Below are positions 1 through 64,000 of a stretch of DNA of 64,000 nt, one piece after another (position 1 is the first letter of the stretch; each line of letters begins with the position of its first letter). Under the pieces are notes generated by a model. It worked only from the letters and a program-made list of their open reading frames with translations, was not told where the DNA came from and did not search any database. Origin of the DNA: Oribacterium sp. P6A1 (GTDB lineage Bacteria; Bacillota; Clostridia; Lachnospirales; Lachnospiraceae); NCBI RefSeq assembly GCF_000702885.1, contig NZ_JNKO01000003.1:124001-188000 (forward strand), written 5' to 3'. Made by a program: the position numbers and the translations under genes.

Positions 1-485
1 TTTAAGAATGTGTATCCTATATAGTAAATCGCTGTAAAAAATATAAAGAAAGCCGGTCTCAATGCTCCTTCCGGAAGTCTGTCGGTCACATTAAACATGA
101 GAAAGCTGTTAATGAAAAGGAGCAGACCTCCCATGGTGAGACACAGTCTTGTCTTTCCGAAGTTTTCCTTTTCTTTGAATCTGTCTACAAAAAATCCTAC
201 GATAGGGTCGGTAACTCCGTCCCAAAGTCTTGTTATGGTTGAAAAACTTGATGCAAGTATAACTGCCATACCTACATAACCGTTTAGGTAAAATGACATG
301 ATCATAGTTAGTCCCATGTACAGATTTACTGCCATGTTTGCTCCGGAAAAACCAACGATTCTCCATACAGGAACGTTGTGAATGCCATTTTCCTTTATAT
401 ATTTTTGGTACTTGTCCTGTGACATAGTCTCTACAGCCCCTTCCTTCATGCCAATCTCCGATTCTTTCCGCATTGCCGCTTCCAT
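1..485 (-). CDS. GPH-family sugar:cation symporter, N-terminal part
   Basis: This is the first ~161 codons of a membrane transporter running off the left edge. The start at 485 follows an AGGAGGG site. After a ~35-residue cytoplasmic N-terminus come hydrophobic segments and a loop with WDGVTDPIVGFFVDRF, the D-P-x-x-G...D-R signature between helices 2 and 3 of the glycoside-pentoside-hexuronide (MelB-like) symporters, which import sugars or glycosides with H+ or Na+. A family-typical protein would be ~450-500 residues, so about two thirds is missing. It is transcribed divergently from the AraC-type regulator at 716, which is the obvious candidate controller. The substrate cannot be read from this part. 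Confidence 0.85.
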   Translation of the reverse strand, partial: MEAAMRKESEIGMKEGAVETMSQDKYQKYIKENGIHNVPVWRIVGFSGANMAVNLYMGLTMIMSFYLNGYVGMAVILASSFSTITRLWDGVTDPIVGFFVDRFKEKENFGKTRLCLTMGGLLLFINSFLMFNVTDRLPEGALRPAFFIFFTAIYYIGYTFL

Positions 486-641
486 AGACCCTCCTGAATT
501 TACTGAATGATGATGAGGTCTACAGTGATGGGAGGAAAAAATGAACCAACTTTATTCCTGCTTATGATTATTGATCATTTTCCCACTCTATCTCTGTATA
601 TTGCTCACTTCTTTATCATTTGAAGTTCAACATTTTCAATG

Positions 642-671
642 TTGGCATCATAATACCATCAGTCGTATAAT
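642..671 (+). promoter_or_regulatory. Promoter of the AraC-type regulator gene
   Basis: TTGGCA at 642-647 and TATAAT at 666-671 are separated by 18 bases, a near-consensus vegetative promoter about 45 bases upstream of the regulator start. An inverted repeat CAACATTTTCAATGTTG overlaps the -35 side (about 629-645) and could be an operator. Confidence 0.6.
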
Positions 672-715
672 GAATATAGAACTATAGTCCTTATTTTAGA
701 ACGATATTACTTTTT

Positions 716-1999
716 ATGAAAAATATGACAAATAATTCACATACAATTAAAACAACTTCATCAGCAATAGCTTCATCTGAGGCATCTTCAACTGAGATAA
801 CTTCACCCCAAACTGCTTCTATGGAAACGTGTATGAAACTCATACAAAAACTTTTTCAGGTCAGATTCTATACTATTAATGATTTCTCTGAGGCAGAAGC
901 ATTCAGCTGCGAAAATTTGCTTAGTGACTTACAGCTTATTCTATCACCGGATGCACTCATGACGATGCGTTCCGGTGCGGAATCTCATACCCTTTATCTT
1001 CTGACGGATCTTTTTCAGATTTCGATCATAGTCTTTATGCTGGAAGACAACTTCATGCTTTTCGGACCTTTCACATCACTTATCCATACAAAGAAACATG
1101 CGGTACATATCATAAATACACATGGAATCAAGAACCTGCAGACTGAAGATTATCTCAGATATCGTGAGCATTTTCCTAACATAAGTAAGGAACGGGCTGA
1201 ACACATAGTGAGATGTTTTCTGGACACCGTATACGGGCATGAAGAAAACTACACTCTGAGGGATCCGGAAACATTTGCCATGGAAAAGGTATACGAAGAT
1301 CGTGCGGAAGAACAAAAGACCGGGATCGATCTTCTGCAGCTTCGATATGCCAATGAAAAAGAGTTTATCAGAAGTGTGGAAAATGGTGACAGCAGCTCTG
1401 CTCTCAGATATCTCGACAGGATGCAGAGCGATGTAAGATACATGAAGGAACTCGGTTCTACCATCGAAAATGAGCGCATAGGCTGCGCCATCACCAGAAC
1501 CACTCTCAGAATAACCGCCATGAAGACAGGCCTCCCGGCTTATATCATCGATAAAATATCAGGGCAAAACACAAGAGAAGTTTTCCGGGAACGGCACCTG
1601 GAGAAAATACTTGCGAGCAAAGAAAAAATGGTCGTGAATTTCTGCAATGCGATAAAGGAGCACCATTCTGAGGCTCACAGTGCTGTGGTTACAAATGCCA
1701 TTTTCTTCCTGAACAGTAATTTCAAAGAAAACCTGAGTATAGATGACCTCACCCGGGAACTCGCTGTATCCAAAAGTCATTTCATGTCTGTTTTCAAGGA
1801 AGAAACCGGTACAAGTCCCATGAACTATCTCCGGTCCATCAGGATAAAAAAAGCCTGCACCCTTCTTTCGGGTACAGGCAAAAATATCATGGAGATAAGT
1901 GAAGATGTTGGTATCCCGGACAGCAATTACTTTGTGAAACTGTTCCGGAAAGAAACCGGTATGACACCTACCGAATACAGAAAAAGCAATCGGTTGTGA
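716..1999 (+). CDS. AraC-family transcriptional regulator
   Basis: A 427-residue regulator. The last ~100 residues are a double helix-turn-helix of AraC type, with SIDDLTRELAVSKSHFMSVF for the first helix pair and DVGIPDSNYFVKLFRKETGM followed by TPTEYR for the second. The first ~300 residues have no recognised small-sugar cupin; they resemble the long N-terminal sensor regions of YesN-like Firmicute regulators, and the ligand is unknown. No good Shine-Dalgarno precedes the first ATG, so a start at a later Met (residue 4 or about 37) is possible. The gene is divergent from the sugar symporter at 1-485, suggesting it activates that transport locus. Confidence 0.85.
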   Translation: MKNMTNNSHTIKTTSSAIASSEASSTEITSPQTASMETCMKLIQKLFQVRFYTINDFSEAEAFSCENLLSDLQLILSPDALMTMRSGAESHTLYLLTDLFQISIIVFMLEDNFMLFGPFTSLIHTKKHAVHIINTHGIKNLQTEDYLRYREHFPNISKERAEHIVRCFLDTVYGHEENYTLRDPETFAMEKVYEDRAEEQKTGIDLLQLRYANEKEFIRSVENGDSSSALRYLDRMQSDVRYMKELGSTIENERIGCAITRTTLRITAMKTGLPAYIIDKISGQNTREVFRERHLEKILASKEKMVVNFCNAIKEHHSEAHSAVVTNAIFFLNSNFKENLSIDDLTRELAVSKSHFMSVFKEETGTSPMNYLRSIRIKKACTLLSGTGKNIMEISEDVGIPDSNYFVKLFRKETGMTPTEYRKSNRL

Positions 2000-2014
2000 A
2001 ATAACAAATCTGCA

Positions 2015-2059
2015 GACGGTTCTGTTGACTGCTTTTGTAAAGTAGTCAACAGAACCGTC
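2015..2059. other. 16-bp perfect inverted repeat between convergent genes
   Basis: GACGGTTCTGTTGACT at 2015-2030 is exactly complementary to 2044-2059 with a 13-base loop. It lies just after the AraC gene and beyond the 3' end of the convergent esterase gene, so it may act as a bidirectional terminator. Neither side has a T run, so it is not a canonical intrinsic terminator. Confidence 0.55.
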
Positions 2060-2187
2060 AATAAAGGATTTAGTATCCTTCAGGGCTATGAAACAGATGA
2101 CTTCATCATATCCAGAACCCACTTCGGCGCAAGCTGAGGAAGTTCAGTACCGTTCTTTTTGGCCTCACAGTAAGGTAAGTATATTCC

Positions 2188-3462
2188 TCACTTCTGTGTA
2201 AACAACCATTCCATAACAGCTGCACAATTATAGGCATAGTCGAAGGATGCCATATGATATCCTGCGCCACCCATAGGGCTGTTGCCACCCTGCTGCCCGT
2301 CTTCTCCGGATTTCTCCTGACCATCAGCTGATGTCTGTTCGCTCATTGAAGGCTGATTGTTGTCCGGTGCCTGGCCATCCATAGGTTGCTGATTGCCGTC
2401 AGGGGCCTGTCCATTCATTGGCGGCTGATTGCCCTCAGGTTTCTGCCCGTTACCAGAGCCTTCTGATCCTCCCATCATAAAACTGCCGGCATCGATTGTA
2501 CCTGTCTTCCATGAGATAAAGTACTGATTTTCGTCTGCACTAAACAGATCATTTGCCGCAGAACTGAGTTCATCCACAGACCATGTGCCATCCCACTGTA
2601 CATACTCATAGGAAACATTGTCTGAATCAAACATTTCCATCACTTCCTGCGCTCCGCTCCAGGCACTTGTATCATCCTCTGCAGCAAAGTAAACAAATGT
2701 CTGATCTTCAAGTCCTGAAAGAGCATTTACATCCCACTGTCCATCTACAAACATACATGCTGCGTAAAGATCCGGATATTCTGATGCCAGGATCAATGTA
2801 GTCATGCATCCCATTGACTGACCGGTACCGTAGATCCTCTCAGCATCAACTGCATACTCCTCGCACATATAGTCAATGTATCGTTTTGTAAGTTCAACAT
2901 ATTCTGTAGTGGTGTATCCATCATGATCATCAAGAATCGTCTCCGGATATGTAGGAACAGCAACTATGGTAGGATTTACACTCTGCCATTCATCGGTAGC
3001 CCAGACAAGAGCACCTCGTCCCTGTGTTAATGAATAAGTGGGATCGTCACCTGCGCAGGTTGAGTCACCTATGAAAACCACCATAGGATATGAAGCATTT
3101 TCATCATATCCTTCAGGAAGATATAAATTATATGTTATGGAAAGTCCTGTCTCCTCATCTGTAAATGTCTTCTGCTCGAACTTACCTGCGTAAGTCGATA
3201 CCAGACTCTCCTCATCTTCAGCGAGGGTGTTCGCTACTGCGCCAAGTCCTGCTTCTGTGATATCACTCTTTTCAGCATCAGCCTGTGATTCCTTCGCTGC
3301 AACTGATGTTTCTTCTTTCTTATCTGTTTCCTGATCCTCTGTATTCTTTTCTTCTGCTGACTGGGTGGAAGGCGCTTTGTCAACAGTGGTCTGGTTTCCA
3401 CAAGCTGCCAAAGTGCAGATCATGGATGAAGCAAGTAACAGTGTTAAAGGTTTTTTGAACAT
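2188..3462 (-). CDS. Secreted alpha/beta-hydrolase (esterase/peptidase-like) lipoprotein
   Basis: The start at 3462 (MFKKPL) is preferred over an ATG five codons upstream because GAGGAG sits 7 bases before it. A lipoprotein signal ends in LAAC (Cys ~21), followed by a Ser/Thr/Glu-rich linker to about residue 90. The alpha/beta-hydrolase core has the nucleophile elbow GTGQSMG (Ser ~216), resembling prolyl-oligopeptidase or carboxylesterase-type folds. Oddly, a Pro/Gln/Gly/Asn-rich segment with repeats such as DGNQQPMDGQAP (about 345-400) interrupts the domain before the terminal GYHMASFDYAY, which may supply the catalytic His. The substrate is unknown. The reading frame stays open for 33 more codons after the TGA. 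Confidence 0.75.
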   Translation of the reverse strand: MFKKPLTLLLASSMICTLAACGNQTTVDKAPSTQSAEEKNTEDQETDKKEETSVAAKESQADAEKSDITEAGLGAVANTLAEDEESLVSTYAGKFEQKTFTDEETGLSITYNLYLPEGYDENASYPMVVFIGDSTCAGDDPTYSLTQGRGALVWATDEWQSVNPTIVAVPTYPETILDDHDGYTTTEYVELTKRYIDYMCEEYAVDAERIYGTGQSMGCMTTLILASEYPDLYAACMFVDGQWDVNALSGLEDQTFVYFAAEDDTSAWSGAQEVMEMFDSDNVSYEYVQWDGTWSVDELSSAANDLFSADENQYFISWKTGTIDAGSFMMGGSEGSGNGQKPEGNQPPMNGQAPDGNQQPMDGQAPDNNQPSMSEQTSADGQEKSGEDGQQGGNSPMGGAGYHMASFDYAYNCAAVMEWLFTQK

Positions 3463-3610
3463 TTCATTTCTCCTCATATCTTATATTGTATTCTGCTGAT
3501 CACGCAGCAGTTTTTGTTTTCCGTGATGCACATGTTACAACATTTTCCTTAAACGAAACTTAAAACCTATGCGGGTGTATCAGGTATTTTTAATTCTCTG
3601 ACTTGTCCTC

Positions 3611-3660
3611 AAAAAAAAAGAGCCCCGACCACATAGTGCAGAAGTCATGTGGTCGAGGCT
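3611..3660 (-). terminator. Intrinsic terminator after the metY remnant
   Basis: A stem built on CCGACCACAT/ATGTGGTCG is followed on the minus strand by a run of nine T. It ends transcription of the metY pseudogene before the esterase gene. Confidence 0.85.
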
Positions 3661-3670
3661 TTTGTCTAAT

Positions 3671-4061
3671 TTATACTGCTGCAAATCCCTTTTCCAGGTC
3701 TGCAATTATATCATCGATATGCTCGGTTCCGATTGAGAGTCTGATGGTGCTCTGGGTGATTCCCTGATCCTGAAGCTCTGCGTCAGAAAGCTGAGAATGT
3801 GTTGTTGTAGCAGGATGGATAACCAGACTCTTTACGTCGGCGACATTAGCAAGAAGTGAAAAGATCTCAAGGTTATCGATGAACTTCCACGCCTCCTCTT
3901 TGCCACCATTAATCTCAAAAGTGAAGATTGAAGCTCCGCCGTTAGGGAAATACTTCTCATAAAGTGCATGGTCCGGTAGGTACCGCTCTTGAATCTGTAG
4001 CCGGATCCGGCTGCTCCTGTCCTACGTGTAACTGAAGTGTCTCAAATCTGTACTTGCTCAT
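3671..4061 (-). pseudogene. metY: metY (O-acetylhomoserine sulfhydrylase) with large internal deletion
   Basis: The start (GTAGGAGG before ATG at 4061) and the first ~28 residues (MSKYRFETLQLHVGQEQPD...) are typical of O-acetyl-L-homoserine sulfhydrylase, the PLP enzyme making homocysteine. The last ~100 residues are also typical, including NGGASIFTFEINGGKE and SLVIHPATTTHSQL, up to a stop at 3671. A full enzyme is ~425 residues, so about 300 including the PLP-lysine region are missing. At the junction near 3971-3985 the two parts are in different frames, and the N-terminal frame hits a stop soon after. The promoter-proximal leader and the terminator are intact. It cannot make active enzyme; a second copy elsewhere is likely but not visible. 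Confidence 0.9.
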
Positions 4062-4077
4062 AACTGTAACCTCCTAC

Positions 4078-4135
4078 TATAAACGCATGTTTTTGCCGTT
4101 TATCTCTGACATACAACTCAAGATCTAATCGGCTC
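4078..4135 (-). repeat. 58-bp leader repeat, copy A (upstream of metY)
   Basis: This is one of three related 58-59 bp sequences in the window (others at 7741 and 40209). Read on the minus strand it encodes an 11-codon ORF, MSEINGKNMRL, from 4112 to a TAG at 4077. The TAG is 15 bases before the metY start and abuts its Shine-Dalgarno. The outer part ends in GGCTC on the plus strand. Confidence 0.7.
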
Positions 4136-4283
4136 CGTTATTAGACATTTGCAATATCATCTCATCATGTTTCTGAGTAATGTCTCTCTGTTTTTTGATA
4201 TAACGATAATAGCCTGAAGAAGGCAGCTATACATAATTCTTTCATTTTATAGTCATTTATAGACTGTATCTATATCTCAAGCA

Positions 4284-4319
4284 AATAAAAAACTGCCACG
4301 TCTGTGACGTGACAGTTTA
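4284..4319 (-). terminator. Terminator downstream of the FMN/FAD reductase gene
   Basis: A hairpin pairing AACTGTCACGT with ACGTGGCAGTT is followed on the minus strand by TTTTTTATT. It lies about 105 bases past the reductase stop at 4425. The intervening stretch 4136-4283 is AT-rich leader of the metY remnant with no further feature that I recognise. Confidence 0.8.
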
Positions 4320-4424
4320 TGTACAATGGGATACCGATATACACTTAGTAAAATTTTGGTTTTAAAACCTTAAATATAGTCCTTAATATTTATGAACGAA
4401 GCGCTGGCAGATAAGAGATATTAC

Positions 4425-6413
4425 TTATTCTGCTGCAACATTTGTTCCTGCGATTCTTCCGAAAGTTATGATATCAGGGTAAGCATTACCGCCGAGACGG
4501 TTGTTTCCATGGATACCTCCGGTGAACTCACCTGCCGCATAGAGACCCGGGATAATGTCTCCATCCTTGTTAAGTACGTGTGCGTCAGAGTCGATCTGAA
4601 CGCCTCCCATTGTGTGATGTACGGTTGTTGTACGGATGGAAGCATAGAAAGGAGCCTTCTCGATAGTTGACTCAGCGCTTGTAGCCTTGCCGAACTCGTC
4701 CTTACCGTTCTTCATGCCATCATTGTACTTCTCTATAGTTTCCTTGAGAGCTGCAGGATCAACGTTGATCTTCTCAGCAAGCTCTTCGATGGTATCTGCC
4801 TTGACAGTTCTGCCCTTCTCGATGAGGCTGTTGATCTGTTCCTGACGGTCATCAGTGATCTGAGAGCTGTCAACGATGAGATACATCTCTCCGTCTGTCT
4901 GCTGAAGCTCAGCCATGGACATCTCGTAACGTGTACCATCTTCCTTTACGAAACGCTTGCCTTCCTTGTTTACATATACATAGTACTGAGCACCGAGCCA
5001 GTTTCCTACGAACTCTGCAACGCAGCCGTCAACAGGATCTCCGAGAGGATGAACCTGGATCTGATCGAGATCTACGAAGTTTGCGCCAAGTGCCTCAGCA
5101 AGAGCGATACCGTCACCTGTGGAGCTTGCTGCACAGGATGTTCTTGTTGTTGTGATAACACCGTTGGAATACTTCTTAACGAGATCTGAGTTTGCTGCGA
5201 AACCTCCGGTTGCAAGAACCACGCCCTTGGTTGCGTGTACTGTAATCTTTGAACCGTCGCTTCTCTCGGCTACAGCGCCTGCTGCGCGGCCTGAGTCGTC
5301 TGTAAGGATTTCCTTAACATCTGCGTCTGTGTAGATCTTTGCGCCAAGCTTCTCTGCAGTTTCCTGAAGCATATTGGTGTAGATACGTCCGCCGTTATCG
5401 CCTTCCTTACCTTCAGCCTTCTCGAGATCGATCTGATGACCTCTCTGCCACTTTCCGCCTACTGCCATGAAGATATAATCAGTTTTAAAAGGAACGCCTA
5501 TGTCCTCTGTCAGCCACTTATAGGCATCAACAGCGCCTGTAGCGTATGTCTCTATAAGAGGGATATCTCCGATTTCACCGCCTCCAAGGTATGTCTGTAA
5601 TGCGTGCCAGTTTGCGGAGTCAAATAATGTTTCTGTTCCGGATGCTTTCCACTCCTCGTAATCCTTCTTAACCTTTTCTATAAGAGCCTTGTGATCATCA
5701 TTCTTTGGTGTCTCTTTAAGAGCATCCTCGATCTCCTTCTCAAGATCAGGTGTTGTCTTGGCACCGGTTGATGCAAGCATCTCAGGGTCGGCAACATTGT
5801 AAGTACCCTCTCCAAGAGCACTGTTTCCGCCGATTGTAGGCATCTTCTCAAGTACGATAACAGATGCACCTGCCTGCTCTGCTGCTGCAGCTGCGGCAAG
5901 ACCTGCTCCGCCGGCACCTACAACTACCACATCGGCAGTTTCTTCGATATCTTCACCGGCTTCTTTTGCTTCAACCTTTACGTTCTTAAGAGCGTCAATG
6001 TCTGCTCCGGCCTCTGTAAGAGCAGCCTCAACTGCGGCAAGAATTGCATCGCTTGTGATGGTTGCACCGGATACGGCATCGATACCGAGAGACTGATTCT
6101 TTACGATAGCCTCGGGAATTTCAGAGATGGCAGGATCTGAAATTCCTGGCGTCTCCTGATGCTCAGTAACTTTTACGTCTGTGATGGCATCATCTGATAC
6201 GGTTACTTCTACAGTTACGTCACCATTCTTTCCGGCAGACTTTCCGGTGTAAGTACCTGCTGTGTACTTTGCACCTTCTGCGGCAGCTTTGGTGGTTTCT
6301 TCTGCTGCTTCAGTCTGTGCTGCAGTTGTAGCTTCAGGTGTGGATGTGGTTCCACAAGCAGAAACAGACACTGCAAGTGCGCAGGCAAGCATGGATGATA
6401 AAATCTTTTTCAT
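4425..6413 (-). CDS. Extracellular FMN-binding/FAD fumarate reductase-like lipoprotein
   Basis: A 662-residue lipoprotein (lipobox VSAC, Cys 20) with a Thr/Ala/Glu-rich linker. An FMN-binding domain spans about 47-135 and carries DAVSGAT (residues 112-118), the motif where ApbE-type enzymes attach FMN to Thr. A fumarate reductase/succinate dehydrogenase flavoprotein domain runs from about 160, with the FAD dinucleotide motif GAGGAG (166-171), HHTMGG, and NNRLGGNAYPD near the C-terminus. Such proteins take electrons from membrane flavoproteins and reduce small extracellular acceptors (fumarate, urocanate, acrylate-type compounds); which one cannot be told from sequence. It is monocistronic, and a larger relative lies at 26321. 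Confidence 0.88.
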   Translation of the reverse strand: MKKILSSMLACALAVSVSACGTTSTPEATTAAQTEAAEETTKAAAEGAKYTAGTYTGKSAGKNGDVTVEVTVSDDAITDVKVTEHQETPGISDPAISEIPEAIVKNQSLGIDAVSGATITSDAILAAVEAALTEAGADIDALKNVKVEAKEAGEDIEETADVVVVGAGGAGLAAAAAAEQAGASVIVLEKMPTIGGNSALGEGTYNVADPEMLASTGAKTTPDLEKEIEDALKETPKNDDHKALIEKVKKDYEEWKASGTETLFDSANWHALQTYLGGGEIGDIPLIETYATGAVDAYKWLTEDIGVPFKTDYIFMAVGGKWQRGHQIDLEKAEGKEGDNGGRIYTNMLQETAEKLGAKIYTDADVKEILTDDSGRAAGAVAERSDGSKITVHATKGVVLATGGFAANSDLVKKYSNGVITTTRTSCAASSTGDGIALAEALGANFVDLDQIQVHPLGDPVDGCVAEFVGNWLGAQYYVYVNKEGKRFVKEDGTRYEMSMAELQQTDGEMYLIVDSSQITDDRQEQINSLIEKGRTVKADTIEELAEKINVDPAALKETIEKYNDGMKNGKDEFGKATSAESTIEKAPFYASIRTTTVHHTMGGVQIDSDAHVLNKDGDIIPGLYAAGEFTGGIHGNNRLGGNAYPDIITFGRIAGTNVAAE

Positions 6414-6650
6414 GATTTCCTCCTAAATACTCCCATTGCTACACACAAATTATAATAGAAATACCGGGTGCTCACAAGATACAAAAAAATAGCTTTTTTA
6501 TACAGGTGTTAAGAAAAACTTATTACCGGTGTACCAAGGAAGATTTATAAATGGATAGGTCATCTAACTTATTCGTCAAGTCATGAGAGAATATGAGAAG
6601 ATTTCTAAATAAGACAATAGCTTTATATATAGTCTGAAAATAGACAATAG

Positions 6651-6760
6651 TATAATTAGATTTAGCATGTTACACTTACAACGGTGCTTGCCCTTGCGGT
6701 AGGCGGTTAGCCCTTCTATACGGAGGGATTTGTGTATAGCCCTCCAGAAAGGAGGGTCCT
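6651..6760 (+). promoter_or_regulatory. Promoter and structured 5' UTR of the holin-like toxin
   Basis: TATAAT at 6651-6656 is a strong -10; the -35 is weak. The predicted leader of ~100 bases holds GGAGGG at 6722-6727, CCCTCC at 6740-6745 and the true Shine-Dalgarno GGAGGG at 6751-6756. CCCTCC can therefore pair either with the upstream copy or with the ribosome site, a two-state arrangement usual for type I toxin messages. The upstream gap 6414-6650 shows nothing else that I can identify. Confidence 0.55.
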
Positions 6761-7007
6761 ATGGTAACGTATTCTGATTTATTCCAGTTTGGAATTTTGA
6801 TAGTAGCTATCATCGGTCTTGTTTATAAGATGAAATCGAGCAGGGAAAAATCCCTGCTCGATTTCGCGTTGGTCGGCATATGTCCGATGACACAAGCGTC
6901 TCGTCCGCATGCCGACTTTATCGCGAAAAAAATAACCGCCCCAGCCTCGACAACTGAACGGTTATTTAACTAAATAAGTTTCAGGGCTAACCGTCTACGG
7001 CAAGCAC
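6684..7007. repeat. Long-range inverted repeat bracketing the toxin gene
   Basis: The arm at 6684-6713 (GTGCTTGCC...CGGTTAGCCC) is the reverse complement of 6984-7007 apart from a 6-base insertion and one mismatch. In a full-length toxin transcript the 5' and 3' ends could pair. In the opposite-strand RNA the 5' end would carry the same sequence as the toxin leader. Confidence 0.7.
6761..6973 (+). CDS. Putative holin-like type I toxin
   Basis: The product begins MVTYSDLFQFGILIVAIIG, one hydrophobic helix followed by basic residues, the hallmark of the small 'putative holin-like toxin' family (type I toxins of Firmicutes, usually ~30-40 residues) that insert in the membrane. GGAGGG lies 4 bases before the ATG, though it may be masked by the leader. 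Here the frame continues to 70 residues because the region after the helix is a perfect 14-bp hairpin (6833-6864) and a second stem ending near 6924. This C-terminal extension may be translated RNA structure rather than protein that matters. A probable antisense RNA antitoxin overlaps the 3' end. Confidence 0.7.
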   Translation: MVTYSDLFQFGILIVAIIGLVYKMKSSREKSLLDFALVGICPMTQASRPHADFIAKKITAPASTTERLFN

Positions 7008-7011
7008 TTCT
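6925..7011 (-). ncRNA. Probable antisense RNA antitoxin
   Basis: On the minus strand, TATAAA at 7023-7018 could be a -10, giving a start near 7011. A hairpin pairing AATAACCG with CGGTTATT (6931-6966) is followed by TTTTTTT at about 6925-6932. The predicted ~85-base RNA overlaps the end of the toxin message. No -35 with ideal spacing was found, so the start is approximate. Confidence 0.5.
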
Positions 7012-7139
7012 TATGTCTTTATAGTAAATCAAGTCATATGTTATTTCAATAGGTTCTACATAGCTTTTTTCTATCTCAATACCCTGTCAGAACTGAAATC
7101 TGTCAAATCTACCATTATCACCTGAATAATTCAGGTTAA

Positions 7140-7724
7140 TTATCTGCAGTTTTTCGTCAGCTCAATGAAATTCCTCAGTATCTTTTCTCCCTCCGGTGTC
7201 ATGATGGACTCTGGGTGGAACTGCAGGCCGTAGACATTATTTTTACTGTCCTCTACGGCCATGACTTCTCCGTCAGTAGTGACTCCGGAGACTTTCAGTT
7301 CGGTGTCCTTCAATGTCTCTTCCACCACTGCAAGTGAATGATACCTCGCCACCTTGATAACATCGGGAAGTCCTTTAAAAAGAGGGCATGTGGTGTCGAT
7401 TTTTGTGTCGGACTGTTTTCCGTGCATAAGCTGTTTTGCATAGCTTACGGTAGCACCGTAGACCATGCAGATAGCCTGCTCGCCGAGGCAGACACCGAGA
7501 ATCGGAAATTCTCCCCGTAACTCCCGGATCACATCAGGGCAGATTCCTGCATCCTCGGAACGCCCGGGGCCCGGCGAGATAATGATTCCTTCAGGGCTCA
7601 GATTCCTGATTTCATCAACAGTCAGTGCATCGTTTCGAACCACCTTAAGGTCAGGTTCGATGCTGCCAACCATCTGAAATAAGTTGTATGTAAAGCTGTC
7701 ATAGTTGTCGAGCAATAAGATCAT
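7140..7724 (-). CDS. trpG: Anthranilate synthase glutamine amidotransferase subunit
   Basis: A 194-residue class I glutamine amidotransferase. It has the nucleophile motif GVCLGEQ (Cys 79), the oxyanion region SPGPG, and the catalytic pair FHPES (His 170, Glu 172), all intact. It releases ammonia from glutamine for TrpE in the first step of tryptophan synthesis. The length is normal. It follows trpE by 112 bases on the same strand, the gap being filled by the 58-bp repeat copy B; the Shine-Dalgarno AGAGGAGG abuts the repeat. No trpD, C, F, B or A follows, so the rest of the pathway is elsewhere. A small palindrome (7120-7136) lies just past the stop; no clear terminator was seen. Confidence 0.93.
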   Translation of the reverse strand: MILLLDNYDSFTYNLFQMVGSIEPDLKVVRNDALTVDEIRNLSPEGIIISPGPGRSEDAGICPDVIRELRGEFPILGVCLGEQAICMVYGATVSYAKQLMHGKQSDTKIDTTCPLFKGLPDVIKVARYHSLAVVEETLKDTELKVSGVTTDGEVMAVEDSKNNVYGLQFHPESIMTPEGEKILRNFIELTKNCR

Positions 7725-7740
7725 GAATTTGTACCTCCTC

Positions 7741-7798
7741 TATAAATGCAAGATTTTAGCCTTTATTTCTGACATACAGATGCCCATATTATCGGCTC
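7741..7798 (-). repeat. 58-bp leader repeat, copy B (between trpE and trpG)
   Basis: Similar to copies A (4078) and C (40209). On the minus strand it encodes the 11-codon ORF MSEIKAKILHL (7775 to TAG at 7740). The TAG is exactly 15 bases before the trpG start, the same spacing as in copy A before metY. Confidence 0.7.
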
Positions 7799-7836
7799 AA
7801 GATTTCGAAAATTCAGCTTTGGAAAATATGACATTT

Positions 7837-9297
7837 TCATTCCGGTTCTTCCGACTGTTTAAGGGCCGTCATCACAGCTGCCGCTTTATTTATACACTCC
7901 TGATATTCTTTTTCCGGAACCGAATCAGCTACGATTCCCGCTCCGCTTCGTACAAATACTTTTCCGTTCTTCTTGTAAGCGATTCTGATTGCGATGCAGA
8001 GATCAAGATTTCCTGTGAAGTCGATATATCCGATTCCACCGCCGTAGATTCCGCGCTTGTTGTTTTCAAGATCATTTATGAGCTGGCAGGCCCGGATCTT
8101 GGGGGCACCCGACAGAGTTCCAGCCGGAAGGATGGAACCAACTGCGTCAAGAGCATCGCAGTCATCTCGTATTTCGCCTCGGACAGTTGAACCAATATGC
8201 ATTACATGACTGTAGCGTTCGATTTCATGATACTTTTCAACCTTAACAGAACCGAATTTACTGATGCGGCCTATATCATTTCTACCGAGATCCACCAGCA
8301 TATTATGCTCACTAAGTTCCTTCTCATCCTGAAGAAGCTCCTCTTCAAGCCGCTTATCCTCCTCAGGGGTTTTTCCTCTGGGTCTTGTGCCTGCCAGAGG
8401 GAAGGTATGGAGCACTCCGTCCTGAAGTTTAACCAGAGTTTCCGGCGAAGCCCCGGCTACCTCCAGATCAGCACTTGAAAAGTAGAACATATAGGGGGAT
8501 GGATTTAGTGTTCTCAGGATCCTGTACATATTTAACAGAGAACCCTGATAATCTGCCTCCAGTCTGTTTGAAAGGACTATCTGGAAAATGTCTCCTTCAT
8601 GAATGTAATGCTTTGCCTTTTCAACCATATCGCAGAAATGTTCTTTATCGAAAAACGGTCTCACTTCACTGAGTACCTTTCCAGGTTCTTCCTTCTTCGG
8701 AGCTCCGGTTTTTAAAAGCTTTATGAGGTTCTCTATCTCCATCTCTGCGTTTCTATATGCACTTTCTCCGCCGGAAAGCTCCATATCCACTATGACGATG
8801 ATCTTCTGCTTCAGATTATCAAAAGCTATGACCTTGTCAAAGAGCATCAGGTCAATGTCTTTGAAATGCTCTGTATCCTCTGCATCGAGATTGAGTGTCG
8901 GCTCATAATATTTGAGATAATCATAGGAAAAGTATCCAACGAGGCCTCCGGTAAAGGATGGAAGCCCCGGTATCCCCGGCATTCTGTATTCATCAAGAAT
9001 CTGTCTTATATAGTCAAAAGGACGATCAGTCTGCAGCCTTAGTCCGCCTGCTTTGAACTCCCCGTTCATGCAGGTTATCTCCATCTTTGGATTGAAACCG
9101 ATAAAGGTGTATCTGCCCCACTTCTCTCTGTCCTCGACGGACTCAAGCATGAAAACATGGTCGGACACATTTTTAAGGATCCTGAGAGCTGAAATAGGTG
9201 TGAGGAAATCCGACAGTATCTCTTTGGCAATTGGGATATACTTGTAATGTGTATCATTCTGGTACTGCTTCACTGTTTCAAAAGATGGAATGGTCAT
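7837..9297 (-). CDS. trpE: Anthranilate synthase component I
   Basis: A 486-residue chorismate-utilising enzyme that forms anthranilate from chorismate with ammonia supplied by TrpG. The N-terminal part has the Trp-feedback region (LESVEDREKWGRYTFIG). The catalytic part contains FQIVLSNRLE, SPETLVKL, AGTRPRGKTPEED, the long HNMLVDLGRNDIG, SHVMHI and the closing AGAGIVADSVPEKEYQE. All motifs are intact and the length is usual. AAGGAG lies before the ATG. It is the first gene behind a Trp T-box and is therefore induced by uncharged tRNA-Trp. trpG follows after a repeat-containing gap. Confidence 0.95.
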   Translation of the reverse strand: MTIPSFETVKQYQNDTHYKYIPIAKEILSDFLTPISALRILKNVSDHVFMLESVEDREKWGRYTFIGFNPKMEITCMNGEFKAGGLRLQTDRPFDYIRQILDEYRMPGIPGLPSFTGGLVGYFSYDYLKYYEPTLNLDAEDTEHFKDIDLMLFDKVIAFDNLKQKIIVIVDMELSGGESAYRNAEMEIENLIKLLKTGAPKKEEPGKVLSEVRPFFDKEHFCDMVEKAKHYIHEGDIFQIVLSNRLEADYQGSLLNMYRILRTLNPSPYMFYFSSADLEVAGASPETLVKLQDGVLHTFPLAGTRPRGKTPEEDKRLEEELLQDEKELSEHNMLVDLGRNDIGRISKFGSVKVEKYHEIERYSHVMHIGSTVRGEIRDDCDALDAVGSILPAGTLSGAPKIRACQLINDLENNKRGIYGGGIGYIDFTGNLDLCIAIRIAYKKNGKVFVRSGAGIVADSVPEKEYQECINKAAAVMTALKQSEEPE

Positions 9298-9353
9298 GTG
9301 AGAAATCTCCTTTCAAAGATCCCGCTGCGCTTAAAATGGGGGGCATCAGATGC

Positions 9354-9390
9354 CAATGTATATTCGCAAGCAAGCTTGCTATATACATTG
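9354..9390 (-). other. Hairpin between T-box terminator and trpE
   Basis: CAATGTATA at 9354-9362 pairs with TATACATTG at 9382-9390, with an inner GCAAG/CTTGC stem. There is no T run. It may stabilise the processed trp message; function unknown. Confidence 0.45.
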
Positions 9391-9413
9391 TCGCCTGATA
9401 CTGGACTTATACA

Positions 9414-9780
9414 CTAAAAAAGTCCCCGGCAGAATCATTTTGATTCTGCCAGGGACGAATAATCATCGCGGTGCCACCCTGTTTCACATATTATGTGCGC
9501 TTTGCGAGATACCAACATATCTCCGACTACTAACGTAAGCCTCACGTCACAGGATACTTGGCAAGACGGCTTTATTTTAGATGACAGACTATGAGTGTTT
9601 TAATGGAATCTGCACGACCGGAATCGTTACAAATCAAACATCCACTCATAAGTACTCTGACAGGGAAAATGTCATTGCCTTTCATTGTGCCCTTGGCGGT
9701 CCATTTGCGAAACTGTATTTCTGCCGGATTCACACCATCGCCGGCTCTCTGTGAGATCATATTTCGTTTTATCTCCGCTT
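9414..9780 (-). promoter_or_regulatory. Tryptophan T-box leader
   Basis: Read on the minus strand, the leader starts near 9780. It has a stem I with AGAGAG and the distal loop GATGGTGTGAA, a specifier loop with TGG (Trp) at 9703-9701, the conserved antiterminator box AGGGTGGCACCGCG (9467-9481), and a terminator at 9416-9456 (CCCTGGCAGAATC paired with GATTCTGCCGGGG plus T run). Uncharged tRNA-Trp would stabilise the antiterminator and allow trpEG transcription. Confidence 0.93.
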
Positions 9781-9881
9781 CAACGGTTTATTTATTAAAT
9801 TAATCAGTATTGTAAAATCGCTTTAAGATAATGTCAACGGAAATCTTCAACACTTTAAAGCACTATAACTGCTGGACTATA

Positions 9882-10418
9882 TCAGCCAATCTGTGAGGTT
9901 ATATTACCCTCTGTTAATGGGAACTGCTCCGGTGTTTTGAAATCCTTTTTTATCATGAAAGCAATAAATATGTCGATGACATACCATGTATTGAAAATGA
10001 GATATAAAAGCAGCCTTCCGAAGGAAATCTTGTTTAAGCGTTTAAGCTTTATGGCACATATTTCAGCAGGAATAACTGTTGTTGCGAATATAACTGCATC
10101 TATGGCTATAAATATGGGCAGGAAGAAAATACCTATACCCATTAGTCCCATCAGTACCATGAAAGAAAGTACCGCAAAGATAAAGAAGGCTATGTAATAT
10201 GGTATCTGTATCAGCTTAACCTTCAGATTAATATCTGCAAGCTTTTTCTTGTCATGGGAATTCAGAGATATGATCAATGTTCCCACTATCTGTATCAGCA
10301 TCGCTGTCTCGTAGGGAAGATAAAGGGGCCCCAGAGTATCTGAGATTTTGCTGCACACATAAAAGGATATCAAATAGACATAAGGTAAAACTGCATTTAG
10401 ATATAATAATTTTTCCAT
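9882..10418 (-). CDS. Hypothetical multi-span membrane protein
   Basis: About 178 residues from the Met at 10418 (MEKLLYL), chosen because GAGGG precedes it; an ATG six codons upstream lacks a ribosome site. It has about five hydrophobic stretches (residues ~5-20, 36-55, 72-90, 92-120, 140-160) with short polar loops and a hydrophilic tail. No catalytic or transport motif was recognised. It stands alone between the trp T-box and the hemerythrin pair. It could be one of the DUF-type integral membrane proteins common in Lachnospiraceae; no function is proposed. Confidence 0.6.
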   Translation of the reverse strand: MEKLLYLNAVLPYVYLISFYVCSKISDTLGPLYLPYETAMLIQIVGTLIISLNSHDKKKLADINLKVKLIQIPYYIAFFIFAVLSFMVLMGLMGIGIFFLPIFIAIDAVIFATTVIPAEICAIKLKRLNKISFGRLLLYLIFNTWYVIDIFIAFMIKKDFKTPEQFPLTEGNITSQIG

Positions 10419-10567
10419 ACTCTGTCCCTCACTCATAAAATGGTTTTAGAGTCAAATGTCGATTTAGGAACGTTACACGCGGTACAATTCATATCATACT
10501 ACTAAAATAATAAAAACCATGAGTGTTCAGAGTTTTTTAAGGGAATTTTAGGCTTTTCGGAACTCAA

Positions 10568-11155
10568 TCACTGTAAGATGTCGTGCTGGTCTTCTACTTC
10601 ACCGTACTTCTCACGCATGGAAGCTATCATGTCGAGATAATGCTTCTGTACGCCGCGTGCCTCAGTTTCCGCCTCAAAATCAGAAACCTTTTTGTCAACT
10701 GTTTCCACTACATCAGAAGACAGCTGTCTTTCGGCAAATGGATATACTACAGCATTTTCCTTTGTGATGTGTCTGGTCAAAAGAGTTGCATATCCCATGG
10801 CGCCTTCAAGGATGTCCATTTTATATATTGGCTCCTGCTTCTTTTCCCAAAGGTTAAGTGCGTTTTCCAGGTCCAGAATATGGGCGCGGCACATTTCGTG
10901 TTCAACCAGCATTCCATGGCGGATGAGGTTTTCACCTATCGGACCGAGACGGCTTTCCATTTCATTGAAAAGGAACTTCTCTTCCTTTCCGTGGTGATGG
11001 AGATCTGAATAGTTTCTTGCGAAATCTACGATGTTTCTGAAATCTGAGGAAACAAGTTCTCCGCCCTCCAGAACGGTGCAGCACATGCTTCGGACAACTT
11101 TAAGGAACTGAAGGATGTTGTCGTGCTCTTTGATCATTATATCTGTACAATACAT
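10568..11155 (-). CDS. Hemerythrin HHE-domain protein
   Basis: A 195-residue four-helix protein with the iron-ligand pattern of the hemerythrin HHE family: an early His in MIKEHDNIL, HHHGKEE (residues ~53-59), HGMLVEHE (~80-87) and HITKENAVVYPFAE (~133-146). Such proteins bind a di-iron site and sense or scavenge O2, NO or peroxide in anaerobes. It sits directly downstream of a DUF1858 gene (16-base gap) and forms an operon with it. A decayed copy of its C-terminal part lies at 12459-12570. Transcription probably starts near the palindrome at 11477. Confidence 0.88.
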   Translation of the reverse strand: MYCTDIMIKEHDNILQFLKVVRSMCCTVLEGGELVSSDFRNIVDFARNYSDLHHHGKEEKFLFNEMESRLGPIGENLIRHGMLVEHEMCRAHILDLENALNLWEKKQEPIYKMDILEGAMGYATLLTRHITKENAVVYPFAERQLSSDVVETVDKKVSDFEAETEARGVQKHYLDMIASMREKYGEVEDQHDILQ

Positions 11156-11171
11156 AGTGTTCTCCTGTAAA

Positions 11172-11369
11172 TCACTTTAAATCAAGCTGCTTGTTAAGGT
11201 AATCGGCAACTTCATCGCCGTTCATGCCATGAACCAGGGCTGCATTGTCAAGAGACTCACTGAGTGCTGCAGGGCAGGAAATGCATCCCATACCAAGATT
11301 CATAAGAGCAGCTGATGCTCCTTCATAAGTATTTACGATTTCGCTCATAATCATATCTTTTGTGATCAT
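11172..11369 (-). CDS. DUF1858 redox-disulfide domain protein
   Basis: A 65-residue protein matching the DUF1858 'hybrid-cluster-protein-associated redox disulfide' family. It has the pattern GMGCISCPAALSESL with a CxxC pair, preceded by an N-terminal helix that begins MITKDMIMSEIV. Family members are usually found as free-standing small proteins or fused to ScdA/RIC or hemerythrin-type domains and are thought to bind a metal or act in redox/NO stress. Here the gene is the first of a two-gene unit with hemerythrin, consistent with that role. AAGGAG lies before the ATG. Confidence 0.85.
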   Translation of the reverse strand: MITKDMIMSEIVNTYEGASAALMNLGMGCISCPAALSESLDNAALVHGMNGDEVADYLNKQLDLK

Positions 11370-11476
11370 AGTTTTTTCTCCTTTTCTTTGTGTGACTCCT
11401 TTGTGTAATTGTTTAGCTGGACTTTATGTTTCATCATTTTATGGACATGCTAAAGAATATACGAAAAACGAAAATT

Positions 11477-11498
11477 GAATGTTGCGGGTGCAACATTC
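11477..11498. promoter_or_regulatory. Palindromic operator upstream of the DUF1858-hemerythrin operon
   Basis: GAATGTTGC-GGGT-GCAACATTC is a perfect 9-bp inverted repeat with a 4-base centre. The same core, GTTGCGGGTGCAAC, recurs at 13314-13327 in a homologous upstream region. It lies about 18 bases before a conserved TATATTCT on the minus strand, so it would overlap the -35 position. Confidence 0.65.
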
Positions 11499-11602
11499 TG
11501 CTCCGGATTGGAAAATATCCTGAGGCTGGTGTCGAAAACTGTTATCTGGGTGTAATGAAATCTATCTTCGGCTTTAGTGCAGGTACAAGTGAGAGAAGAT
11601 TT

Positions 11603-11631
11603 ATGACACTTATATCATTTTGTGGTATGAT
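11603..11631 (+). promoter_or_regulatory. Promoter of the methyltransferase fusion gene
   Basis: ATGACA (11603-11608), 17-base spacer, TATGAT (11626-11631); about 65 bases before the start codon. The same neighbourhood is partly duplicated at 13415-13460. Confidence 0.5.
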
Positions 11632-11696
11632 TTCAGCATCAAAAGTTGAGTTAAATTTTTTCTGTATCATTCATTTTTTTCGGACAGGAGTCAGCT

Positions 11697-12329
11697 GTGA
11701 TGAAATCGAGAGAAGAAGCATTGGCATTCGGGCTGTCTTTTCCTGATACCTTTCAGGATGCCCCCTTTCATGATCCAAATTGGCAGCTTGTTAGATACAA
11801 GGGTAATGATAAAGCATTTCTATGGACCTACGAACGGAACGGATACATAAATCTGAACGTAAAGATGGATCCGGAAAAGGCTTTTTTCTGGAGGGATATG
11901 TATGAGTCGGTGATACCGGGGTATCATCAGGACAAGAAGCATTGGAGCACCATCATTCTTGATGGAAGTATCCCTGAGGATGAGATAAAGCAGATGATAA
12001 ACGAGAGCTATCTTCTTATATCTGACAGTCCCGCAAAAAGAATCTACGAAGCTGTAAAAAAGATTCCTTATGGTTGTGTTGCGACCTATGCTCAGGTTGC
12101 CGAGGCTGCCGGTGACAGAAAGATGGCAAGAGCAGTCGGCAATGCTCTCCACAGAAATCCGGATCCCGGGAATATCCCCTGTTTCCGTGTAGTAAACTCA
12201 AAGGGTGAACTGGCAGGAGAATTTGCTTTCGGCGGTGCCGGAGAACAGGCAAAACTTCTTGAAGCGGAAGGTGTGGAGGTAAATGAGGGAAAAGTGGATC
12301 TGAAAAGATTCGGGTGGAAAACAGAATAG
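11697..12329 (+). CDS. MmcQ/YjbR-domain protein fused to methylated-DNA-cysteine methyltransferase
   Basis: A 210-residue fusion. Residues 1-110 match the MmcQ/YjbR DNA-binding-like fold (REEALAFGLSFPDTFQDAPF, W/K-rich core). Residues ~113-205 match the C-terminal domain of O6-alkylguanine-DNA alkyltransferase: the recognition helix region YGCVATYAQVA...ARAVGNALHRNP and the active-site segment IPCFRVV (Cys 162). The usual PCHRV has Phe in place of the activating His, but Cys is kept, so it is not a typical Cys-less ATL protein. A GTG at 11697 or the ATG at 11700 may start translation after ACAGGAG. It is followed by a strong terminator. Confidence 0.85.
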   Translation: MMKSREEALAFGLSFPDTFQDAPFHDPNWQLVRYKGNDKAFLWTYERNGYINLNVKMDPEKAFFWRDMYESVIPGYHQDKKHWSTIILDGSIPEDEIKQMINESYLLISDSPAKRIYEAVKKIPYGCVATYAQVAEAAGDRKMARAVGNALHRNPDPGNIPCFRVVNSKGELAGEFAFGGAGEQAKLLEAEGVEVNEGKVDLKRFGWKTE

Positions 12330-12352
12330 TTGAAGATATTTTTATATAAGCT

Positions 12353-12395
12353 AAAGCGCCCATTGATCATAACGGTCAATGAGCGCTTTATTTTT
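12353..12395 (+). terminator. Terminator after the methyltransferase fusion gene
   Basis: AAAGCGC-C-CATTGA pairs with TCAATG-AGCGCTTT, followed by ATTTTT on the plus strand. Confidence 0.85.
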
Positions 12396-12458
12396 CACGA
12401 TAAGGCTGGCACGTGTGTTGCGCCCGTACAAAAGCCCAGACCTGCCGTAGTGCCAATG

Positions 12459-12570
12459 CGGTCTCTGTTTCATAATCAGAAACTTTTTTGTCGACTATCT
12501 CTATGACTTCGGAGGAAAGCTGCCTTTCTGCAAAAGGATATACTACAGCGTTTTCCTTGTATCTGTGGTA
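12459..12570 (-). pseudogene. Fragment of a hemerythrin gene
   Basis: On the minus strand it reads KENAVVYPFAERQLSSEVIE, then IVDKKVSDYETET. This is nearly the same as the intact hemerythrin at 10568 (KENAVVYPFAERQLSSDVVE, then TVDKKVSDFEAET). The N-terminal two thirds, with most iron ligands, and the true C-terminus are absent; the frame then runs into unrelated sequence with a stop near 12388. It lies directly 3' of the gene at 12618 and is the remnant of a duplicated hemerythrin. Confidence 0.85.
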
Positions 12571-12617
12571 TTGTGCCGGTTCAGTGAAGCAGTACTGCTT
12601 TATAGTGATGAAAAACG

Positions 12618-13220
12618 TCAGTAAAGTTCATACATCCGGTCGCCTACAGTGACCAGGCGGTGTCCTGAGCCCTCCAGCATACCTGAAATAAGAGCATTCC
12701 GAAGCACGTAAAAATCATCCCCGTCTCCCCGGTGCTTCTTCCAGTATTCTGAATGAAGATCAAGGGTCTGCTCAAAGCTTATTTTGTCATCGGAATTCCC
12801 GGTGATGTTCAGGGCGCGGTCACAGGGCATACCATCCAGAAGAGTATCATGGAGCCCCCGGAATGCCTCCTGAACAGTAGATCCGGCCGGAATGCTGTTA
12901 TCCTGTCCGAACTCCCGAACGGTTTGGGTGATGATATCAAGGCGTTTTTCATCTTTATGTATCAGGCCAATGATCAATTCAGCAAATCGGTCCTCTGCAC
13001 TTGAGACCAGATTTGAAAGTGAAGAGTGAATATTTGAGAGATCTATGACCTCCTCAATGGGTGGAAATGTTTCTTTTTGGAAACTGTCAATAGGCTTTCC
13101 GTTAATTACGGGCTCCCAATGATTCTCTTCTGCGGTTTTGATTATTCGTTTTATGAGTTTTTCTCTGGTCAGGATTTTTTGATACATCAGCTGATGTATG
13201 GGACCTAAAAATGCGCTCAT
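12618..13220 (-). CDS. Conserved hypothetical protein, possible stress-response partner of hemerythrin
   Basis: A 200-residue soluble protein beginning MSAFLGPIHQLMYQKILTRE and largely alpha-helical by composition. I do not recognise a named domain. One possible metal-ligand set (His 9, His 104-type positions, Glu/His in the second half) is only conjecture. Its upstream region is homologous to that of the DUF1858-hemerythrin operon, including the GTTGCGGGTGCAAC palindrome, and a hemerythrin fragment follows it. Together these imply that it belongs to the same oxygen/NO-response regulon. AAAGGAG precedes the ATG. Confidence 0.7.
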   Translation of the reverse strand: MSAFLGPIHQLMYQKILTREKLIKRIIKTAEENHWEPVINGKPIDSFQKETFPPIEEVIDLSNIHSSLSNLVSSAEDRFAELIIGLIHKDEKRLDIITQTVREFGQDNSIPAGSTVQEAFRGLHDTLLDGMPCDRALNITGNSDDKISFEQTLDLHSEYWKKHRGDGDDFYVLRNALISGMLEGSGHRLVTVGDRMYELY

Positions 13221-13313
13221 AGTATGACTCCTTTGATGAAATTGATTGGCAGTGCCTTATGTTTATCGGTTTTGTGAACACGATAAAGCATATATGAAAA
13301 ATGAAAGAAAGGC

Positions 13314-13327
13314 GTTGCGGGTGCAAC
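13314..13327. promoter_or_regulatory. Second copy of the GTTGC-GGGT-GCAAC operator
   Basis: Identical core to 11477-11498, embedded in a longer duplicated upstream region (13225-13330 versus 11385-11500) that ends at the start codon of the gene at 12618. Confidence 0.65.
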
Positions 13328-13338
13328 ATTTAGTAACA

Positions 13339-13375
13339 TAAAAAACCTCTCAGGCTAAAAAGCTTAAGAGGTTTT
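13339..13375 (-). terminator. Terminator of the dapA-like operon
   Basis: AAACCTCT/AGAGGTTT stem with a T run on the minus strand, about 75 bases past the dapA-like stop. Confidence 0.8.
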
Positions 13376-13450
13376 AGAGAATCTTCCATCTGTCATGAAA
13401 ACTATAAGCCACTTTTGTGCAGGCACAATCGGAGGATAGTTTTATGAAAC

Positions 13451-14362
13451 TTATGTCATATTTTTTGCTTTATTTTCGGCGAGATTTTTCTTGATTGCTT
13501 CGATTTTTGCTTCCGGTATCATGTTGAACGGTGCGCGGCAAAGTCCTACATCATAGCCCATAAGTCTTACTGCTGTTTTCACAACGGTGTTGGGATTTGC
13601 TCCCGCAAAATTCTCTCTGAAGGGTCCTATGGCATCCTGGTACTTCTTTGCTTCATCCCAGTGTCCGGCTGCGAATTCGTTGTATATCATGGCCATGTTG
13701 TGGGGATAAGCATTGGCACAGCCTGAGATCCCTCCGGTTCCGCCTGCCTGAAGGGTCCAGAGTATAAGCTGGTCATTGCCCGACAGTACAGCGAATTTTC
13801 CGTTTTTCTTGGATTTGCCGGCCTCGATATAAGCAAGTATGTTTTTGAAATCTCCGCCTGAATCCTTGGCTCCCACGATATTATCCACCTGAGCGAGCTT
13901 ACCCACAGTCTTTGGATCTATTTTGTTTCCGGTGCGCGCAGGTATGTTATAAAGAACGATGGGCATCTCGGGCACCGAGGCTGCCACTGTCTCATAATGT
14001 CTCTGTATCTCATCCTGTGATGCTGCTGCAAAGGATGGTGTAATTATGGACAGTACGTCTGCGCCGCAGGCTTCTGCCATCTTCGACTGTTCAATGGTCT
14101 CTTTTGTTGATATACAGCCGGTTCCTGCGTAAACCGGAACTCTGCCGTTTACATGTTTTACAACTGTCGAAAGCACGAGCTCCTTTTCCTTGCCGTTAAG
14201 TATGTATCCTTCACCGTTTGTACCAAAACAGAAAATGGCATGTATTCCCGCCTCGATCATTCTGTCGCATTGTTCCTTCAGCACATCAGTGTTGATGGAC
14301 TCATCTTCATACATGGGTGTGATTATAGGGACTATGATGCCCTTTATATCTGCCTGTTTCAT
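13451..14362 (-). CDS. DapA-family aldolase/synthase
   Basis: A TIM-barrel protein of ~303 residues of the dihydrodipicolinate synthase/N-acetylneuraminate lyase superfamily. It has the pyruvate-carboxylate site GTNGEG (47-52), the catalytic Tyr in VLYNIPARTG (Tyr 138) and the Schiff-base Lys in IVGAKDSGG (Lys 166). The start at 14362 follows GGAGG. Its position at the end of an acid-sugar cluster, rather than with lysine genes, argues for a catabolic aldolase (for example 2-keto-3-deoxy-sugar-acid type) instead of biosynthetic DapA; this is inference. A repeat element lies immediately upstream, and a terminator downstream. Confidence 0.85.
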   Translation of the reverse strand: MKQADIKGIIVPIITPMYEDESINTDVLKEQCDRMIEAGIHAIFCFGTNGEGYILNGKEKELVLSTVVKHVNGRVPVYAGTGCISTKETIEQSKMAEACGADVLSIITPSFAAASQDEIQRHYETVAASVPEMPIVLYNIPARTGNKIDPKTVGKLAQVDNIVGAKDSGGDFKNILAYIEAGKSKKNGKFAVLSGNDQLILWTLQAGGTGGISGCANAYPHNMAMIYNEFAAGHWDEAKKYQDAIGPFRENFAGANPNTVVKTAVRLMGYDVGLCRAPFNMIPEAKIEAIKKNLAENKAKNMT

Positions 14363-14374
14363 TATTACCTCCAT

Positions 14375-14450
14375 GGGTCATGCACGAATCGGGTTGACCC
14401 GGATCCGTATATGACCCTTTAATTTAAGTTTGAAGGTTCACTTTCAAACT
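14375..14450 (-). repeat. Hairpin-leader repeat, copy 1 (before the dapA-like gene)
   Basis: Two palindromes, read on the minus strand. The first is AAGTTTGAAAG-type (14426-14450). The second is a longer stem of GGGTCAT with ATGACCC plus an ACG/CGT inner pairing (14375-14417), ending a few bases before the ribosome site. Related copies are at 50758, 52440 and 52527. Confidence 0.7.
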
Positions 14451-14480
14451 ATATCCTCTTTAGATCTTCTTTATACCTTT

Positions 14481-15737
14481 TTATACCGGTATGCCCTTAT
14501 TTATTTCAACATCCGATCCGAGAATTTCGCAAAGCTCCGGTATCAGATTTTCTCCTCCGAAGCCGCCGGATTTTGAAATGCAGTATATATCCTTTTCTCC
14601 ATAGTTAAATGACGATACCACAACACCCGGCATCACTTCTGTGATGGGTGTCAATGCATATACATTAAGTGCATTCATGGCTCCTAAAAGCGTATCTCCG
14701 CCGGTAAGGAACAAAGTCGCATTAAGGCCGCCGTCTATCATACATTTGACGATTTTTCCCAGATTTTCAGACACCTTTCCTCTGTCATCAGGATTGATTT
14801 TCATATCACTCAAAGGTACATCAGATCCGGAATTGACATCAAGTAATACAGCGCCTTCGTTATCAACAGTACTTATCCATGTGTGAACCAGATTTACGGC
14901 TTCTCCTGAATTGATCCAGCTGTCATTAAGGCACATAGTTCTATCAATATGAACCCTTGAAATACCTATTTTTTCTGCAATGTCCATTTGCCTGACTGTT
15001 ACCGGATTGACACTTCCGCATACGATACATAAGCCTTTTGGAATGTTTAATGTCTTATCCGGCCTGTCTGAAATATGCATTACACCTGCCAGAGAGTCTG
15101 CAAAACCGGCACATCCGGCCAGTGTCATAAGCTGATGGTTTTTCTTCAGGTTAGTGGCTATAGACCATAGATCAGAAGCTTTTTCCGCATCATAAAGATA
15201 TATGCCCTTTCCGGATATATTTACCTCCTCTCCCTTTGAGATAAGATGCACAGGGGTATCCGTCTCAGCCTTAATCAGCTCAGGAATACTTGATGTCATG
15301 ACCGGCTCAAAAGGATCATTTCCGAATACACTTTTTGCTATCGGAAGTCCGTCCACATACTGTATTCCATTGCAGGTTGTTCTTCCCATGTCGGGAAAGG
15401 CAGGAGCGAAATGTACCATTCCCAAGCCCCTGTCACAAAGAGCAGCAAGCTCTGCGCCGACATTCCCTCTCAGGACAGAATCGGTTTTCTTATATATGTA
15501 AGGTACTTTGGCTTTAACAGCACTATCCACGATTTCCGAAACAACCTTGTAGGCTTCCTCCGCCGTTACATGTCTGGTTTCAGAATCAACTACTACAACA
15601 CTGATATCCGGTTCCAGTGCCCCATAATCTACATTTCTTTTTGTACGCACTACAGTGAGTGCCCCTCGTTTGGCAAACTGAATGCTTGTATCCAACGCGC
15701 CTGTAAAGTCATCAGCAATGATCAAAAGTTTTACCAT
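14481..15737 (-). CDS. DUF1537 four-carbon acid sugar kinase family protein
   Basis: A 418-residue protein with the N-terminal signature IADDFTGALDTSIQFAKRG, the central sugar-binding segment KKTDSVLRGN...FAPAFPDMGR, and the C-terminal nucleotide-binding LTGGDTLLGAMNAL. These are all marks of the DUF1537 (SBD_N and NBD_C) kinases shown in other bacteria to phosphorylate D-threonate, D-erythronate or related acid sugars. It sits between the TRAP permease and a DapA-like aldolase, with a PdxA-type dehydrogenase further up. This matches the kinase-dehydrogenase route that converts four-carbon acid sugars to dihydroxyacetone phosphate. The exact substrate is not determinable. The length is family-typical. 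Confidence 0.9.
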   Translation of the reverse strand: MVKLLIIADDFTGALDTSIQFAKRGALTVVRTKRNVDYGALEPDISVVVVDSETRHVTAEEAYKVVSEIVDSAVKAKVPYIYKKTDSVLRGNVGAELAALCDRGLGMVHFAPAFPDMGRTTCNGIQYVDGLPIAKSVFGNDPFEPVMTSSIPELIKAETDTPVHLISKGEEVNISGKGIYLYDAEKASDLWSIATNLKKNHQLMTLAGCAGFADSLAGVMHISDRPDKTLNIPKGLCIVCGSVNPVTVRQMDIAEKIGISRVHIDRTMCLNDSWINSGEAVNLVHTWISTVDNEGAVLLDVNSGSDVPLSDMKINPDDRGKVSENLGKIVKCMIDGGLNATLFLTGGDTLLGAMNALNVYALTPITEVMPGVVVSSFNYGEKDIYCISKSGGFGGENLIPELCEILGSDVEINKGIPV

Positions 15738-15764
15738 AGCGCAGTCACCCTATCTTTTTTATTT

Positions 15765-17792
15765 TTATACATTTACGGCAGCCTTAGTATCAGTATGGCT
15801 TAGAGCGCCTTCTTTTTTTCCTCTTAACACTCTATAGCCCATAAATACAGCACCTGCCAAAAGACCTATAACATCAGACATACCTGACGGAAGTATGAAC
15901 ATAAATGCTATAACAGCAAACACTATCCTTTCCCAGGTCTTCAGGTCTCCAAACATGTAGCTTGATACACAGCCTGCAAGACAGAAGGTGGCAAATGCAA
16001 GCATGAGACCTGACTGGATGATCTCAAGTGCTGTTCCGTCCAGGAGAAGTGCCGGTCTGTAAACAAACATAAACGGAACGATAAATCCTGTTATAGCAAA
16101 GGAGAAGGCCTTCCAGCCCGTTTTCCATGCGGATCCGCCGGCAATGCCTGCGGCTGTAAAGGAAGCAAGACATACAGGTGGTGTTATCTGTGCTACTACG
16201 CCAAAGTAGAATATGAACATGTTGGCTGTAAGAGCTGAAATTCCAAGTCCCTGAATTGCTGAAATAAAAAGAGTGTTGGCAATCAGATAAGCCGCTACTG
16301 TCGGAAGGGCCATGCCCAGTATGATACATCCCAGGGATGCTACTACCAGCGCCAGGAATAAGGAGTTATTACCTGTCTTGTCTATTATCTTTGCGATCTT
16401 AACTGCTATACCCGAACGTACCACGATACCGATCATGATACCGCAGGAGGCGGTTGGTATAGCGATATTTGCTGCCTGGCGTATACCGTCAAGAACTGTA
16501 TAAAGGAACTTCTTCGGAGACATTCGTGTATCCTGAGAAATAAAGCTTATGATTATGGCAAGCACCGTACAGATGATACCTGCTCTTGGAAGTGACATGC
16601 CTCTTACGATCATAAATACCAGAACTATGATGGGAAGAAGTCTGTAAACTCTTGGAAGGATAGGATTGCCTGTATAGTGCACGTTGGGATTCTTGCCGAT
16701 ATGCCTCTTACGGGCGATAAGATGTACTACCATGAGTGCCGCTACGAAATATGCTATTGCAGGAATTATAGCTGCCGCAGCGATCTTTACGTACTGGATA
16801 CCGATGATCTCTGCCATGACAAAGGCTCCGGCACCCATAATGGGAGGCATGATCTGTCCGCCTGTTGAAGCAACAGATTCAACGGCACCGGCTTCTTCCG
16901 AAGAATATCCGGTTTTTTTCATCAAAGGTATGGTGAAAACACCTGTGCCTGTAACATTGGCAACTGCAGAACCTGAAATCATACCCATAAGTCCTGAGGA
17001 TATGACTGCTGCCTTGGCAGGACCGCCTACAGTCTTATCCGACAGTGAAAGACCTGCATCCGTAAGTACCGATCCGCCTCCGCAATTTGCAAAAAAGCAG
17101 CCAAACATGAGGAAGTAGAACAGGGTATTGAGTGAAGTTCCGAGAGGTGATCCGAATATTCCGTTTTCGCCAAGGGAAAGAGTTTCGATAAATCTCGGAT
17201 AGCTGATTCCATCATAATGGAAAATACCCGGTATAAACTGTCCAAACCATGCATATGCCATAAAGAAGGCAATAACCCAGAAAAGAGATAATGAAACCAC
17301 TCTTCTTACGGCTTCCATGCATTCGATGATCAGGATAGTACCGGCCAGTACATCATCAAAATTCATTTTGTCCACAGAGTAAAGTCTGTAATCAAGAGTT
17401 TTTGCATGTGATGCATAATAGAAAAATACATAACAGGCTCCGGCAAGAAGCAATGCATCATATATCCACCAGAGCTTACTGTGGTTCTTTGACTTTTCCT
17501 GCATAGGATTCATGAGCCATACCATTACAAGAGCAAGGCACATATGTAAAGGCAGCTGAAGCCATGGATCCAAAGGCTTAACCAGTTTGATATATAGCTG
17601 GAAGCTTACCCAGAAAACCGAAAGTCCTATGATAACTGCTTTACGCCATGCAGGAGCGGCCTTCATTATTTTGGCGATCTTCGTTTCATCACCATCTTCC
17701 TTTGCCAGCTTTCTTCCCAATTCATCAGCTTTGGAAAGCTTGGGCTTTACCGCCTGGTCCTGAACGGCTTCTGCTTTTATATTTTCACTCAT
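15765..17792 (-). CDS. TRAP transporter, fused 4TM/12TM permease
   Basis: About 675 residues from the ATG at 17792 (MSENIKAE), chosen for the GGAGG before it; in-frame ATGs upstream lack such a site. After a charged ~65-residue N-terminus there is a block of about four helices (small DctQ-like subunit) and then the large DctM-like subunit. The latter has repeats such as GGGSVLTDAGLSLSDKTVGG, SGLMGMISGSAVANVTGTG and GGQIMPPIMGAGAFVMAEI typical of TAXI-associated fused permeases. It imports organic or sugar acids with Na+ or H+, using the binding protein encoded just upstream. It is in operon order with the DUF1537 kinase (28-base gap). Confidence 0.93.
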   Translation of the reverse strand: MSENIKAEAVQDQAVKPKLSKADELGRKLAKEDGDETKIAKIMKAAPAWRKAVIIGLSVFWVSFQLYIKLVKPLDPWLQLPLHMCLALVMVWLMNPMQEKSKNHSKLWWIYDALLLAGACYVFFYYASHAKTLDYRLYSVDKMNFDDVLAGTILIIECMEAVRRVVSLSLFWVIAFFMAYAWFGQFIPGIFHYDGISYPRFIETLSLGENGIFGSPLGTSLNTLFYFLMFGCFFANCGGGSVLTDAGLSLSDKTVGGPAKAAVISSGLMGMISGSAVANVTGTGVFTIPLMKKTGYSSEEAGAVESVASTGGQIMPPIMGAGAFVMAEIIGIQYVKIAAAAIIPAIAYFVAALMVVHLIARKRHIGKNPNVHYTGNPILPRVYRLLPIIVLVFMIVRGMSLPRAGIICTVLAIIISFISQDTRMSPKKFLYTVLDGIRQAANIAIPTASCGIMIGIVVRSGIAVKIAKIIDKTGNNSLFLALVVASLGCIILGMALPTVAAYLIANTLFISAIQGLGISALTANMFIFYFGVVAQITPPVCLASFTAAGIAGGSAWKTGWKAFSFAITGFIVPFMFVYRPALLLDGTALEIIQSGLMLAFATFCLAGCVSSYMFGDLKTWERIVFAVIAFMFILPSGMSDVIGLLAGAVFMGYRVLRGKKEGALSHTDTKAAVNV

Positions 17793-17932
17793 TGTTGTAT
17801 CCTCCATACTCCACAATGAAATCAAACGATCTGAAATGTCAGGATGTAATGGTTAAAAGTATCAAATCATGCGTTTGAACATTGATTTGTGACTTTATGA
17901 TTCGTCCGAACACGATAAACCAGATGTTATGG

Positions 17933-17983
17933 TTAAAAATATCCGGAACCGGACTCCTCCCGAAAAGGATCCCGGCTCCGGAG
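17933..17983 (-). terminator. Attenuating hairpin between TAXI binding protein and TRAP permease genes
   Basis: TCCGGAGCCGG pairs with CCGGTTCCGGA around an internal loop, followed on the minus strand by TATTTTTAAC. It probably lowers expression of the permease relative to the binding protein. Confidence 0.6.
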
Positions 17984-18034
17984 CTATCTCAAAACAATCC
18001 TGTTAAAGAACTTTAAGAACTGAGATAGGTTTTA

Positions 18035-19165
18035 TCACTTGATGTATCCCATTTCCCTGTAGTACTTCTCGGCACCCGGATGAAGCGGGCATCCACCGAT
18101 CTTCTGAGACTCCCATGCAGTAGCAGGATCCCATCCGGAAAGTGATGCATATTCCTTTACAAGTGCATCTCTGTTTTCTGAGAGACACTTGGTGATCGCA
18201 TAAACAACATCCTCTGAGAGATTCTCATTTGCAAAAAGGCAATCCGGAGAACCGGGAAGAACAAGCTCGGTATCCTGACCCTTGAAGGAATTTGCGGGAA
18301 TGGTTATCTTGTCATAGCCTTTTTCATTTACAAACCAGTTAACGAGATCATCACCCCACTGAAGGAAAGTGACATCACAGGTTGTAGCGATCTGTGCCAT
18401 GGTTGATGATGCTGAGGATGTATGGTCGATATAGAAATCTATCTGTCCGTCTGCCAATGCTTCTGCATTCTGGTCACCACCCTGATTGGTGATTCCGCCG
18501 CCCCAGCTGTTCAGCTCATCTTCCGTAACTCCAAAGTACTCAAGGAGAAGATATGCTCCCTCAGCATCCATTGATCCCTTGGATGAACAGCCGATTCTGA
18601 GGGGAAGCTTCTTTTCAAATACTTCTTCAATAGTTGAGACATGGTTTTCTTCAAGGAACTTGTTGGAAATACAGTTAATATATGCAACCTGGGTCAGTCC
18701 GCCGATAACTGCTGCATATCCACTTGTCGGTTCACGCTCGAGAGTACCTGTTTCCATAGCCCACTTTGCCGGAGCACCGTTTACAAATGAAAGATCCACA
18801 CCATTCTCTTTGAAAATATATGGTGCGCCCATGCCACCGGGATATGAGGGATCAACATTTACTGCCTGGAATCCGGCATCTTCCTCAAGAACCTTGGACA
18901 TGGCCACGATCATATTATAAGAACCGGAACCAACCTTATCTGACCAGAAGTTAAGCGTTGTACCGCTCATATCGGCGATACCCTCTGTCTTTGTGCCTTC
19001 TATTTCAGGGGCAGCTGTTGTTTCTGCAGCTGCAGCCTTATCCTGAGCTGCTGTGGTGGTTGCTGTCGGTGCAGATGATCCGGAACTGCCGCATCCTGCA
19101 AGTCCCGCTGCCATAGAAAATGCCAATGCACTTGCCATCAATTTCGAGAATAATCTTTTTCTCAT
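18035..19165 (-). CDS. TAXI-family TRAP substrate-binding lipoprotein
   Basis: A 376-residue protein starting at 19165 (MRKRLFSK) after GGAGGAAG. The lipoprotein signal ends in LAGC, followed by a Ser/Thr/Ala-rich linker. The mature part has family features: LNFWSDKVGSGSYNMIVAMSKVLEEDA, SYPGGMGAPYIFKENGVDLSF and RIGCSSKGSMDAEGAYLLLEYFGVTEDEL. These belong to TAXI (TRAP-associated extracytoplasmic immunogenic) solute receptors. It delivers the substrate to the fused permease encoded next. A probable operator (19197-19217) and the divergent regulator gene lie upstream. Confidence 0.92.
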   Translation of the reverse strand: MRKRLFSKLMASALAFSMAAGLAGCGSSGSSAPTATTTAAQDKAAAAETTAAPEIEGTKTEGIADMSGTTLNFWSDKVGSGSYNMIVAMSKVLEEDAGFQAVNVDPSYPGGMGAPYIFKENGVDLSFVNGAPAKWAMETGTLEREPTSGYAAVIGGLTQVAYINCISNKFLEENHVSTIEEVFEKKLPLRIGCSSKGSMDAEGAYLLLEYFGVTEDELNSWGGGITNQGGDQNAEALADGQIDFYIDHTSSASSTMAQIATTCDVTFLQWGDDLVNWFVNEKGYDKITIPANSFKGQDTELVLPGSPDCLFANENLSEDVVYAITKCLSENRDALVKEYASLSGWDPATAWESQKIGGCPLHPGAEKYYREMGYIK

Positions 19166-19196
19166 TATTACTTCCTCCAATTTAAATAATGTTTAA

Positions 19197-19217
19197 AATT
19201 TAAACGACCTGTTTGAA
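19197..19217. promoter_or_regulatory. Probable operator, copy 1 (TTTAAAC-N5-GTTTGAA)
   Basis: TTTAAACGACCTGTTTGAA is an imperfect inverted repeat just upstream of the binding-protein gene. A 15-base core AATTTAAACGRCCTG recurs inverted at 23075-23089 before pdxA. GTTTAAATATTAAAC at 19318-19332, near the regulator's own start, is a similar palindrome. The intergenic gap 19218-19461 contains no other feature I can name. Confidence 0.55.
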
Positions 19218-19461
19218 TCAAGTTGCATACTGTTTAATAAATTCATGATTCAAATATTTATATGTTGATATTACCTATAAAAAAAGCTTCATTCAATTGC
19301 ATTTTAAGCAAAATGCTGTTTAAATATTAAACATAGGGTATGCACATTGTGCTGCGTCACAATGTGTTTTGTTAAAACAGCAATCACATTCCGGCTTAGT
19401 GCATATAGATACATCGGAAGCCGAATGGGATTTGTGCAGTTTTACTTTAGTGGAGGGAGTA

Positions 19462-21243
19462 ATGAACAATAAGATACGTGTTCTCGGCATTGCTCCGTAT
19501 GCCGGTATGAAAACACTTATGCTGAAGGTGGCAGAAGATTTTAAAGGAGAACTGGATATAGAGGTTCTGGATGGTGATCTGCAGGAAGGTGTTTTGGCTG
19601 CGCGCAATAACTTTCATGGTGATTTTGATGTTATAGTATCAAGAGGCGGTACGGCGCGAATGCTAAGGACCCAGGTCCCTGTGCCTGTTGTGGAGATCGA
19701 ACTTACGGATTATGATATACTCCGCGCTCTAAGACTTGCGGATAACATATCAAGCGATATAGCTGTCGTAGGATTTTCCAACATTACAGAGCCTATACAA
19801 AGCATATCTAAGCTTATCAAGAAAAAATTACAGGTTTTCACCATAGACAGTGCGGGACAGCTTGATCAGACCATGAGCCATGTTCATGAACAGGGATATG
19901 AAATTGTGCTTTGTGATGCAGCATCTGCGGCAACTGCAAAAAGACATGGTTTAAATTGCGTACTTCTGACTTCAGGACAGAACGGTATACGAAAAGCATT
20001 TACAAATGCCATAGATCTGGTTGACTCAATGAGGGTCCTCAAATCAGAAAATGCATTTCTGCGGCAGATCATTGACAGACAGGCTAACGATACCGTCATA
20101 TTCGACGAAAATGATAACATTATATTTTCGAATATGACTTTTGATAAGCGGGAGGAACTGCAAAACATTCTCAAGAAAGAGATTCCCAATGTTCCTGCCA
20201 ATAAATCAAGCCGTATCATTAAATATCTGAACCGTAACCTGTATCATATAAAGGCCCTGAAGCTTGATTCTGACGGCCATCTTTACACTGTGTTTTACAT
20301 TGAACGCAGCCGTGCCCCCTTCCTGAGCGGACAATCAGGCTTAAAATACTATACCCAGTCAGAGGCACATGAAGCCTTCTACAACAGCTTCTTTGTAAAC
20401 ATTAGTGATATTCTGGGCAATGCTGAAGATCTGGAACGGGCTTCAAAATTTAAACGGCCGGTAATGATATTCGGTGAAGAGGGAACCGGCAAAGAATCTG
20501 CTGCAAACATGATCTATAACAAAAGTTCCAACGGCAACCATCCCTTTATAGTGATCACCTGTGAACTGTTAAATGATAAATCAATTGATTTTCTGCAGAG
20601 CAACCACCACTCTCCTTTTGCCGACTCGGGAAATACCATTTATATATCCGGACTCAGTCATATAAAATATGACCCGCTGGAGCTGTTGTCTGTGATCATG
20701 GATATGGAGGTATGCTCCAGAAATCATGTAATATTATCATTTCCGGTGGAAGGCGGAGCTGTTTCAAAGGTTGCAGAGACCTTCACCAACAAACTCGGAT
20801 GTACCGTGCTGACTCTATCATCACTTAACTCCATCAGGAATCAGATTCCTAAACTGATAAATCTCTATCTCAGTCAGTCTATGCAATTCAGTGATGCTGA
20901 GATTTTGGGAATGGAAACAGAAGGCATAGGAATGATGCAGGAATTTTCCTGGCCCCACAACTACGCTCAATTCCGGCGTATAATGGAGGAGCTTGTAAGC
21001 ATAACAGATCAGCCGCTCATCAGGGCTCAGGATGTAGAAAAGGTCCTTGCCAGAGAAAAGCTGACACCTACAACAGCTCCCGGCATCAACGGTCCGGAGG
21101 TTTTTGATATGAACCGCACTCTGGATGAGATGAATGCCGAGATCGTACTGAGAGTACTGAAGGAATGTGACGGAAATCAGACCCTTGCTTCAAAACGGCT
21201 GGGCATCTCACGTACAACTGTATGGAGATACGCAAAAACCTGA
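19462..21243 (+). CDS. PrpR-N-domain transcriptional regulator with degenerate AAA+ domain
   Basis: 593 residues from the ATG at 19462, chosen because GGAGGG precedes it although the frame is open 31 codons further up. Residues 1-~190 form a PrpR_N-type sensor (FHGDFDVIVSRGGTARMLR, PVVEIELTDYDILRALRLA). A linker is followed by an AAA+-like region with a Walker A GEEGTGKES (~337). The GAFTGA loop needed to contact sigma-54 is absent and the rest is eroded. A Fis-type helix-turn-helix ends the protein (NQTLASKRLGISRTTVWRYAK). It is probably sigma-54 independent and binds near the divergent TRAP and pdxA promoters in response to a small acid. Confidence 0.82.
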   Translation: MNNKIRVLGIAPYAGMKTLMLKVAEDFKGELDIEVLDGDLQEGVLAARNNFHGDFDVIVSRGGTARMLRTQVPVPVVEIELTDYDILRALRLADNISSDIAVVGFSNITEPIQSISKLIKKKLQVFTIDSAGQLDQTMSHVHEQGYEIVLCDAASAATAKRHGLNCVLLTSGQNGIRKAFTNAIDLVDSMRVLKSENAFLRQIIDRQANDTVIFDENDNIIFSNMTFDKREELQNILKKEIPNVPANKSSRIIKYLNRNLYHIKALKLDSDGHLYTVFYIERSRAPFLSGQSGLKYYTQSEAHEAFYNSFFVNISDILGNAEDLERASKFKRPVMIFGEEGTGKESAANMIYNKSSNGNHPFIVITCELLNDKSIDFLQSNHHSPFADSGNTIYISGLSHIKYDPLELLSVIMDMEVCSRNHVILSFPVEGGAVSKVAETFTNKLGCTVLTLSSLNSIRNQIPKLINLYLSQSMQFSDAEILGMETEGIGMMQEFSWPHNYAQFRRIMEELVSITDQPLIRAQDVEKVLAREKLTPTTAPGINGPEVFDMNRTLDEMNAEIVLRVLKECDGNQTLASKRLGISRTTVWRYAKT

Positions 21244-21257
21244 CCGGGATTATGACG

Positions 21258-21293
21258 AAAAAAAGCAGCACGTTCAAAAAGAACGTACTGCTT
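21258..21293 (-). terminator. Terminator of the yhcH-type transcript
   Basis: AAGCAG-ACGTTC pairs with GAACGT-CTGCTT; on the minus strand it is followed by TTTTTTT. It also sits just past the regulator's stop on the plus strand. Confidence 0.8.
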
Positions 21294-21319
21294 GGATTTA
21301 ATGGAGGTTTGGTGATTTT

Positions 21320-21778
21320 TTAACTGCTTTCTGCAGGAAGTTTCAGGATGATTTTGGTGAAATCATGCTGCGTCACAAAGTGAGATATGGCCTTATGACC
21401 GTCATGTGGAAAGGCAGCCCAGAACATACCTTTATTTATCATCATGCTGTGTTCAAAAGTTCCCCTGTATCTTGCGGCATCCTTTTCCTCATCATAAGGT
21501 ATGGCTTCAGTCAGATCCGAAAGCTCCTTCCAGGCTATTTCTTCAGAGCCATCCAGAAGTATCTGCACATCTATATACTTTCTGTGAGCTTCGAAGGTTC
21601 CTTCGGTAAAGGCTTTTGTAACCCCCTTTTGCACCTTGAAAAAACCGCCTTGAAAAGTATAAGTGCCTTCCTCTAAGCTGCCCTTTTCCTGGGTTTCTTT
21701 AATGGCAGCAAGGCCCTGCTTTAAATTCGGCAGCATGGATGTATATAATTCTATATTCTTAAAATCATCGATAATCAT
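21320..21778 (-). CDS. YhcH/YjgK/YiaL (DUF386) family protein
   Basis: A 152-residue cupin-like protein of the EbgC/YhcH/YiaL family. Typical elements are LEEGTYTFQGGFFKVQKG, EAHRKYIDVQILLDGSEEI, FEHSMMINKGMFWAAFPHDGHKA and the C-terminal KIILKLPA. Conserved His and Glu residues likely hold a metal. Members are linked to handling of sialic acid, 2,3-diketogulonate or other sugar acids, possibly as anomerases or lactonases. It lies 128 bases after pdxA on the same strand, so it is probably the second gene of that unit. Confidence 0.88.
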   Translation of the reverse strand: MIIDDFKNIELYTSMLPNLKQGLAAIKETQEKGSLEEGTYTFQGGFFKVQKGVTKAFTEGTFEAHRKYIDVQILLDGSEEIAWKELSDLTEAIPYDEEKDAARYRGTFEHSMMINKGMFWAAFPHDGHKAISHFVTQHDFTKIILKLPAESS

Positions 21779-21905
21779 AGTTCTGTTCCTTAAATACTGA
21801 TCGCTCCGGGAGTATTCATGCTCCTTTAAGATAAGACTGAGTGCATGACTTTACAGCCTGTAACCGGCTATACGGTCTGCAAGCAGCTGTACAGCCTTCA
21901 ATCGG

Positions 21906-23021
21906 TTAAACAGCCTGCAATCTTATTTCCTTATTGTTTCTGTAGGAAGCCATCATAAGTGCCGCGTCGATAGCATTAACCAGTGACAACTCGTTTGCTC
22001 TTCCGTTACCTGCATGACCAAAGCCGGTTCCGTGATCTACGGAAACACGGATTATGGGAAGACCCAATGTCATGTTAATGCCGGCAACTGCCTCCCAGTG
22101 CTGTTCACGCTTATTATAAACAAATCCCTTTACCTTAAGAGGGATATGTCCCTGATCGTGGTACATGACCACAACAATGTCATAGATTCCTCCCAGTGCT
22201 TTTGAGAAAACCGTATCCGGCGGTGTGGGTTTCTTCTCGGGGATATTTATGCCTTCTGCCAGTGCCGCATTTATTGCCGGCTGTATTTCCTCGATTTCCT
22301 CCCGGCCAAACATACCCTCCTCTCCGCAATGGGGATTAAGACCTGCAACTCCGATTTTTGGATTGCGGATGCCCAGTGCTTTGCATGCCTCGTTTGCCAT
22401 ATGTATGCAGTCCAGCACCCTGTCCTTCTTTACCCGGTTACAAGCCTCCCTCAGAGACACATGGGTTGACACATGCACTACTCTTAAATCCTCGTGAGCA
22501 AGCATCATCGCATACTTTTTGGTTCCTGTATAATCTGCGTATATCTCGGTGTGGCCTGAATAGTGATGCCCTGCCATATTTATAGCTTCCTTTGACAGAG
22601 CATTTGTGACCGTAGCGTCAACTTTGTCTGCCATTGCAAGCTGTATAACATGGACAACATACTGAAAAGCTGCTTCACCCCCAAGTGCACAGGCTCCGAT
22701 TTTAAAAGGCTGAGGTCCGTTTATATCATCCAGTGTGTCAGGGATTTTATCCGCAGGAACTATACCTAAATCTATCAGATCTATGGTTCCGTACTCATAT
22801 TTACCTTCCAGCGGGTCTCTTACAACATTAAGTTCAAGCTTTATTCCATCAATCTTTTCCGATACTTTCAGGGCATACTCCATTGATGTCCTGTCTCCGA
22901 CTATAAGGGGCCTGCAGCGGTCATAAAGGGTTTTATCTTTAAGCGCTTTAACAGTAATTTCAGGACCGTTTCCGAATGGATCTCCCATGGAAATACCTAC
23001 GATTGGTCTAATGTCAGCCAT
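21906..23021 (-). CDS. PdxA2-type 4-phospho-acid-sugar dehydrogenase
   Basis: A 371-residue protein starting at 23021 (MADIRPIVG) after GAGGAGG. It has the PdxA fold signature GISMGDPFGNGPE, the metal and substrate His positions in AGHHYSGHTEIYA, VSTHVSLREA, GLNPHCGEEGMFG and VMYHDQGHIPLK...GLPIIRVSVDHGTGFGHAG. PdxA2-type enzymes oxidise 4-phospho-D-threonate or -erythronate, which decarboxylates to dihydroxyacetone phosphate. Clustering with a DUF1537 kinase and TRAP transport supports that role over pyridoxal synthesis. Its own promoter probably lies near 23115-23145. Confidence 0.88.
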   Translation of the reverse strand: MADIRPIVGISMGDPFGNGPEITVKALKDKTLYDRCRPLIVGDRTSMEYALKVSEKIDGIKLELNVVRDPLEGKYEYGTIDLIDLGIVPADKIPDTLDDINGPQPFKIGACALGGEAAFQYVVHVIQLAMADKVDATVTNALSKEAINMAGHHYSGHTEIYADYTGTKKYAMMLAHEDLRVVHVSTHVSLREACNRVKKDRVLDCIHMANEACKALGIRNPKIGVAGLNPHCGEEGMFGREEIEEIQPAINAALAEGINIPEKKPTPPDTVFSKALGGIYDIVVVMYHDQGHIPLKVKGFVYNKREQHWEAVAGINMTLGLPIIRVSVDHGTGFGHAGNGRANELSLVNAIDAALMMASYRNNKEIRLQAV

Positions 23022-23074
23022 AGCTTCCTCCTCAAAGTAACAATACATCATCATGTTAATTGAATTATTAATTT

Positions 23075-23089
23075 CAGGCCGTTTAAATT
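23075..23089. promoter_or_regulatory. Probable operator, copy 2 (upstream of pdxA)
   Basis: CAGGCCGTTTAAATT is the inverse of the 15-base core at 19197-19211 with one difference. It lies between a plausible promoter (minus-strand TTAACA, 16 bases, TATCAT near 23142-23115) and the pdxA start. Confidence 0.55.
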
Positions 23090-23199
23090 AACATTTAATG
23101 AACTCGTCATAATTATGATATCAGAGGCAAAATAGCTGTTAAATATTCTCAGACTTCATATATCGTTCAGTTCTGAAACAATCTGCATTATTTTCGAAA

Positions 23200-23236
23200 T
23201 AAAAAACGTCTCAAAGAAACAGCTCTTTGAGACGTG
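23200..23236 (-). terminator. Terminator of the iron alcohol dehydrogenase gene
   Basis: ACGTCTCAAAG pairs with CTTTGAGACGT; T run follows on the minus strand. It separates this gene from pdxA. Confidence 0.87.
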
Positions 23237-23258
23237 TATAAATTGTAAACACCATTAT

Positions 23259-24428
23259 TTAAATAACTTCAAGGTATATTCTGCGTGCATCCTCTGCTGT
23301 TACTTCCCGCATATTATTAACCAAAAGTCTTTTCTGCTGTAAGCCTGATGCAACAAGCCCCTCAAGGTCCTCTGCTCTGACACCGAACTCCTTAAGATCA
23401 GAAGGTATATTCAGATTCTTTACTATTTCTTCCATCCAGCTTATAAGTGCAGCTGACTTTTCATCAATAGTCTCTAATCTTCTTTCTCCATGGTATGCGG
23501 TGTCCCAGGCCTCAGCCAGTCTTCTGCGAAAATCCGCATCTCCTGCATTAAACTTCATTACTGAAATAAGCAGCATGGCATTGGCTGTACCGTGAGGTAT
23601 ATGATATTTGCCTCCCAGGGGATAGCTGAGAGCATGTACTGCGGTGGTTCCGGAGGCGGTGATTGCGACACCGCCGTAAAAAGCAGCAATCTGCATATTA
23701 TTTTTTTCGGTAAGGGCATCCTTATCATTACATGCCTTTTCGATATTGTTCATTATTATATCAAATCCGCGAAGTGCAAAAGTATCGGAAAAAGCATTGG
23801 CTTTGTTGGAGGTATAGCACTCGATACAATGACACATGGCATCAACACCTGTGGTTGCGGCAATCGCTCTCGGCAGATTCTCAATAAGTCTTGCATCAAG
23901 TATTACATAATCAGACATCATATTATCATTGACGATGCCTATTTTGACCTCTTTCTCCGGTACACCTACTATAGCGTTTGGTGTACACTCGGCACCGGTA
24001 CCGGCTGTTGTAGGGATGGACAGTATCTCAAGGCACTTTTTTGCGCGTTTCGGATCATCCAGCAATTCCTTTACCCCATACTCATCAGTAACAAGTACAG
24101 ATGCAAGTTTAGCTGTATCAAGAACAGATCCGCCGCCGCATGCAACTACAAAATCATAGCCTTTGCCCTTAAACTGATCAATGACATGCTGCACTTCCTG
24201 ATAGCCGGGCTCCACAGGAAAATCATCATAGATGTCATATTCTATATTTGCTTTTTTCAGCTCTTCTTCAACCAGATCAAAAAGTCCCAGCTTCCGTATT
24301 CCCTTATCCGTAAAGGCTGCAACCTTTGCGGCCCCTCGGGATTTGAGGATGTCCTGAATGTTCTCCAGGGAATTTTTTCCCGAGTAAACTGCTTTCGGCA
24401 ATTTAAGACTATACTTTTCCAACGACAT
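23259..24428 (-). CDS. Iron-containing alcohol dehydrogenase
   Basis: A 389-residue group III dehydrogenase. It has the NAD-binding GGGSVLDTAK, the substrate/cofactor segment SIPTTAGTGAECTPN, the metal ligands in GVDAMCHCIECYTSNKANAFSD and HALSYPLGGKYHIPHGTANAMLL, and a normal length. It oxidises or reduces small alcohols/aldehydes with NAD(P) and Fe2+. Its promoter region carries GTTTAAAAC directly at the ribosome site, similar to the TTTAAAC motifs of the acid-sugar cluster. It is separated from pdxA by a terminator, so its membership of the pathway is likely but not proven. AAGGAGG precedes the ATG. Confidence 0.92.
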   Translation of the reverse strand: MSLEKYSLKLPKAVYSGKNSLENIQDILKSRGAAKVAAFTDKGIRKLGLFDLVEEELKKANIEYDIYDDFPVEPGYQEVQHVIDQFKGKGYDFVVACGGGSVLDTAKLASVLVTDEYGVKELLDDPKRAKKCLEILSIPTTAGTGAECTPNAIVGVPEKEVKIGIVNDNMMSDYVILDARLIENLPRAIAATTGVDAMCHCIECYTSNKANAFSDTFALRGFDIIMNNIEKACNDKDALTEKNNMQIAAFYGGVAITASGTTAVHALSYPLGGKYHIPHGTANAMLLISVMKFNAGDADFRRRLAEAWDTAYHGERRLETIDEKSAALISWMEEIVKNLNIPSDLKEFGVRAEDLEGLVASGLQQKRLLVNNMREVTAEDARRIYLEVI

Positions 24429-24666
24429 GTTTAAAACCTCCTTACGTGGATATCATTTTGATTATTAAGCCTGAATTTAAGCTGCAGGGTGATACCCTTT
24501 CATTTTTGAACTACTGTAGATAATTATCTTTTAAGCAATTTCAAAATTCAATTTAACTAAATTCATTTTTGTTTCAGTTTTAAACAATTTGCGTTGGAGA
24601 CCTGTTTATCAGGACTGCTTAACAGATGAAGAATCGTGAAATATGAGCGTACTTTTTCTTTTATAT

Positions 24667-26226
24667 TTACATGAGAGGTGCGAACAATCTGAGGATCAGC
24701 TGACCGAATTTCAGGAAGGCCCCCTGTCCCGTCCGGTAGTACTCTGTCACCTCGGTGCTGACCTTAAACATCTCTTCAAAGTCTTTTTTGGTATCAATTA
24801 CGGCTTTACAGTCGGCATACAGACATCCGTTTTCAAAATGATGATAAAAGCTTCTGTAATCCATGTTTATGGTTCCGCAGGTTGCTATCACATCGTCACT
24901 TACCGACATCTTGCAATGACAAAAGCCCGGAGTATATTCAAAGATCCTGACACCGTTTTTGACCAGGGCACTGTAATAGGATCTTGTGACACTGTAGACG
25001 ATCTTTTTGTCCGGTATTCCCGGAGTTATGATCCGTACATCCACTCCCCTTTTGGCAGCCAGTGATAAGGTATGTATCATTTCGTCTGTGATGATGAGAT
25101 AAGGTGTAACGAACCATGCGTAGTCTTTTGCACCTTCCGCTATGGATATATACACTTCCTCTCCCACCTGCTCGTCATCCATAGGACTGTCGGCATAAGG
25201 AACTGCAAAGTCCTCATCGGAAAAGCTTTTGAACTCACAATTCAGGAATCTGTCATAATCCCTATCGTCCGTATCATTTTCATTGACAGCATTCCACATT
25301 TCAAGGAAGGTGACTGTAAGATTTTTCACAGCTTCACCTTCTATTTTTATTCCCGTATCCTTCCAGAATCCGAAGGGCTCTCTGAGATGAAAATACTCAT
25401 CTGCAAGATTGTAGCCTCCGGTGAATCCGACATCACCGTCAATTACCGTGATCTTTCGGTGATCTCTGTTATTAAGGAACAGATTAAGCCCCGGAGCGAA
25501 GGGGTTAAATACCCTGCAGGCTATACCTTTATTCTCCAGCTTCTTCACAAAGTCTGTATTGATAAAGCCTATACTCCCCATATCGTCATAGAATACCCTT
25601 ACATCGAGACCTTCCTTTACCTTCATTTCAAGAATAGTCTCCAGTTCATTCCATGCGGTTCCGTCCTCTATGGCATGATACTCCATGAAGATAAAATGCT
25701 TAGCGGATTTTAATGCCTCCTTTTGTGCCTTTAATCCTTTCAATGCATCATCGTAGTACGTGATCTTGCTTCCGTGATATACCGGATACCCGGAGTATTT
25801 TTTCAGATAATGTGTGATATTGGCTATGTAAGGATTTGCTTCCTGAAGCTTGTTCTGAGCATCATTTCCCTCAGGAAGCTTAGGAAGCAGTAGTTTGTCT
25901 ATATCCTCGTAGCGTTTTCTCATTTTGTGAGTACTGCTGTTGAGTCCGGCCAAAAGATAGAACACTAGACCTGCCACCGGAACAGCCATTATGAGCATCA
26001 TCCAGGGCATCTTCAGCGAAGAGGAGTAATTACGACCGTACAAATAGAGCACAGACATCACACCGATGATTCTGAAGACGGCAGAAAACAGCAGCCATTT
26101 TTCGAATAGATAATAGTTCAGCAGAATGATGATCCCGACCTCTATAAGTATGGAAATGATGGCAAACACCATCCTGCTTACACCGTTTTTAACAGCACTT
26201 TTCGTCTCTAATGTCTCATTCATACA
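24667..26226 (-). CDS. cls: Cardiolipin synthase
   Basis: 519 residues from the ATG at 26226 (MNETLETK). Two N-terminal membrane helices (about 20-75) are followed by two phospholipase-D domains with intact HKD motifs: HRKITVIDGDVGFTGGYN and HCKMSVSDDVIATCGTINMD. The C-terminus is the usual hydrophobic tail ending FLKFGQLILRLFAPLM. It condenses two phosphatidylglycerols to cardiolipin in the membrane. The length and motif spacing are typical of ClsA-type enzymes. It is 95 bases downstream of the double-FMN reductase gene without a visible terminator, so it may be read through. No terminator was seen after its stop. Confidence 0.93.
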   Translation of the reverse strand, partial: CMNETLETKSAVKNGVSRMVFAIISILIEVGIIILLNYYLFEKWLLFSAVFRIIGVMSVLYLYGRNYSSSLKMPWMMLIMAVPVAGLVFYLLAGLNSSTHKMRKRYEDIDKLLLPKLPEGNDAQNKLQEANPYIANITHYLKKYSGYPVYHGSKITYYDDALKGLKAQKEALKSAKHFIFMEYHAIEDGTAWNELETILEMKVKEGLDVRVFYDDMGSIGFINTDFVKKLENKGIACRVFNPFAPGLNLFLNNRDHRKITVIDGDVGFTGGYNLADEYFHLREPFGFWKDTGIKIEGEAVKNLTVTFLEMWNAVNENDTDDRDYDRFLNCEFKSFSDEDFAVPYADSPMDDEQVGEEVYISIAEGAKDYAWFVTPYLIITDEMIHTLSLAAKRGVDVRIITPGIPDKKIVYSVTRSYYSALVKNGVRIFEYTPGFCHCKMSVSDDVIATCGTINMDYRSFYHHFENGCLYADCKAVIDTKKDFEEMFKVSTEVTEYYRTGQGAFLKFGQLILRLFAPLM

Positions 26227-26320
26227 CCTTAATTGACTCGCTTTTATTTCATACGGCACATTGCACACGAATATGTGCGGTGGCGCTGTCTGTGAGTGGC
26301 AAATACTTTTGACACTCAGG

Positions 26321-28753
26321 TCATTTTTTTAAAGCTTCAGCAATATCAGCACCTACAAGACGTCCGCTGGTGAAGGCATATCCCATGGCTGCTCCGCCGT
26401 AGGTTACGTATGCCTTTGTCTCTGAGAAGAGAACACCCATACTGTCTGTACCGACTGCATAGAGACCTTCCATAGGTTTCTCATCCTTTGCACTGAGAAC
26501 CTGGAATTTCTCATTTACGTTGAGACCGCCGCAGGTTGAGTAGCACCATGAGGAACCGATGATTCCGTAGTATTTGTCACCGGTAACCGGCTTTAAGTAC
26601 TTAGGATCCTTTCCGAATTCGGAATCCTCACCCTTCTCACAGTCAGCATTGTAAGTTTCTACTGTTGCTGCAAGAGTCTTCGCATCAAGCCCCATCTTGT
26701 CTGCAAGCTCCTCGATGGAATCAGCCTCAAAAACATAACCTGCATCTATTGCAGCCTTGAGAACCTCATCGGTCTTATCCATAGGAACGCCCGCCGGGAT
26801 GCTGGAGCCGTAACCAAGGTAGCTTGTTGAAGGTCCTGCAGGCTCTTCATCGAAGCCTTCCTTTATAAGCTTTTCTACCTGATCTCTGCCGTAAATGCTG
26901 TAGAAGTGAGGACCTGAGATCCATGGATTAAACATAGAAAGAGCTGTCTCTGAAGTGAAACGCTTTGCATCCTTTCCAACTGCAAGGGTATCTGAAGAGA
27001 TGGCCATATTGAGAGGGATATCACCCTGTGACCATACTGCAGGACGGCCTGTGGCAACGCCCATCTTTCCTTCGATAGGAACTGTTTCGAATCCCGGAAG
27101 GAAACCATCAACACCACCTACATGAACCATAGGAGCAACGCCGATGTTGTAGGTGCCTGCACCGTTCTCTATGGCAGACTCGATCATCTTACCATCATTC
27201 TGATGCTGTCCGAAGAGCTTCCATTCACCCTTCAGAGGGAAGTATTCATCACTGAGATACTTCTCTTCCATCTTACCGCTTCCTGCATATCCGCCTGTTG
27301 CAAGGACTACAGCCTTGGCATGAATTACATATTCCTTGCCGTCAACCATGCTGCGGGCCTTGGCTCCGGTGATCTTTCCGTCTTCAACGGTGAGCTCATA
27401 GGCTTCGGTCTCAAGCATATACTTGCCGCCCTTCTTTTCGAAGTTCTCAACAGTATGAGCGAAGAAGTCTTCTGTCAGCTTCTTGCCGCCGGAGATAGGT
27501 GTGTATGCTGCCCACTGATTTCCAACGAAGCCCTGAGCCGGGTCAAACTGGAATCCGTACTGTGTGAGCCAGTCATCTGTGTAGCCGCTTTCGTCAAGGA
27601 AGAGCTTTACCATCTCAGGCTTTGCCTGCTGCTCGCCCTTGTCGTTTTCTGTGTACTCAAGCCATGCCTTATAGAGAGCATCCTTATCTATGAGATCCTC
27701 ACCTGCCTTCTTGGTAACCTTCTCCTTCTTGATAGGATCATTCCACTCTGGAATCTCGGCTTCAACCTGGCTTGGAACATTGATAGCCATAGGACCGCTG
27801 GTGAGAACTGCGTTTCCGCCCCACTTGGCTGCCTTATCGATGGCGAGAACCTGAAGTCCTTCTTCTGCAGAGCTGAGAGCTGCTGCCATACCTGAGCCAC
27901 CCATACCGACTACCAGAACATCAGTGTCGATCTCCTCTGTTTCGGTGCTCTTCGGGATTGACTTATAAAAGGCCTTTATGTCCTTTTCATCTCCGCCGCC
28001 TGCCTTGATAGCCTCTGTAACAGCCTTTTCCACAGCCTGCTTTACAGCGTTACTTGTGGTGGTTGCACCTGATACTCCGTCGATGGATACGGACTGATAC
28101 TCAAGCATACGTGGAATAAGAGTATCCACAACTGTCTGTACCATAGCCTTTGTATCGGAAATATTTTCCTGATCTACGGTTATGGACTCGATCTTATCCT
28201 CTGATACCTTAACCTTTACTGAAACCGGCTCACTGATTCTGAAGCCTATACCCTGTCCTTCATATTCGCCCGGCTTCATGCTTACGGTAACTTCGTTTGA
28301 AACACCCTTCGCCTGATTGATACAGTCCTGAACGGACAGAAGGATGGCCTTACTTGTGAAGGTTGCGCCGGAAACTCCGTCAACCTCCGCACTCTGTGCT
28401 GCAAGGATGGCATCGGGAAGGCTTTCTATAGCCTTGCTTCCTACTCCGTCTGTTTCCTTGTCGCCTGTGATCTTTACCTCGGTGATCTTAGAGTCGTCAA
28501 ATGTCATGGTGACTGTAACATCACCGCCGAATCCGCTGTTTGTCGCGCTGTAAGTTCCCGCCTTATAGCCATCAGCGGATTCCTTTGCCGCTTCAGTTGC
28601 GGCTTCTGTTGCTGACTCGGTTGCGGCAGCTTCGGTGGCTGCTTCTGTTGCCTGTGCAGTTGTTTCTGCAGGTGGCACATCTGTGGTCTGAGAACATGCC
28701 ACAAGCATGCAGATGGGCAATGCACAAGCCAGCATCTTTCCTGTTTTTCTCAT
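26321..28753 (-). CDS. Extracellular reductase lipoprotein with two FMN-binding domains and FAD domain
   Basis: An 810-residue lipoprotein (lipobox LVAC, Cys 20) followed by a Thr/Glu/Ala-rich repeat linker. Two successive FMN-binding domains, about 62-150 and 155-250, each carry a VSGAT flavinylation motif (Thr 131 and Thr 231). From about 275 a fumarate reductase-type flavoprotein follows, with GMGGSGMAAA (FAD), SSWCYSTCGGLNVNEK and a C-terminal GGAAMGYAFTSGR. Tandem FMN domains form an electron wire from the membrane to the catalytic FAD. The electron acceptor cannot be predicted. The smaller relative at 4425 has one FMN domain. Confidence 0.88.
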   Translation of the reverse strand: MRKTGKMLACALPICMLVACSQTTDVPPAETTAQATEAATEAAATESATEAATEAAKESADGYKAGTYSATNSGFGGDVTVTMTFDDSKITEVKITGDKETDGVGSKAIESLPDAILAAQSAEVDGVSGATFTSKAILLSVQDCINQAKGVSNEVTVSMKPGEYEGQGIGFRISEPVSVKVKVSEDKIESITVDQENISDTKAMVQTVVDTLIPRMLEYQSVSIDGVSGATTTSNAVKQAVEKAVTEAIKAGGGDEKDIKAFYKSIPKSTETEEIDTDVLVVGMGGSGMAAALSSAEEGLQVLAIDKAAKWGGNAVLTSGPMAINVPSQVEAEIPEWNDPIKKEKVTKKAGEDLIDKDALYKAWLEYTENDKGEQQAKPEMVKLFLDESGYTDDWLTQYGFQFDPAQGFVGNQWAAYTPISGGKKLTEDFFAHTVENFEKKGGKYMLETEAYELTVEDGKITGAKARSMVDGKEYVIHAKAVVLATGGYAGSGKMEEKYLSDEYFPLKGEWKLFGQHQNDGKMIESAIENGAGTYNIGVAPMVHVGGVDGFLPGFETVPIEGKMGVATGRPAVWSQGDIPLNMAISSDTLAVGKDAKRFTSETALSMFNPWISGPHFYSIYGRDQVEKLIKEGFDEEPAGPSTSYLGYGSSIPAGVPMDKTDEVLKAAIDAGYVFEADSIEELADKMGLDAKTLAATVETYNADCEKGEDSEFGKDPKYLKPVTGDKYYGIIGSSWCYSTCGGLNVNEKFQVLSAKDEKPMEGLYAVGTDSMGVLFSETKAYVTYGGAAMGYAFTSGRLVGADIAEALKK

Positions 28754-28976
28754 ACTTCCTCCTAAAATTTAAGCGTATAAATCCTTCACCCGGAGAATAT
28801 GTGAGATAAAAACCCTGATTTATGAGCACATATTTTCACAATGGAGATTTATACTATTTGTTCATACTTGATAAAATTTTATCACCTATTATAAGTAATA
28901 AAAAGTAATTTTCTCGTTTCTGCAATGATTTTCGGTAAGGAGAATAATCCCGGATTTTTTTGAATCAAAAGTAATG
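28754..28976. other. Intergenic AT-rich region upstream of the double-FMN reductase
   Basis: No ORF. It contains the perfect palindrome GATAAAATTTTATC at 28870-28883 and several TATAAT-like words on the minus strand that could be the reductase promoter. Nothing more specific was seen. Confidence 0.4.
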
Positions 28977-29012
28977 AAAAAAAATCCCGGCTGGAGTTGA
29001 CCAACCGGGAAA
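28977..29012 (-). terminator. Terminator of the first heptad-repeat protein gene
   Basis: TCCCGGTTGG pairs with CCAGCCGGGA, followed by TTTTTTTT on the minus strand; 72 bases past the stop. Confidence 0.87.
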
Positions 29013-29083
29013 ACCTTAATATGTGATTATATTATGAAGATTTAAATGTAAGATATATATCCTGCGGCTTCAGGAGCGTACTA

Positions 29084-31114
29084 TCATTCCAGTGAAGCTG
29101 TAAACGGATTAGACTGAACGCCGTAAATTATGAATGTAAGGTTTTGCGCATTCGCTGCAAATGGAATATTGAGGATTCCGTTTGTTGTGCACTGAACCTC
29201 GATTATAGTTCCGTCGCTGAGAGCTACGGTGTATGTATTTCCTGCTATTACAGTAGCTTCTACCGGAACATCTACATTACCGGTTGCAGCATTAACGAAA
29301 GCATTCTTAAAGTCAACAACGCCGCAGGCCATGATGTTCTCGTTTGAAGGAATAACTCTTCCCATTGCCTGGAAATTATTTATAGCTGTGATGTTATCGA
29401 TCTTCTGAAGTACTTCTGATAACGGAGCGGAAAGTCCCTGACCTATGAAGTCAACAGAATTAATCATCATCTGATTCATCATGCTGCCCGGAGGAGAAAC
29501 CTGGAAATCATTGTTACTATTCTGTGCAGGTTTGTTTCCAGAATCATTGCTGCCACTGTCGCTGTCTGAAGATACGGATACTTCAACAGAAACTGCTGTG
29601 GTTCCCTGATTTCCTGATGTTCCGGGAATTCCTGAGTTTCCAGAATTATCTAAAGTTGAAGTAGCTATAAGTGTAGCTGTAGGTGTAAGACTTATATTGT
29701 ATCCTGATTTGACACTGAGGGTCCATGTACCGTCACTGTTCTTTGTGGCGCTGACATACTCACTGTATTTATCAGGGATATTAAGCGAAGCAATCTCATA
29801 ACCTGAGGTAGGAGTTATGGTGACTTCCGAGGAAGAAGTAGTCCAGGTGGAATCTTTTTCGTTATAACTCTGTCCCAGCCATTTCTTTTCATCATAGTCT
29901 TTAAAGCCCTGTCCGTAAACCTGTGAACCGTTTTTAGTACTTACAGAAACGGAGAAATACTCGGTTCCTATACCATATTCCATGGAGTCTGAGTCTGGAA
30001 TACTAGACTTCATTCCGGTAACTTCGCCGCCGTAATTATATACTACACCGTTGTTAAAGGTAACTTCTCCTCCGGTGTGATTTTCGACGATACCGTTATT
30101 CATATAAACAAGTCCGCCATCCATGTTTATAACAAGAGCATTTTCATCGAAGGCTCCGGGGTCCTCACTATAATTTGGGGCCCCATTATATTGAACTGTA
30201 CCGGTATTGTTTCCGATGGTGGCAATAGGCTCAGTAACAGAATTGTTCGAAAGCAGGTTTCCGATATCTGAATCTGAATCTGATACAGAATCTTTGTAAC
30301 TGTCAGTCACACCATTTTTTTCAACAAAACCGCTGTTATCTTCTATGGTGCCGTTATTATTCGCAACAAAACCGCTGTTATCTTCTATGGTGCCGTTATT
30401 ATTCTGAACACCAACATTCTTAGCACTATGCTGCTGGTCGCCGGTGTCGTCATTTGCTGAATTCTCTTTTATGGTACCATTGTTTTTCCATACATATCCA
30501 TCTCCGGAATTTTTCGTTATAGTTCCATTTTCGGAATTAGTCCAGACGTTACCTTCATTTGTACCTATAGTTCCATCTTTGGCATTTGTGGATACGTTAC
30601 CTTCATTTTTTTCTATGTTACCGGCATTATACTCTACATAACCGCCTTTACTATATTCATTGGGATCAGCTGCTTTATTATCTTTGATGTCACCATAGTT
30701 ATTTGATACAGTACCACTGTTATCTCCGATTTTGCCATTGTTGTTTCCTACCTCTTTGTTGTTTTCTTTGATTTCTCCGTTGTTGGTCCCTATATAAGAG
30801 TTATTTTCTTTGATTTCTCCATTGTTGGTCCCTATATGACCGCTATTATCATTGATGTTTCCGTTGTTGGTTGTAATATCGGCGGTATTTTTGTTATAGT
30901 TATCGTCATTTTTCGTTTTTTCCTGATCATTATCAGGCAAGTTATTTGTATTAGAGCTTCCAATGATTTCTAAACTAGCGAGTCCATTACCTACATTAAA
31001 CACATCAGAGCCAACGGAATCTGAACCATCCGCCAACGCCGTCACACTGCATGTACTAACCGCTAAACCTATCGCCATCATGGCTGCCGCTGTCTTCAAA
31101 AATCGTTTTCTCAT
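29084..31114 (-). CDS. Secreted Asn-rich heptad-repeat protein (smaller paralogue)
   Basis: 676 residues with a signal peptide (MRKRFLKTAAAMMAIGLAVS, cleavage near ALADG). Residues ~60-345 are a run of seven-residue units, consensus x-N-N/S-G-x-I/V-x (for example TNNGEIK, ENNKEVG, DNSGTVS), some broken by acidic inserts. A globular segment (~370-490) contains GTEYFSVSVSTK, WLGQSYNEK and DGTWTLSVKSGY. A Ser/Gly/Asp linker and a C-terminal beta-rich domain (TYTVALSDGTIIEVQCTTNG) follow. No LPxTG or transmembrane anchor is visible. The globular and C-terminal domains match those of the protein at 40380. It is probably a beta-solenoid surface or matrix protein; function unknown. Confidence 0.75.
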   Translation of the reverse strand: MRKRFLKTAAAMMAIGLAVSTCSVTALADGSDSVGSDVFNVGNGLASLEIIGSSNTNNLPDNDQEKTKNDDNYNKNTADITTNNGNINDNSGHIGTNNGEIKENNSYIGTNNGEIKENNKEVGNNNGKIGDNSGTVSNNYGDIKDNKAADPNEYSKGGYVEYNAGNIEKNEGNVSTNAKDGTIGTNEGNVWTNSENGTITKNSGDGYVWKNNGTIKENSANDDTGDQQHSAKNVGVQNNNGTIEDNSGFVANNNGTIEDNSGFVEKNGVTDSYKDSVSDSDSDIGNLLSNNSVTEPIATIGNNTGTVQYNGAPNYSEDPGAFDENALVINMDGGLVYMNNGIVENHTGGEVTFNNGVVYNYGGEVTGMKSSIPDSDSMEYGIGTEYFSVSVSTKNGSQVYGQGFKDYDEKKWLGQSYNEKDSTWTTSSSEVTITPTSGYEIASLNIPDKYSEYVSATKNSDGTWTLSVKSGYNISLTPTATLIATSTLDNSGNSGIPGTSGNQGTTAVSVEVSVSSDSDSGSNDSGNKPAQNSNNDFQVSPPGSMMNQMMINSVDFIGQGLSAPLSEVLQKIDNITAINNFQAMGRVIPSNENIMACGVVDFKNAFVNAATGNVDVPVEATVIAGNTYTVALSDGTIIEVQCTTNGILNIPFAANAQNLTFIIYGVQSNPFTASLE

Positions 31115-31224
31115 AACATCTCACTTTCCGACATATCCTATGTCTAAATTTTCACGACTTTTGAGCATCTTCGGGATTCTACCCTGTGCTCCTTCACATG
31201 CGGCTAGTATATATATATATATAT

Positions 31225-31241
31225 ATCACAATAGTGTCACA
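31225..31241 (-). promoter_or_regulatory. TGTGA-N6-TGTGA direct-repeat motif, copy 1
   Basis: Minus strand TGTGACACTATTGTGAT, upstream of the repeat-protein gene and immediately before a (TA)n tract (31208-31226) that likely contains its -10. The identical 17-mer is at 50898-50914, and a variant at 50937-50953. Confidence 0.6.
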
Positions 31242-31267
31242 GAACCCTGAGCTATACATTAACACAG

Positions 31268-31299
31268 AAAAACCCGGAATCCGTGAAAGATTCCGGGTG
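31268..31299 (-). terminator. Terminator of the charged 353-residue protein gene
   Basis: ACCCGGAATC pairs with GATTCCGGGT, T run on the minus strand. Confidence 0.85.
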
Positions 31300-31344
31300 G
31301 GTGTTATGGTTCCGTTTTTTGTGACTATGACTTTTTTATCGCTT

Positions 31345-32406
31345 TCATGCATTCCAAACATGTGAACCTACACCTGAACTTTCTTCATCCTGATGGTACA
31401 GCCTGCTGCGGCCTGAATTGTGCCTGGAGCGTTTCACTTTGAGGGCCTCAGGTGTGTTTTCAGCCTGAACACTGCTCTTATAGACCTTTTTGGTTCCATC
31501 CGCCGATACAGTTTTTTCTCCTGAGATGCCGGCGTCTCCGGAACGACGAGAAGTCTCATAAAAAGGCTTCTTAAATACGTCTTTTCCTGCCAATGTCTCT
31601 GCCTTTCCCTCATCATTTCCCTGACCGGAGTTATCCCCTGCCGTTTCCTTTGATGAAATATCTTCTCTTTCTGAAGTTGAAGGCTCAATCCTGTTTCCTG
31701 ATGATTTTTCCTCTCCTTCGATATCGTTTTCTTTTCTGCCTGCCTGTCGGAGTTCTTCTTCCCTGGCCTCCCTGATTTCCTCCTCGGCTTTTTGTTTCTC
31801 GGCCTCCGTTGGAAGCTTGTTATACTCTCCCTTTTCTGCGAACTTCGCAAATATCTCCTGCTTTTTTACAAGCTTTCTGTATTCCGCCACGCAGACAGCC
31901 ATCTTATCCCCTTCGGAAATGTGAGGATTGTTGATTACGGAATTAACTCTGCTTAGGGCAGAATTTGCTTCTTCCTGAATTACACGCTGGGCTTCTTCCT
32001 TTGTCTTTGCAGAGCGAAGTTCTTTTTCGAAGCTCTTTAATTCCCGCTCTTCGGCTTTGATCTCCTGATAGAATTTAGGATCTTTCTTGCTGACGTATTC
32101 CATTTCGTCTGCAGAAAGCTTTCCTCCGGCCATGTACTTGTTTCGGATTTCCGTCATTCTGCTTCCGGAGTCATCATCCTTTTTAAGCAGCTCATCATAG
32201 CTTTCCTTTATTTTGTTTGCTTCGTCCTGAATCTTATCACGCACTATATCAGAGGTACTTCTGGTGTCGTATTTTACGGTCTTGTCTTCCTTTGAACTGA
32301 AATCATTGGTGGCTTTTCTGTTCTTCCACTTTTGTTTCATTGTCTGGGTTTTGGCATAGTCTCCTATCTTACCGTAACCCGTAAAAAAAGAAACATTTAA
32401 GCTCAT
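31345..32406 (-). CDS. Hypothetical charged, coiled-coil-rich protein
   Basis: 353 residues, highly charged, without signal peptide or membrane segment. Residues ~15-60 are basic. Residues ~60-230 are Glu/Lys-rich and predicted helical, with motifs such as KYMAGGKLSADEMEYVSKKD and EERELKSFEKELRSAKTKEE that look like a long coiled coil. Residues ~230-353 are Ser/Glu/Gly-rich and probably disordered, ending in basic RHNSGRSRLYH. I do not recognise the family; similar charged proteins of unknown role occur in Lachnospiraceae. It is a single-gene unit with its own terminator between the heptad-repeat gene and the HTH/IrrE/PIN cassette. AGGAG precedes the ATG. Confidence 0.6.
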   Translation of the reverse strand: MSLNVSFFTGYGKIGDYAKTQTMKQKWKNRKATNDFSSKEDKTVKYDTRSTSDIVRDKIQDEANKIKESYDELLKKDDDSGSRMTEIRNKYMAGGKLSADEMEYVSKKDPKFYQEIKAEERELKSFEKELRSAKTKEEAQRVIQEEANSALSRVNSVINNPHISEGDKMAVCVAEYRKLVKKQEIFAKFAEKGEYNKLPTEAEKQKAEEEIREAREEELRQAGRKENDIEGEEKSSGNRIEPSTSEREDISSKETAGDNSGQGNDEGKAETLAGKDVFKKPFYETSRRSGDAGISGEKTVSADGTKKVYKSSVQAENTPEALKVKRSRHNSGRSRLYHQDEESSGVGSHVWNA

Positions 32407-32598
32407 CCTAAGCTCCTTTCCTGCCGTTCCTTCGGCATGCCCACTATAGATATTTTATGGTGCAAATGTTCCGGCCATCTCTAAAATTGTTTTAAAATCT
32501 GTCATATAAAAGCGCACACTACCCCTGTTCAACTAAGTCATATATCGGCGTATTTTAGGAAAAAATAAAAAGACCTACCCTTGAAATAAACTATTATG

Positions 32599-33103
32599 TC
32601 AGAAAATTATATGTACGGTGTTATCTTTAATAAGATTAATGAAATCTTCATTAGCAACGCGCTCTGTGACTAAAACAACTGAGTGATCGCTCTGCTCTCT
32701 GATATATTTTATCTTTCGCTCATCTTTTCTATAATGGCTTATCTCGTCTGACTTGATCATTCCTGAACGGAATAACTGACATATGATGGCATCGTTGCTT
32801 TTGTATGACACGGGTACAGGAGTCTTTCTGGCTAAAACATCTCTTAGAATATTTTCGGCATTACGCTGAAATTCGAATACATCACTATCCTTTATCAATG
32901 AGTTCTTGAAGAAAAGCTGCTCTGCCTTTTGAATCGACAACCTCTGTTATCACCCATCCCGGTATGAGTATCAGGTCATAATCTTTTAGAATCGTATCCA
33001 TTGATATTCCCTTGTCACTCAGCCCCTGCATGAAAGAGATTGATGAAGTATCCAAAATGGCAATATGCTCATTATCTATTTCTGTAACTGGGGTAATATT
33101 CAT
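32599..33103 (-). pseudogene. PIN-like domain protein, split by a frameshift
   Basis: Two overlapping frames together look like one protein of ~165 residues. The first (33103 to 32885) reads HIAILDTSSISFMQGLSDKG and DLILIPGWVITEVVDS, the start of a PIN-type nuclease fold with an acidic DTS and E/D residues. The second (32599-~32940) continues with NAENILRDVLARK, a helical segment and VVLVTERVANEDF, the late beta strand of a PIN fold. The frame must change around 32885-32940. It may be a recent frameshift, a sequencing error or programmed frameshifting. Its ATG overlaps the stop of the ImmA/IrrE gene (TAATG), implying coupled translation. Confidence 0.6.
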
Positions 33104-33885
33104 TATTCGCCTTTCCTGGAAATCATTTCTGTCTCTAGTAAGACATTTTTTAAAAATTCTGCATTGTCTTCATGATAATCCAGTTCCGGATTAGCATCTT
33201 TACTTTCCTCTATTCTTTCATGAAGAAAAGATGTGTTGATCACATTTGAGGGCATCACAAGGCTGTCATCAAGTCCCAGTGATCTGAATCTTTCAGGCAT
33301 ATCATTAATCTGTAGATCAAACACATTCATAATCTGTTTTTTCAATTTATCATCACCGAATCTGGCAGCATATTCGTATAAAGAAACGAGTACCGCTTTA
33401 TATGGTGACTGGAACGCCGCCATACAGCAGAATACCTTTGAAAGAAAATCCATTTCCGAGAGATTCGTAAAAAATCTGTCTACTCCATTCAGAAGCATAG
33501 ATGCAGCAAAATATTCCGCTTTTCTTTCTTCAAGAGTATTGTCCGTCTCAATAAAATGATCGAATGAAACCCTGTCAAACATAAGATGATATATCTCATG
33601 CCACGCGGCAAAATACTGGTTAGCTCGTGGCAAAGCTGTATTTAAAACAGGAACAATCTTCCCATTCTTTACATAAATGGCTCCGCTTAAATACTTATCA
33701 TCTATTGGCATCTGAATAAGCCCATAACCTCTGAGGATCTGCAAAGCAAGCTGGGGTATTGAGGCAACTTTCATCAGGGAATCATTTTGTAATAACTGAT
33801 TGACCTGAGCGGATACTTCTTCTGATATTTCGCCGTTTATTTTTACAACTTTTTCTATGTTAGAAGCAGTTATCAGTTCACTCAT
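33103..33885 (-). CDS. ImmA/IrrE-type metallopeptidase domain protein
   Basis: 260 residues. The central part holds the zinc-protease motif WHEIYHLMF (HEIYH at 96-100) with a downstream ERKAEYFAASMLLN helix that supplies the third ligand, the pattern of the ImmA/IrrE (COG2856) peptidases. Such proteins cleave or inactivate partner XRE-type regulators in mobile elements and stress responses. It lies 12 bases after an XRE-like gene and overlaps the PIN-like gene, forming a three-gene unit that resembles a toxin-antitoxin or stress-defence cassette. The C-terminal ~100 residues have no recognised domain. Confidence 0.82.
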   Translation of the reverse strand: MSELITASNIEKVVKINGEISEEVSAQVNQLLQNDSLMKVASIPQLALQILRGYGLIQMPIDDKYLSGAIYVKNGKIVPVLNTALPRANQYFAAWHEIYHLMFDRVSFDHFIETDNTLEERKAEYFAASMLLNGVDRFFTNLSEMDFLSKVFCCMAAFQSPYKAVLVSLYEYAARFGDDKLKKQIMNVFDLQINDMPERFRSLGLDDSLVMPSNVINTSFLHERIEESKDANPELDYHEDNAEFLKNVLLETEMISRKGE

Positions 33886-33897
33886 TTCCAGCCTCCA

Positions 33898-34263
33898 TCA
33901 ATAGTAAATTGCACATAGATCAACCACATCCATAAGCAGGCTGTACTGTTTCTTGGCAAGATCACTCATCTCATGCCCTGATGGTGCATTTTCTGAATAA
34001 ACCGCTGTTACCATTTTAGATGATGTAGGACGATACAGTACCAATTCATCCGGTGTCATACCAAGCACATTAAGCACTTTCTGCATATGACGGTCAAAAG
34101 TAGTTTTGCTGTCAACAGCACCTTCCAGCAGTTTATCTAAAGTTGGACGAGATATATCAGCTTTACAAGCAAAAGAAATCTTAGTATAACCCTTGTCTCT
34201 GATACAGTTCTTAAGTTTAGAAGCCACCAGACTTCTTTGTTCAAACAATTCATCAAAACGCAT
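33898..34263 (-). CDS. XRE-like helix-turn-helix regulator
   Basis: 121 residues with a helix-turn-helix near residues 12-70 (RDKGYTKISFACKADISRPTLDKLLEG), resembling XRE/Cro regulators. The C-terminal ~45 residues are helical and lack a known ligand domain. As the first gene of the HTH-IrrE-PIN unit it is the probable autorepressor and possible cleavage target of the protease. A strong promoter and an AT-rich palindrome precede it. GGGAGG lies before the ATG. Confidence 0.8.
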   Translation of the reverse strand: MRFDELFEQRSLVASKLKNCIRDKGYTKISFACKADISRPTLDKLLEGAVDSKTTFDRHMQKVLNVLGMTPDELVLYRPTSSKMVTAVYSENAPSGHEMSDLAKKQYSLLMDVVDLCAIYY

Positions 34264-34293
34264 TGTGATGACCTCCCTTCATTTTGTATCTCT

Positions 34294-34348
34294 ATTATAA
34301 TCCGGCTAGATTGATAATCCAACACAATGTAAAAAAATATTTTACATT
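34294..34348 (-). promoter_or_regulatory. Promoter and operator of the HTH-IrrE-PIN unit
   Basis: On the minus strand TTGGAT (34322-34317), 17-base spacer, TATAAT (34299-34294). Directly upstream, at 34326-34348, AATGTAAA and TTTACATT form an inverted repeat around an AT centre, a likely autoregulatory site. Confidence 0.7.
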
Positions 34349-34431
34349 TCAAAGGTTAATCTTTGATGACCTTTTTGATTGTATGTTTCCCCGAGGTTAT
34401 CATCATATCTGTCATTAATATAAAAATCCCG

Positions 34432-34462
34432 GTGCATGCATCTCACATACACCGGGGGTTTT
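34432..34462 (-). terminator. Terminator of bioY
   Basis: CCCGGTGTATG pairs with CATGCACCGGG, followed by ATTTTTA on the minus strand. Confidence 0.82.
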
Positions 34463-34488
34463 ATACTATTCTATACTGTTATCAGCTA

Positions 34489-35088
34489 TCAGACTGCATT
34501 GGCTGTTCTCATGAGCCGCGCCTGATACAAAGTGTGCTTAAGTGCCGGTCCCAGAACAACGATAAGTATGTCCTTCAGAATTGTTGTAGGTATGAACGGG
34601 ATAACACAGCTTGAAAGAGCTGCGGCAATTGTATTGTGTGTCATGGCAACGTACCAGAGTGTTCCGATACCGTAGTTGAAAAGATTTCCGATGAGTACTC
34701 CTGTAAGCACTAAAGCATAATAGCTTATATTTTTCTTAGTACCATCCTGGCTTCCTGAAACTCTCAGTCCAAGTTCATCAAAGAGTCCTGCGGAAAGTGC
34801 AATGAAAGGGAAGGAAATAATGAAACCTCCGGTGACACCGATGATTTTCCCGAGTCCTCCGGTGAGTCCTGTAAAAACAGGAATGCCTATTGCTCCCAGT
34901 ATCACATAGATGAGTGTGGATGTGAGTCCGCGTTTACTGCCGAGAACGATTCCCGCTACCGGTATGATAAAGGTCTGCAGTGTCATCGGTACTCCACCCG
35001 GGAGTGGAATGTTGAACTGACTTACTACTGCTATCACTGCCGTAAAAAGTGCTATGAGGCAGAGGTCCAATGTTTTTGTGCTTCTCAT
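34489..35088 (-). CDS. bioY: Biotin transporter BioY
   Basis: 199 residues from the ATG at 35088 (MRSTKTLDL), chosen because AAAGGGG precedes it; the frame is open further upstream across the operator. Six hydrophobic segments and the family motifs GGVPMTLQTFIIPVAGIVLG, LTGGLGKIIGVTGGFIISFP and YGIGTLWYV identify the S-component of the biotin ECF transporter, which may act alone or with EcfAA'T. A BirA-type operator at 35151 shows control by biotin. The gene directly upstream on the same strand encodes the PAS-GGDEF-EAL protein. Confidence 0.93.
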   Translation of the reverse strand: MRSTKTLDLCLIALFTAVIAVVSQFNIPLPGGVPMTLQTFIIPVAGIVLGSKRGLTSTLIYVILGAIGIPVFTGLTGGLGKIIGVTGGFIISFPFIALSAGLFDELGLRVSGSQDGTKKNISYYALVLTGVLIGNLFNYGIGTLWYVAMTHNTIAAALSSCVIPFIPTTILKDILIVVLGPALKHTLYQARLMRTANAV

Positions 35089-35150
35089 GATGTATCCCCT
35101 TTGAATTATGATTTTTCGAACGAGACTAAATATAAACTTCTGAAAAGGAA

Positions 35151-35182
35151 ATGTCAACCTTTTGGATTCAAAAGGTTGACAC
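35151..35182 (-). promoter_or_regulatory. BirA operator upstream of bioY
   Basis: ATGTCAACC and GGTTGACAC form an inverted repeat with a 14-base spacer, fitting the Firmicute BirA pattern TGTWAAC-N14-16-GTTWACA. It overlaps the likely bioY promoter. Confidence 0.78.
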
Positions 35183-35192
35183 GCAGTAAACA

Positions 35193-38100
35193 TTATACCA
35201 TCACAGGGGTTGACTTTTTCAACTGACTCTTATCTTCATACATTTCTTTATCTGCTCTGTCAAAAACTGCAGCCACATTTTTGTCACCGTTATAAACTGC
35301 GGACCCGGATGCTATCACTATCTTTCCGGCATGCAGGTTTTCAAGGATAGTATGTCTGAAGGAATTCAGTATTTCATCAAGCTGCAGGTAATCACGATTC
35401 TGAGCGATAACAACAAACTCATCACCGCCTATGCGATATACGGGGCTGTGGTGGAAGCGATCACAAATGAGTGAGCATCCGTCTTTTATAAATTGATCTC
35501 CTGCCTGATGACCCAAGGTATCATTTATTATTTTCAGTCCATTCAGATCAAACACTATTATAGCGAAAGCAGGTGCTCTGTTTTCCTGGATCAGATTGTT
35601 CAGTTTTGCTTCCGCATCGATATAAGCATGTTTATTTTTGACTCCTGTAAGAGGGTCATTATTTGCAATTTTGTTCATTTCTGCCATGGTATTATAGTAG
35701 TTCTGTTCTTTTCTGACTTGCGAATCTGTATCGATAATACCGATGACAACATGAGGACCGGGCTCCTCTTCAAGAATAGTGGCTTTTATACAGGAATATC
35801 TCGGTTTACCCTCATACATTAACCGGATATTGATGGAAAATACTCCATTGTCACGGATCGCATTAATGATATTATCCTTTGTGAATATGGAAAGAAACTG
35901 GTCAATATCATCTGCATAAACATTTTTCAGAGCCTTTTTCCTGAATTTACCGTAGAAGTCTTCACCTTCATTGGAAAGTCCCAGATATTTGTAATTATCT
36001 GCCAGGACATAGCGGATAAAATGATCGCTGTTCAGGTCAACGGTGTATAAAGTAATAAAATCACCGGTGAGAGAAGTTATTCTTGAGTAGATCTGTCTTT
36101 CCTGCCTTATTCTTTTCAGCTCTTCTTTGTGTCTTAACTCTGCATCATTGTCAAGATAACCAAGGATAACAATTGACAGCGCCACAGCACCGCTTTCGGA
36201 ATTCGTTGCAAGTTTTCTGATCAGAAGGTGAAATAACTCATTATGAGGACCTTTCATATCAGTGAGAACAGGCTTGCCGTTTTCTTTACATTGTAAAATG
36301 GCAGTAAAGAAATTAGTGTCATGTGAACTGCTTGCATAGCTGTTATTTATGGCAACAAAAGAAGGATAATGTTTTTTCATGAACTTTTTATATGAAACAT
36401 TACCTTTTATATGTCGTATTTCGTTGCCCTTAACCTCAACGATAAACATGGGCATGGTATCGAAATAATCATTCAATCTGTCCATTTCTTCATCGGAAGA
36501 AAAAGAAATATCGTAGAGATTCATATTTCCTATGGTAGAGTAATAATCAGCCTCATTCGGATTTTCAAAGCCGATTTGTGTTCCTGCATCATATCTGTCG
36601 AGGAGCGCGGAAAACGGAAGCGCTTTGCTGTAATAGAATCCCTGAAGCTTTGTACATCCGATTTCACTCAGGAAGTCGATTGAATTGGCATTCTCGATAC
36701 CCTCCGCAACAGTTTCACTGCCCAGACCATTGGCAAGTCTGACCAGTTCAGAAACTATGATCCTGCTATCCTCGTTTGTTTCAAGCTGATCGATATATGA
36801 TTTATCCAGCTTTATCACATCAAAATGAATTTTTTGTAAGAGATCAGGAGTAGAGTAACCTCTTCCGAAATCATCCAGCCATATTTTAAACCCCAGGTCT
36901 CTGAAGCGTTTAACCTGAGTCATCATAAAATCCGTGTCAGAAATAATAATACTTTCCGTTAGTTCGATTATGATCATACTTCTGTCAATTCCGGCATCAT
37001 CGACACGTTTTCTGATCTCTTCAACTATGTCGCAGGAATAAAAATCTGTCCGGGAAAGATTGATGGAATTGGGTACGATACTGATACCTGCATCGGCCTG
37101 TTTTTTTAGTTTTTCTATGACCTGCTCTGTGACAAAGAGATCCAGTCTGTAGGCTATTTTCGCATCTTCGAGAATGGGGATAAACACACTTGGATACATA
37201 AGTCCTTTTTGTGGATCGTCCCATCTTACAAGAGCTTCTTCATTACAGACCTTACCGTTGGAAGTACGGACTATAGGCTGGTAATGCACCTTTAACCAGC
37301 CTTCTTTCATAGCGGTATCCAGATTTTCAAAAATATATCGTCTGTATTCAAAGTCCTTCAGCATCTGATTGTCAAAGTGAACAGCTTTGGACTCAAGAAT
37401 AGTACCGCAACTGTCGCAGGCGATCTTGGCTCTGTCGGTAGCGGTTGCCGGGTCCACTTCACCATGCTCGGTGTCATAGATACCTATCCTTACAGGGAGA
37501 TTTTTGCCACCGTTAATAAGCATAAAATCCCTGATAAGGATGTTAAGCTTCTCTTCAATTCCTTCTTTATCGGTATAGACTGCGAAATGGTCGGCAGTGG
37601 TTCTGCAGCAATTATAATTTCCGAATGTTTTTGCCAGAAGTCTTGCGGTTTCTTTTATAAGCAGATCACCCTCAGAGTAACCGTATCGCTGATTGTAAGC
37701 TTTCATGCCACTGAGATTAAGAAATAACATCACCAGTTTTCGGCCTTCATTTATGGCTTCCGTATGATATGCGTCTGCCAGTTCAAAAAAATAATTCATA
37801 TTGGGAAGACCTGTAAGGTGGTCATAGTTCAGATTTGAGCCGGCTTTTTTATTATGAAAATACCTGTTGTGACCGGTTTTAAAGCCGGGGGCTGAAGTGC
37901 TGTGGTCAGCCTCATATATGCCCTCGTTTACATAGTTTATGACTGCAAGCCTGATACCGTTTTCTTTATATATATGTTTTCCTATGGCATGAATGATAAT
38001 GTACTCTTCCTGAACTTTGGAACGGTATATAACATTGTACTCGTCGTTCTCTGTTGCAAAGTGTACAGCGGCATCAGCGATTTCAGCTATATCATCCGGG

Positions 38101-38294
38101 TGAACATCTCTGTACATGTTGTTATCCATAAGATGATAGGCTTCTTCTAAAGAATCCAATCCTATCATTTCACGGAACCCGTCTGATAAGGCTATGGTCA
38201 CTACACGCTTATTTATGAATTGATAAACTGCTACCGGCACACTGCTTTTTTCGATTAAGTTCAACTCTTCAGAATGATAATTGTACTTTTTCAT
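35193..38294 (-). CDS. PAS-GGDEF-EAL-GGDEF cyclic-di-GMP protein
   Basis: 1033 residues, cytoplasmic. The order is: an N-terminal PAS-like region (~15-110); a first GGDEF domain (~150-290) with a degenerate signature (FAVYTDKEG); an EAL phosphodiesterase domain (~320-570) with EALVRW, ELTESI, LDDFGRGYS and KLDKSY; a PAS-like middle (~590-840); and a C-terminal GGDEF domain (~860-1025) with an intact YRIGGDEFVVI. It may therefore both make and break c-di-GMP, with the first GGDEF as a regulatory module. No membrane segments. The gene lies upstream of bioY on the same strand but bioY has its own operator. Confidence 0.9.
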   Translation of the reverse strand: MKKYNYHSEELNLIEKSSVPVAVYQFINKRVVTIALSDGFREMIGLDSLEEAYHLMDNNMYRDVHPDDIAEIADAAVHFATENDEYNVIYRSKVQEEYIIIHAIGKHIYKENGIRLAVINYVNEGIYEADHSTSAPGFKTGHNRYFHNKKAGSNLNYDHLTGLPNMNYFFELADAYHTEAINEGRKLVMLFLNLSGMKAYNQRYGYSEGDLLIKETARLLAKTFGNYNCCRTTADHFAVYTDKEGIEEKLNILIRDFMLINGGKNLPVRIGIYDTEHGEVDPATATDRAKIACDSCGTILESKAVHFDNQMLKDFEYRRYIFENLDTAMKEGWLKVHYQPIVRTSNGKVCNEEALVRWDDPQKGLMYPSVFIPILEDAKIAYRLDLFVTEQVIEKLKKQADAGISIVPNSINLSRTDFYSCDIVEEIRKRVDDAGIDRSMIIIELTESIIISDTDFMMTQVKRFRDLGFKIWLDDFGRGYSTPDLLQKIHFDVIKLDKSYIDQLETNEDSRIIVSELVRLANGLGSETVAEGIENANSIDFLSEIGCTKLQGFYYSKALPFSALLDRYDAGTQIGFENPNEADYYSTIGNMNLYDISFSSDEEMDRLNDYFDTMPMFIVEVKGNEIRHIKGNVSYKKFMKKHYPSFVAINNSYASSSHDTNFFTAILQCKENGKPVLTDMKGPHNELFHLLIRKLATNSESGAVALSIVILGYLDNDAELRHKEELKRIRQERQIYSRITSLTGDFITLYTVDLNSDHFIRYVLADNYKYLGLSNEGEDFYGKFRKKALKNVYADDIDQFLSIFTKDNIINAIRDNGVFSINIRLMYEGKPRYSCIKATILEEEPGPHVVIGIIDTDSQVRKEQNYYNTMAEMNKIANNDPLTGVKNKHAYIDAEAKLNNLIQENRAPAFAIIVFDLNGLKIINDTLGHQAGDQFIKDGCSLICDRFHHSPVYRIGGDEFVVIAQNRDYLQLDEILNSFRHTILENLHAGKIVIASGSAVYNGDKNVAAVFDRADKEMYEDKSQLKKSTPVMV

Positions 38295-38398
38295 GATCCA
38301 TCTCTCTTATATTCCCACCACTCCATTCTATTTTGTCGGCGTTTTAACGAAAAAATATAAAAGAATTAAATAGCTATTATCAGAATCAAGAATAATAT

Positions 38399-38456
38399 AG
38401 GGAAACACTGATTAAAGCGTTTCCCTGTGGCTAGATGACTGTATATCAGTTATAAT
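38399..38456 (+). promoter_or_regulatory. Hairpin and promoter upstream of phosphoglucomutase
   Basis: AGGGAAAC and GTTTCCCT (38399-38426) form a stem without a T run. A TATAAT at 38451-38456 lies 35 bases before the start codon; the matching -35 is weak. Confidence 0.45.
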
Positions 38457-38490
38457 CAAAAGGAATATTTGGATATTACAGGAGGAAAAC

Positions 38491-40185
38491 ATGGATTATC
38501 GTAACAGATACAATGAATGGCTTGATAGGCTTGATGATACAGATCCTTTAAAGCAGGATCTTCTTTCCATAAAGGATGATGAAACAGAAAAGGAGGATCG
38601 TTTCTATCAGGATCTTTCTTTTGGCACTGCCGGTCTCAGAGGCAAGGTCGGTGCCGGCACAAACCGCATGAACTTCTATACTGTAGGTAAGGCTACCCAG
38701 GGCATTGCAGACTATATAGTGGCTCACGGTAAGGAGGCCATGGAAAAGGGCGTTGTTATAGCCCATGATCCGAGACATTTTTCCAGAGAATTTTCGGAGC
38801 TTACGGCAGGCATACTTGCTGCCAACGGAATAAAGGCATACACCTTTCCTTCTCTCCGTCCTACTCCGGAGCTTGCCTTCATGGTAAGACGTCTCGGGAC
38901 CATAGCAGGTATCAATATCACAGCATCCCACAATCCTAAGGAATATAACGGATATAAGGCATACTGGGAGGATGGCTGTCAGGTATCAAGCGAAGTTGCC
39001 GACGGCATGCTTGAGAAGATACAGGCTGTTGATATCTGGAACGGCATTAAGAAATCAGACTATGAGGAAGGCGTAAAGACAGGAGCCATAACCGTTCTCG
39101 GTGAAGAGTATGACAAAGAGTACCTTGATAAGGTTCTGAGTTTGAAGATTCATGACGGTGATGAGATCGATCTGGACATTCCATTCGTATATACACCTCT
39201 TAACGGCTGCGGTTCCATACCTTTCAGAGAGATGCTCAAGAAGCGCGGATTTAAGAACTGGAAAATAGTTCCCGAGCAGGAAATGCCGGATCCTGACTTC
39301 AAGACTGTGGGATATCCGAATCCTGAAGATCCAAAGGCATTTAAACTCAGTGAACAGTACGGCCGTGAATTCGGTGCCGAGCTTCTCATGGCAACAGACC
39401 CTGATTCAGACAGATTTGCTATCGAGATTCGTGATGCAGAGGGCAACTACATTCCTCTTAACGGAAACCAGACAGGATATCTTCTTGTAAATTACATCCT
39501 TGAGGGACATAAGACAGCAGGCACTCTTCCTAAGAAGGGAGCTATGATCAAGTCCATCGTAACTTCCACTCTCTCGGATATCATCGCGAAGGCTTACGGC
39601 GTTGAGATGTTTGAGACCCTTACAGGTTTCAAGAACATCTGCGGAAAGATACCTTATCTCCATGAGAACGGCTACACTTACCTCTTTGGTTATGAGGAGT
39701 CGGTTGGTTACGCAGCATGCGAGGAAATCCGCGACAAGGACGGTATCTCAGCAGGAATGCTTGTAGCTGAAGCCGCTGCCTACTACAGAAAACAGGGAAA
39801 GACCCTTTGGGATGTTCTTCAGGAGATTTACGCAAAGTACGGATACTTCGCAGAGGATGAGCCAAACCTCGTTCTGGAAGGAATACCGGGAGCACAGCGC
39901 ATCAAGCGTATGATGAGCTGGATCCGTGAGAACCATCCCACAGAACTTGCAGGTTCAAAGGTAGTAAAGGTCATCGACTACAAGGACGGCTACGAGGATA
40001 TTCCCGCACAGAACGCCATCAAGTTCTTCCTTGAAAACGGTTCCTGGTTTGCCATCAGACCAAGCGGTACCGAGCCAAAGATCAAGTTCTACATCTACTC
40101 CGTTCAGGACTCAAGAGAAAAGGCACTTTCCGTCAATAAACGCCTGAAGGAAGAGATACTTGCTCTTATTCAGACTGTAGAGTAA
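38491..40185 (+). CDS. pgcA: Phosphoglucomutase/phosphomannomutase
   Basis: 564 residues, the alpha-D-phosphohexomutase fold. The phosphoserine loop is TASHNPKEYNGYK (Ser 146), the metal loop ATDPDSDRF (~305), the sugar-binding loop GYEESVGY, and the phosphate-binding loop RPSGTEPKIKFY near the C-terminus. It interconverts glucose-1- and glucose-6-phosphate for glycogen, exopolysaccharide and cell-wall precursors. The length fits the long PgcA-type of Firmicutes. ACAGGAGG precedes the ATG. It is a single-gene unit ending at a bidirectional terminator, with the 58-bp repeat copy C in its 3' region. Confidence 0.94.
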   Translation: MDYRNRYNEWLDRLDDTDPLKQDLLSIKDDETEKEDRFYQDLSFGTAGLRGKVGAGTNRMNFYTVGKATQGIADYIVAHGKEAMEKGVVIAHDPRHFSREFSELTAGILAANGIKAYTFPSLRPTPELAFMVRRLGTIAGINITASHNPKEYNGYKAYWEDGCQVSSEVADGMLEKIQAVDIWNGIKKSDYEEGVKTGAITVLGEEYDKEYLDKVLSLKIHDGDEIDLDIPFVYTPLNGCGSIPFREMLKKRGFKNWKIVPEQEMPDPDFKTVGYPNPEDPKAFKLSEQYGREFGAELLMATDPDSDRFAIEIRDAEGNYIPLNGNQTGYLLVNYILEGHKTAGTLPKKGAMIKSIVTSTLSDIIAKAYGVEMFETLTGFKNICGKIPYLHENGYTYLFGYEESVGYAACEEIRDKDGISAGMLVAEAAAYYRKQGKTLWDVLQEIYAKYGYFAEDEPNLVLEGIPGAQRIKRMMSWIRENHPTELAGSKVVKVIDYKDGYEDIPAQNAIKFFLENGSWFAIRPSGTEPKIKFYIYSVQDSREKALSVNKRLKEEILALIQTVE

Positions 40186-40208
40186 TTTATGTAAGTTAAA
40201 CCCTCATC

Positions 40209-40267
40209 TATAAATGTATGTTTTTGGTCGTTTATATCTGATACACTGATGTCAATCTAAACGGCTC
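40209..40267 (-). repeat. 58-bp leader repeat, copy C (orphan)
   Basis: Aligned with copies at 4078 and 7741 from TATAAA to CGGCTC, with one extra base. The ATG of the 11-codon ORF is changed (GTGTATCAG in place of GTATGTCAG), and no gene follows on the minus strand except the convergent phosphoglucomutase. It looks like a displaced or decayed copy. Confidence 0.6.
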
Positions 40268-40306
40268 ATTAAAAACGATTATTATTTGATCAACATAAAA
40301 GTAAAT

Positions 40307-40342
40307 AAAAGCCGATCGCAGATGATTTGCGACCGGCTTTTT
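40307..40342. terminator. Bidirectional terminator between pgcA and the large repeat protein
   Basis: AAAGCCG-TCGCA pairs with TGCGA-CGGCTTT; T run on the plus strand and A run on the left side serve both convergent genes. Confidence 0.85.
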
Positions 40343-40379
40343 TCAACCATATTTTAATTTGGTTCTGGAGTTTAAACTA

Positions 40380-42890
40380 TCATACAGTCAGAGAACCGGG
40401 TCCTGCCTGGTTAGCTATGATTACGAATGTAAATGCATTTCCATCTGTGCCCCTGAATACAGGAAGATCCAAAGTTCCGTCTGTATTACATGTAACGGTA
40501 TAAGTTTCTCCATTACTGTAAACAACTGTGTATGTTACACCATGCTGAACATTGGCAGTAACAGGAACATAGAATCCTGTTGCTGCTGAAGATAAGAACA
40601 GATCAGCAGGGTTAATGAATCCTGCACCAAATGTATTCTGAGGAGCTACAGTGCCATTGGTTGCTGTAAATGTGTTGGCGATGGTTGTCATATCATCTGT
40701 GTAACCAACTACTCTTGAAAGATCAACAGGCACTAAATTGAAAGAAGCGTCCATAACCATAGGAACAACTGAACCCTGAGACTGGAGGATATCAGGTGTT
40801 CTTGAGTTAAATGTTAATGTAGCTGTAGGTGTCATATTGACCGAAACTGTATTACCTGAGCCACCGGATGTTCCTGATCCGCCGCCTGAACCTGAATCAC
40901 TATCTGAACCGGATCCTGAGCTTCCGGATGAACCAATGTACTTTGCGTCAGGAATGGTAAGTTCGATATGAGTTCCGGATGCGATGGTAAGTGTCCATGT
41001 TCCATCAGTATTCCTTGTAGCTGTAACACCGGCAGGAACATCAATTGATGAGATGTAATAATTATCGTTAGGTGTGATGAGCATAGTTGTATAAGAAGTC
41101 TCAGTACCCTGCTGTCCTAACCATGTCTTATCATCGTATGCAGTTGTACCATCAAGACCACTTGTTGACAGATACTGACCCTGAGATATAGCGATTGTGA
41201 AGTACTCAGTACCGGTAGACTTGTCCTTTACGGTACCACCATAATTATAAACTTCACCGGTGTTCTTATTTACTACACCCTTATTCTGCCAAACGACACC
41301 CTGGTTATCCTTGATGATATTTTCGTTATTAACAACGTCACCGGCATTTACTTCAACAATGAAATTGTTATCAGTTACCAGACCATTGTTTTGATAAACT
41401 GTTCCTTCGTTAGTAGTAAGGAAGCCGTTGTTCTTGTCAACTTTTCCCGACTGTGTATTGGTCTCAATAACAGCATTATTTATAGTGATAATGCTGTTAT
41501 TTGTCGTAACGACAGCAGCGGTCTCGGTATTCTCAACTTCGACTTCGTCTGAACTTACTCCATTCTGATAAATTTTGCCATAATTATTATTAATCTGACT
41601 ATAGTTTGTTTCAACATATCCATCTGCTTTATTCCAGTCGATGGTATTCAGGTTATTGTTGACTGTGTCATAGTTGTATTCAATAGTCCCATTATTAGTG
41701 GTTATAGTACCGTTATTCTCTCCCACGGTTCCATTGTTAGTTGTGATAGTCAATTCGTTATCCTGAACGGTACCATCGTTTATATTGATTGAACCATTGT
41801 TTGTTCCGACTTTATTATTATTTTCATCAATATATTTATTATTCGTGGTTACTGTGCCTGTATTATCATAGATGGTGCCTTCATTGTTTTTTACAGTGCC
41901 CTTCGTGCCTTTTTCATTGCTGTTCTGGTTGATTATGCCATAGTTAGTGCCAACAGTAGAGCCATTGTAATTAATGGTAGCGTTAGGATACTCTTTACCA
42001 CCATTATAATCAAGATTAGCCTCATTATAATTGATAGTTCCTGAATTATGAGTATTATTTTTTTCATCTAAACCAACAGTACCCTTATTGGTATCAATGG
42101 TACCTTTATTGGAACCAACAGTACCCTTATTGGCACCAATGGTGCCAATATTAACACCAACAGCACCAAGGTTTGTTTCAATGGTTCCACCGGAGAGGTT
42201 ATCATTTACTTTACCATAGTTGGTGCCGATTTTACCGTTGTTTTCCACAATAGTACCGTTTTCATTGTTATTAACAACAGTTCCGTAGTTGGTTTCAATC
42301 AGACTAGGTGCTTCTCCCCAGCTTGCCTCATCAATTGTACCTACAATTGCGCCTCCTTCAATTGTACCTACATTAATTTCGCCTTCTTCATTCTTAGGAC
42401 TATCGTTATTTTTAACTGTACCATTGTTGGTCTGAATAGTTCCCAGGTTGGTATCGACGGTACCTGTTTTTTCGTTGGTAACTATAGTACCATCGGTGTT
42501 GTTGGTACCTACATGTCCACTGTTAGAGTTGATAGTTTCAATGTAATCATTATCAGGATTTGAAGTAGTATTTTTACTGTTATCGCCGTTATGGTCTACT
42601 TCTCCTCGGTTAGTCTTTATATCACCGCCATACTCGGTATTGGCTTTTCCCTTTGATTCAACATAAACTGTAGTTCCTGAGCTGTTTACATTACCTGATT
42701 CGCCAGATTCGCCATGTGTTACTGTAACATAACCACCCTCAGAATCATCAATTGTTATACTTCCTGTTGCCGCCATAGCCGGTACCTGACACTGTCCTAC
42801 AGTGATTGTCAGGGCTGTAAGCATAGTAACTGTCTTCTTAAAGTTTCTTTTCATACCTTTAACCTTTCTGATTGTGAGGCACATAACCAA
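40380..42890 (-). CDS. Secreted Asn-rich heptad-repeat protein (larger paralogue)
   Basis: 836 residues with a signal peptide ending near QVPAMAATG. From about 80 to 560 it is a nearly continuous series of seven-residue units (x-N-N/x-G-T-I/V-x, for example TNNGTVG, ENNGTIT, TNNGTIE), giving a very long predicted beta-solenoid with stacked Asn and Ile/Val positions. A globular segment (GTEYFTIAISQG, WLGQQGTETSYTT, NTDGTWTLTIASG), a Gly/Ser/Asp linker and a beta-rich C-terminal domain (TYTVVYSNGETYTVTCNTDG) match the paralogue at 29084. No wall anchor was seen. It may be an adhesin or matrix component; function unknown. Confidence 0.75.
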   Translation of the reverse strand: MVMCLTIRKVKGMKRNFKKTVTMLTALTITVGQCQVPAMAATGSITIDDSEGGYVTVTHGESGESGNVNSSGTTVYVESKGKANTEYGGDIKTNRGEVDHNGDNSKNTTSNPDNDYIETINSNSGHVGTNNTDGTIVTNEKTGTVDTNLGTIQTNNGTVKNNDSPKNEEGEINVGTIEGGAIVGTIDEASWGEAPSLIETNYGTVVNNNENGTIVENNGKIGTNYGKVNDNLSGGTIETNLGAVGVNIGTIGANKGTVGSNKGTIDTNKGTVGLDEKNNTHNSGTINYNEANLDYNGGKEYPNATINYNGSTVGTNYGIINQNSNEKGTKGTVKNNEGTIYDNTGTVTTNNKYIDENNNKVGTNNGSININDGTVQDNELTITTNNGTVGENNGTITTNNGTIEYNYDTVNNNLNTIDWNKADGYVETNYSQINNNYGKIYQNGVSSDEVEVENTETAAVVTTNNSIITINNAVIETNTQSGKVDKNNGFLTTNEGTVYQNNGLVTDNNFIVEVNAGDVVNNENIIKDNQGVVWQNKGVVNKNTGEVYNYGGTVKDKSTGTEYFTIAISQGQYLSTSGLDGTTAYDDKTWLGQQGTETSYTTMLITPNDNYYISSIDVPAGVTATRNTDGTWTLTIASGTHIELTIPDAKYIGSSGSSGSGSDSDSGSGGGSGTSGGSGNTVSVNMTPTATLTFNSRTPDILQSQGSVVPMVMDASFNLVPVDLSRVVGYTDDMTTIANTFTATNGTVAPQNTFGAGFINPADLFLSSAATGFYVPVTANVQHGVTYTVVYSNGETYTVTCNTDGTLDLPVFRGTDGNAFTFVIIANQAGPGSLTV

Positions 42891-43204
42891 TAAAACAGAT
42901 CCCTCTTGGTTTTGAATTTAGTCAGTGCCGGAATTTAAAATTGCTGTATATGGTATGCTTGAGAAAAACGTGTTTCTTTTATGCACTATGTAGCATATTT
43001 TTTCTCATACTCACCCCACAGCATCACGCTCAACTATGTTTAAAATTTCGTCAATATATATATATATATAAGGCTAAAGTTGTGAAATCTTTATAAAGTC
43101 GTCATATGTTAATGAAATAGACATAAAATTCTTGATTGCTTGGATATTGAGTAGAAACGAATTAACCGGGTATAGAAATGTCATAACACTATACTCGTAT
43201 AGTA
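42891..43204. other. Intergenic region upstream of the large repeat protein
   Basis: AT-rich, no ORF. It includes a (TA)n tract at about 43053-43070, as also found before the paralogue at 31208, a small ATGC/GCAT stem near 42980-42996, and a CTATAC/GTATAG inverted repeat at about 43189-43202. TTGACG next to the TA tract could be the -35 of the repeat-protein gene. Confidence 0.4.
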
Positions 43205-43368
43205 GCGGAAGAAAATGCAAGGGATGGGTGCCAAGGCTTGCGAATTGAGAGCACATACCGCGTAGAAGTGTTCGTATCCGGGCGCACGTAAGTGCGAACG
43301 GGGCGAACACTGCAAGCGGGATGTGAAATCAATTGAGTGAGCCGGCACCCGCCCTTGCATTTTCTGTA
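43205..43368 (+). ncRNA. Structured element 1 (RNA or MITE-like), upstream of hom
   Basis: About 160 bases fold into one long rod. The outer stem is GAAAATGCAAGGG (43211-43223) with CCCTTGCATTTTC (43352-43364), then GGGTGCC/GGCACCC and GGCT/AGCC. Inner stems are AATTGA/TCAATT, CACAT/ATGTG and CCGC/GCGG, then AGTGTTCG/CGAACACT, capped by CGCAC-GTAA-GTGCG. Element 2 at 44943 keeps the structure with compensatory changes. The transcribed strand is unproven; plus is shown. Confidence 0.6.
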
Positions 43369-43530
43369 TTAAACAAAATAAATCATCCATAGTAATCATT
43401 GATATTCCTAAACGAAATTGTCCGGCCCTCATAAAATATGCTAAAATAACAAGATGGATATTTTTCCAAAATCTGCCGATAAATCATTTGTAGTAACATC
43501 GGCTTTAAATAATCTGAAATCGGAGAAATC

Positions 43531-44823
43531 ATGAAAAAGATAAACATTGGTATGCTTGGCATAGGAAATATCGGTAAGGGAACCTATCAGACCCTTGAGA
43601 TGAGCCGTTCAAAGATAGAGCAGTCTACAGGTATGTCCCTGGAAATCGTGAAGATCCTTAATCGTCATCCTGAGATCGACAGAGGAATCGACATACCAAA
43701 AGAGAAATATGTGACCGATGCCTATGACATCATTAACGATCCTGATATAGATATAGTTGTGGAACTTATCGGAGGTATAGAGCCTGCCACAACCTTTATG
43801 GCAGATGCCCTGAAGGCAGGCAAGCATGTGGTTACTGCCAACAAGGCCGCTATTGCCGCAAACGGACAGATGCTTCAGGAGCTTGCTTACAAAAACCAGC
43901 TTATGCTCCGCTTTGAAGCAAGTGTAGCCGGAGGTATCCCTATTCTCAATGCTATCTCCAGTGCCCTTATCTCCAATGAGTTCAGTCAGGTTCAGGGAAT
44001 CCTTAACGGAACCACCAACTATATCCTTACCAAGATGACAGAGAACGGTACACCTTATGAAGAGGTGCTCAAGGATGCTCAGGCGAAGGGCTTTGCCGAG
44101 GCTGACCCCACTGCCGATGTTGAGGGAATCGATGCAGCGAACAAGCTGTCCATCCTCATCTCTCTTCTTTTCGGTATAGGCATTAAGCCCGGTGATATCC
44201 CCACCAAGGGAATCACAACAGTTACCAGCGAAGACATTGCCTTTGCCAAGGAATTCGGCTACAAGATAAAGCTTCTTGCAACAGCTCATAACGAGAACGG
44301 TAAGGTAACCTGCAATGTTGAGCCCTCCCTTGTATCGGAGAACCATCCTCTTGCCAATGTCAACAACGAGTTCAATGCAGTCTACATCACAGGAAACGCA
44401 GTGGACAATCTCATGTTTTACGGACGTGGTGCAGGGCCTCTTCCCACAGGTAGCGCGGTTATAGGAGATGTTGTCAGTGTTGCCCGTAAGATCGAAAAGG
44501 GAGCAGCCTATGACCTTCTTCCACATCTTCGATATGATGCAGATCTTGAATTTGCCGGTGAAGGAGCTCATCACTATTACATCCATTGCCATGCTGTTGA
44601 TCATCCCGGTGTTCTTGGTCAGATCGCATCCACTCTCGGTGTATACGGCATCGGCATCAAGACCATGATGCAGCGTGCAGGTGACAACTCAGGAGGAACA
44701 GTTCCTATGATTTTCATAGTGTACGATGTTGATAAGAGCATCCTCACCACTGCCCTGCAGGTTCTTCTTACAAACGGTTCGGTTTCATCAGTAGACAATG
44801 TTCTCAGAGTACTGAAATCATAA
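43531..44823 (+). CDS. hom: Homoserine dehydrogenase
   Basis: 430 residues. The N-terminal NAD(P)-binding motif is GMLGIGNIGKGTYQ. The catalytic region has KAGKHVVTANKAAIA, EASVAGGIPILNAI, the GTTNYIL loop and GFAEADPTADVEGIDAANKL. From ~350 an ACT-type regulatory domain follows (YYIHCHAVDHPGVLGQIAS). It reduces aspartate semialdehyde to homoserine on the way to threonine and methionine. Length and motifs are typical of Firmicute Hom. A promoter with TTGTCC and an extended TGCTAAAAT lies near 43419-43449. It is a single gene with its own terminator, flanked on both sides by the structured elements. Confidence 0.95.
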   Translation: MKKINIGMLGIGNIGKGTYQTLEMSRSKIEQSTGMSLEIVKILNRHPEIDRGIDIPKEKYVTDAYDIINDPDIDIVVELIGGIEPATTFMADALKAGKHVVTANKAAIAANGQMLQELAYKNQLMLRFEASVAGGIPILNAISSALISNEFSQVQGILNGTTNYILTKMTENGTPYEEVLKDAQAKGFAEADPTADVEGIDAANKLSILISLLFGIGIKPGDIPTKGITTVTSEDIAFAKEFGYKIKLLATAHNENGKVTCNVEPSLVSENHPLANVNNEFNAVYITGNAVDNLMFYGRGAGPLPTGSAVIGDVVSVARKIEKGAAYDLLPHLRYDADLEFAGEGAHHYYIHCHAVDHPGVLGQIASTLGVYGIGIKTMMQRAGDNSGGTVPMIFIVYDVDKSILTTALQVLLTNGSVSSVDNVLRVLKS

Positions 44824-44825
44824 AG

Positions 44826-44862
44826 AAAAACGGTTCCGGCTTTATGCCGGAACCGTTTTTTT
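44826..44862 (+). terminator. Terminator of hom
   Basis: AAACGGTTCCGGC pairs with GCCGGAACCGTTT, followed by a T run; directly after the stop codon. Confidence 0.93.
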
Positions 44863-44942
44863 ATTAATACAATGACGTGAGTGTCAAAATTCGATATCGA
44901 ATCGTTTCGCACTTTGCGCTCTCACTTATATCATGTAATAAC

Positions 44943-45100
44943 AGAAACTGCATCGGGATATGCACCAAGGCTTGCGAGTTGAAAGAACAGACTGTGCAGG
45001 ACTGTACGTTTCCGGATGCACCTGAGTGCATCCGGTACGAACAGGACAAACAGGATGTACTTTCAATCGAGTGGGCCGGTGCGATCCCGTTGCAGTTTCG
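44943..45100 (+). ncRNA. Structured element 2 (RNA or MITE-like), downstream of hom
   Basis: Related to element 1. The outer stem is GAAACTGCATCGGGAT (44944-44959) with ATCCCGTTGCAGTTTC (45084-45099), then GCACC/GGTGC, GGCT/GGCC and GTTGAAAG/CTTTCAAT. The apical stem is CCGGATGCAC-CTGA-GTGCATCCGG. Conserved with element 1 are CCAAGGCTTGCGARTTGA and GAGTGRGCCGG. A further outer pairing ATCGAATCG/CGATTCGAT (44896, 45099) is possible. TTGCGC and TAATAA with a 16-base spacer could start a plus-strand transcript near 44946. Confidence 0.6.
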
Positions 45101-45119
45101 ATTCGATCACTTGATTTAT

Positions 45120-47702
45120 TTACTCGTTCCCGTATGAGCCCTTCATCTCATAGCAGAAGATTTCTTTACCCTGAGGATCAAGTCCGATGGAAGCATTGTC
45201 ACAGGTATACACGATATAGTGATCATAGACTTCAGGATAACTCTCAGTCTCAACCAGAAGTTTGAAGTTCTTATCAAACAGTTGGTAATGATCTCCCTTA
45301 GAGTCATCACAGACGAAAAGCCATTCGTTGGTCAATTTATCGGATGATATATTGATGTAGCCGTTATCTGCATGGAAGACTTCCTTGAGATCTTCATCAT
45401 ATACACATTCCCTTGTATCCGTGTTTTCATCCGTGTAAGTGCTGACCTTTATGTAAGGAACATCGGCAGTTCCCTCTATGGTATAGAAAGGATAAGCATA
45501 GGATGCGCCATCGATGAATATGCTCTTGCCGGTTATGATGTTCATGAGCCATACGCCTTCACTTTCATTCTGGCTGACGTTTTTCGGGCTGGCCTTTGTA
45601 CCGTTTGCATAGGCGATAGGTATCTTATCTCCGAAGTTCCAGATGTTCTCTTCATCATTGAGAAGCTCATTGCCTTCGTTGTCATAGTATGTATAGTACC
45701 AGCCGGAATCTGAATAGAAGCTAAGGTAGAATCCCCAGTCGTATACTCCGATGCTGCTGCAGACAGGAAGAGTATGGATCAGTTTTCCGGTTTTGTCGTA
45801 AATGTCGGTTCCTGCATCATTTTTTGCAACGACATATCCGTTATTAAGGATCTCCGCCATTTCATATCCGCTTCCTATGTACTCTTTTCCGGTTTCATCG
45901 ATAACAGAGGCATAGTTTCCGTCACGTACAAAGGCACGTCCGTACTTAAAAGGCTCGGCATAGCTGTAAGGTCCGAGAACTATCTTTTTTGAGTTTTCAT
46001 CAACATAATAGTAGCCGTCATTAAAATCGAAAACAAAGTAGCCGTCACTATAGTTTACGTCATAGAGATAGTCCCCCTGATTTAGTTTTTGAGAAACGAT
46101 TCCATCGTTTGCCTTGTCAAGCTCGTCGTAGGTCATTACAACATTGGTATCAAGGTCATAGATAACGAAATCATTTGTTTCATCAGAAGCCTTACACATC
46201 ACATGATCTCTCATTCCGGAGATATATCCGTATTCCGGAGAGACGAAGCTTCCGTCCTTTGATATGAACCTCTGGTGAATGTTTTCGTTCGGCAGTGTCA
46301 CATCCTCATTGTTAAATGCTGCCGAATCATAGGGCAGATCATATTTTACCGCTCTGTAGAAAGGAAGACTGATTTCATTTCGTTCCAGAGAATCGTAGTA
46401 ATCGATGACATTGATTGAATTGTAAACAGGGTCTGTAACGAGCCGGCCTTTTGTATCGAGGAATCCGTTCATATATCCTGCAAGGTAGGAGTAGCCATCC
46501 TCATCTTCTCCGGTTGCGTTGTATCCGTAGCTTACGTAAAGGGATGCTCCGTCATAGGGCATCAACAGGCCGTAATCATCACGCGGGGAAACTTCTGTAA
46601 GGGTGCCATTATCAAGGCGGATGAAATTGTCCTGATGTTTATGTCCTTTGCCTGAAGCTTCATCCCCAAAGGAGGAAACATCCATTACAGATACATATCC
46701 CATTGAGGATACAAGGCGCTGACCGTCTTCGGAAACCAGCCAGTCATAGAGCACTCGTGCACCCTTTACACGTTCATCCGTCACATCCGCATCCTCCGGG
46801 ATGACACTGTAGTATGCGTTACGATGAGGATACTCCTCGTTTCGGATAGTTTTCGGATTCGGTGAAACTCCGTCAACGGCGATGATCTTCAGGCCATTTG
46901 CCATTTTCATATCGTTGGCGTAGTAGTAAACCGAATAGCCGATGGCATTGGCAGAGTTATCATAGGATTTTACCGCAGTCATGAGTTCGCCCATTTCCGT
47001 GGCAACAAGCCCCTTCGGAGCTTCCATCATAGGGGTATCCTTCATGACGTGCTTGAGAATCAGGGCCTGTGAACCGGCACCTTCATTACGCTGGAAAGGA
47101 ACGATCTCGGCATCGTTTCCTCCAACTTCCTTCCAGTTTGTTATCTTTCCCGAGTAAATGTCTCTGATCTGATCGGTGGTCAGGGAATCCACAGGATTGT
47201 CTTCATTGACAACGAAAATAAGGGCATCTGTTGCAAAATTCTCGATTCTGTACTTGAAGCCCGCTTCTTCCATTTCGGAGAAGACCTTTGCATTAGGTTC
47301 TCCCACTATAAGGATGTCTGCATCTCCCGCAAGGAGGTTTCGGAAGGACTGGGTGGTTCTGTTGAAGTGACAAAGATCCTCCACATCCTCGGGAGTAGTG
47401 TTAAGGAAGGTGCTTGCGATAGCCTTTCCCAAAGGTACGGTAGCTGTTGAACCATCCATACGTGGGAAGTTTTCTTTGGTGTAATTGAAATCAGGAAGCT
47501 TTATGGGAGCAACGGAAGCTTTGGTTTCTTCTGTCTTTTCCTCCGGTGCTTCTTTCTTTTCAGCTTCACTCTCCTTTACGGGAGCTGTTGTTTCAGGACT
47601 TACAGTTGTGGTTTCAGGTGCTGCAGCCGTCTTATTGCCTGAACATCCGGACACAGCAAGAGCTGCCATGGCTATCATGGCAGCCGAAATGCGTTTTCTC
47701 AT
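45120..47702 (-). CDS. Lipoprotein fusing a phosphate-binding-like domain to WG repeats
   Basis: 860 residues from the ATG at 47702 (MRKRISAAM), chosen for the GGAG six bases before it. The lipoprotein signal ends in VSGC, followed by a Thr/Glu/Ala linker. Residues ~75-345 resemble PstS-type periplasmic phosphate-binding proteins (FPRMDGSTATVPLGKAIAS, YSGKITNWKEVGGND, FQRNEGAGSQALILKH). Residues ~370-860 hold repeated WG-like units with the pattern aromatic-x-D-x-x-G-K (MNGFLDTKGRLVTDPVYNSI, VIDETGKEYIGSG, IYDKTGKLIHTLP). The combination suggests a surface receptor or sensor rather than plain phosphate uptake; there are no pstCAB genes nearby. Confidence 0.75.
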   Translation of the reverse strand: MRKRISAAMIAMAALAVSGCSGNKTAAAPETTTVSPETTAPVKESEAEKKEAPEEKTEETKASVAPIKLPDFNYTKENFPRMDGSTATVPLGKAIASTFLNTTPEDVEDLCHFNRTTQSFRNLLAGDADILIVGEPNAKVFSEMEEAGFKYRIENFATDALIFVVNEDNPVDSLTTDQIRDIYSGKITNWKEVGGNDAEIVPFQRNEGAGSQALILKHVMKDTPMMEAPKGLVATEMGELMTAVKSYDNSANAIGYSVYYYANDMKMANGLKIIAVDGVSPNPKTIRNEEYPHRNAYYSVIPEDADVTDERVKGARVLYDWLVSEDGQRLVSSMGYVSVMDVSSFGDEASGKGHKHQDNFIRLDNGTLTEVSPRDDYGLLMPYDGASLYVSYGYNATGEDEDGYSYLAGYMNGFLDTKGRLVTDPVYNSINVIDYYDSLERNEISLPFYRAVKYDLPYDSAAFNNEDVTLPNENIHQRFISKDGSFVSPEYGYISGMRDHVMCKASDETNDFVIYDLDTNVVMTYDELDKANDGIVSQKLNQGDYLYDVNYSDGYFVFDFNDGYYYVDENSKKIVLGPYSYAEPFKYGRAFVRDGNYASVIDETGKEYIGSGYEMAEILNNGYVVAKNDAGTDIYDKTGKLIHTLPVCSSIGVYDWGFYLSFYSDSGWYYTYYDNEGNELLNDEENIWNFGDKIPIAYANGTKASPKNVSQNESEGVWLMNIITGKSIFIDGASYAYPFYTIEGTADVPYIKVSTYTDENTDTRECVYDEDLKEVFHADNGYINISSDKLTNEWLFVCDDSKGDHYQLFDKNFKLLVETESYPEVYDHYIVYTCDNASIGLDPQGKEIFCYEMKGSYGNE

Positions 47703-47729
47703 AATAATCTCCATTCCGCTGCATTGAGC

Positions 47730-50700
47730 CTAAAAATTCTGTTCTCTACTCTTTCTCATTCTTGAAAATGCAAGGCTCACTACTTCCTGAACGGTGTTCG
47801 CTTCCGAAGCTCTGGCTATGCCGTAATCAGCATGCACAGTACAGTTGAAACCGTTCAGTGAATGGATTTTATGGATTTCCGTCTGGGCTTTTTGTACGAG
47901 ATCCATCAGGTCATTAAAGCCGGTGGTTGCTTTACAGATTGAGAACTGTGCACCGCTGGCTCTCGCGAGTATGAAGCTCGTTTTGAAAATGCTTCTCAGT
48001 ATGTCTGCAACCTTACAGAGAAGTTCCTGAGATGCAGTATCACCATAATCCTCCTGGATGTCTGTGTACTCAGGAATATCCAGTACCACATGTATGTAAT
48101 TTTCACGATTCTTATGATAGTTATCATGAAGCTCAAGGGAAGCCACCATAAGACCGCGCCCGTTCATAAGTCCTGTGACAGGATCCGTGAAGTTAAAGAC
48201 ACCTGAATCAGCAGAGTTCTGCTCGGTATCCACAAAGAATCCCATGAGACCTTGTATCTTACCTTTATTATACAGTGGATACTTGGTTACGGCTATACGA
48301 TGGGACACACCATTTACTATATTTTGTCTTAAGGCTTCCTGAACAGTTTCACCCTTGTTGATTATGGCTTCATCGGTTTTTCTGGAGATGGAATTATCTA
48401 TGTGCCATCCCAGCTCTTCGCTTGTTTTGCCGACTACCTGTTCGGCAGTAAGACCGTAGTATTCGTAAAATGCCTTACTTGCTCCGAGGAAACGGAGATT
48501 ACGGTCCTTCCAGAAGAACTTGACGTCGCTCTTGTTAATGAGAACATCCCAGATGTTCTCTGTTACCACATGATGGGGTTCTGTATTTCCGGGATTGTTT
48601 CCTACAAGGTTCTCTATTACCTTCAAAACCGAAGGGTCATTTATTATGGCAGGTTTGCTGCTGACAAGAAGCTTATGGGAATTTGTTCCGCGGAAGGAGG
48701 TGACTGTAAATTCTGTCCACTCAAAGCTTCCGTCTATCTGCCGCATCCGGAACAGTGCCGAGAAATTGCCCCGGCGGTTGTTCTTTAAAAGGTTTCGTAT
48801 ATTTCCGATAGAAACGAACTCTTTCCATCTTTCATGCTCATTCGGATGAATGTACTGCATAACGTGCTCTGAGTAGTAGGAGCCGGTATCCTCTATAACA
48901 TCCCCCACCTTTTCCGTCGGGATATTGCTGGCGATGATGGCACCGGTATGCTCTATCATATCCACATAGTGGATACTGTCATAGTTAAACATTATCTTTC
49001 TTGCGATGGTGTCAAGCTCCGAGGTGTGGACTCTGTCGTTATCGTAAACCAGACTGTCCATGGTGGTGTAAAGGATATATGTCTCATTGCTGGCGGCAAT
49101 GACCCTGAATGACAGGCGGTAGTAATTGTTGTTTGCCAGGAAGGTCATGTACTCTTCCGAATTGTGCCTTTTTGCCTTGTAGGCCAGATCTCTGCATTTT
49201 CTGCCCTTTGGACTTTCAGGAAGATTCATGTCTTTTTCGAAAGCAGACAGATCCTCGTATCCGGCGGTCATAATGATATCTCTGAATTGTTCGTTGCAGT
49301 AGAGACCGGTGAAGGAATTACCGTCAGAAAGAAAGAGGGCCACAGGATTGTCGACGATGACATTGGCAAGACCGGCCTTATCATACATAACGGCGTTATG
49401 CCTTGCTTCCCACTGGATCTTTCTGGAGTCAAGATAGGCACATATCTCCTCACAGGGCATAGCCTTTCCGAAGAAATGGCCCTGTATCTTTTCACAGCCG
49501 ATGCTTCTCAGGAAATTAAGGAGCTCATAGCTTTCCACTCCCTCTGCCAATGTATGAATGCCAAGCTTTTTGGCCATCTCTATCATCATGGTGACGATGG
49601 TCTTTGAGCGTTCATTGAAATTCTTGAAGAAAGCCATATCGATCTTTATCTGGTCGAACATGAAATCCTTCAGTACGTTAAGAGACGAATAACCGCTTCC
49701 GAAATCATCCATCCAGACCGAAAAGCCCTCGTCACGGAATCTGTCGATGGCTGTACTGATGATACCGTTGTCGCTAACCATGGCGGTTTCGGTAATTTCT
49801 ATGTTGATGAGATTTTTTCTGATACCGTAACGGTTGACAATCTCGGTTATATAAGAAACGGAATCGCTGACAACAAAGTCGGCTCTTGAGATATTGACGG
49901 AAACCGGAACAACAGGAAGATCGTTATCCTGCCTTTCACGAAGAAGCCTGGCCACCTTCAGTACCACGTAGTTATCCAGTTTGTGGGTAAGTCTGCTTTG
50001 TTCCAGTATCTTGATGAAGTCTCCCGGCAAAAGCTGTCCGTATTTTGGATCCTTCCATCTTGACAGGGCTTCAAAACCGCACAATTCTCCCGTCAGTGTG
50101 CGGATGACAGGCTGAAGGTAGACCTGAATCCATCCTTTTGAGATGGCAGTATCCAGATTTTTGATAATGTATTCTTTTTTGGTGTTTTCATCCGCCAGCT
50201 TTTCATCAAACCATACAAAGCCGGAATCATAGCTGTCACGAAGGGTATCACAGGCTATACGGGCTCTGTCGCAGGCGATGTCAACAGAAAGACCGTCACT
50301 GTTAATGGCACAGATTCCCATACGTACAGGAAGGGTATGCCCGTTATTCATGTTCTGTATCTGTTTAATGATTCCGTCCAGCTCTATGTCTATGCCAACG
50401 GCTCTTGTGTAAACATAGTAGCGGTCCTCTCCGAAGCGGGAACAATGTTCATTTCCGAAGTGCTGCTTTAGGATATCCGCTATTCCGCAGAGAAGCCTGT
50501 CTCCCTCTTCCTGACCGTAGCTTGAATTGAAGCCCTTCATGTCCTTTAAATCCAGAGTGATGATGACTGCATGCCCGAATCTCTTAAGAAGATCCGGGAT
50601 ATCATTGGCAGCTTTTTCAAGAAATGACCCACGACAAAGAAGCCCCGTCAGTGAGTCATACTCCAGCTGCATGGGCATATTAAAGCTGTTGAAATTTCGA

Positions 50701-50741
50701 TCTATATCATCAAGCTCAGTTATATCTACTGATTCTCTCAT
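47730..50741 (-). CDS. GGDEF-EAL-PAS-GGDEF cyclic-di-GMP phosphodiesterase-like protein
   Basis: 1003 residues, cytoplasmic. The first GGDEF domain (~25-165; DSLTGLLCRGSFL) has a degenerate site CSRFGEDRYYVY. The EAL domain (~185-430) keeps FEALSRW, EITETAMV, MDDFGSGYSSLN and QIKIDMAFF, so it is probably an active phosphodiesterase. A middle region contains at least two PAS-like domains, one with FFWKDRNLRFLGASKAFYEY. The terminal GGDEF domain (DPVTGLMNGRGL) is also degenerate (ARASGAQFSIC). Unlike the protein at 35193, no intact GGDEF remains. A TGTGACACTATTGTGAT motif and a hairpin-leader repeat lie upstream. Confidence 0.88.
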   Translation of the reverse strand: MRESVDITELDDIDRNFNSFNMPMQLEYDSLTGLLCRGSFLEKAANDIPDLLKRFGHAVIITLDLKDMKGFNSSYGQEEGDRLLCGIADILKQHFGNEHCSRFGEDRYYVYTRAVGIDIELDGIIKQIQNMNNGHTLPVRMGICAINSDGLSVDIACDRARIACDTLRDSYDSGFVWFDEKLADENTKKEYIIKNLDTAISKGWIQVYLQPVIRTLTGELCGFEALSRWKDPKYGQLLPGDFIKILEQSRLTHKLDNYVVLKVARLLRERQDNDLPVVPVSVNISRADFVVSDSVSYITEIVNRYGIRKNLINIEITETAMVSDNGIISTAIDRFRDEGFSVWMDDFGSGYSSLNVLKDFMFDQIKIDMAFFKNFNERSKTIVTMMIEMAKKLGIHTLAEGVESYELLNFLRSIGCEKIQGHFFGKAMPCEEICAYLDSRKIQWEARHNAVMYDKAGLANVIVDNPVALFLSDGNSFTGLYCNEQFRDIIMTAGYEDLSAFEKDMNLPESPKGRKCRDLAYKAKRHNSEEYMTFLANNNYYRLSFRVIAASNETYILYTTMDSLVYDNDRVHTSELDTIARKIMFNYDSIHYVDMIEHTGAIIASNIPTEKVGDVIEDTGSYYSEHVMQYIHPNEHERWKEFVSIGNIRNLLKNNRRGNFSALFRMRQIDGSFEWTEFTVTSFRGTNSHKLLVSSKPAIINDPSVLKVIENLVGNNPGNTEPHHVVTENIWDVLINKSDVKFFWKDRNLRFLGASKAFYEYYGLTAEQVVGKTSEELGWHIDNSISRKTDEAIINKGETVQEALRQNIVNGVSHRIAVTKYPLYNKGKIQGLMGFFVDTEQNSADSGVFNFTDPVTGLMNGRGLMVASLELHDNYHKNRENYIHVVLDIPEYTDIQEDYGDTASQELLCKVADILRSIFKTSFILARASGAQFSICKATTGFNDLMDLVQKAQTEIHKIHSLNGFNCTVHADYGIARASEANTVQEVVSLAFSRMRKSREQNF

Positions 50742-50757
50742 ATATATATTTTCTCCA

Positions 50758-50834
50758 GGGGCCTGCCCGAATCGAGCCTGCCCGAATTCGTATATGACCC
50801 ACCTGATAAGTTTGAAAGATCACTTTCAAACTTA
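50758..50834 (-). repeat. Hairpin-leader repeat, copy 2 (before the second GGDEF-EAL gene)
   Basis: AAGTTTGAAAG/CTTTCAAACTT palindrome at 50808-50833, then GTATATGACCC. A direct repeat GCCTGCCCGAAT occupies the outer arm, so the second stem is weaker than in copies 1 and 3. Confidence 0.65.
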
Positions 50835-50897
50835 AGCTCCTGAATTGTTTAAATGTTCCGTGAGCGTATTCTTTGTATTAAATATATCATGTCGAAA

Positions 50898-50914
50898 ATC
50901 ACAATAGTGTCACA
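50898..50914 (-). promoter_or_regulatory. TGTGA-N6-TGTGA motif, copy 2 (for the second GGDEF-EAL gene)
   Basis: Minus strand TGTGACACTATTGTGAT, identical to 31225-31241. TTGTGA could be a -35 with TTAATA 17 bases further on the minus strand. Confidence 0.6.
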
Positions 50915-50936
50915 TATTTAATATCCTTTAAAAATC

Positions 50937-50953
50937 TGTGACAGTTTTGTGAT
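50937..50953 (+). promoter_or_regulatory. TGTGA-N6-TGTGA motif, copy 3 (for the small membrane protein)
   Basis: Plus strand TGTGACAGTTTTGTGAT, followed by GATATAGT, a likely -10 for the gene at 51017. It faces copy 2 across a 22-base gap. Confidence 0.55.
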
Positions 50954-51016
50954 GAAAGCTCTGATATAGTCTTCACATCAATTTTAGGGAAATGAAGGTC
51001 ATGGAGGACGGTTATT

Positions 51017-51178
51017 ATGAATTTATGGACTATTATTATGGATTTTACGGAAGTTCTGGTATCTGCAGGACTGGTGGCGGTTTTTATTGTAGGAGGCCTG
51101 ATTCAGAGCATGAAGCTACAGGAGGAGCCTGCCAGAGTAGTAGTTAAAAAAGAATATAGAAATAATACAACACATTGA
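51017..51178 (+). CDS. Small single-span membrane protein
   Basis: A 53-residue ORF beginning MNLWTIIMDFTEVLVSAGLV. One hydrophobic helix (about 8-30) is followed by a charged tail (KLQEEPARVVVKKEYRN). GGAGG lies 10 bases before the ATG, a TGTGA-type motif and -10 lie upstream, and a strong terminator lies right after, so it is a complete transcription unit. The hydrophobic segment is too weakly basic at the N-terminus for a clear signal peptide. I do not recognise the family. Divergent control with the GGDEF-EAL gene suggests a role at the cell envelope. Confidence 0.6.
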   Translation: MNLWTIIMDFTEVLVSAGLVAVFIVGGLIQSMKLQEEPARVVVKKEYRNNTTH

Positions 51179-51189
51179 GGATGATATAA

Positions 51190-51233
51190 AAAAGAAACGG
51201 TGCGATACACAGAGTAAAGCACCGTTTCTTTTA
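51190..51233 (+). terminator. Terminator of the small membrane protein gene
   Basis: AAAGAAACGGTGC pairs with GCACCGTTTCTTT, followed by TTAT; the A-rich left side also allows use from the minus strand. Confidence 0.85.
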
Positions 51234-51341
51234 TAAGCTTTTTATTCTATTGATCAGGTTTTCTGCGAAAACCCTGTGGCCATCAGCAGACAGTTTACTG
51301 ACAGCGTCACCCCACACATTACTGTGTAAATTGCAGCATCA

Positions 51342-52427
51342 TCAGATGACTTCTGTTTTCTTTATGAAATGGTACAACAGCTCGACACAGTTCACCATGT
51401 CACGGACATCCACCACTTCATAGCTGTGCACATAGCGCATAGGTATCTGTATTCCGCCTGAACGGATACCGCCGTTAAGGGTCTGGATAAATGAAGCATC
51501 CGTGGCACCTGCCGCATAGGCCTCTATCTGGTAAGGAATATCATTCTCCCGGCAGATATCCTTCATTTCCTTTACAATCTTTCTGTCGGAAAGAAGTCCG
51601 TATATACCGGTTGTGGTTTTATCCATGATTTTAATGGAGGCTCCTTTACCAAGCTCATTTACCTGAAGTCCTGCAGAAACACTCGGAATATCAGTTCCCA
51701 GACTCATATCAAGGGCTATAGCCATGTCAGGTTTCAGATTTTTGGCTGCAACTATGGCACCTCGCGCACCTACCTCTTCCTGGGTGGTGAAAACAGCATA
51801 AAGGTCAGGAGTATCCTCCTCATCCTTAAGCATTTTGAGAACCTCTATGAGCATAAACACAAGGGCTCTGTCATCCATGGCCTTACCGCCTACCCTGTGT
51901 TTTCCAAGCTCTATAACAGGATAGTCGATGGAAACCGGGTCTCCCACCTGAATACCCATTTCCAGAACTTCTTCTCTTGAGTCGGCACCTACTTCGATGA
52001 AGAACTCTCCTGCCGATTTCGGCATCTCCGTACAGCGGTCAGGACGCCCGGGATGAAGTGAATTTATGATTCCGTCGATGTGTTCTCCTGATTCGGTACG
52101 AATGATAACGTGCTTACCGAAGAACTGCTGGGGAGCAATACCTCCAAGGGTCTCAACATAGAGGAAGCCATTTTCATTGATATAGCGAATGATGAGTCCT
52201 ATCTCATCCATATGGGCCGCAATCATGAGCTTACCTGGACGGGTTCCCTTTTTGTAAGCGATAAGATTTCCCATGATATCGGTGGAAATACTGACACCGT
52301 AATCCTTTATCTCTTTTTCGATAAGCTCATAGACCTCGTCCTCCTGTCCGGATGGTCCGAAGGTTTCTGAAAGCGGTTTGATCAATTTTCTGAAATCTGA
52401 TGCTATTTCTTCTTTTGAAAGTTTCAT
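51342..52427 (-). CDS. M42-family aminopeptidase/endoglucanase-like metallopeptidase
   Basis: 361 residues from the ATG at 52427 (MKLSKEEI), with GGAGG before it. M42 family features are intact: ETFGPSGQEDEVYELIEKEI, the first metal ligand in MIAAHMDEIGLIIRYI, KAMDDRALVFMLIEVL, the catalytic TTQEEVGARGA, ALDMSLGTD and the terminal MRYVHSYEVVDVRDMVN. These cobalt- or zinc-dependent tetrahedral peptidases remove N-terminal residues from short peptides. Its position beside the oligopeptide ABC transporter fits degradation of imported peptides. A tandem hairpin-leader repeat fills the upstream region. Confidence 0.92.
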   Translation of the reverse strand: MKLSKEEIASDFRKLIKPLSETFGPSGQEDEVYELIEKEIKDYGVSISTDIMGNLIAYKKGTRPGKLMIAAHMDEIGLIIRYINENGFLYVETLGGIAPQQFFGKHVIIRTESGEHIDGIINSLHPGRPDRCTEMPKSAGEFFIEVGADSREEVLEMGIQVGDPVSIDYPVIELGKHRVGGKAMDDRALVFMLIEVLKMLKDEEDTPDLYAVFTTQEEVGARGAIVAAKNLKPDMAIALDMSLGTDIPSVSAGLQVNELGKGASIKIMDKTTTGIYGLLSDRKIVKEMKDICRENDIPYQIEAYAAGATDASFIQTLNGGIRSGGIQIPMRYVHSYEVVDVRDMVNCVELLYHFIKKTEVI

Positions 52428-52439
52428 TTTTACCTCCAA

Positions 52440-52518
52440 GGGTCAGGCACGATCCGGATTCATCTGAGCTCGTATCTGACCCGCCAACAAAGTTTGAAAG
52501 TTCACTTTCCAACTTTGT
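52440..52518 (-). repeat. Hairpin-leader repeat, copy 3 (before the M42 peptidase)
   Basis: GGGTCAG pairs with CTGACCC with an inner ACGA/TCGT; relative to copy 1 the T-A closing pair is replaced by G-C, a compensatory change. The palindrome AAGTTTGAAAG/CTTTCCAACTT follows (52490-52515). Confidence 0.72.
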
Positions 52519-52526
52519 CTCTCAAT

Positions 52527-52603
52527 GGTCATGAACGAGCCGTATTCCTCCGAGCTTGTTTCTGCCCCGACTATTTAGTTTTAAAGTTCACTATTGAACT
52601 TTC
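52527..52603 (-). repeat. Hairpin-leader repeat, copy 4 (degenerate, tandem to copy 3)
   Basis: Aligns with copy 3 from GGTCATGAACGA to AAAGTTCACTATTGAACTTT, the latter still a good palindrome. A third, very weak unit may follow to 52680. Otherwise the gap to oppF (52604-52765) shows nothing I can name, and no terminator. Confidence 0.55.
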
Positions 52604-52765
52604 CTTAAAGGCATATACCTAATTTGAGTTTACCTGAATGTGTATATAACCTTCAGATCATATGGAAAGTTCAGTTTTATATTTTCTGCGTGAGTCAGTG
52701 GTATCTGGGTAATAATATGAGATGTTTGACTCTGCAATAAGCTTATGGATGAAAATCATATTTGC

Positions 52766-53767
52766 TCAGCAGAAGCATGCAGCCCTGTGTCCCGGCACCC
52801 CCGGAACTTCTGTAAGTGTCGGAGCTGAATTCCTGCACTTCTCTTTGCAATGAGGGCACCTTGTATGGAAGCAGCATCCTGCCGGTGGATTTTCCGGAGA
52901 AGGAAGGTCTCCCGATATAAGCTGCTGTTCATCCTCAGGCATTTCCTTACCTATGGATGGGATACTGTCAAGCAGTATACGGGTATAGGGGTGCTTAGGG
53001 AAATTAAAGATGTCATCCCGGCTTCCTTCCTCAACAACATGACCAAGATACATGACCATTACCCGGTCTGCCACATGTCTCACTACACTTAAGTCATGGG
53101 AAATAAAGATGTATGAGACTCCAAGCTTTTTCTGAAGCTCCTTTAAAAGGTTTATGACCTTTGCCTGTATGGATACGTCCAGGGCAGACACCGGTTCATC
53201 ACATAAGATAACATCAGGTTTTTCGATGATGGCTCTTGCAATGCCTATACGCTGTCTCTGTCCTCCCGAGAATTCATGGGGATAACGGCTAAGATAATCT
53301 CTGTTCAGTCCTACCATATCGCAGGCTTCCAGTACTTTCATCTCTCTTTCTGACTGTGTTCTGTAGGAACCTGAAATATCTATGGGCTCTGCTATTATGT
53401 CACGTACTGTCATACGCGGATTCAGGGCGGAATAAGGATCCTGAAAGATCATTTTTATCTTCTGTCTTGCGGATTTAAGCTCCTTTCCCGACAGATGTCC
53501 GAAGTCTTGTCCGTGGAGAGTGATGGAGCCTTCAGTGGGCTCGGTTATCCGGATGATGGATTTTGCCGTTGTGGATTTCCCGCAGCCGCTCTCTCCTACT
53601 ATGGCGAGGGTCTCACCCGGATATAAGGATAAAGACACGTCATCAACTGCTTTTATGACTGTCTTTTTGGGGGACAAAAACCCATTACCGTAGGTATAGT
53701 ATTTTTTCAGATGGGAGACCCTTAAGACAGGCTCTGTATTTTTTCTTTCGGATATAGTTGTTTCCAT
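52766..53767 (-). CDS. oppF: Oligopeptide ABC transporter ATP-binding protein OppF
   Basis: 333 residues. Walker A is GESGCGKST, the Q-loop FQDPYSALNPR, the signature SGGQRQRIGIARA, Walker B VILCDEPVSALD, and the H-loop ISHDLSV. The C-terminal oligopeptide-transporter extension has the CCFHTRCPHC...C cysteine cluster typical of Opp/Dpp ATPases, possibly binding an iron-sulfur cluster. It works with OppD to power peptide import. It is the last gene of the opp operon, 104 bases after oppD, the gap holding a small direct repeat. Confidence 0.93.
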   Translation of the reverse strand: METTISERKNTEPVLRVSHLKKYYTYGNGFLSPKKTVIKAVDDVSLSLYPGETLAIVGESGCGKSTTAKSIIRITEPTEGSITLHGQDFGHLSGKELKSARQKIKMIFQDPYSALNPRMTVRDIIAEPIDISGSYRTQSEREMKVLEACDMVGLNRDYLSRYPHEFSGGQRQRIGIARAIIEKPDVILCDEPVSALDVSIQAKVINLLKELQKKLGVSYIFISHDLSVVRHVADRVMVMYLGHVVEEGSRDDIFNFPKHPYTRILLDSIPSIGKEMPEDEQQLISGDLPSPENPPAGCCFHTRCPHCKEKCRNSAPTLTEVPGVPGHRAACFC

Positions 53768-53819
53768 AAAGAAGTTACCTTTCTCTAAGATTAACAGTTT
53801 ATTTCTTCTGTCTGCACTG

Positions 53820-53904
53820 TATGATACCGGGGCATTGTGCTGAAGCCCTGAAAAGCTTATTGAGTAATCCGTTATGATACTGAGGCACTATGCTGAAGTC
53901 CTGA
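53820..53904. repeat. Tandem direct repeat spanning the oppD 3' end
   Basis: Two ~32-base copies, 53820-53851 and 53873-53904, share TATGATAC, GGCA and TGCTGAAG blocks with a 53-base period. The right copy encodes the last oppD residues; the left is a non-coding duplicate. Confidence 0.7.
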
Positions 53905-54891
53905 CCTGTCTTTATTGATGCAGCGTACAAGATGATCCGGATAGGCTTCATTCAGTATGGTAAGCTCAGGTCTCTGTCGTTTGCACTGCTCAGTGCAGTG
54001 TGCGCATCTTGTTGAGAAGAGACATCCTTCAGGAAGTTCGTAGAGCATAGGGACGGAACCCAGAATACTCAAAAGGGTGTCTGTATCCCTGTCCATTTTA
54101 GGGATGGCAGCTTCAAGACCTACAGTATAGGGATGTGAAGGCATGGAAAATATCGCTTTCTTATCAGCGATCTCAACTACCTGACCGGCATACATGACAG
54201 CCACTCTGTCAGACATCTGGGAAATGACACCCATGTCATGGCTGATAAAGATCACCGTAGTCTTTAATTCCTTTCTGAGCTTTTTGATGAGGTAAAGAAT
54301 CTGAGCCTGTACCGTAACATCAAGAGCAGTTGTCGGCTCATCACATATAAGGAGTCTTGGCTTAAGGCACAGAGCCATGGCGATCATGATGCGCTGTCTC
54401 ATTCCGCCTGACAGTCTTGAAGGGATGGAATCAAAGATCTTTTCAGGCATGGGGATGCCTACGGAACGGATCATTTCAAGAGCCTCAGAGGAAGCTTCCC
54501 TGCGGGATATTTTCCTGTGGGCAAGGATAGCCTCGGTAATCTGTTTTCCACAGGTCATGAGAGGATTAAGACTCGTCATGGGTTCCTGAAATATCATGGA
54601 GATGGCATTGCCCCTTATCTCCTGAAGCCGTTTCTTGCCTGCCGTTACGAGATTCTCTCCGTTAAAGAGTATATCTCCGGAGCTTATTTTTCCCGGTTTA
54701 TCCACGAGCCCCATTATGGCTGAGGCCAGCATGCTCTTGCCGCAGCCGCTCTCTCCCACGACTCCGAGTATTTCACCCTCATTAAGATTCAGATTGATAT
54801 GAGAAAGGACCGGAAGTACTCCTCTCTCCGTAAAGAGATCCACATTCAGATCCCTGATTTCAAGTATGTTTTTTTCTGTATTCTCGGACAT
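53872..54891 (-). CDS. oppD: Oligopeptide ABC transporter ATP-binding protein OppD
   Basis: 339 residues from the ATG at 54891 (MSENTEKN). Walker A GESGCGKSM, Q-loop FQEPMTSLNPL, signature LSGGMRQRIMIAMA, Walker B LLICDEPTTALDVTVQ, H-loop ISHDMGV, and the C-terminal Cys cluster CLFSTRCAHCTEQC are all present. It pairs with OppF to energise peptide uptake. The C-terminus ends in an unusual short tail (DRSGLQHSASVS) generated from a sequence that is duplicated just downstream. It follows oppC by 25 bases. Confidence 0.93.
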   Translation of the reverse strand: MSENTEKNILEIRDLNVDLFTERGVLPVLSHINLNLNEGEILGVVGESGCGKSMLASAIMGLVDKPGKISSGDILFNGENLVTAGKKRLQEIRGNAISMIFQEPMTSLNPLMTCGKQITEAILAHRKISRREASSEALEMIRSVGIPMPEKIFDSIPSRLSGGMRQRIMIAMALCLKPRLLICDEPTTALDVTVQAQILYLIKKLRKELKTTVIFISHDMGVISQMSDRVAVMYAGQVVEIADKKAIFSMPSHPYTVGLEAAIPKMDRDTDTLLSILGSVPMLYELPEGCLFSTRCAHCTEQCKRQRPELTILNEAYPDHLVRCINKDRSGLQHSASVS

Positions 54892-54916
54892 AATTATTTC
54901 TCTTCTGTTTAATATT

Positions 54917-55825
54917 TTACTTATGAAGCTTAGGATCCAGTGCATCCCTGAGACCGTCTCCCAGCATATTGAAGGCCATAACGGAGGCTATGATGAAAAG
55001 TCCCGGGAAAAGGCTGTAGTAGGTATTGGTCCTGATGTAGGTCTGGGCTGATGCAATCATGGCTCCCCAGCTGGCAGTTGGACTCGGGACACCGAGACCC
55101 AGGAAACTGAGACTGGCTTCCGTAAGAATGGCTGAAGGGATGCCCAGAGTGTTTGTGATGATAAGCATGGGAATACAGTTAGGAAGCAGGTGCCTGAAGA
55201 TGATGCGGGCACTGGAGCCTCCGTTAACTATGCAGGCCTGGATGTACTCCTGCTGCTTAAGGGTCATGACCTGACCGCGGATCAGTCTTGCTGTATTTGC
55301 CCAGCTCAAAAGGCCAAGAGACAGATAAAGGTTTATGAGACCTGAACCAAGCGCATACATAAGTGCCATGGCGAAGAGCAGGAATGGGATACTGCTGAAG
55401 ACCTGGATGAGAAATGAAATCACGTCATCAGCTCTTTTTCCGAAGTACCCGGCTGAAACACCCATAAGGTAGCCTATCACTGAAGCAATGAGCTGGGAAA
55501 TGATACCTACCGAAAGGGAAATTCTGCATCCGTAAATGCATCTTGTGAAGATGTCCCTTCCGAATTCATCGGTTCCGAATAAGTGGCCCTTCACTCCCGG
55601 TGAAAGAAGACGCTCTGACAGTACCTGTTTGTCAGGGTCGTATGCGGTAATAAGTGGTGCCGCTAAAGCAAGCAGGATAAGAATCACCAGTACTCCAAGA
55701 GAAATCATGGCTACTTTGTTCTTCCTGAATATGCGGAAGCTTTCGTAGTAGTAACCGTGAGGTCTGTCGTTTTTTACTATCTCTTTTCCGAAGGAATCAA
55801 GTTTAACAGTCATACTTTTTGTCAT
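54917..55825 (-). CDS. oppC: Oligopeptide ABC transporter permease OppC
   Basis: About 302 residues from the ATG at 55825 (MTKSMTVKL), with GGAG before it; a TTG four codons upstream is less likely. An N-terminal OppC_N segment (SFRIFRKNKVAMISLGVLVIL) precedes the permease domain, which has five further membrane spans and the EAA-like loop VNGGSSARIIFRHLLPNCIP. The conserved GLGVPSPTASWGAMIA and FPGLFIIASVMAFNMLGDGLRDALDPK close the protein. It forms the channel with OppB. Confidence 0.93.
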   Translation of the reverse strand: MTKSMTVKLDSFGKEIVKNDRPHGYYYESFRIFRKNKVAMISLGVLVILILLALAAPLITAYDPDKQVLSERLLSPGVKGHLFGTDEFGRDIFTRCIYGCRISLSVGIISQLIASVIGYLMGVSAGYFGKRADDVISFLIQVFSSIPFLLFAMALMYALGSGLINLYLSLGLLSWANTARLIRGQVMTLKQQEYIQACIVNGGSSARIIFRHLLPNCIPMLIITNTLGIPSAILTEASLSFLGLGVPSPTASWGAMIASAQTYIRTNTYYSLFPGLFIIASVMAFNMLGDGLRDALDPKLHK

Positions 55826-55839
55826 CGTAAACTCCAATC

Positions 55840-56766
55840 TTATTTATCACCAAGTCTTATATTCGGATTCACCACGGCATAAAGTACATCAACTATGAAA
55901 TAGATGAGGACGCAGACAGTGGCAACATAGATAACACCGCCTTGAACGAGAGGTATGTCTCTTCTGTTTATGGCGTCGATAAGGAGCTTTCCGATTCCGG
56001 GTATATTGAAAACATTTTCAGTTATCATGGAACCGGTGAGAAGTGATCCTATATCCGCGCCTATGATGGTGATGACCGGAATAAGAGCATTACGGAAGAT
56101 GTGAACCATGACGATACGGAAGGGGTTAAGCCCCTTAGCGTAGGCAGTACGGATAAAGTCCTGTCCCATTACCTCCATCATGGATGCTCTGGTGACTCTT
56201 GAGATGGATGCGGCATATCTGGTTCCGAGAGCTATGGCGGGAAGCACATATCCGATGGAGGTCTGTACGCCTGAAACCGGAAATATCTTAAATCTAAGAC
56301 CGATGTAAATCTGGAGAAGTATGGCCACCCAGAAGGATGGAGCCGAGATGCCGAGAACGGAAATGCTCATGAGGAACCGGTCAAGAACGCTTCCGTGATA
56401 TACGGCTGCTATGATTCCCATGAAGAGCCCGATCATCAGGGCAATGATGTAAGACATGGCCGCAAGATAGGAAGTATACTGAAATGCCTGAAGGATAAGG
56501 AAAAGAACAGGCTTTTTCTGGAAATAACTGCTTCCGAAATCCCCTCTTATAAGGTTTGTGATCCACTTTAGGTACTGCTGCCAGAGAGGCAGGTCAAGCC
56601 CCATATTGTGCCTTACCTCTTTTATTTTATTTGCGTCCGCGAAATCTCCCAGCATCATGGCCACAGGATCTCCGGGCAGGACATTGAGAATAAGAAAAGT
56701 GATGAGTGAGATGGAAAAAATGATGGAAACGGCAAGCAGTGCACGTTTCAGCACATAGCGCCACAT
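55840..56766 (-). CDS. oppB: Oligopeptide ABC transporter permease OppB
   Basis: 308 residues, starting MWRYVLKRALLAVSIIFSIS after GGAGG. Typical features are FLILNVLPGDPVAMMLG near residue 30, the DLPLWQQYLKWITNLIRGDFG segment, six membrane spans, the EAA loop AKGLNPFRIVMVHIFRNALIPVI and a C-terminal VDVLYAVVNPNIRLG. It forms the membrane channel with OppC (14-base gap). The binding-protein gene lies about 200 bases upstream. Confidence 0.93.
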   Translation of the reverse strand: MWRYVLKRALLAVSIIFSISLITFLILNVLPGDPVAMMLGDFADANKIKEVRHNMGLDLPLWQQYLKWITNLIRGDFGSSYFQKKPVLFLILQAFQYTSYLAAMSYIIALMIGLFMGIIAAVYHGSVLDRFLMSISVLGISAPSFWVAILLQIYIGLRFKIFPVSGVQTSIGYVLPAIALGTRYAASISRVTRASMMEVMGQDFIRTAYAKGLNPFRIVMVHIFRNALIPVITIIGADIGSLLTGSMITENVFNIPGIGKLLIDAINRRDIPLVQGGVIYVATVCVLIYFIVDVLYAVVNPNIRLGDK

Positions 56767-56964
56767 AGATATTCCTCCGGAAATAGAATGATAAATATTA
56801 AGTTCTCCCGGGTTTGATTGATTTTAGTGCATTCAGATTCCTGAGGAACTGACATTTTATACCTTGAGGGAGACATAATTTAATCTACAAAAGATGCCGT
56901 TCGCAAATTACCCGAACGACATCTATTTGAGATATCAAAACTTATATGTTATTTTCGACCTTTA

Positions 56965-58659
56965 TCAGCTCTGAGCCTTTGCGGCTGCATCTATATCCAC
57001 ATCGAAGAAGTGGTAGATGAGGTTTCCGACCTTATAGTTCTTTACATAAGGCTTTGCGATGAACTGGCTCTGCGGATAGTAAAGAGGGATACATGCATAG
57101 TCCTCAAGGGAAAGCAGTCTGTCGGCATCCTTGTAAAGCTCGGCGCGCTTTGCTTCGTCTGTCAGAACTCTTGCCTCATCAAGATCCTTGTCGAAGTCGG
57201 CATTGTTATAGAACACACCCTGGGCATCCGAATTCTTTGAGTAGAAGTAGTTATACATCTGGAAATCACCGTCAGGATAAAGGGCGTTCCATGTCATGCC
57301 TGTAACAGGAATCTTTCCTGCTGTTCTGTCTGAAGTCCATGTGGCATTGTCCACTACATTTAGGTTAAGGGTAATGCCTACCTCCTTAAGATAACCCTGA
57401 AGTGCGGCGAAAACGGTCTGGTCTGCCTGACGAACCTCGGCATCGATAGTGATTCCGTCACCGTAACCTGCATCCTGAAGCAGCTTTTTAGCCTCCTCGG
57501 GATCGTATGTATAAACCGAAAGTGAATCATCATGACCCGGGATGCTGTTGTTAAGGAAGCTTGTGGCAGGAATTCCTGCTCCGTTAAGGATGGTATCAAC
57601 CAGCTCCTCACGGTTGATAGCCAGTGAGATAGCCTTTCTTACATTGATATCCTTAATGTAATCAGCCTTTAAGTTAAGAGAGATAAAGGCGGTTCCAAGT
57701 GGATGGTAAGCAGTGATTTCGTCACCGTGGCTTTCCTGATACTGGCTTAAGAGGGAAGCATTGAGATCGGCAAGATCGATGTCTCCGTTCTCGTAAGCAA
57801 TGAGCTTTGTCTGGTCATCGTCGTAATAGATAAAGTCTATCTCATCAAGGTTCACATCACCGCCGTGGTAGTCCTCGTTCTTTACCAGAGTTACCTGTGT
57901 TGAATCGTCGTTTGACTCTATCTTGTAAGGACCTGTTCCTATAAGGTCTGTTCCGAAGCCCCACTTGTCTCCTGCTGCGCGGCATGCCTCCTCAGGGAAG
58001 ATGTCAGCATAGGAAGTGGCTATGTTCTTTAAGAAAGGTGCAAATGCATAGTCAAGGGTGATTGTGAAATGATAATCATCCTGAATCTCGAAACCGCTGA
58101 GTTCGGTTGCCTTTCCATCCAGCATGTCCTGTGCGCCCTTGATCATCTTGAAGTAAGCTGTGGATTTTGCTCCTGTATCAGGGGTGAACATACGCTCGAA
58201 GGTGAACTTTACATCAGAAGCCTTAAGCTCTGCACCGTTTGTGAAGTGAACACCCTGCTTCAGTTCGAAGCTGTAGAGAAGACCATCCTCTGAAATCGTC
58301 GGGAAATCTGTAAGAAGAACAGGAACCTCTTCATTATCTTCTGTGAAACGGAGAAGAGATTCTGTGATTTCATCCGCGATGGATGCGGCTCTTGATGAAG
58401 TGGAGATCTGCATGTCGAGACCGTCTCCCGCATTGGCCTGGCCGAACTTAAGAACCTTGCGTTCTGTTTCTGCCGTATCATTTGCTGCAGCTTCCGTTGT
58501 TCCGTTTGCTTCTGATGATTCAGCTGTCTTTGATTCAGAGCCGGTTGTTTCGGCTGTGGAACTTCCGGAGCCTGAAGGTACATTTCCTGTTGTTGGTGCG
58601 CTGCAGGCACTGAGAGCTGATGTAGAAACAGCAAGTTGATACGACAGTATTTTTTTCAG
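56965..58659 (-). CDS. oppA: Oligopeptide-binding lipoprotein, apparent CTG start
   Basis: A family 5 solute-binding protein. The domain features are LLTDFPTISEDGLLYSFELK, KGVHF-like KQGVHFTNGAELKASDVKFTFER, GTGPYKI and NVRKAISLAINREELVD. The first ATG in frame (58413) lies inside the mature protein. Further upstream the same frame encodes a Ser/Thr/Glu linker, a lipobox LSAC and a leader KKILSYQLAVSTSAL. No ATG, GTG or TTG lies between an in-frame TAA and this leader. CTG at 58659, where ATG would be expected before Lys-Lys-Ile-Leu, is the only plausible start, giving 564 residues. A start-codon mutation is the alternative. Confidence 0.75.
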   Translation of the reverse strand: MKKILSYQLAVSTSALSACSAPTTGNVPSGSGSSTAETTGSESKTAESSEANGTTEAAANDTAETERKVLKFGQANAGDGLDMQISTSSRAASIADEITESLLRFTEDNEEVPVLLTDFPTISEDGLLYSFELKQGVHFTNGAELKASDVKFTFERMFTPDTGAKSTAYFKMIKGAQDMLDGKATELSGFEIQDDYHFTITLDYAFAPFLKNIATSYADIFPEEACRAAGDKWGFGTDLIGTGPYKIESNDDSTQVTLVKNEDYHGGDVNLDEIDFIYYDDDQTKLIAYENGDIDLADLNASLLSQYQESHGDEITAYHPLGTAFISLNLKADYIKDINVRKAISLAINREELVDTILNGAGIPATSFLNNSIPGHDDSLSVYTYDPEEAKKLLQDAGYGDGITIDAEVRQADQTVFAALQGYLKEVGITLNLNVVDNATWTSDRTAGKIPVTGMTWNALYPDGDFQMYNYFYSKNSDAQGVFYNNADFDKDLDEARVLTDEAKRAELYKDADRLLSLEDYACIPLYYPQSQFIAKPYVKNYKVGNLIYHFFDVDIDAAAKAQS

Positions 58660-58699
58660 GCTACAGAAGCCTGCTTGTTCTTATCACAAAAATCATTTC

Positions 58700-59218
58700 T
58701 CAACGGATATAGGATTTCTTATCATTCAGAATATGTTTTGGGTCCAGTGCGTCCTTAAGCCGGTTCATGAGGATTACAGCATTATCATCTGTTTCATTGA
58801 AGTAATATTTTCTCTTGGATAATCCGAGTCCGTGCTCCCCGGAGATCAGACCGCCCATCTTACGCACTTCACTGTATAGTTCCGTTAAGACCCTGTCGAG
58901 GACTTCCTCCCATTCCTTTTCCTCACGATTTCCGCGGACAACGCAGAGATGTACGTTACCGTCTCCTGCGTGACCAAAGCTTATGAGCCTTACACCTGTC
59001 TTCTGCTCCAAGGCATTGACATACTCCACAAAATCAGCAGTACGGTCAATGGGAACCACTATATCCAGAGGTTCCTGCTCAGAGACAGCTTCTACAGCAT
59101 TGACCAAAGCTCCTCTTACGGCCCAGATTTCATTGGATTTTTCTTTGTCGTTTAAAACAACAAAGTCGATGGCACCGGTCTCTTTTGCAATCCCTGAACC
59201 GTTTTTTTCAGATGTCAG
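58700..59218 (-). pseudogene. C-terminal fragment of an FAD-linked oxidase (GlcD/lactate dehydrogenase-like)
   Basis: On the minus strand an open frame from 59218 encodes about 172 residues without a proper start: KNGSGIAKETGAIDFVVLND, IWAVRGAL, FGHAGDGNVHLCVV and GGLISGEHGLGLSKRKYY, ending ALDPKHILNDKKSYIR. This is the C-terminal FAD-linked oxidase domain (FAD-oxidase_C) of glycolate/D-lactate dehydrogenases of ~460 residues. The FAD-binding half is missing. It overlaps the 3' end of the preceding dehydrogenase gene by 11 bases in another frame. An internal ATG or GTG near 59107 could still give a 135-residue product. Confidence 0.85.
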
Positions 59219-60245
59219 TCAGTTCATATCCATTTACTGTATGACTATCGGTGAAATTCGGAATTTCCAGTTTATCATTTTTTAAAGCATCATAAATCCG
59301 CTTTGATTCCTGAAGATTTGCGCGTATGCCCTCGCAGCACTTATGGAAGTGTTCCTTTTCTTCAGCTGACAGAGGAAGCTCGATCACTTCTTCTATACCG
59401 TTTCTGCCAATTACTGCCGGCACCCCTGCGAAAAGTCCGGACTCTCCATACTGTCCATCAAGCATACAGCTTGCGGGAACGATACTGTGCTTATCATTGC
59501 TTACTATATCCACAAGCCTTGCCGCAGTTGATGCAATGGCATATTCCGTGCAGAATTTACCGTTGTAGGTAGTCCAGCCGCCTTCACGTGCACTTTTTTC
59601 CATTTCATCCTGATCGAAACGAAAGCGTTCATCCAGAGCAGCTTTCACAGAAAGGGGAATTCCGTTGAAGCTTACGGTACTCCATGGTGCGATCTGCTCA
59701 TTTCCATGCTCTCCTATCATATAAGCTGAGATGCTTCTCGTATCTATTCCGGTTTGCTGCTGAAGTCTTAACTTAAGTCTTGCAGTATCAAGTCCTGTTC
59801 CTGTACCGAAAACATGTCCCTTCGGCAGCTCCAGAAGATCGCTGAGCCATTTGGTTATGACATCACAGGGATTTGATATGTTTATGAGTATGCCATTGAA
59901 GCCGCTGTTTTTAAGTCTCCCGGCGTAGGAACTGATTGCCTTGATATTGAACTCCATCTCAGTAAGTCGTGTATGTGTTCCCTTGAGACTGAGGATGTCA
60001 CCTACTGAGTTGATGATAATGTCTCTGTCCGACAGATCTTCTATCTCCCCCACCTGAATTCTGACCGGATGGGGAAGGAATTCGGTGCTGTCCAGCACAT
60101 CCTGACGTTCAGACTGAACCTTTTTTAAATTGTCAGGCAGATCCACAAGAACAAAATCATCACCGAGTCCCTGAAGAGCAAGGGTGTAGAGTACATGTGC
60201 GCCTACGTGACCGATTCCGATAATACCGATTTTTAATTTACTCAT
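59208..60245 (-). CDS. L-lactate/L-2-hydroxyisocaproate dehydrogenase
   Basis: 345 residues of the lactate/malate dehydrogenase fold. It has the NAD motif IGIIGIGHVGAHVLY with acidic VDLPD, ILINISNPCDVITKW, GTGTGLDTARLKLRL and the catalytic His in MIGEHGNEQIAPWSTV. The substrate loop (SVGDILSLKGTHTRL) differs from the Gln-x-x-x-Arg loop of standard lactate dehydrogenases, resembling L-2-hydroxyisocaproate dehydrogenases that act on branched 2-oxo acids. Its neighbour is an aminotransferase 32 bases upstream, which could supply 2-oxo acids from amino acids. GGGAGG precedes the ATG. Confidence 0.88.
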   Translation of the reverse strand: MSKLKIGIIGIGHVGAHVLYTLALQGLGDDFVLVDLPDNLKKVQSERQDVLDSTEFLPHPVRIQVGEIEDLSDRDIIINSVGDILSLKGTHTRLTEMEFNIKAISSYAGRLKNSGFNGILINISNPCDVITKWLSDLLELPKGHVFGTGTGLDTARLKLRLQQQTGIDTRSISAYMIGEHGNEQIAPWSTVSFNGIPLSVKAALDERFRFDQDEMEKSAREGGWTTYNGKFCTEYAIASTAARLVDIVSNDKHSIVPASCMLDGQYGESGLFAGVPAVIGRNGIEEVIELPLSAEEKEHFHKCCEGIRANLQESKRIYDALKNDKLEIPNFTDSHTVNGYELTDI

Positions 60246-60277
60246 TTTATTACCTCCCTAAGATGATATATTAAGTC

Positions 60278-61441
60278 TCACTTCTTCAGCTTTGTGTGTA
60301 TGTCCTGAAGCCTGTTAAGGGCATCCTTCAGAGTCTCGTCCTTCTTTGCAAAGTGGAATCTTATCAGATGATTCACAGGCTCATGGAAGAAGCTTGAGCC
60401 GGGAACAGCACCTACTCCAACTTTTTCCGCAAGGTCATAGCAGAACTGAAGATCGCTGTCGTAGCCCCATTCCGAAATGTCAGCCATCACGTAGTAAGCA
60501 CCCTCCGGCCGCTGGAATCTGAGGCCTGCTTCGGCAAGTCCATCACAGAAAAGCTCACGCTTGTGGGTGTACTTTTCCTGAAGCTTATCATAGTACTCCT
60601 GTGGGAACCTGAGACCTGTAACTACCGCTTCCTGCAGAGGTGCCGCAGCACCCACAGTCAGGAAGTCATGGACCTTACGTATGCGGTCTGTGATTTCAGG
60701 AGGTGCTATGGTATATCCCAGTCTCCATCCGGTGATGGAATAGGTCTTTGAGAGAGAACCGGTCACGATGGTGCGTTCTTTCATGCCCGGAAGAGCTGCC
60801 ATATAGACCATTTTGTTCGGTGCGTAAATGATATGTTCATATACTTCATCAGTTACAACATAGGCATCGTAACGCTTGATGATATCTGCAATGGTCTGCA
60901 TTTCTTCAAGGCTAAAAACCTTTCCGGAGGGATTTGAGGGATTACAGAGAACAAGCGCTTTTGCGCCGTCTTTAAATGCCTGCTCCAGTACTTCAGGGTC
61001 GAAATTGAACTCAGGGGGAACCAGAGGGATATAGATAGGCTCGGCTCCTGAAAGTATGGTGTCCGCACCGTAATTCTCATAGAAGGGCGAGAATATGGCC
61101 ACCTTATCTCCCGGGTTACAAATAGTCATCATGGCTGCCATCATGGCCTCTGTGCCTCCGCAGGTGATGACCACTTCAGAGTCCGGATCTATAGGTATCC
61201 CCATATAATGTGACTCCTTTTCGGCCAGTGCTTCTCTTGTGTTCTGTGCTCCCCAGGTGATGGAATACTGATGGAAATCCTCATGGGAGACCTGCTGAAG
61301 ACGCTCCAGTATCTCTTTGGGAGGTTCAAAATCAGGAAAGCCCTGAGATAGATTTACTGCTCCGAATCTGTTGGATACTCTGGTCATTCTGCGGATGACG
61401 GAATCTGTGAAATTTGCGGTTCTTAAAGATAAAGGTTTCAT
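60278..61441 (-). CDS. PLP-dependent class I/II aminotransferase
   Basis: 387 residues, fold type I. Key segments are GAVNLSQGFPDFEPP, the cofactor region CGGTEAMMAAMMT, NPSNPSGKVF, DEVYEHIIY, the PLP-binding Lys in TGSLSKTYSITGWRLGY and the C-terminal HLIRFHFAKK. It resembles kynurenine/aspartate-type or methionine aminotransferases (MtnE/YbdL-like). It lies directly before the 2-hydroxyacid dehydrogenase, suggesting amino acid to 2-oxo acid to 2-hydroxy acid conversion. The nearby methionine transporter makes methionine or a branched-chain residue a reasonable substrate, but that is inference. Confidence 0.9.
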   Translation of the reverse strand: MKPLSLRTANFTDSVIRRMTRVSNRFGAVNLSQGFPDFEPPKEILERLQQVSHEDFHQYSITWGAQNTREALAEKESHYMGIPIDPDSEVVITCGGTEAMMAAMMTICNPGDKVAIFSPFYENYGADTILSGAEPIYIPLVPPEFNFDPEVLEQAFKDGAKALVLCNPSNPSGKVFSLEEMQTIADIIKRYDAYVVTDEVYEHIIYAPNKMVYMAALPGMKERTIVTGSLSKTYSITGWRLGYTIAPPEITDRIRKVHDFLTVGAAAPLQEAVVTGLRFPQEYYDKLQEKYTHKRELFCDGLAEAGLRFQRPEGAYYVMADISEWGYDSDLQFCYDLAEKVGVGAVPGSSFFHEPVNHLIRFHFAKKDETLKDALNRLQDIHTKLKK

Positions 61442-61500
61442 GATGATGTGCCTCCTGAATTTGAAAGATCATTGCAGAAAATGATGTGATCATCATAAGC

Positions 61501-61537
61501 CTGTATTTCGCCTGAGTTTTTAAAATTTGAAATACAG
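61501..61537. promoter_or_regulatory. Inverted repeat upstream of the aminotransferase gene
   Basis: CTGTATTTC (61501-61509) and GAAATACAG (61529-61537) form a 9-bp inverted repeat with a 19-base spacer between the metQ terminator and the aminotransferase start. It may be an operator or leader hairpin. Confidence 0.45.
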
Positions 61538-61565
61538 ATTTATGATACTCTCCGGAATCAATTCA

Positions 61566-61596
61566 AAAACCGCGGAAAGTATTATCTTTCCGCGGG
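61566..61596 (-). terminator. Terminator of the metNIQ operon
   Basis: CCGCGGAAAG pairs with CTTTCCGCGG, followed by TTTTTG on the minus strand. Confidence 0.88.
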
Positions 61597-61626
61597 AATG
61601 AGCCGACTTTGTGCCGGGCTGAACTC

Positions 61627-62601
61627 TTACTTATACTCTTTGAGCAGATCCTGGTCCCAGCCTACATTGATGAAGTATCCACCGTAGGTCTCATCAAACA
61701 CTTTCTTTGTTTCATCGGACTGGAATGCCTCCACAACTGCATCATATGCGGCAACAAGTCTTGGGTCACTGAGATCTTCTGTCTTTGCTGCGATAAGATT
61801 CCAGTACTTCTCTTCATCAAGAACACTGTCCTTATAAATTGCATCCTCTGTCTTTAAACCGAAGTCAAGAGCATAGTTTCCGTTTACAACAGCTGCTGTA
61901 ACATCAGGTAATGCTGATGGAATGGTATTGGCAGCAAGCTCCTCTATAGTGATGTTCTTAGGATTGGAATCGATATCATCAAGTGTCGGGTTGAAGTTAT
62001 CATTGTTCTTAAGTGTTATGACGCCTGCTGCTGCAAGGACCTTAAGCGCACGTCCCTCATTTGTGAGATCGTTGGGAACAGCGATCTTGTCGCCATCCTT
62101 CAACTCATCGATCGACTTAATCTTATCGGAGTAGACATTGAGCGGAATGATAAAGGTATTGCCGATGGCCTGAATCTTGTAGTCATACTGCTCCACTTCC
62201 TTTGCAAGGTAGATCTGGTGCTGGAAAGCATTGAGGTCGATCTCGCCGTTTGCAAGGGCGTTGTTGGGGGTGACGTAATCCGTGAACTGCACGATCTCAA
62301 GGTTGATACCTTCATCCTTAAGTTTAGCTGCTGCAGGTGCCCAGAGCTCATCATAAACGGAACCTACTACACCGATCTTAAGATCGATAGGATCCTTTGT
62401 GAAGTCGAAAGCAGTGTCTTCGGTCGCTGCAGTTGTTGCTGCTTCGCTTTCAGCTTCCTTGGCTTTTTCTGTCGTCTCTTCGGCTTTTGATGTCTCCTGA
62501 GCAGCTGTTGTTTCAGCAGCCTTTGCTGCCGGTGTCTCAGATGATCCGCATCCTGCAAGAACTGTTGCTGCCAGTAATGCTAAGTAAATTGACTTTTTCA
62601 T
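61627..62601 (-). CDS. metQ: Methionine ABC transporter substrate-binding lipoprotein MetQ
   Basis: 324 residues of the NlpA/MetQ family. The lipoprotein signal ends in LAGC (Cys 18), followed by an Ala/Thr/Glu-rich linker. The mature domain has LKIGVVGSVYDELWAPAAAKL, IVQFTDYVTPNNALANGEIDLNAFQHQIYL, GDKIAVPNDLTNEGRALKVLAAAGVITL and an AAVVNGNYALDFGL segment, all family marks. It binds L- or D-methionine. It follows metI by 173 bases on the same strand; that gap contains no ORF or recognised riboswitch. Confidence 0.93.
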   Translation of the reverse strand: MKKSIYLALLAATVLAGCGSSETPAAKAAETTAAQETSKAEETTEKAKEAESEAATTAATEDTAFDFTKDPIDLKIGVVGSVYDELWAPAAAKLKDEGINLEIVQFTDYVTPNNALANGEIDLNAFQHQIYLAKEVEQYDYKIQAIGNTFIIPLNVYSDKIKSIDELKDGDKIAVPNDLTNEGRALKVLAAAGVITLKNNDNFNPTLDDIDSNPKNITIEELAANTIPSALPDVTAAVVNGNYALDFGLKTEDAIYKDSVLDEEKYWNLIAAKTEDLSDPRLVAAYDAVVEAFQSDETKKVFDETYGGYFINVGWDQDLLKEYK

Positions 62602-62774
62602 AATCTCTTCTCCTCTTAATTTATAATCTGGTAAAAAAAGCGCTTGTCTTGGTATTCACCGAATATACTCCGTATACTATTCAGTTATTTTTTATTTCAT
62701 TTTGTATGGTGATGGGTTACAGACTTAAACAGGTCTTGCAACTAAGGACAGAATCACTGAACTGTATTAAGTTC

Positions 62775-63455
62775 TCAGTGCGAATTCTTCTTTGCTATCG
62801 TGTCACCTGTTATCTGAACAATGCTGACTGCTGCTACAAGTACTATGACTGTGGCCCATGTAATATCCTGCATGTTTCTGTCATGTCCGTAACGGATGGC
62901 GAAATCTCCGAGACCGCCTGCTCCAACAGCCCCTGCCATGGCAGTGAGACCCAGAAGACTTATGGCTGTGATGGTGGTTGCTCTTGCAAGAGGACCGATG
63001 CTTTCTCTTAGATAAACTCTTGTGATGATCTCCCAGGGACTTGATCCCATGGATTCGGCAGCTTCTATAAGGCCTTCATCTGTCTGTGCCAATGCTGACT
63101 GCACCTGTCTTGTGAAAAAAGGAACTGATCCCAAAACTAAAGGTACAATTGCTCCCGGAACTCCTATGGCAGTTCCCATGATGAGTCTTGTCAGAGGCAT
63201 GACTGCCGTAAGAAGTATGATAAAAGGGATGGACCTGAACAGATTGGTTATCTTGTCAAGAAACTGAAAAAGCGGTCTGTTCTCAAGTATGCCTCCGGGC
63301 TTTGTGACTGTAAGGATGATCCCGAAGGTAAGTCCGAATACAAAGCCTATTCCACCGGCCCAGATGACCATGATGAAGGTATCATGAATGGACCCGATAA
63401 AATCCGGCCATTTGCTGATAAGATTTGGAAATATATCAGTAAGGATTTCTTGCAT
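62775..63455 (-). CDS. metI: Methionine ABC transporter permease MetI
   Basis: 226 residues with five membrane spans. Typical segments are FIGSIHDTFIMVIWAGGIGFVFGL, NLFRSIPFIILLTAVMPLTRLI, VPLVLGSVPFFTRQVQSAL, the EAA loop EAAESMGSSPWEIITRVYLRE and LLGLTAMAGAVGAGGLGDFAIRYGH. It forms the channel of the MetNIQ importer. GGAGG precedes the ATG, and its start overlaps the metN 3' end by 20 bases, indicating coupled translation. Confidence 0.94.
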   Translation of the reverse strand: MQEILTDIFPNLISKWPDFIGSIHDTFIMVIWAGGIGFVFGLTFGIILTVTKPGGILENRPLFQFLDKITNLFRSIPFIILLTAVMPLTRLIMGTAIGVPGAIVPLVLGSVPFFTRQVQSALAQTDEGLIEAAESMGSSPWEIITRVYLRESIGPLARATTITAISLLGLTAMAGAVGAGGLGDFAIRYGHDRNMQDITWATVIVLVAAVSIVQITGDTIAKKNSH

Positions 63456-64000
63456 CTTTGATCACCTCCACTCCGACATTTTTGCCTCTCAGATATTTAA
63501 CAGCTTCATCTATACGATCTGAGTCTCCATGAAGAATTACTACTGTTCCGCCAATTGGAGCTCCTCCGACTATCTCTACATCTGCAAGGATGATATTGAT
63601 ATCCAGATCGAACTCCTTTGCAGTTGTTGATATCAGAGGTTCTGATACATCCTTCTGACGGTAAGAAAGCTTTGCAAGAACTTCACCCTTTTCAGGTGTC
63701 ACTCCGGGGACTCCGTCAGCCACCATCTGATCAATCTTTGAAAGATTTGATGTGGTTCTGATGAAATTCTTTGTAAGAGAATGCTTTGGATTTGCAAAGA
63801 CTTCAAATACATCTCCGAGCTCAACAACAGCGCCATCCTCCATGACTGCAACTCTGCTGCATATCTCTTTTATGACTTCCATCTCGTGGGTGATAACAAC
63901 TATGGTGATTCCCAGCTCTCTGTTCAGTTTTTTTAAAAGCTGAAGTATGGCTCCCGTAGTCTGGGGATCCAGAGCTGAGGTTGCTTCATCGGAAAGCAGG
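63436..64000 (-). CDS. metN: Methionine ABC transporter ATP-binding protein MetN, C-terminal part
   Basis: The gene enters from the right edge. Visible are LLSDEATSALDPQTT (Walker B and D-loop), VVITHEMEV (H-loop), and the C-terminal NIL/ACT-like regulatory domain from about KLSYRQKDVSEPLISTTAKEF to the end (DINIILADVEIVGGAPIGGT, VEVIKDARNPY). In MetN this domain senses intracellular methionine and inhibits transport. Walker A and the signature motif lie beyond the window. An ATG at 63882 within the H-loop is internal, not the start. Confidence 0.93.
   Translation of the reverse strand, partial: LLSDEATSALDPQTTGAILQLLKKLNRELGITIVVITHEMEVIKEICSRVAVMEDGAVVELGDVFEVFANPKHSLTKNFIRTTSNLSKIDQMVADGVPGVTPEKGEVLAKLSYRQKDVSEPLISTTAKEFDLDINIILADVEIVGGAPIGGTVVILHGDSDRIDEAVKYLRGKNVGVEVIKDARNPY

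Follow-up and report, generated by a model that had tools for sequence, protein, structure and literature searches.

Two structured elements flank hom in Oribacterium sp. P6A1

The window analysed here is a 64,000-nucleotide stretch of the Oribacterium sp. P6A1 genome. Within it, two elements of similar structure lie on either side of a gene that a preliminary description had named as homoserine dehydrogenase (hom), an assignment with which Pfam agrees (PF00742, E 1.7e-64). Element 1 (whole rod 43205–43368, + strand; model match 43209–43365) is located between a divergent 836-aa ORF and hom, a context denoted -E+. Element 2 (44942–45100, + strand, for both the whole rod and the model match) is located between hom and a convergent gene (+E-), and its stem ends 20 bp from the stop codon of the latter. 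A terminator-like hairpin can be seen by eye at 44830–44863 and element 2 lies beyond that hairpin, as the description had it. Further neighbours recognised by Pfam are a phosphoglucomutase (38491–40185) and a PBP-like protein (45120–47714). The 836-aa ORF between phosphoglucomutase and hom (40380–42890, - strand) contains short Asn/Gly-rich repeats (TNNGTV-like) and had no match in a Pfam search; phosphoglucomutase and hom are adjacent without this ORF in genomes G015 and G010.

The two elements are homologous rods of about 157 nt that share 71% identity (E 2.6e-14 and 2.5e-14), which agrees with their first description as two elements of about 160 nt with one rod architecture and the same orientation. 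Each is predicted to fold as a single rod, element 1 at -101.2 kcal/mol (z -11.85) and element 2 at -92.6 kcal/mol (z -11.79), and none of 200 dinucleotide shuffles of either was equally stable. The covariance model R1, which was built from 30 copies, these two among them, scores element 1 at 147.4 bits and element 2 at 138.3 bits.

The conserved 5' core of element 1, CCAAGGCTTGCGAATTGA (43231–43248, + strand), occupies columns 24–41 of alignments A3 and A4; it has two unpaired bases, followed by one side of a U-G/G-U tandem. In these alignments it pairs with the conserved 3' core GAGTGAGCCGG (43335–43345, + strand). From the sequence and the same alignments, the corresponding cores of element 2 are CCAAGGCTTGCGAGTTGA (44965–44982, + strand) and GAGTGGGCCGG (45069–45079, + strand). 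The cores enclose a variable inner hairpin, at 43256–43321 in element 1 (+ strand, columns 49–125) and at 44990–45055 in element 2 (+ strand). Between the elements an A-U pair of the outer stem is replaced by C-G (GAAAATGCA/TGCATTTTC in element 1, GAAACTGCA/TGCAGTTTC in element 2). The conserved words and the compensatory differences in the outer and apical stems that had been reported are all present in the sequence.

No Rfam model matched anywhere in the window at its gathering score; the preliminary description had made no confident match to a known class. At relaxed E-values there were 11 matches over 43150–45150 and 10 over four composite loci, all below the gathering score; in most of them an sRNA or microRNA model had hit the hom terminator or a perfect stem.

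A dispersed intergenic family in Oribacterium

When 61 genomes were searched by BLAST with element 1 as query, eight had copies, its own included, and all eight are Oribacterium. With R1, a dispersed intergenic family was found in 9 of 17 Oribacterium genomes, with 7–74 matches each (E ≤ 0.01). As these totals include matches of the palindromic second strand, there are fewer places than matches: in P6A1, 14 matches at E ≤ 1e-5 represent 8 places. With stricter filters, R1 matched none of 198 Lachnospiraceae genomes from other genera. The sample drawn comprised 200 genomes, and its two Oribacterium members were one with the repeat (G000) and one without (G009). A degenerate pattern run over GTDB species genomes retrieved 74 stretches, and 70 of them had a full-length model match: 64 in Oribacterium, five in Lachnospiraceae bacterium JC7 and one in an uncultured Lachnospiraceae. 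The other four (L070, L089, L093 and L096) had no model match and were discarded as chance hits. No viral contig carried the pattern.

Divergent copies in G008 (L143, L152 and L160; 64–74 bits) retain the words of the core, whereas the sequence of their outer stems is quite unlike that of other copies, with pairing largely kept. Among open-licence PMC papers, we found none on published repeat elements or inverted repeats of Oribacterium and none on HEARO as a mobile RNA motif; those retrieved for miniature inverted-repeats of Lachnospiraceae were off topic by title.

In Oribacterium sp. C9 (G015), an element copy (L033, identical with L088) lies between phosphoglucomutase and hom. Its inner hairpin differs from that of element 1 by 0.36 and from that of element 2, its nearest inner match, by 0.17. 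In G010 the same gap holds a terminator-like hairpin of the ordinary type and no element, and in G004 the 500 bp upstream of hom contain no element. Downstream of hom, an orthologue of element 2 is present in G010, and in G015 only its apparent right end can be made out by eye. This patchiness in G010, G015 and G004 means that neither copy goes with hom across species. Nothing was found that links the repeat to hom, and its position beside this gene is best read as incidental.

The fold is conserved and strand-asymmetric

In alignment A3 (30 copies), standard pairs make up 86.4% of 2135 paired cells, and the covariation score is 0.255, against 0.120 for shuffled and 0.036–0.070 for slid controls. 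Alignment A4 (79 distinct copies), which was fitted to the covariance model and hence leans toward it, has 89.7% standard pairs among 5651 paired cells, both sides changed in 45 of 72 pairs, and a covariation score of 0.329 (shuffled 0.124, slid 0.047–0.065). Adjacent U-G and G-U pairs form a tandem in all 79 copies. Also visible by eye in the alignment are the two unpaired bases of the 5' core and two sites that hold either tandem G-A or Watson–Crick pairs.

The types of pairs differ between the strands, with 180 G-U cells against 37 A-C and 190 G-A against 3 C-T. Outside the four majority-wobble columns, the ratio of G-U to A-C was 2.62 in +E+ copies (23), 2.44 in +E- copies (15), 2.42 in -E+ copies (10) and 3.43 in -E- copies (14). 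As the asymmetry is the same whichever direction the neighbouring genes run, one strand of the repeat appears to be the strand that folds. This would fit RNA and single-stranded DNA equally well.

These four groups come from 73 copies, 11 of which had no context call, with calls made by our own ORF caller on ORFs of at least 80 codons. All four contexts occur, and no fixed direction of the repeat relative to a gene was found. By eye, some right ends (L114, L095 and L071) adjoin a terminator-like hairpin with its T-run.

Inner hairpins are exchanged between copies

The family is far larger than the two copies described at first, and its covariation has to be read together with module exchange. 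Copies differ on average by 0.426 in the inner columns and by 0.198 in the outer columns, with pairing kept. Orthologous copies, recognised by flanks that are 84–98% identical, have their outer arms in common and often carry different inner hairpins, which match copies at other loci. For example, the outer part of L090 is 0.03 away from that of L077 and 0.02 from that of L129, its inner part is 0.51 away from each, and the nearest inner relative of L090 is L115 at another locus (0.05). Similarly, L095 and L109 differ by 0.08 (outer) and 0.55 (inner), with L117 nearest to the inner part of L095 (0.05). The same pattern is seen in L086 and L104, which were recognised by one flank only (outer 0.04, inner 0.38; L061 nearest to the inner part of L086, 0.08). 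Other orthologous pairs, such as L068/L112, L073/L080 and L100/L121, are alike throughout. No nearly identical dispersed copies were found, and the orthologous copies look old.

Changes within 18 mutually nearest pairs, counted at well-paired columns, comprised 18 compensated doubles, 1 G-U, 3 A-C, 7 other single changes and 1 broken double in the inner part, and 7, 10, 3, 7 and 5, respectively, in the outer part. Across 38 orthologous or part-orthologous pairs, which are non-independent and in some cases recognised by one flank, there were 222 compensated doubles, 84 G-U, 25 A-C and 196 other changes. These 38-pair counts resemble compensation in place, but swapped inner blocks are visible in the alignments, and the counts are therefore not taken as proof of selection. 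A large share of the covariation thus looks to have come from exchanged modules or repaired palindromes rather than from stepwise RNA compensation. Frequent doubles and scarce wobble intermediates are in keeping with module exchange and template-switch repair (PMC8794818). Among those of the 38 pairs whose elements are at least 0.94 identical, G-U and A-C changes are few and near even, which does not support recent selection at single sites. Neither module exchange nor template-switch repair explains the conserved mismatches and the wobble bias, which speak for a single-strand fold having been selected, at least in copies that spread.

Selection on RNA structure had been proposed from the two elements alone. 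A conserved, strand-asymmetric fold is borne out in 79 copies, whereas compensation as direct proof of RNA is not supported, as orthologous copies can carry different inner hairpins that match other loci. More generally, covariation tests for structured RNA can owe much of their signal to the exchange of hairpin modules and to palindrome repair, and comparison of orthologous loci separates these processes from RNA compensation.

Nested copies, remnants and ends

Three of 75 copies (L126, L064 and L083) are enclosed, sharing one centre, by perfect outer arms that belong to this family too; L062 is nested in family arms less clearly (score 11), and L091 lies inside another palindrome of 15 bp. 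In the palindrome test, four of the 75 copies (L126, L064, L083 and L091) scored at least 12, with 0.2 expected, and seven scored at least 10, with 0.99 expected, two of these seven being mutual orthologues. The result is carried by a few copies, and insertion into existing palindromes is not supported as a general rule.

In one region compared across multiple genomes, what occupies a given gap varies from a full rod to a short remnant hairpin or just the right end. Searches with the joined flanks of seven elements gave one junction-spanning hit: the site of L116 is empty in G004, and the alignment shows no clear duplication and does not settle the exact ends or junction. No target-site duplication of 2–9 bp in a fixed register stood out in 76 copies within 60 bp, the best register being found in 5–8 copies among thousands of registers. 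The right flank is conserved for about 11–15 bp past the stem, so that the true ends of the element are not fixed. Exact 13-bp ends gave 67 matches in G004 and G014, in facing pairs at 20–307 bp and none further apart, which means that a gene-carrying version with exact ends was unseen in these two genomes. L170–L175, short elements of 33–71 bp in G014 and G004 with two 13-bp ends and little between them, resemble terminator hairpins and are probably decay products of rods.

Relation to known repeats and a candidate enzyme

REPINs are doublets of REP sequences that form hairpins (Bertels and Rainey 2011, PMC3116915, where REPs are defined by 16-mers). The rods are likewise gene-less, intergenic and multi-copy, with single-end remnants. 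In both, a pair of inverted arms is conserved and encloses a spacer that is less conserved, still pairs and commonly shows compensatory changes, and both would form a hairpin in single-stranded DNA or mRNA. The rods differ in their size (about 157 nt) and in their long asymmetric conserved arms, compared with the 16-mer REPs described there. They also swap inner hairpins between loci and form composites with a second module, and some of their carriers gave no match to Y1 transposase. Y1 transposase (PF01797) was found in 9 of 17 Oribacterium genomes, namely five of nine carriers and four of eight non-carriers, and gave no match in carriers G010 (73% complete), G011, G015 and G016. Among the elements listed, none was seen beside a full-length Y1 gene when coordinates were compared by eye. 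This distribution does not fit Y1 transposase as the mobiliser. The rods work like a REPIN but, with no Y1 (RAYT) match in four of nine carriers, are not one by the transposase test, and a different mobilising enzyme presumably exists. Lachnospiraceae thereby gain a repeat of REPIN-like form whose distribution is not that of the usual transposase.

G004 contains 30 PF01797 matches, many of them cut at contig ends, and no link to the rods was seen. These suggest a multi-copy element of IS200 type that collapsed in assembly.

Stem-loop repeat families of bacterial genomes include ERIC, BOX and bcr. Like the stem-loop families of Cozzuto et al. (2008, PMC2267715), the rods are repeated, intergenic, confined to a lineage and of one predicted structure, a likeness of form; no Rfam family matches them. 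Integron attC sites were considered for two rods in the same orientation flanking a gene, and were put aside given the free orientation and scatter of the copies.

Origin and spread of the rods

We file the rods under a previously known kind, the mobile hairpin-forming intergenic repeat, in variant form. Our preferred reading, to which we give a probability of roughly 0.6, is that they are resident copies of a genus-restricted, non-autonomous, REPIN-like mobile hairpin repeat served by a putative enzyme in trans. The unit consists of a variable inner hairpin enclosed by conserved arms, which are made up of the outer stem and a sequence-constrained core (two unpaired bases, tandem G-A pairs and the U-G/G-U tandem). 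One strand would fold as a single-stranded rod, and this fold may be what the enzyme recognises in copying or moving the repeat, as has been proposed for REPINs. Insertion would be between genes, in many cases shortly after a stop codon, and copies would then be inherited. Resident copies swap inner hairpins among themselves and sometimes receive further copies inside them, and during replication they are probably repaired as palindromes by template switching. Their decay would leave bare end-hairpins or nothing.

The rods might instead be a structured RNA element that acts in transcripts and owes its spread to being useful close to the ends of genes, with possible roles in 3'-end formation or protection, in termination in both directions or as an RNase III site. 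The strongly conserved, strand-asymmetric fold is what such an element would show. Of 29 cases in which the 3' side of an element faces the end of a gene, several of them mutual orthologues, 22 have the stop codon at most 33 bp away, element 2 among them. The C9 rod between phosphoglucomutase and hom stands where G010 has its terminator-like hairpin. Terminators were also called less often at gene ends facing an element (3 of 64) than at control ends (30 of 178; p 0.018), but the caller was crude and the difference is gone at gaps of at least 60 bp (3 of 29 against 30 of 178; p 0.58). Past the stem ends there are 5.8 and 6.6 T in 12 nt, without a pure T-run, and a terminator function of the rods is suggestive only. 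Moreover, 24 of 62 context-assigned copies have no co-directional upstream gene and show the strand asymmetry unchanged, and there is no promoter-like conservation in the 25 bp beside the stem. On balance we consider a role in transcripts the main rival reading, but rather unlikely as the reason for the spread of the family.

A classical MITE, with a DDE transposase that binds its terminal inverted repeats in double-stranded form and an inner palindrome that is a by-product, would account for the nearly symmetrical inverted repeats of the outer 13 bp, the lack of genes and the dispersal. The preliminary description had offered a MITE-like element, and dispersal, nesting and presence or absence at orthologous sites fit such an element. 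The sign that the description itself had named for a MITE, a duplication at the ends, was not found in a fixed register of 2–9 bp in the 76 copies, however. The ends covary instead of varying independently, further in the conserved arms lack symmetry and one strand is favoured, and a divergent species keeps the core with other, still paired, outer stems. A classical MITE is therefore improbable. HEARO RNA is associated with IscB, is mobile and sometimes lacks a gene, and its shape is a branched RNA. The rods share with it the multi-copy structured form, sometimes without a gene, and some contain a second multi-hairpin module. They are single rods rather than branched, however, and the part that varies is base-paired, not free. 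HEARO gave no match at E ≤ 10 in the two elements, where the resemblance had already been judged too weak to claim, or at E ≤ 1 in the four composite loci. We thus think it very improbable that the rods are gene-less relatives of HEARO or omega RNA, or of another nuclease guide RNA, moved with IS200/IS605-type elements.

A more specific form of mobility is a speculative suggestion. The rods, with their constant arms and an inner hairpin swapped between copies, could be the substrate of a system that reads a folded single strand, either DNA or reverse-transcribed RNA, and the second module could be its partner or competitor.

A second multi-hairpin module

Some elements carry, between the outer stem and the inner rod, a further multi-hairpin module, about 115 nt long and strongly conserved. 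It also occurs free, outside rods, and is found in exactly the same 9 of 17 Oribacterium genomes as the rods. Examples are L178:1058–1172 (+), L176:1039–1153 (-), L177:1031–1145 (-) and L183:1115–1229 (-), with 24 more sequences in alignment A5, where 4 of 22 predicted pairs are changed on both sides. In four loci the module had no Rfam match. At L210:150–266 (+) it lies directly upstream of a 16S rRNA gene in the opposite orientation. The sequence of L210 recurs in L211 and L212 (G015), and its adjoining sequence is also found in L207, L209 and L213, at the ends of contigs; Rfam confirmed the 16S rRNA for L210 only.

By eye, L214, L218, L220 and L223 have a hairpin similar to the module's own 5' hairpin immediately downstream of the module, as if the module had been inserted beside an existing hairpin. 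In L066:2736–2925 (-) and L069:5071–5261 (+), the outer arms are kept and the inner rod is replaced by the second module (G014 and G016), and G000 and G012 have a plain rod at the same place.
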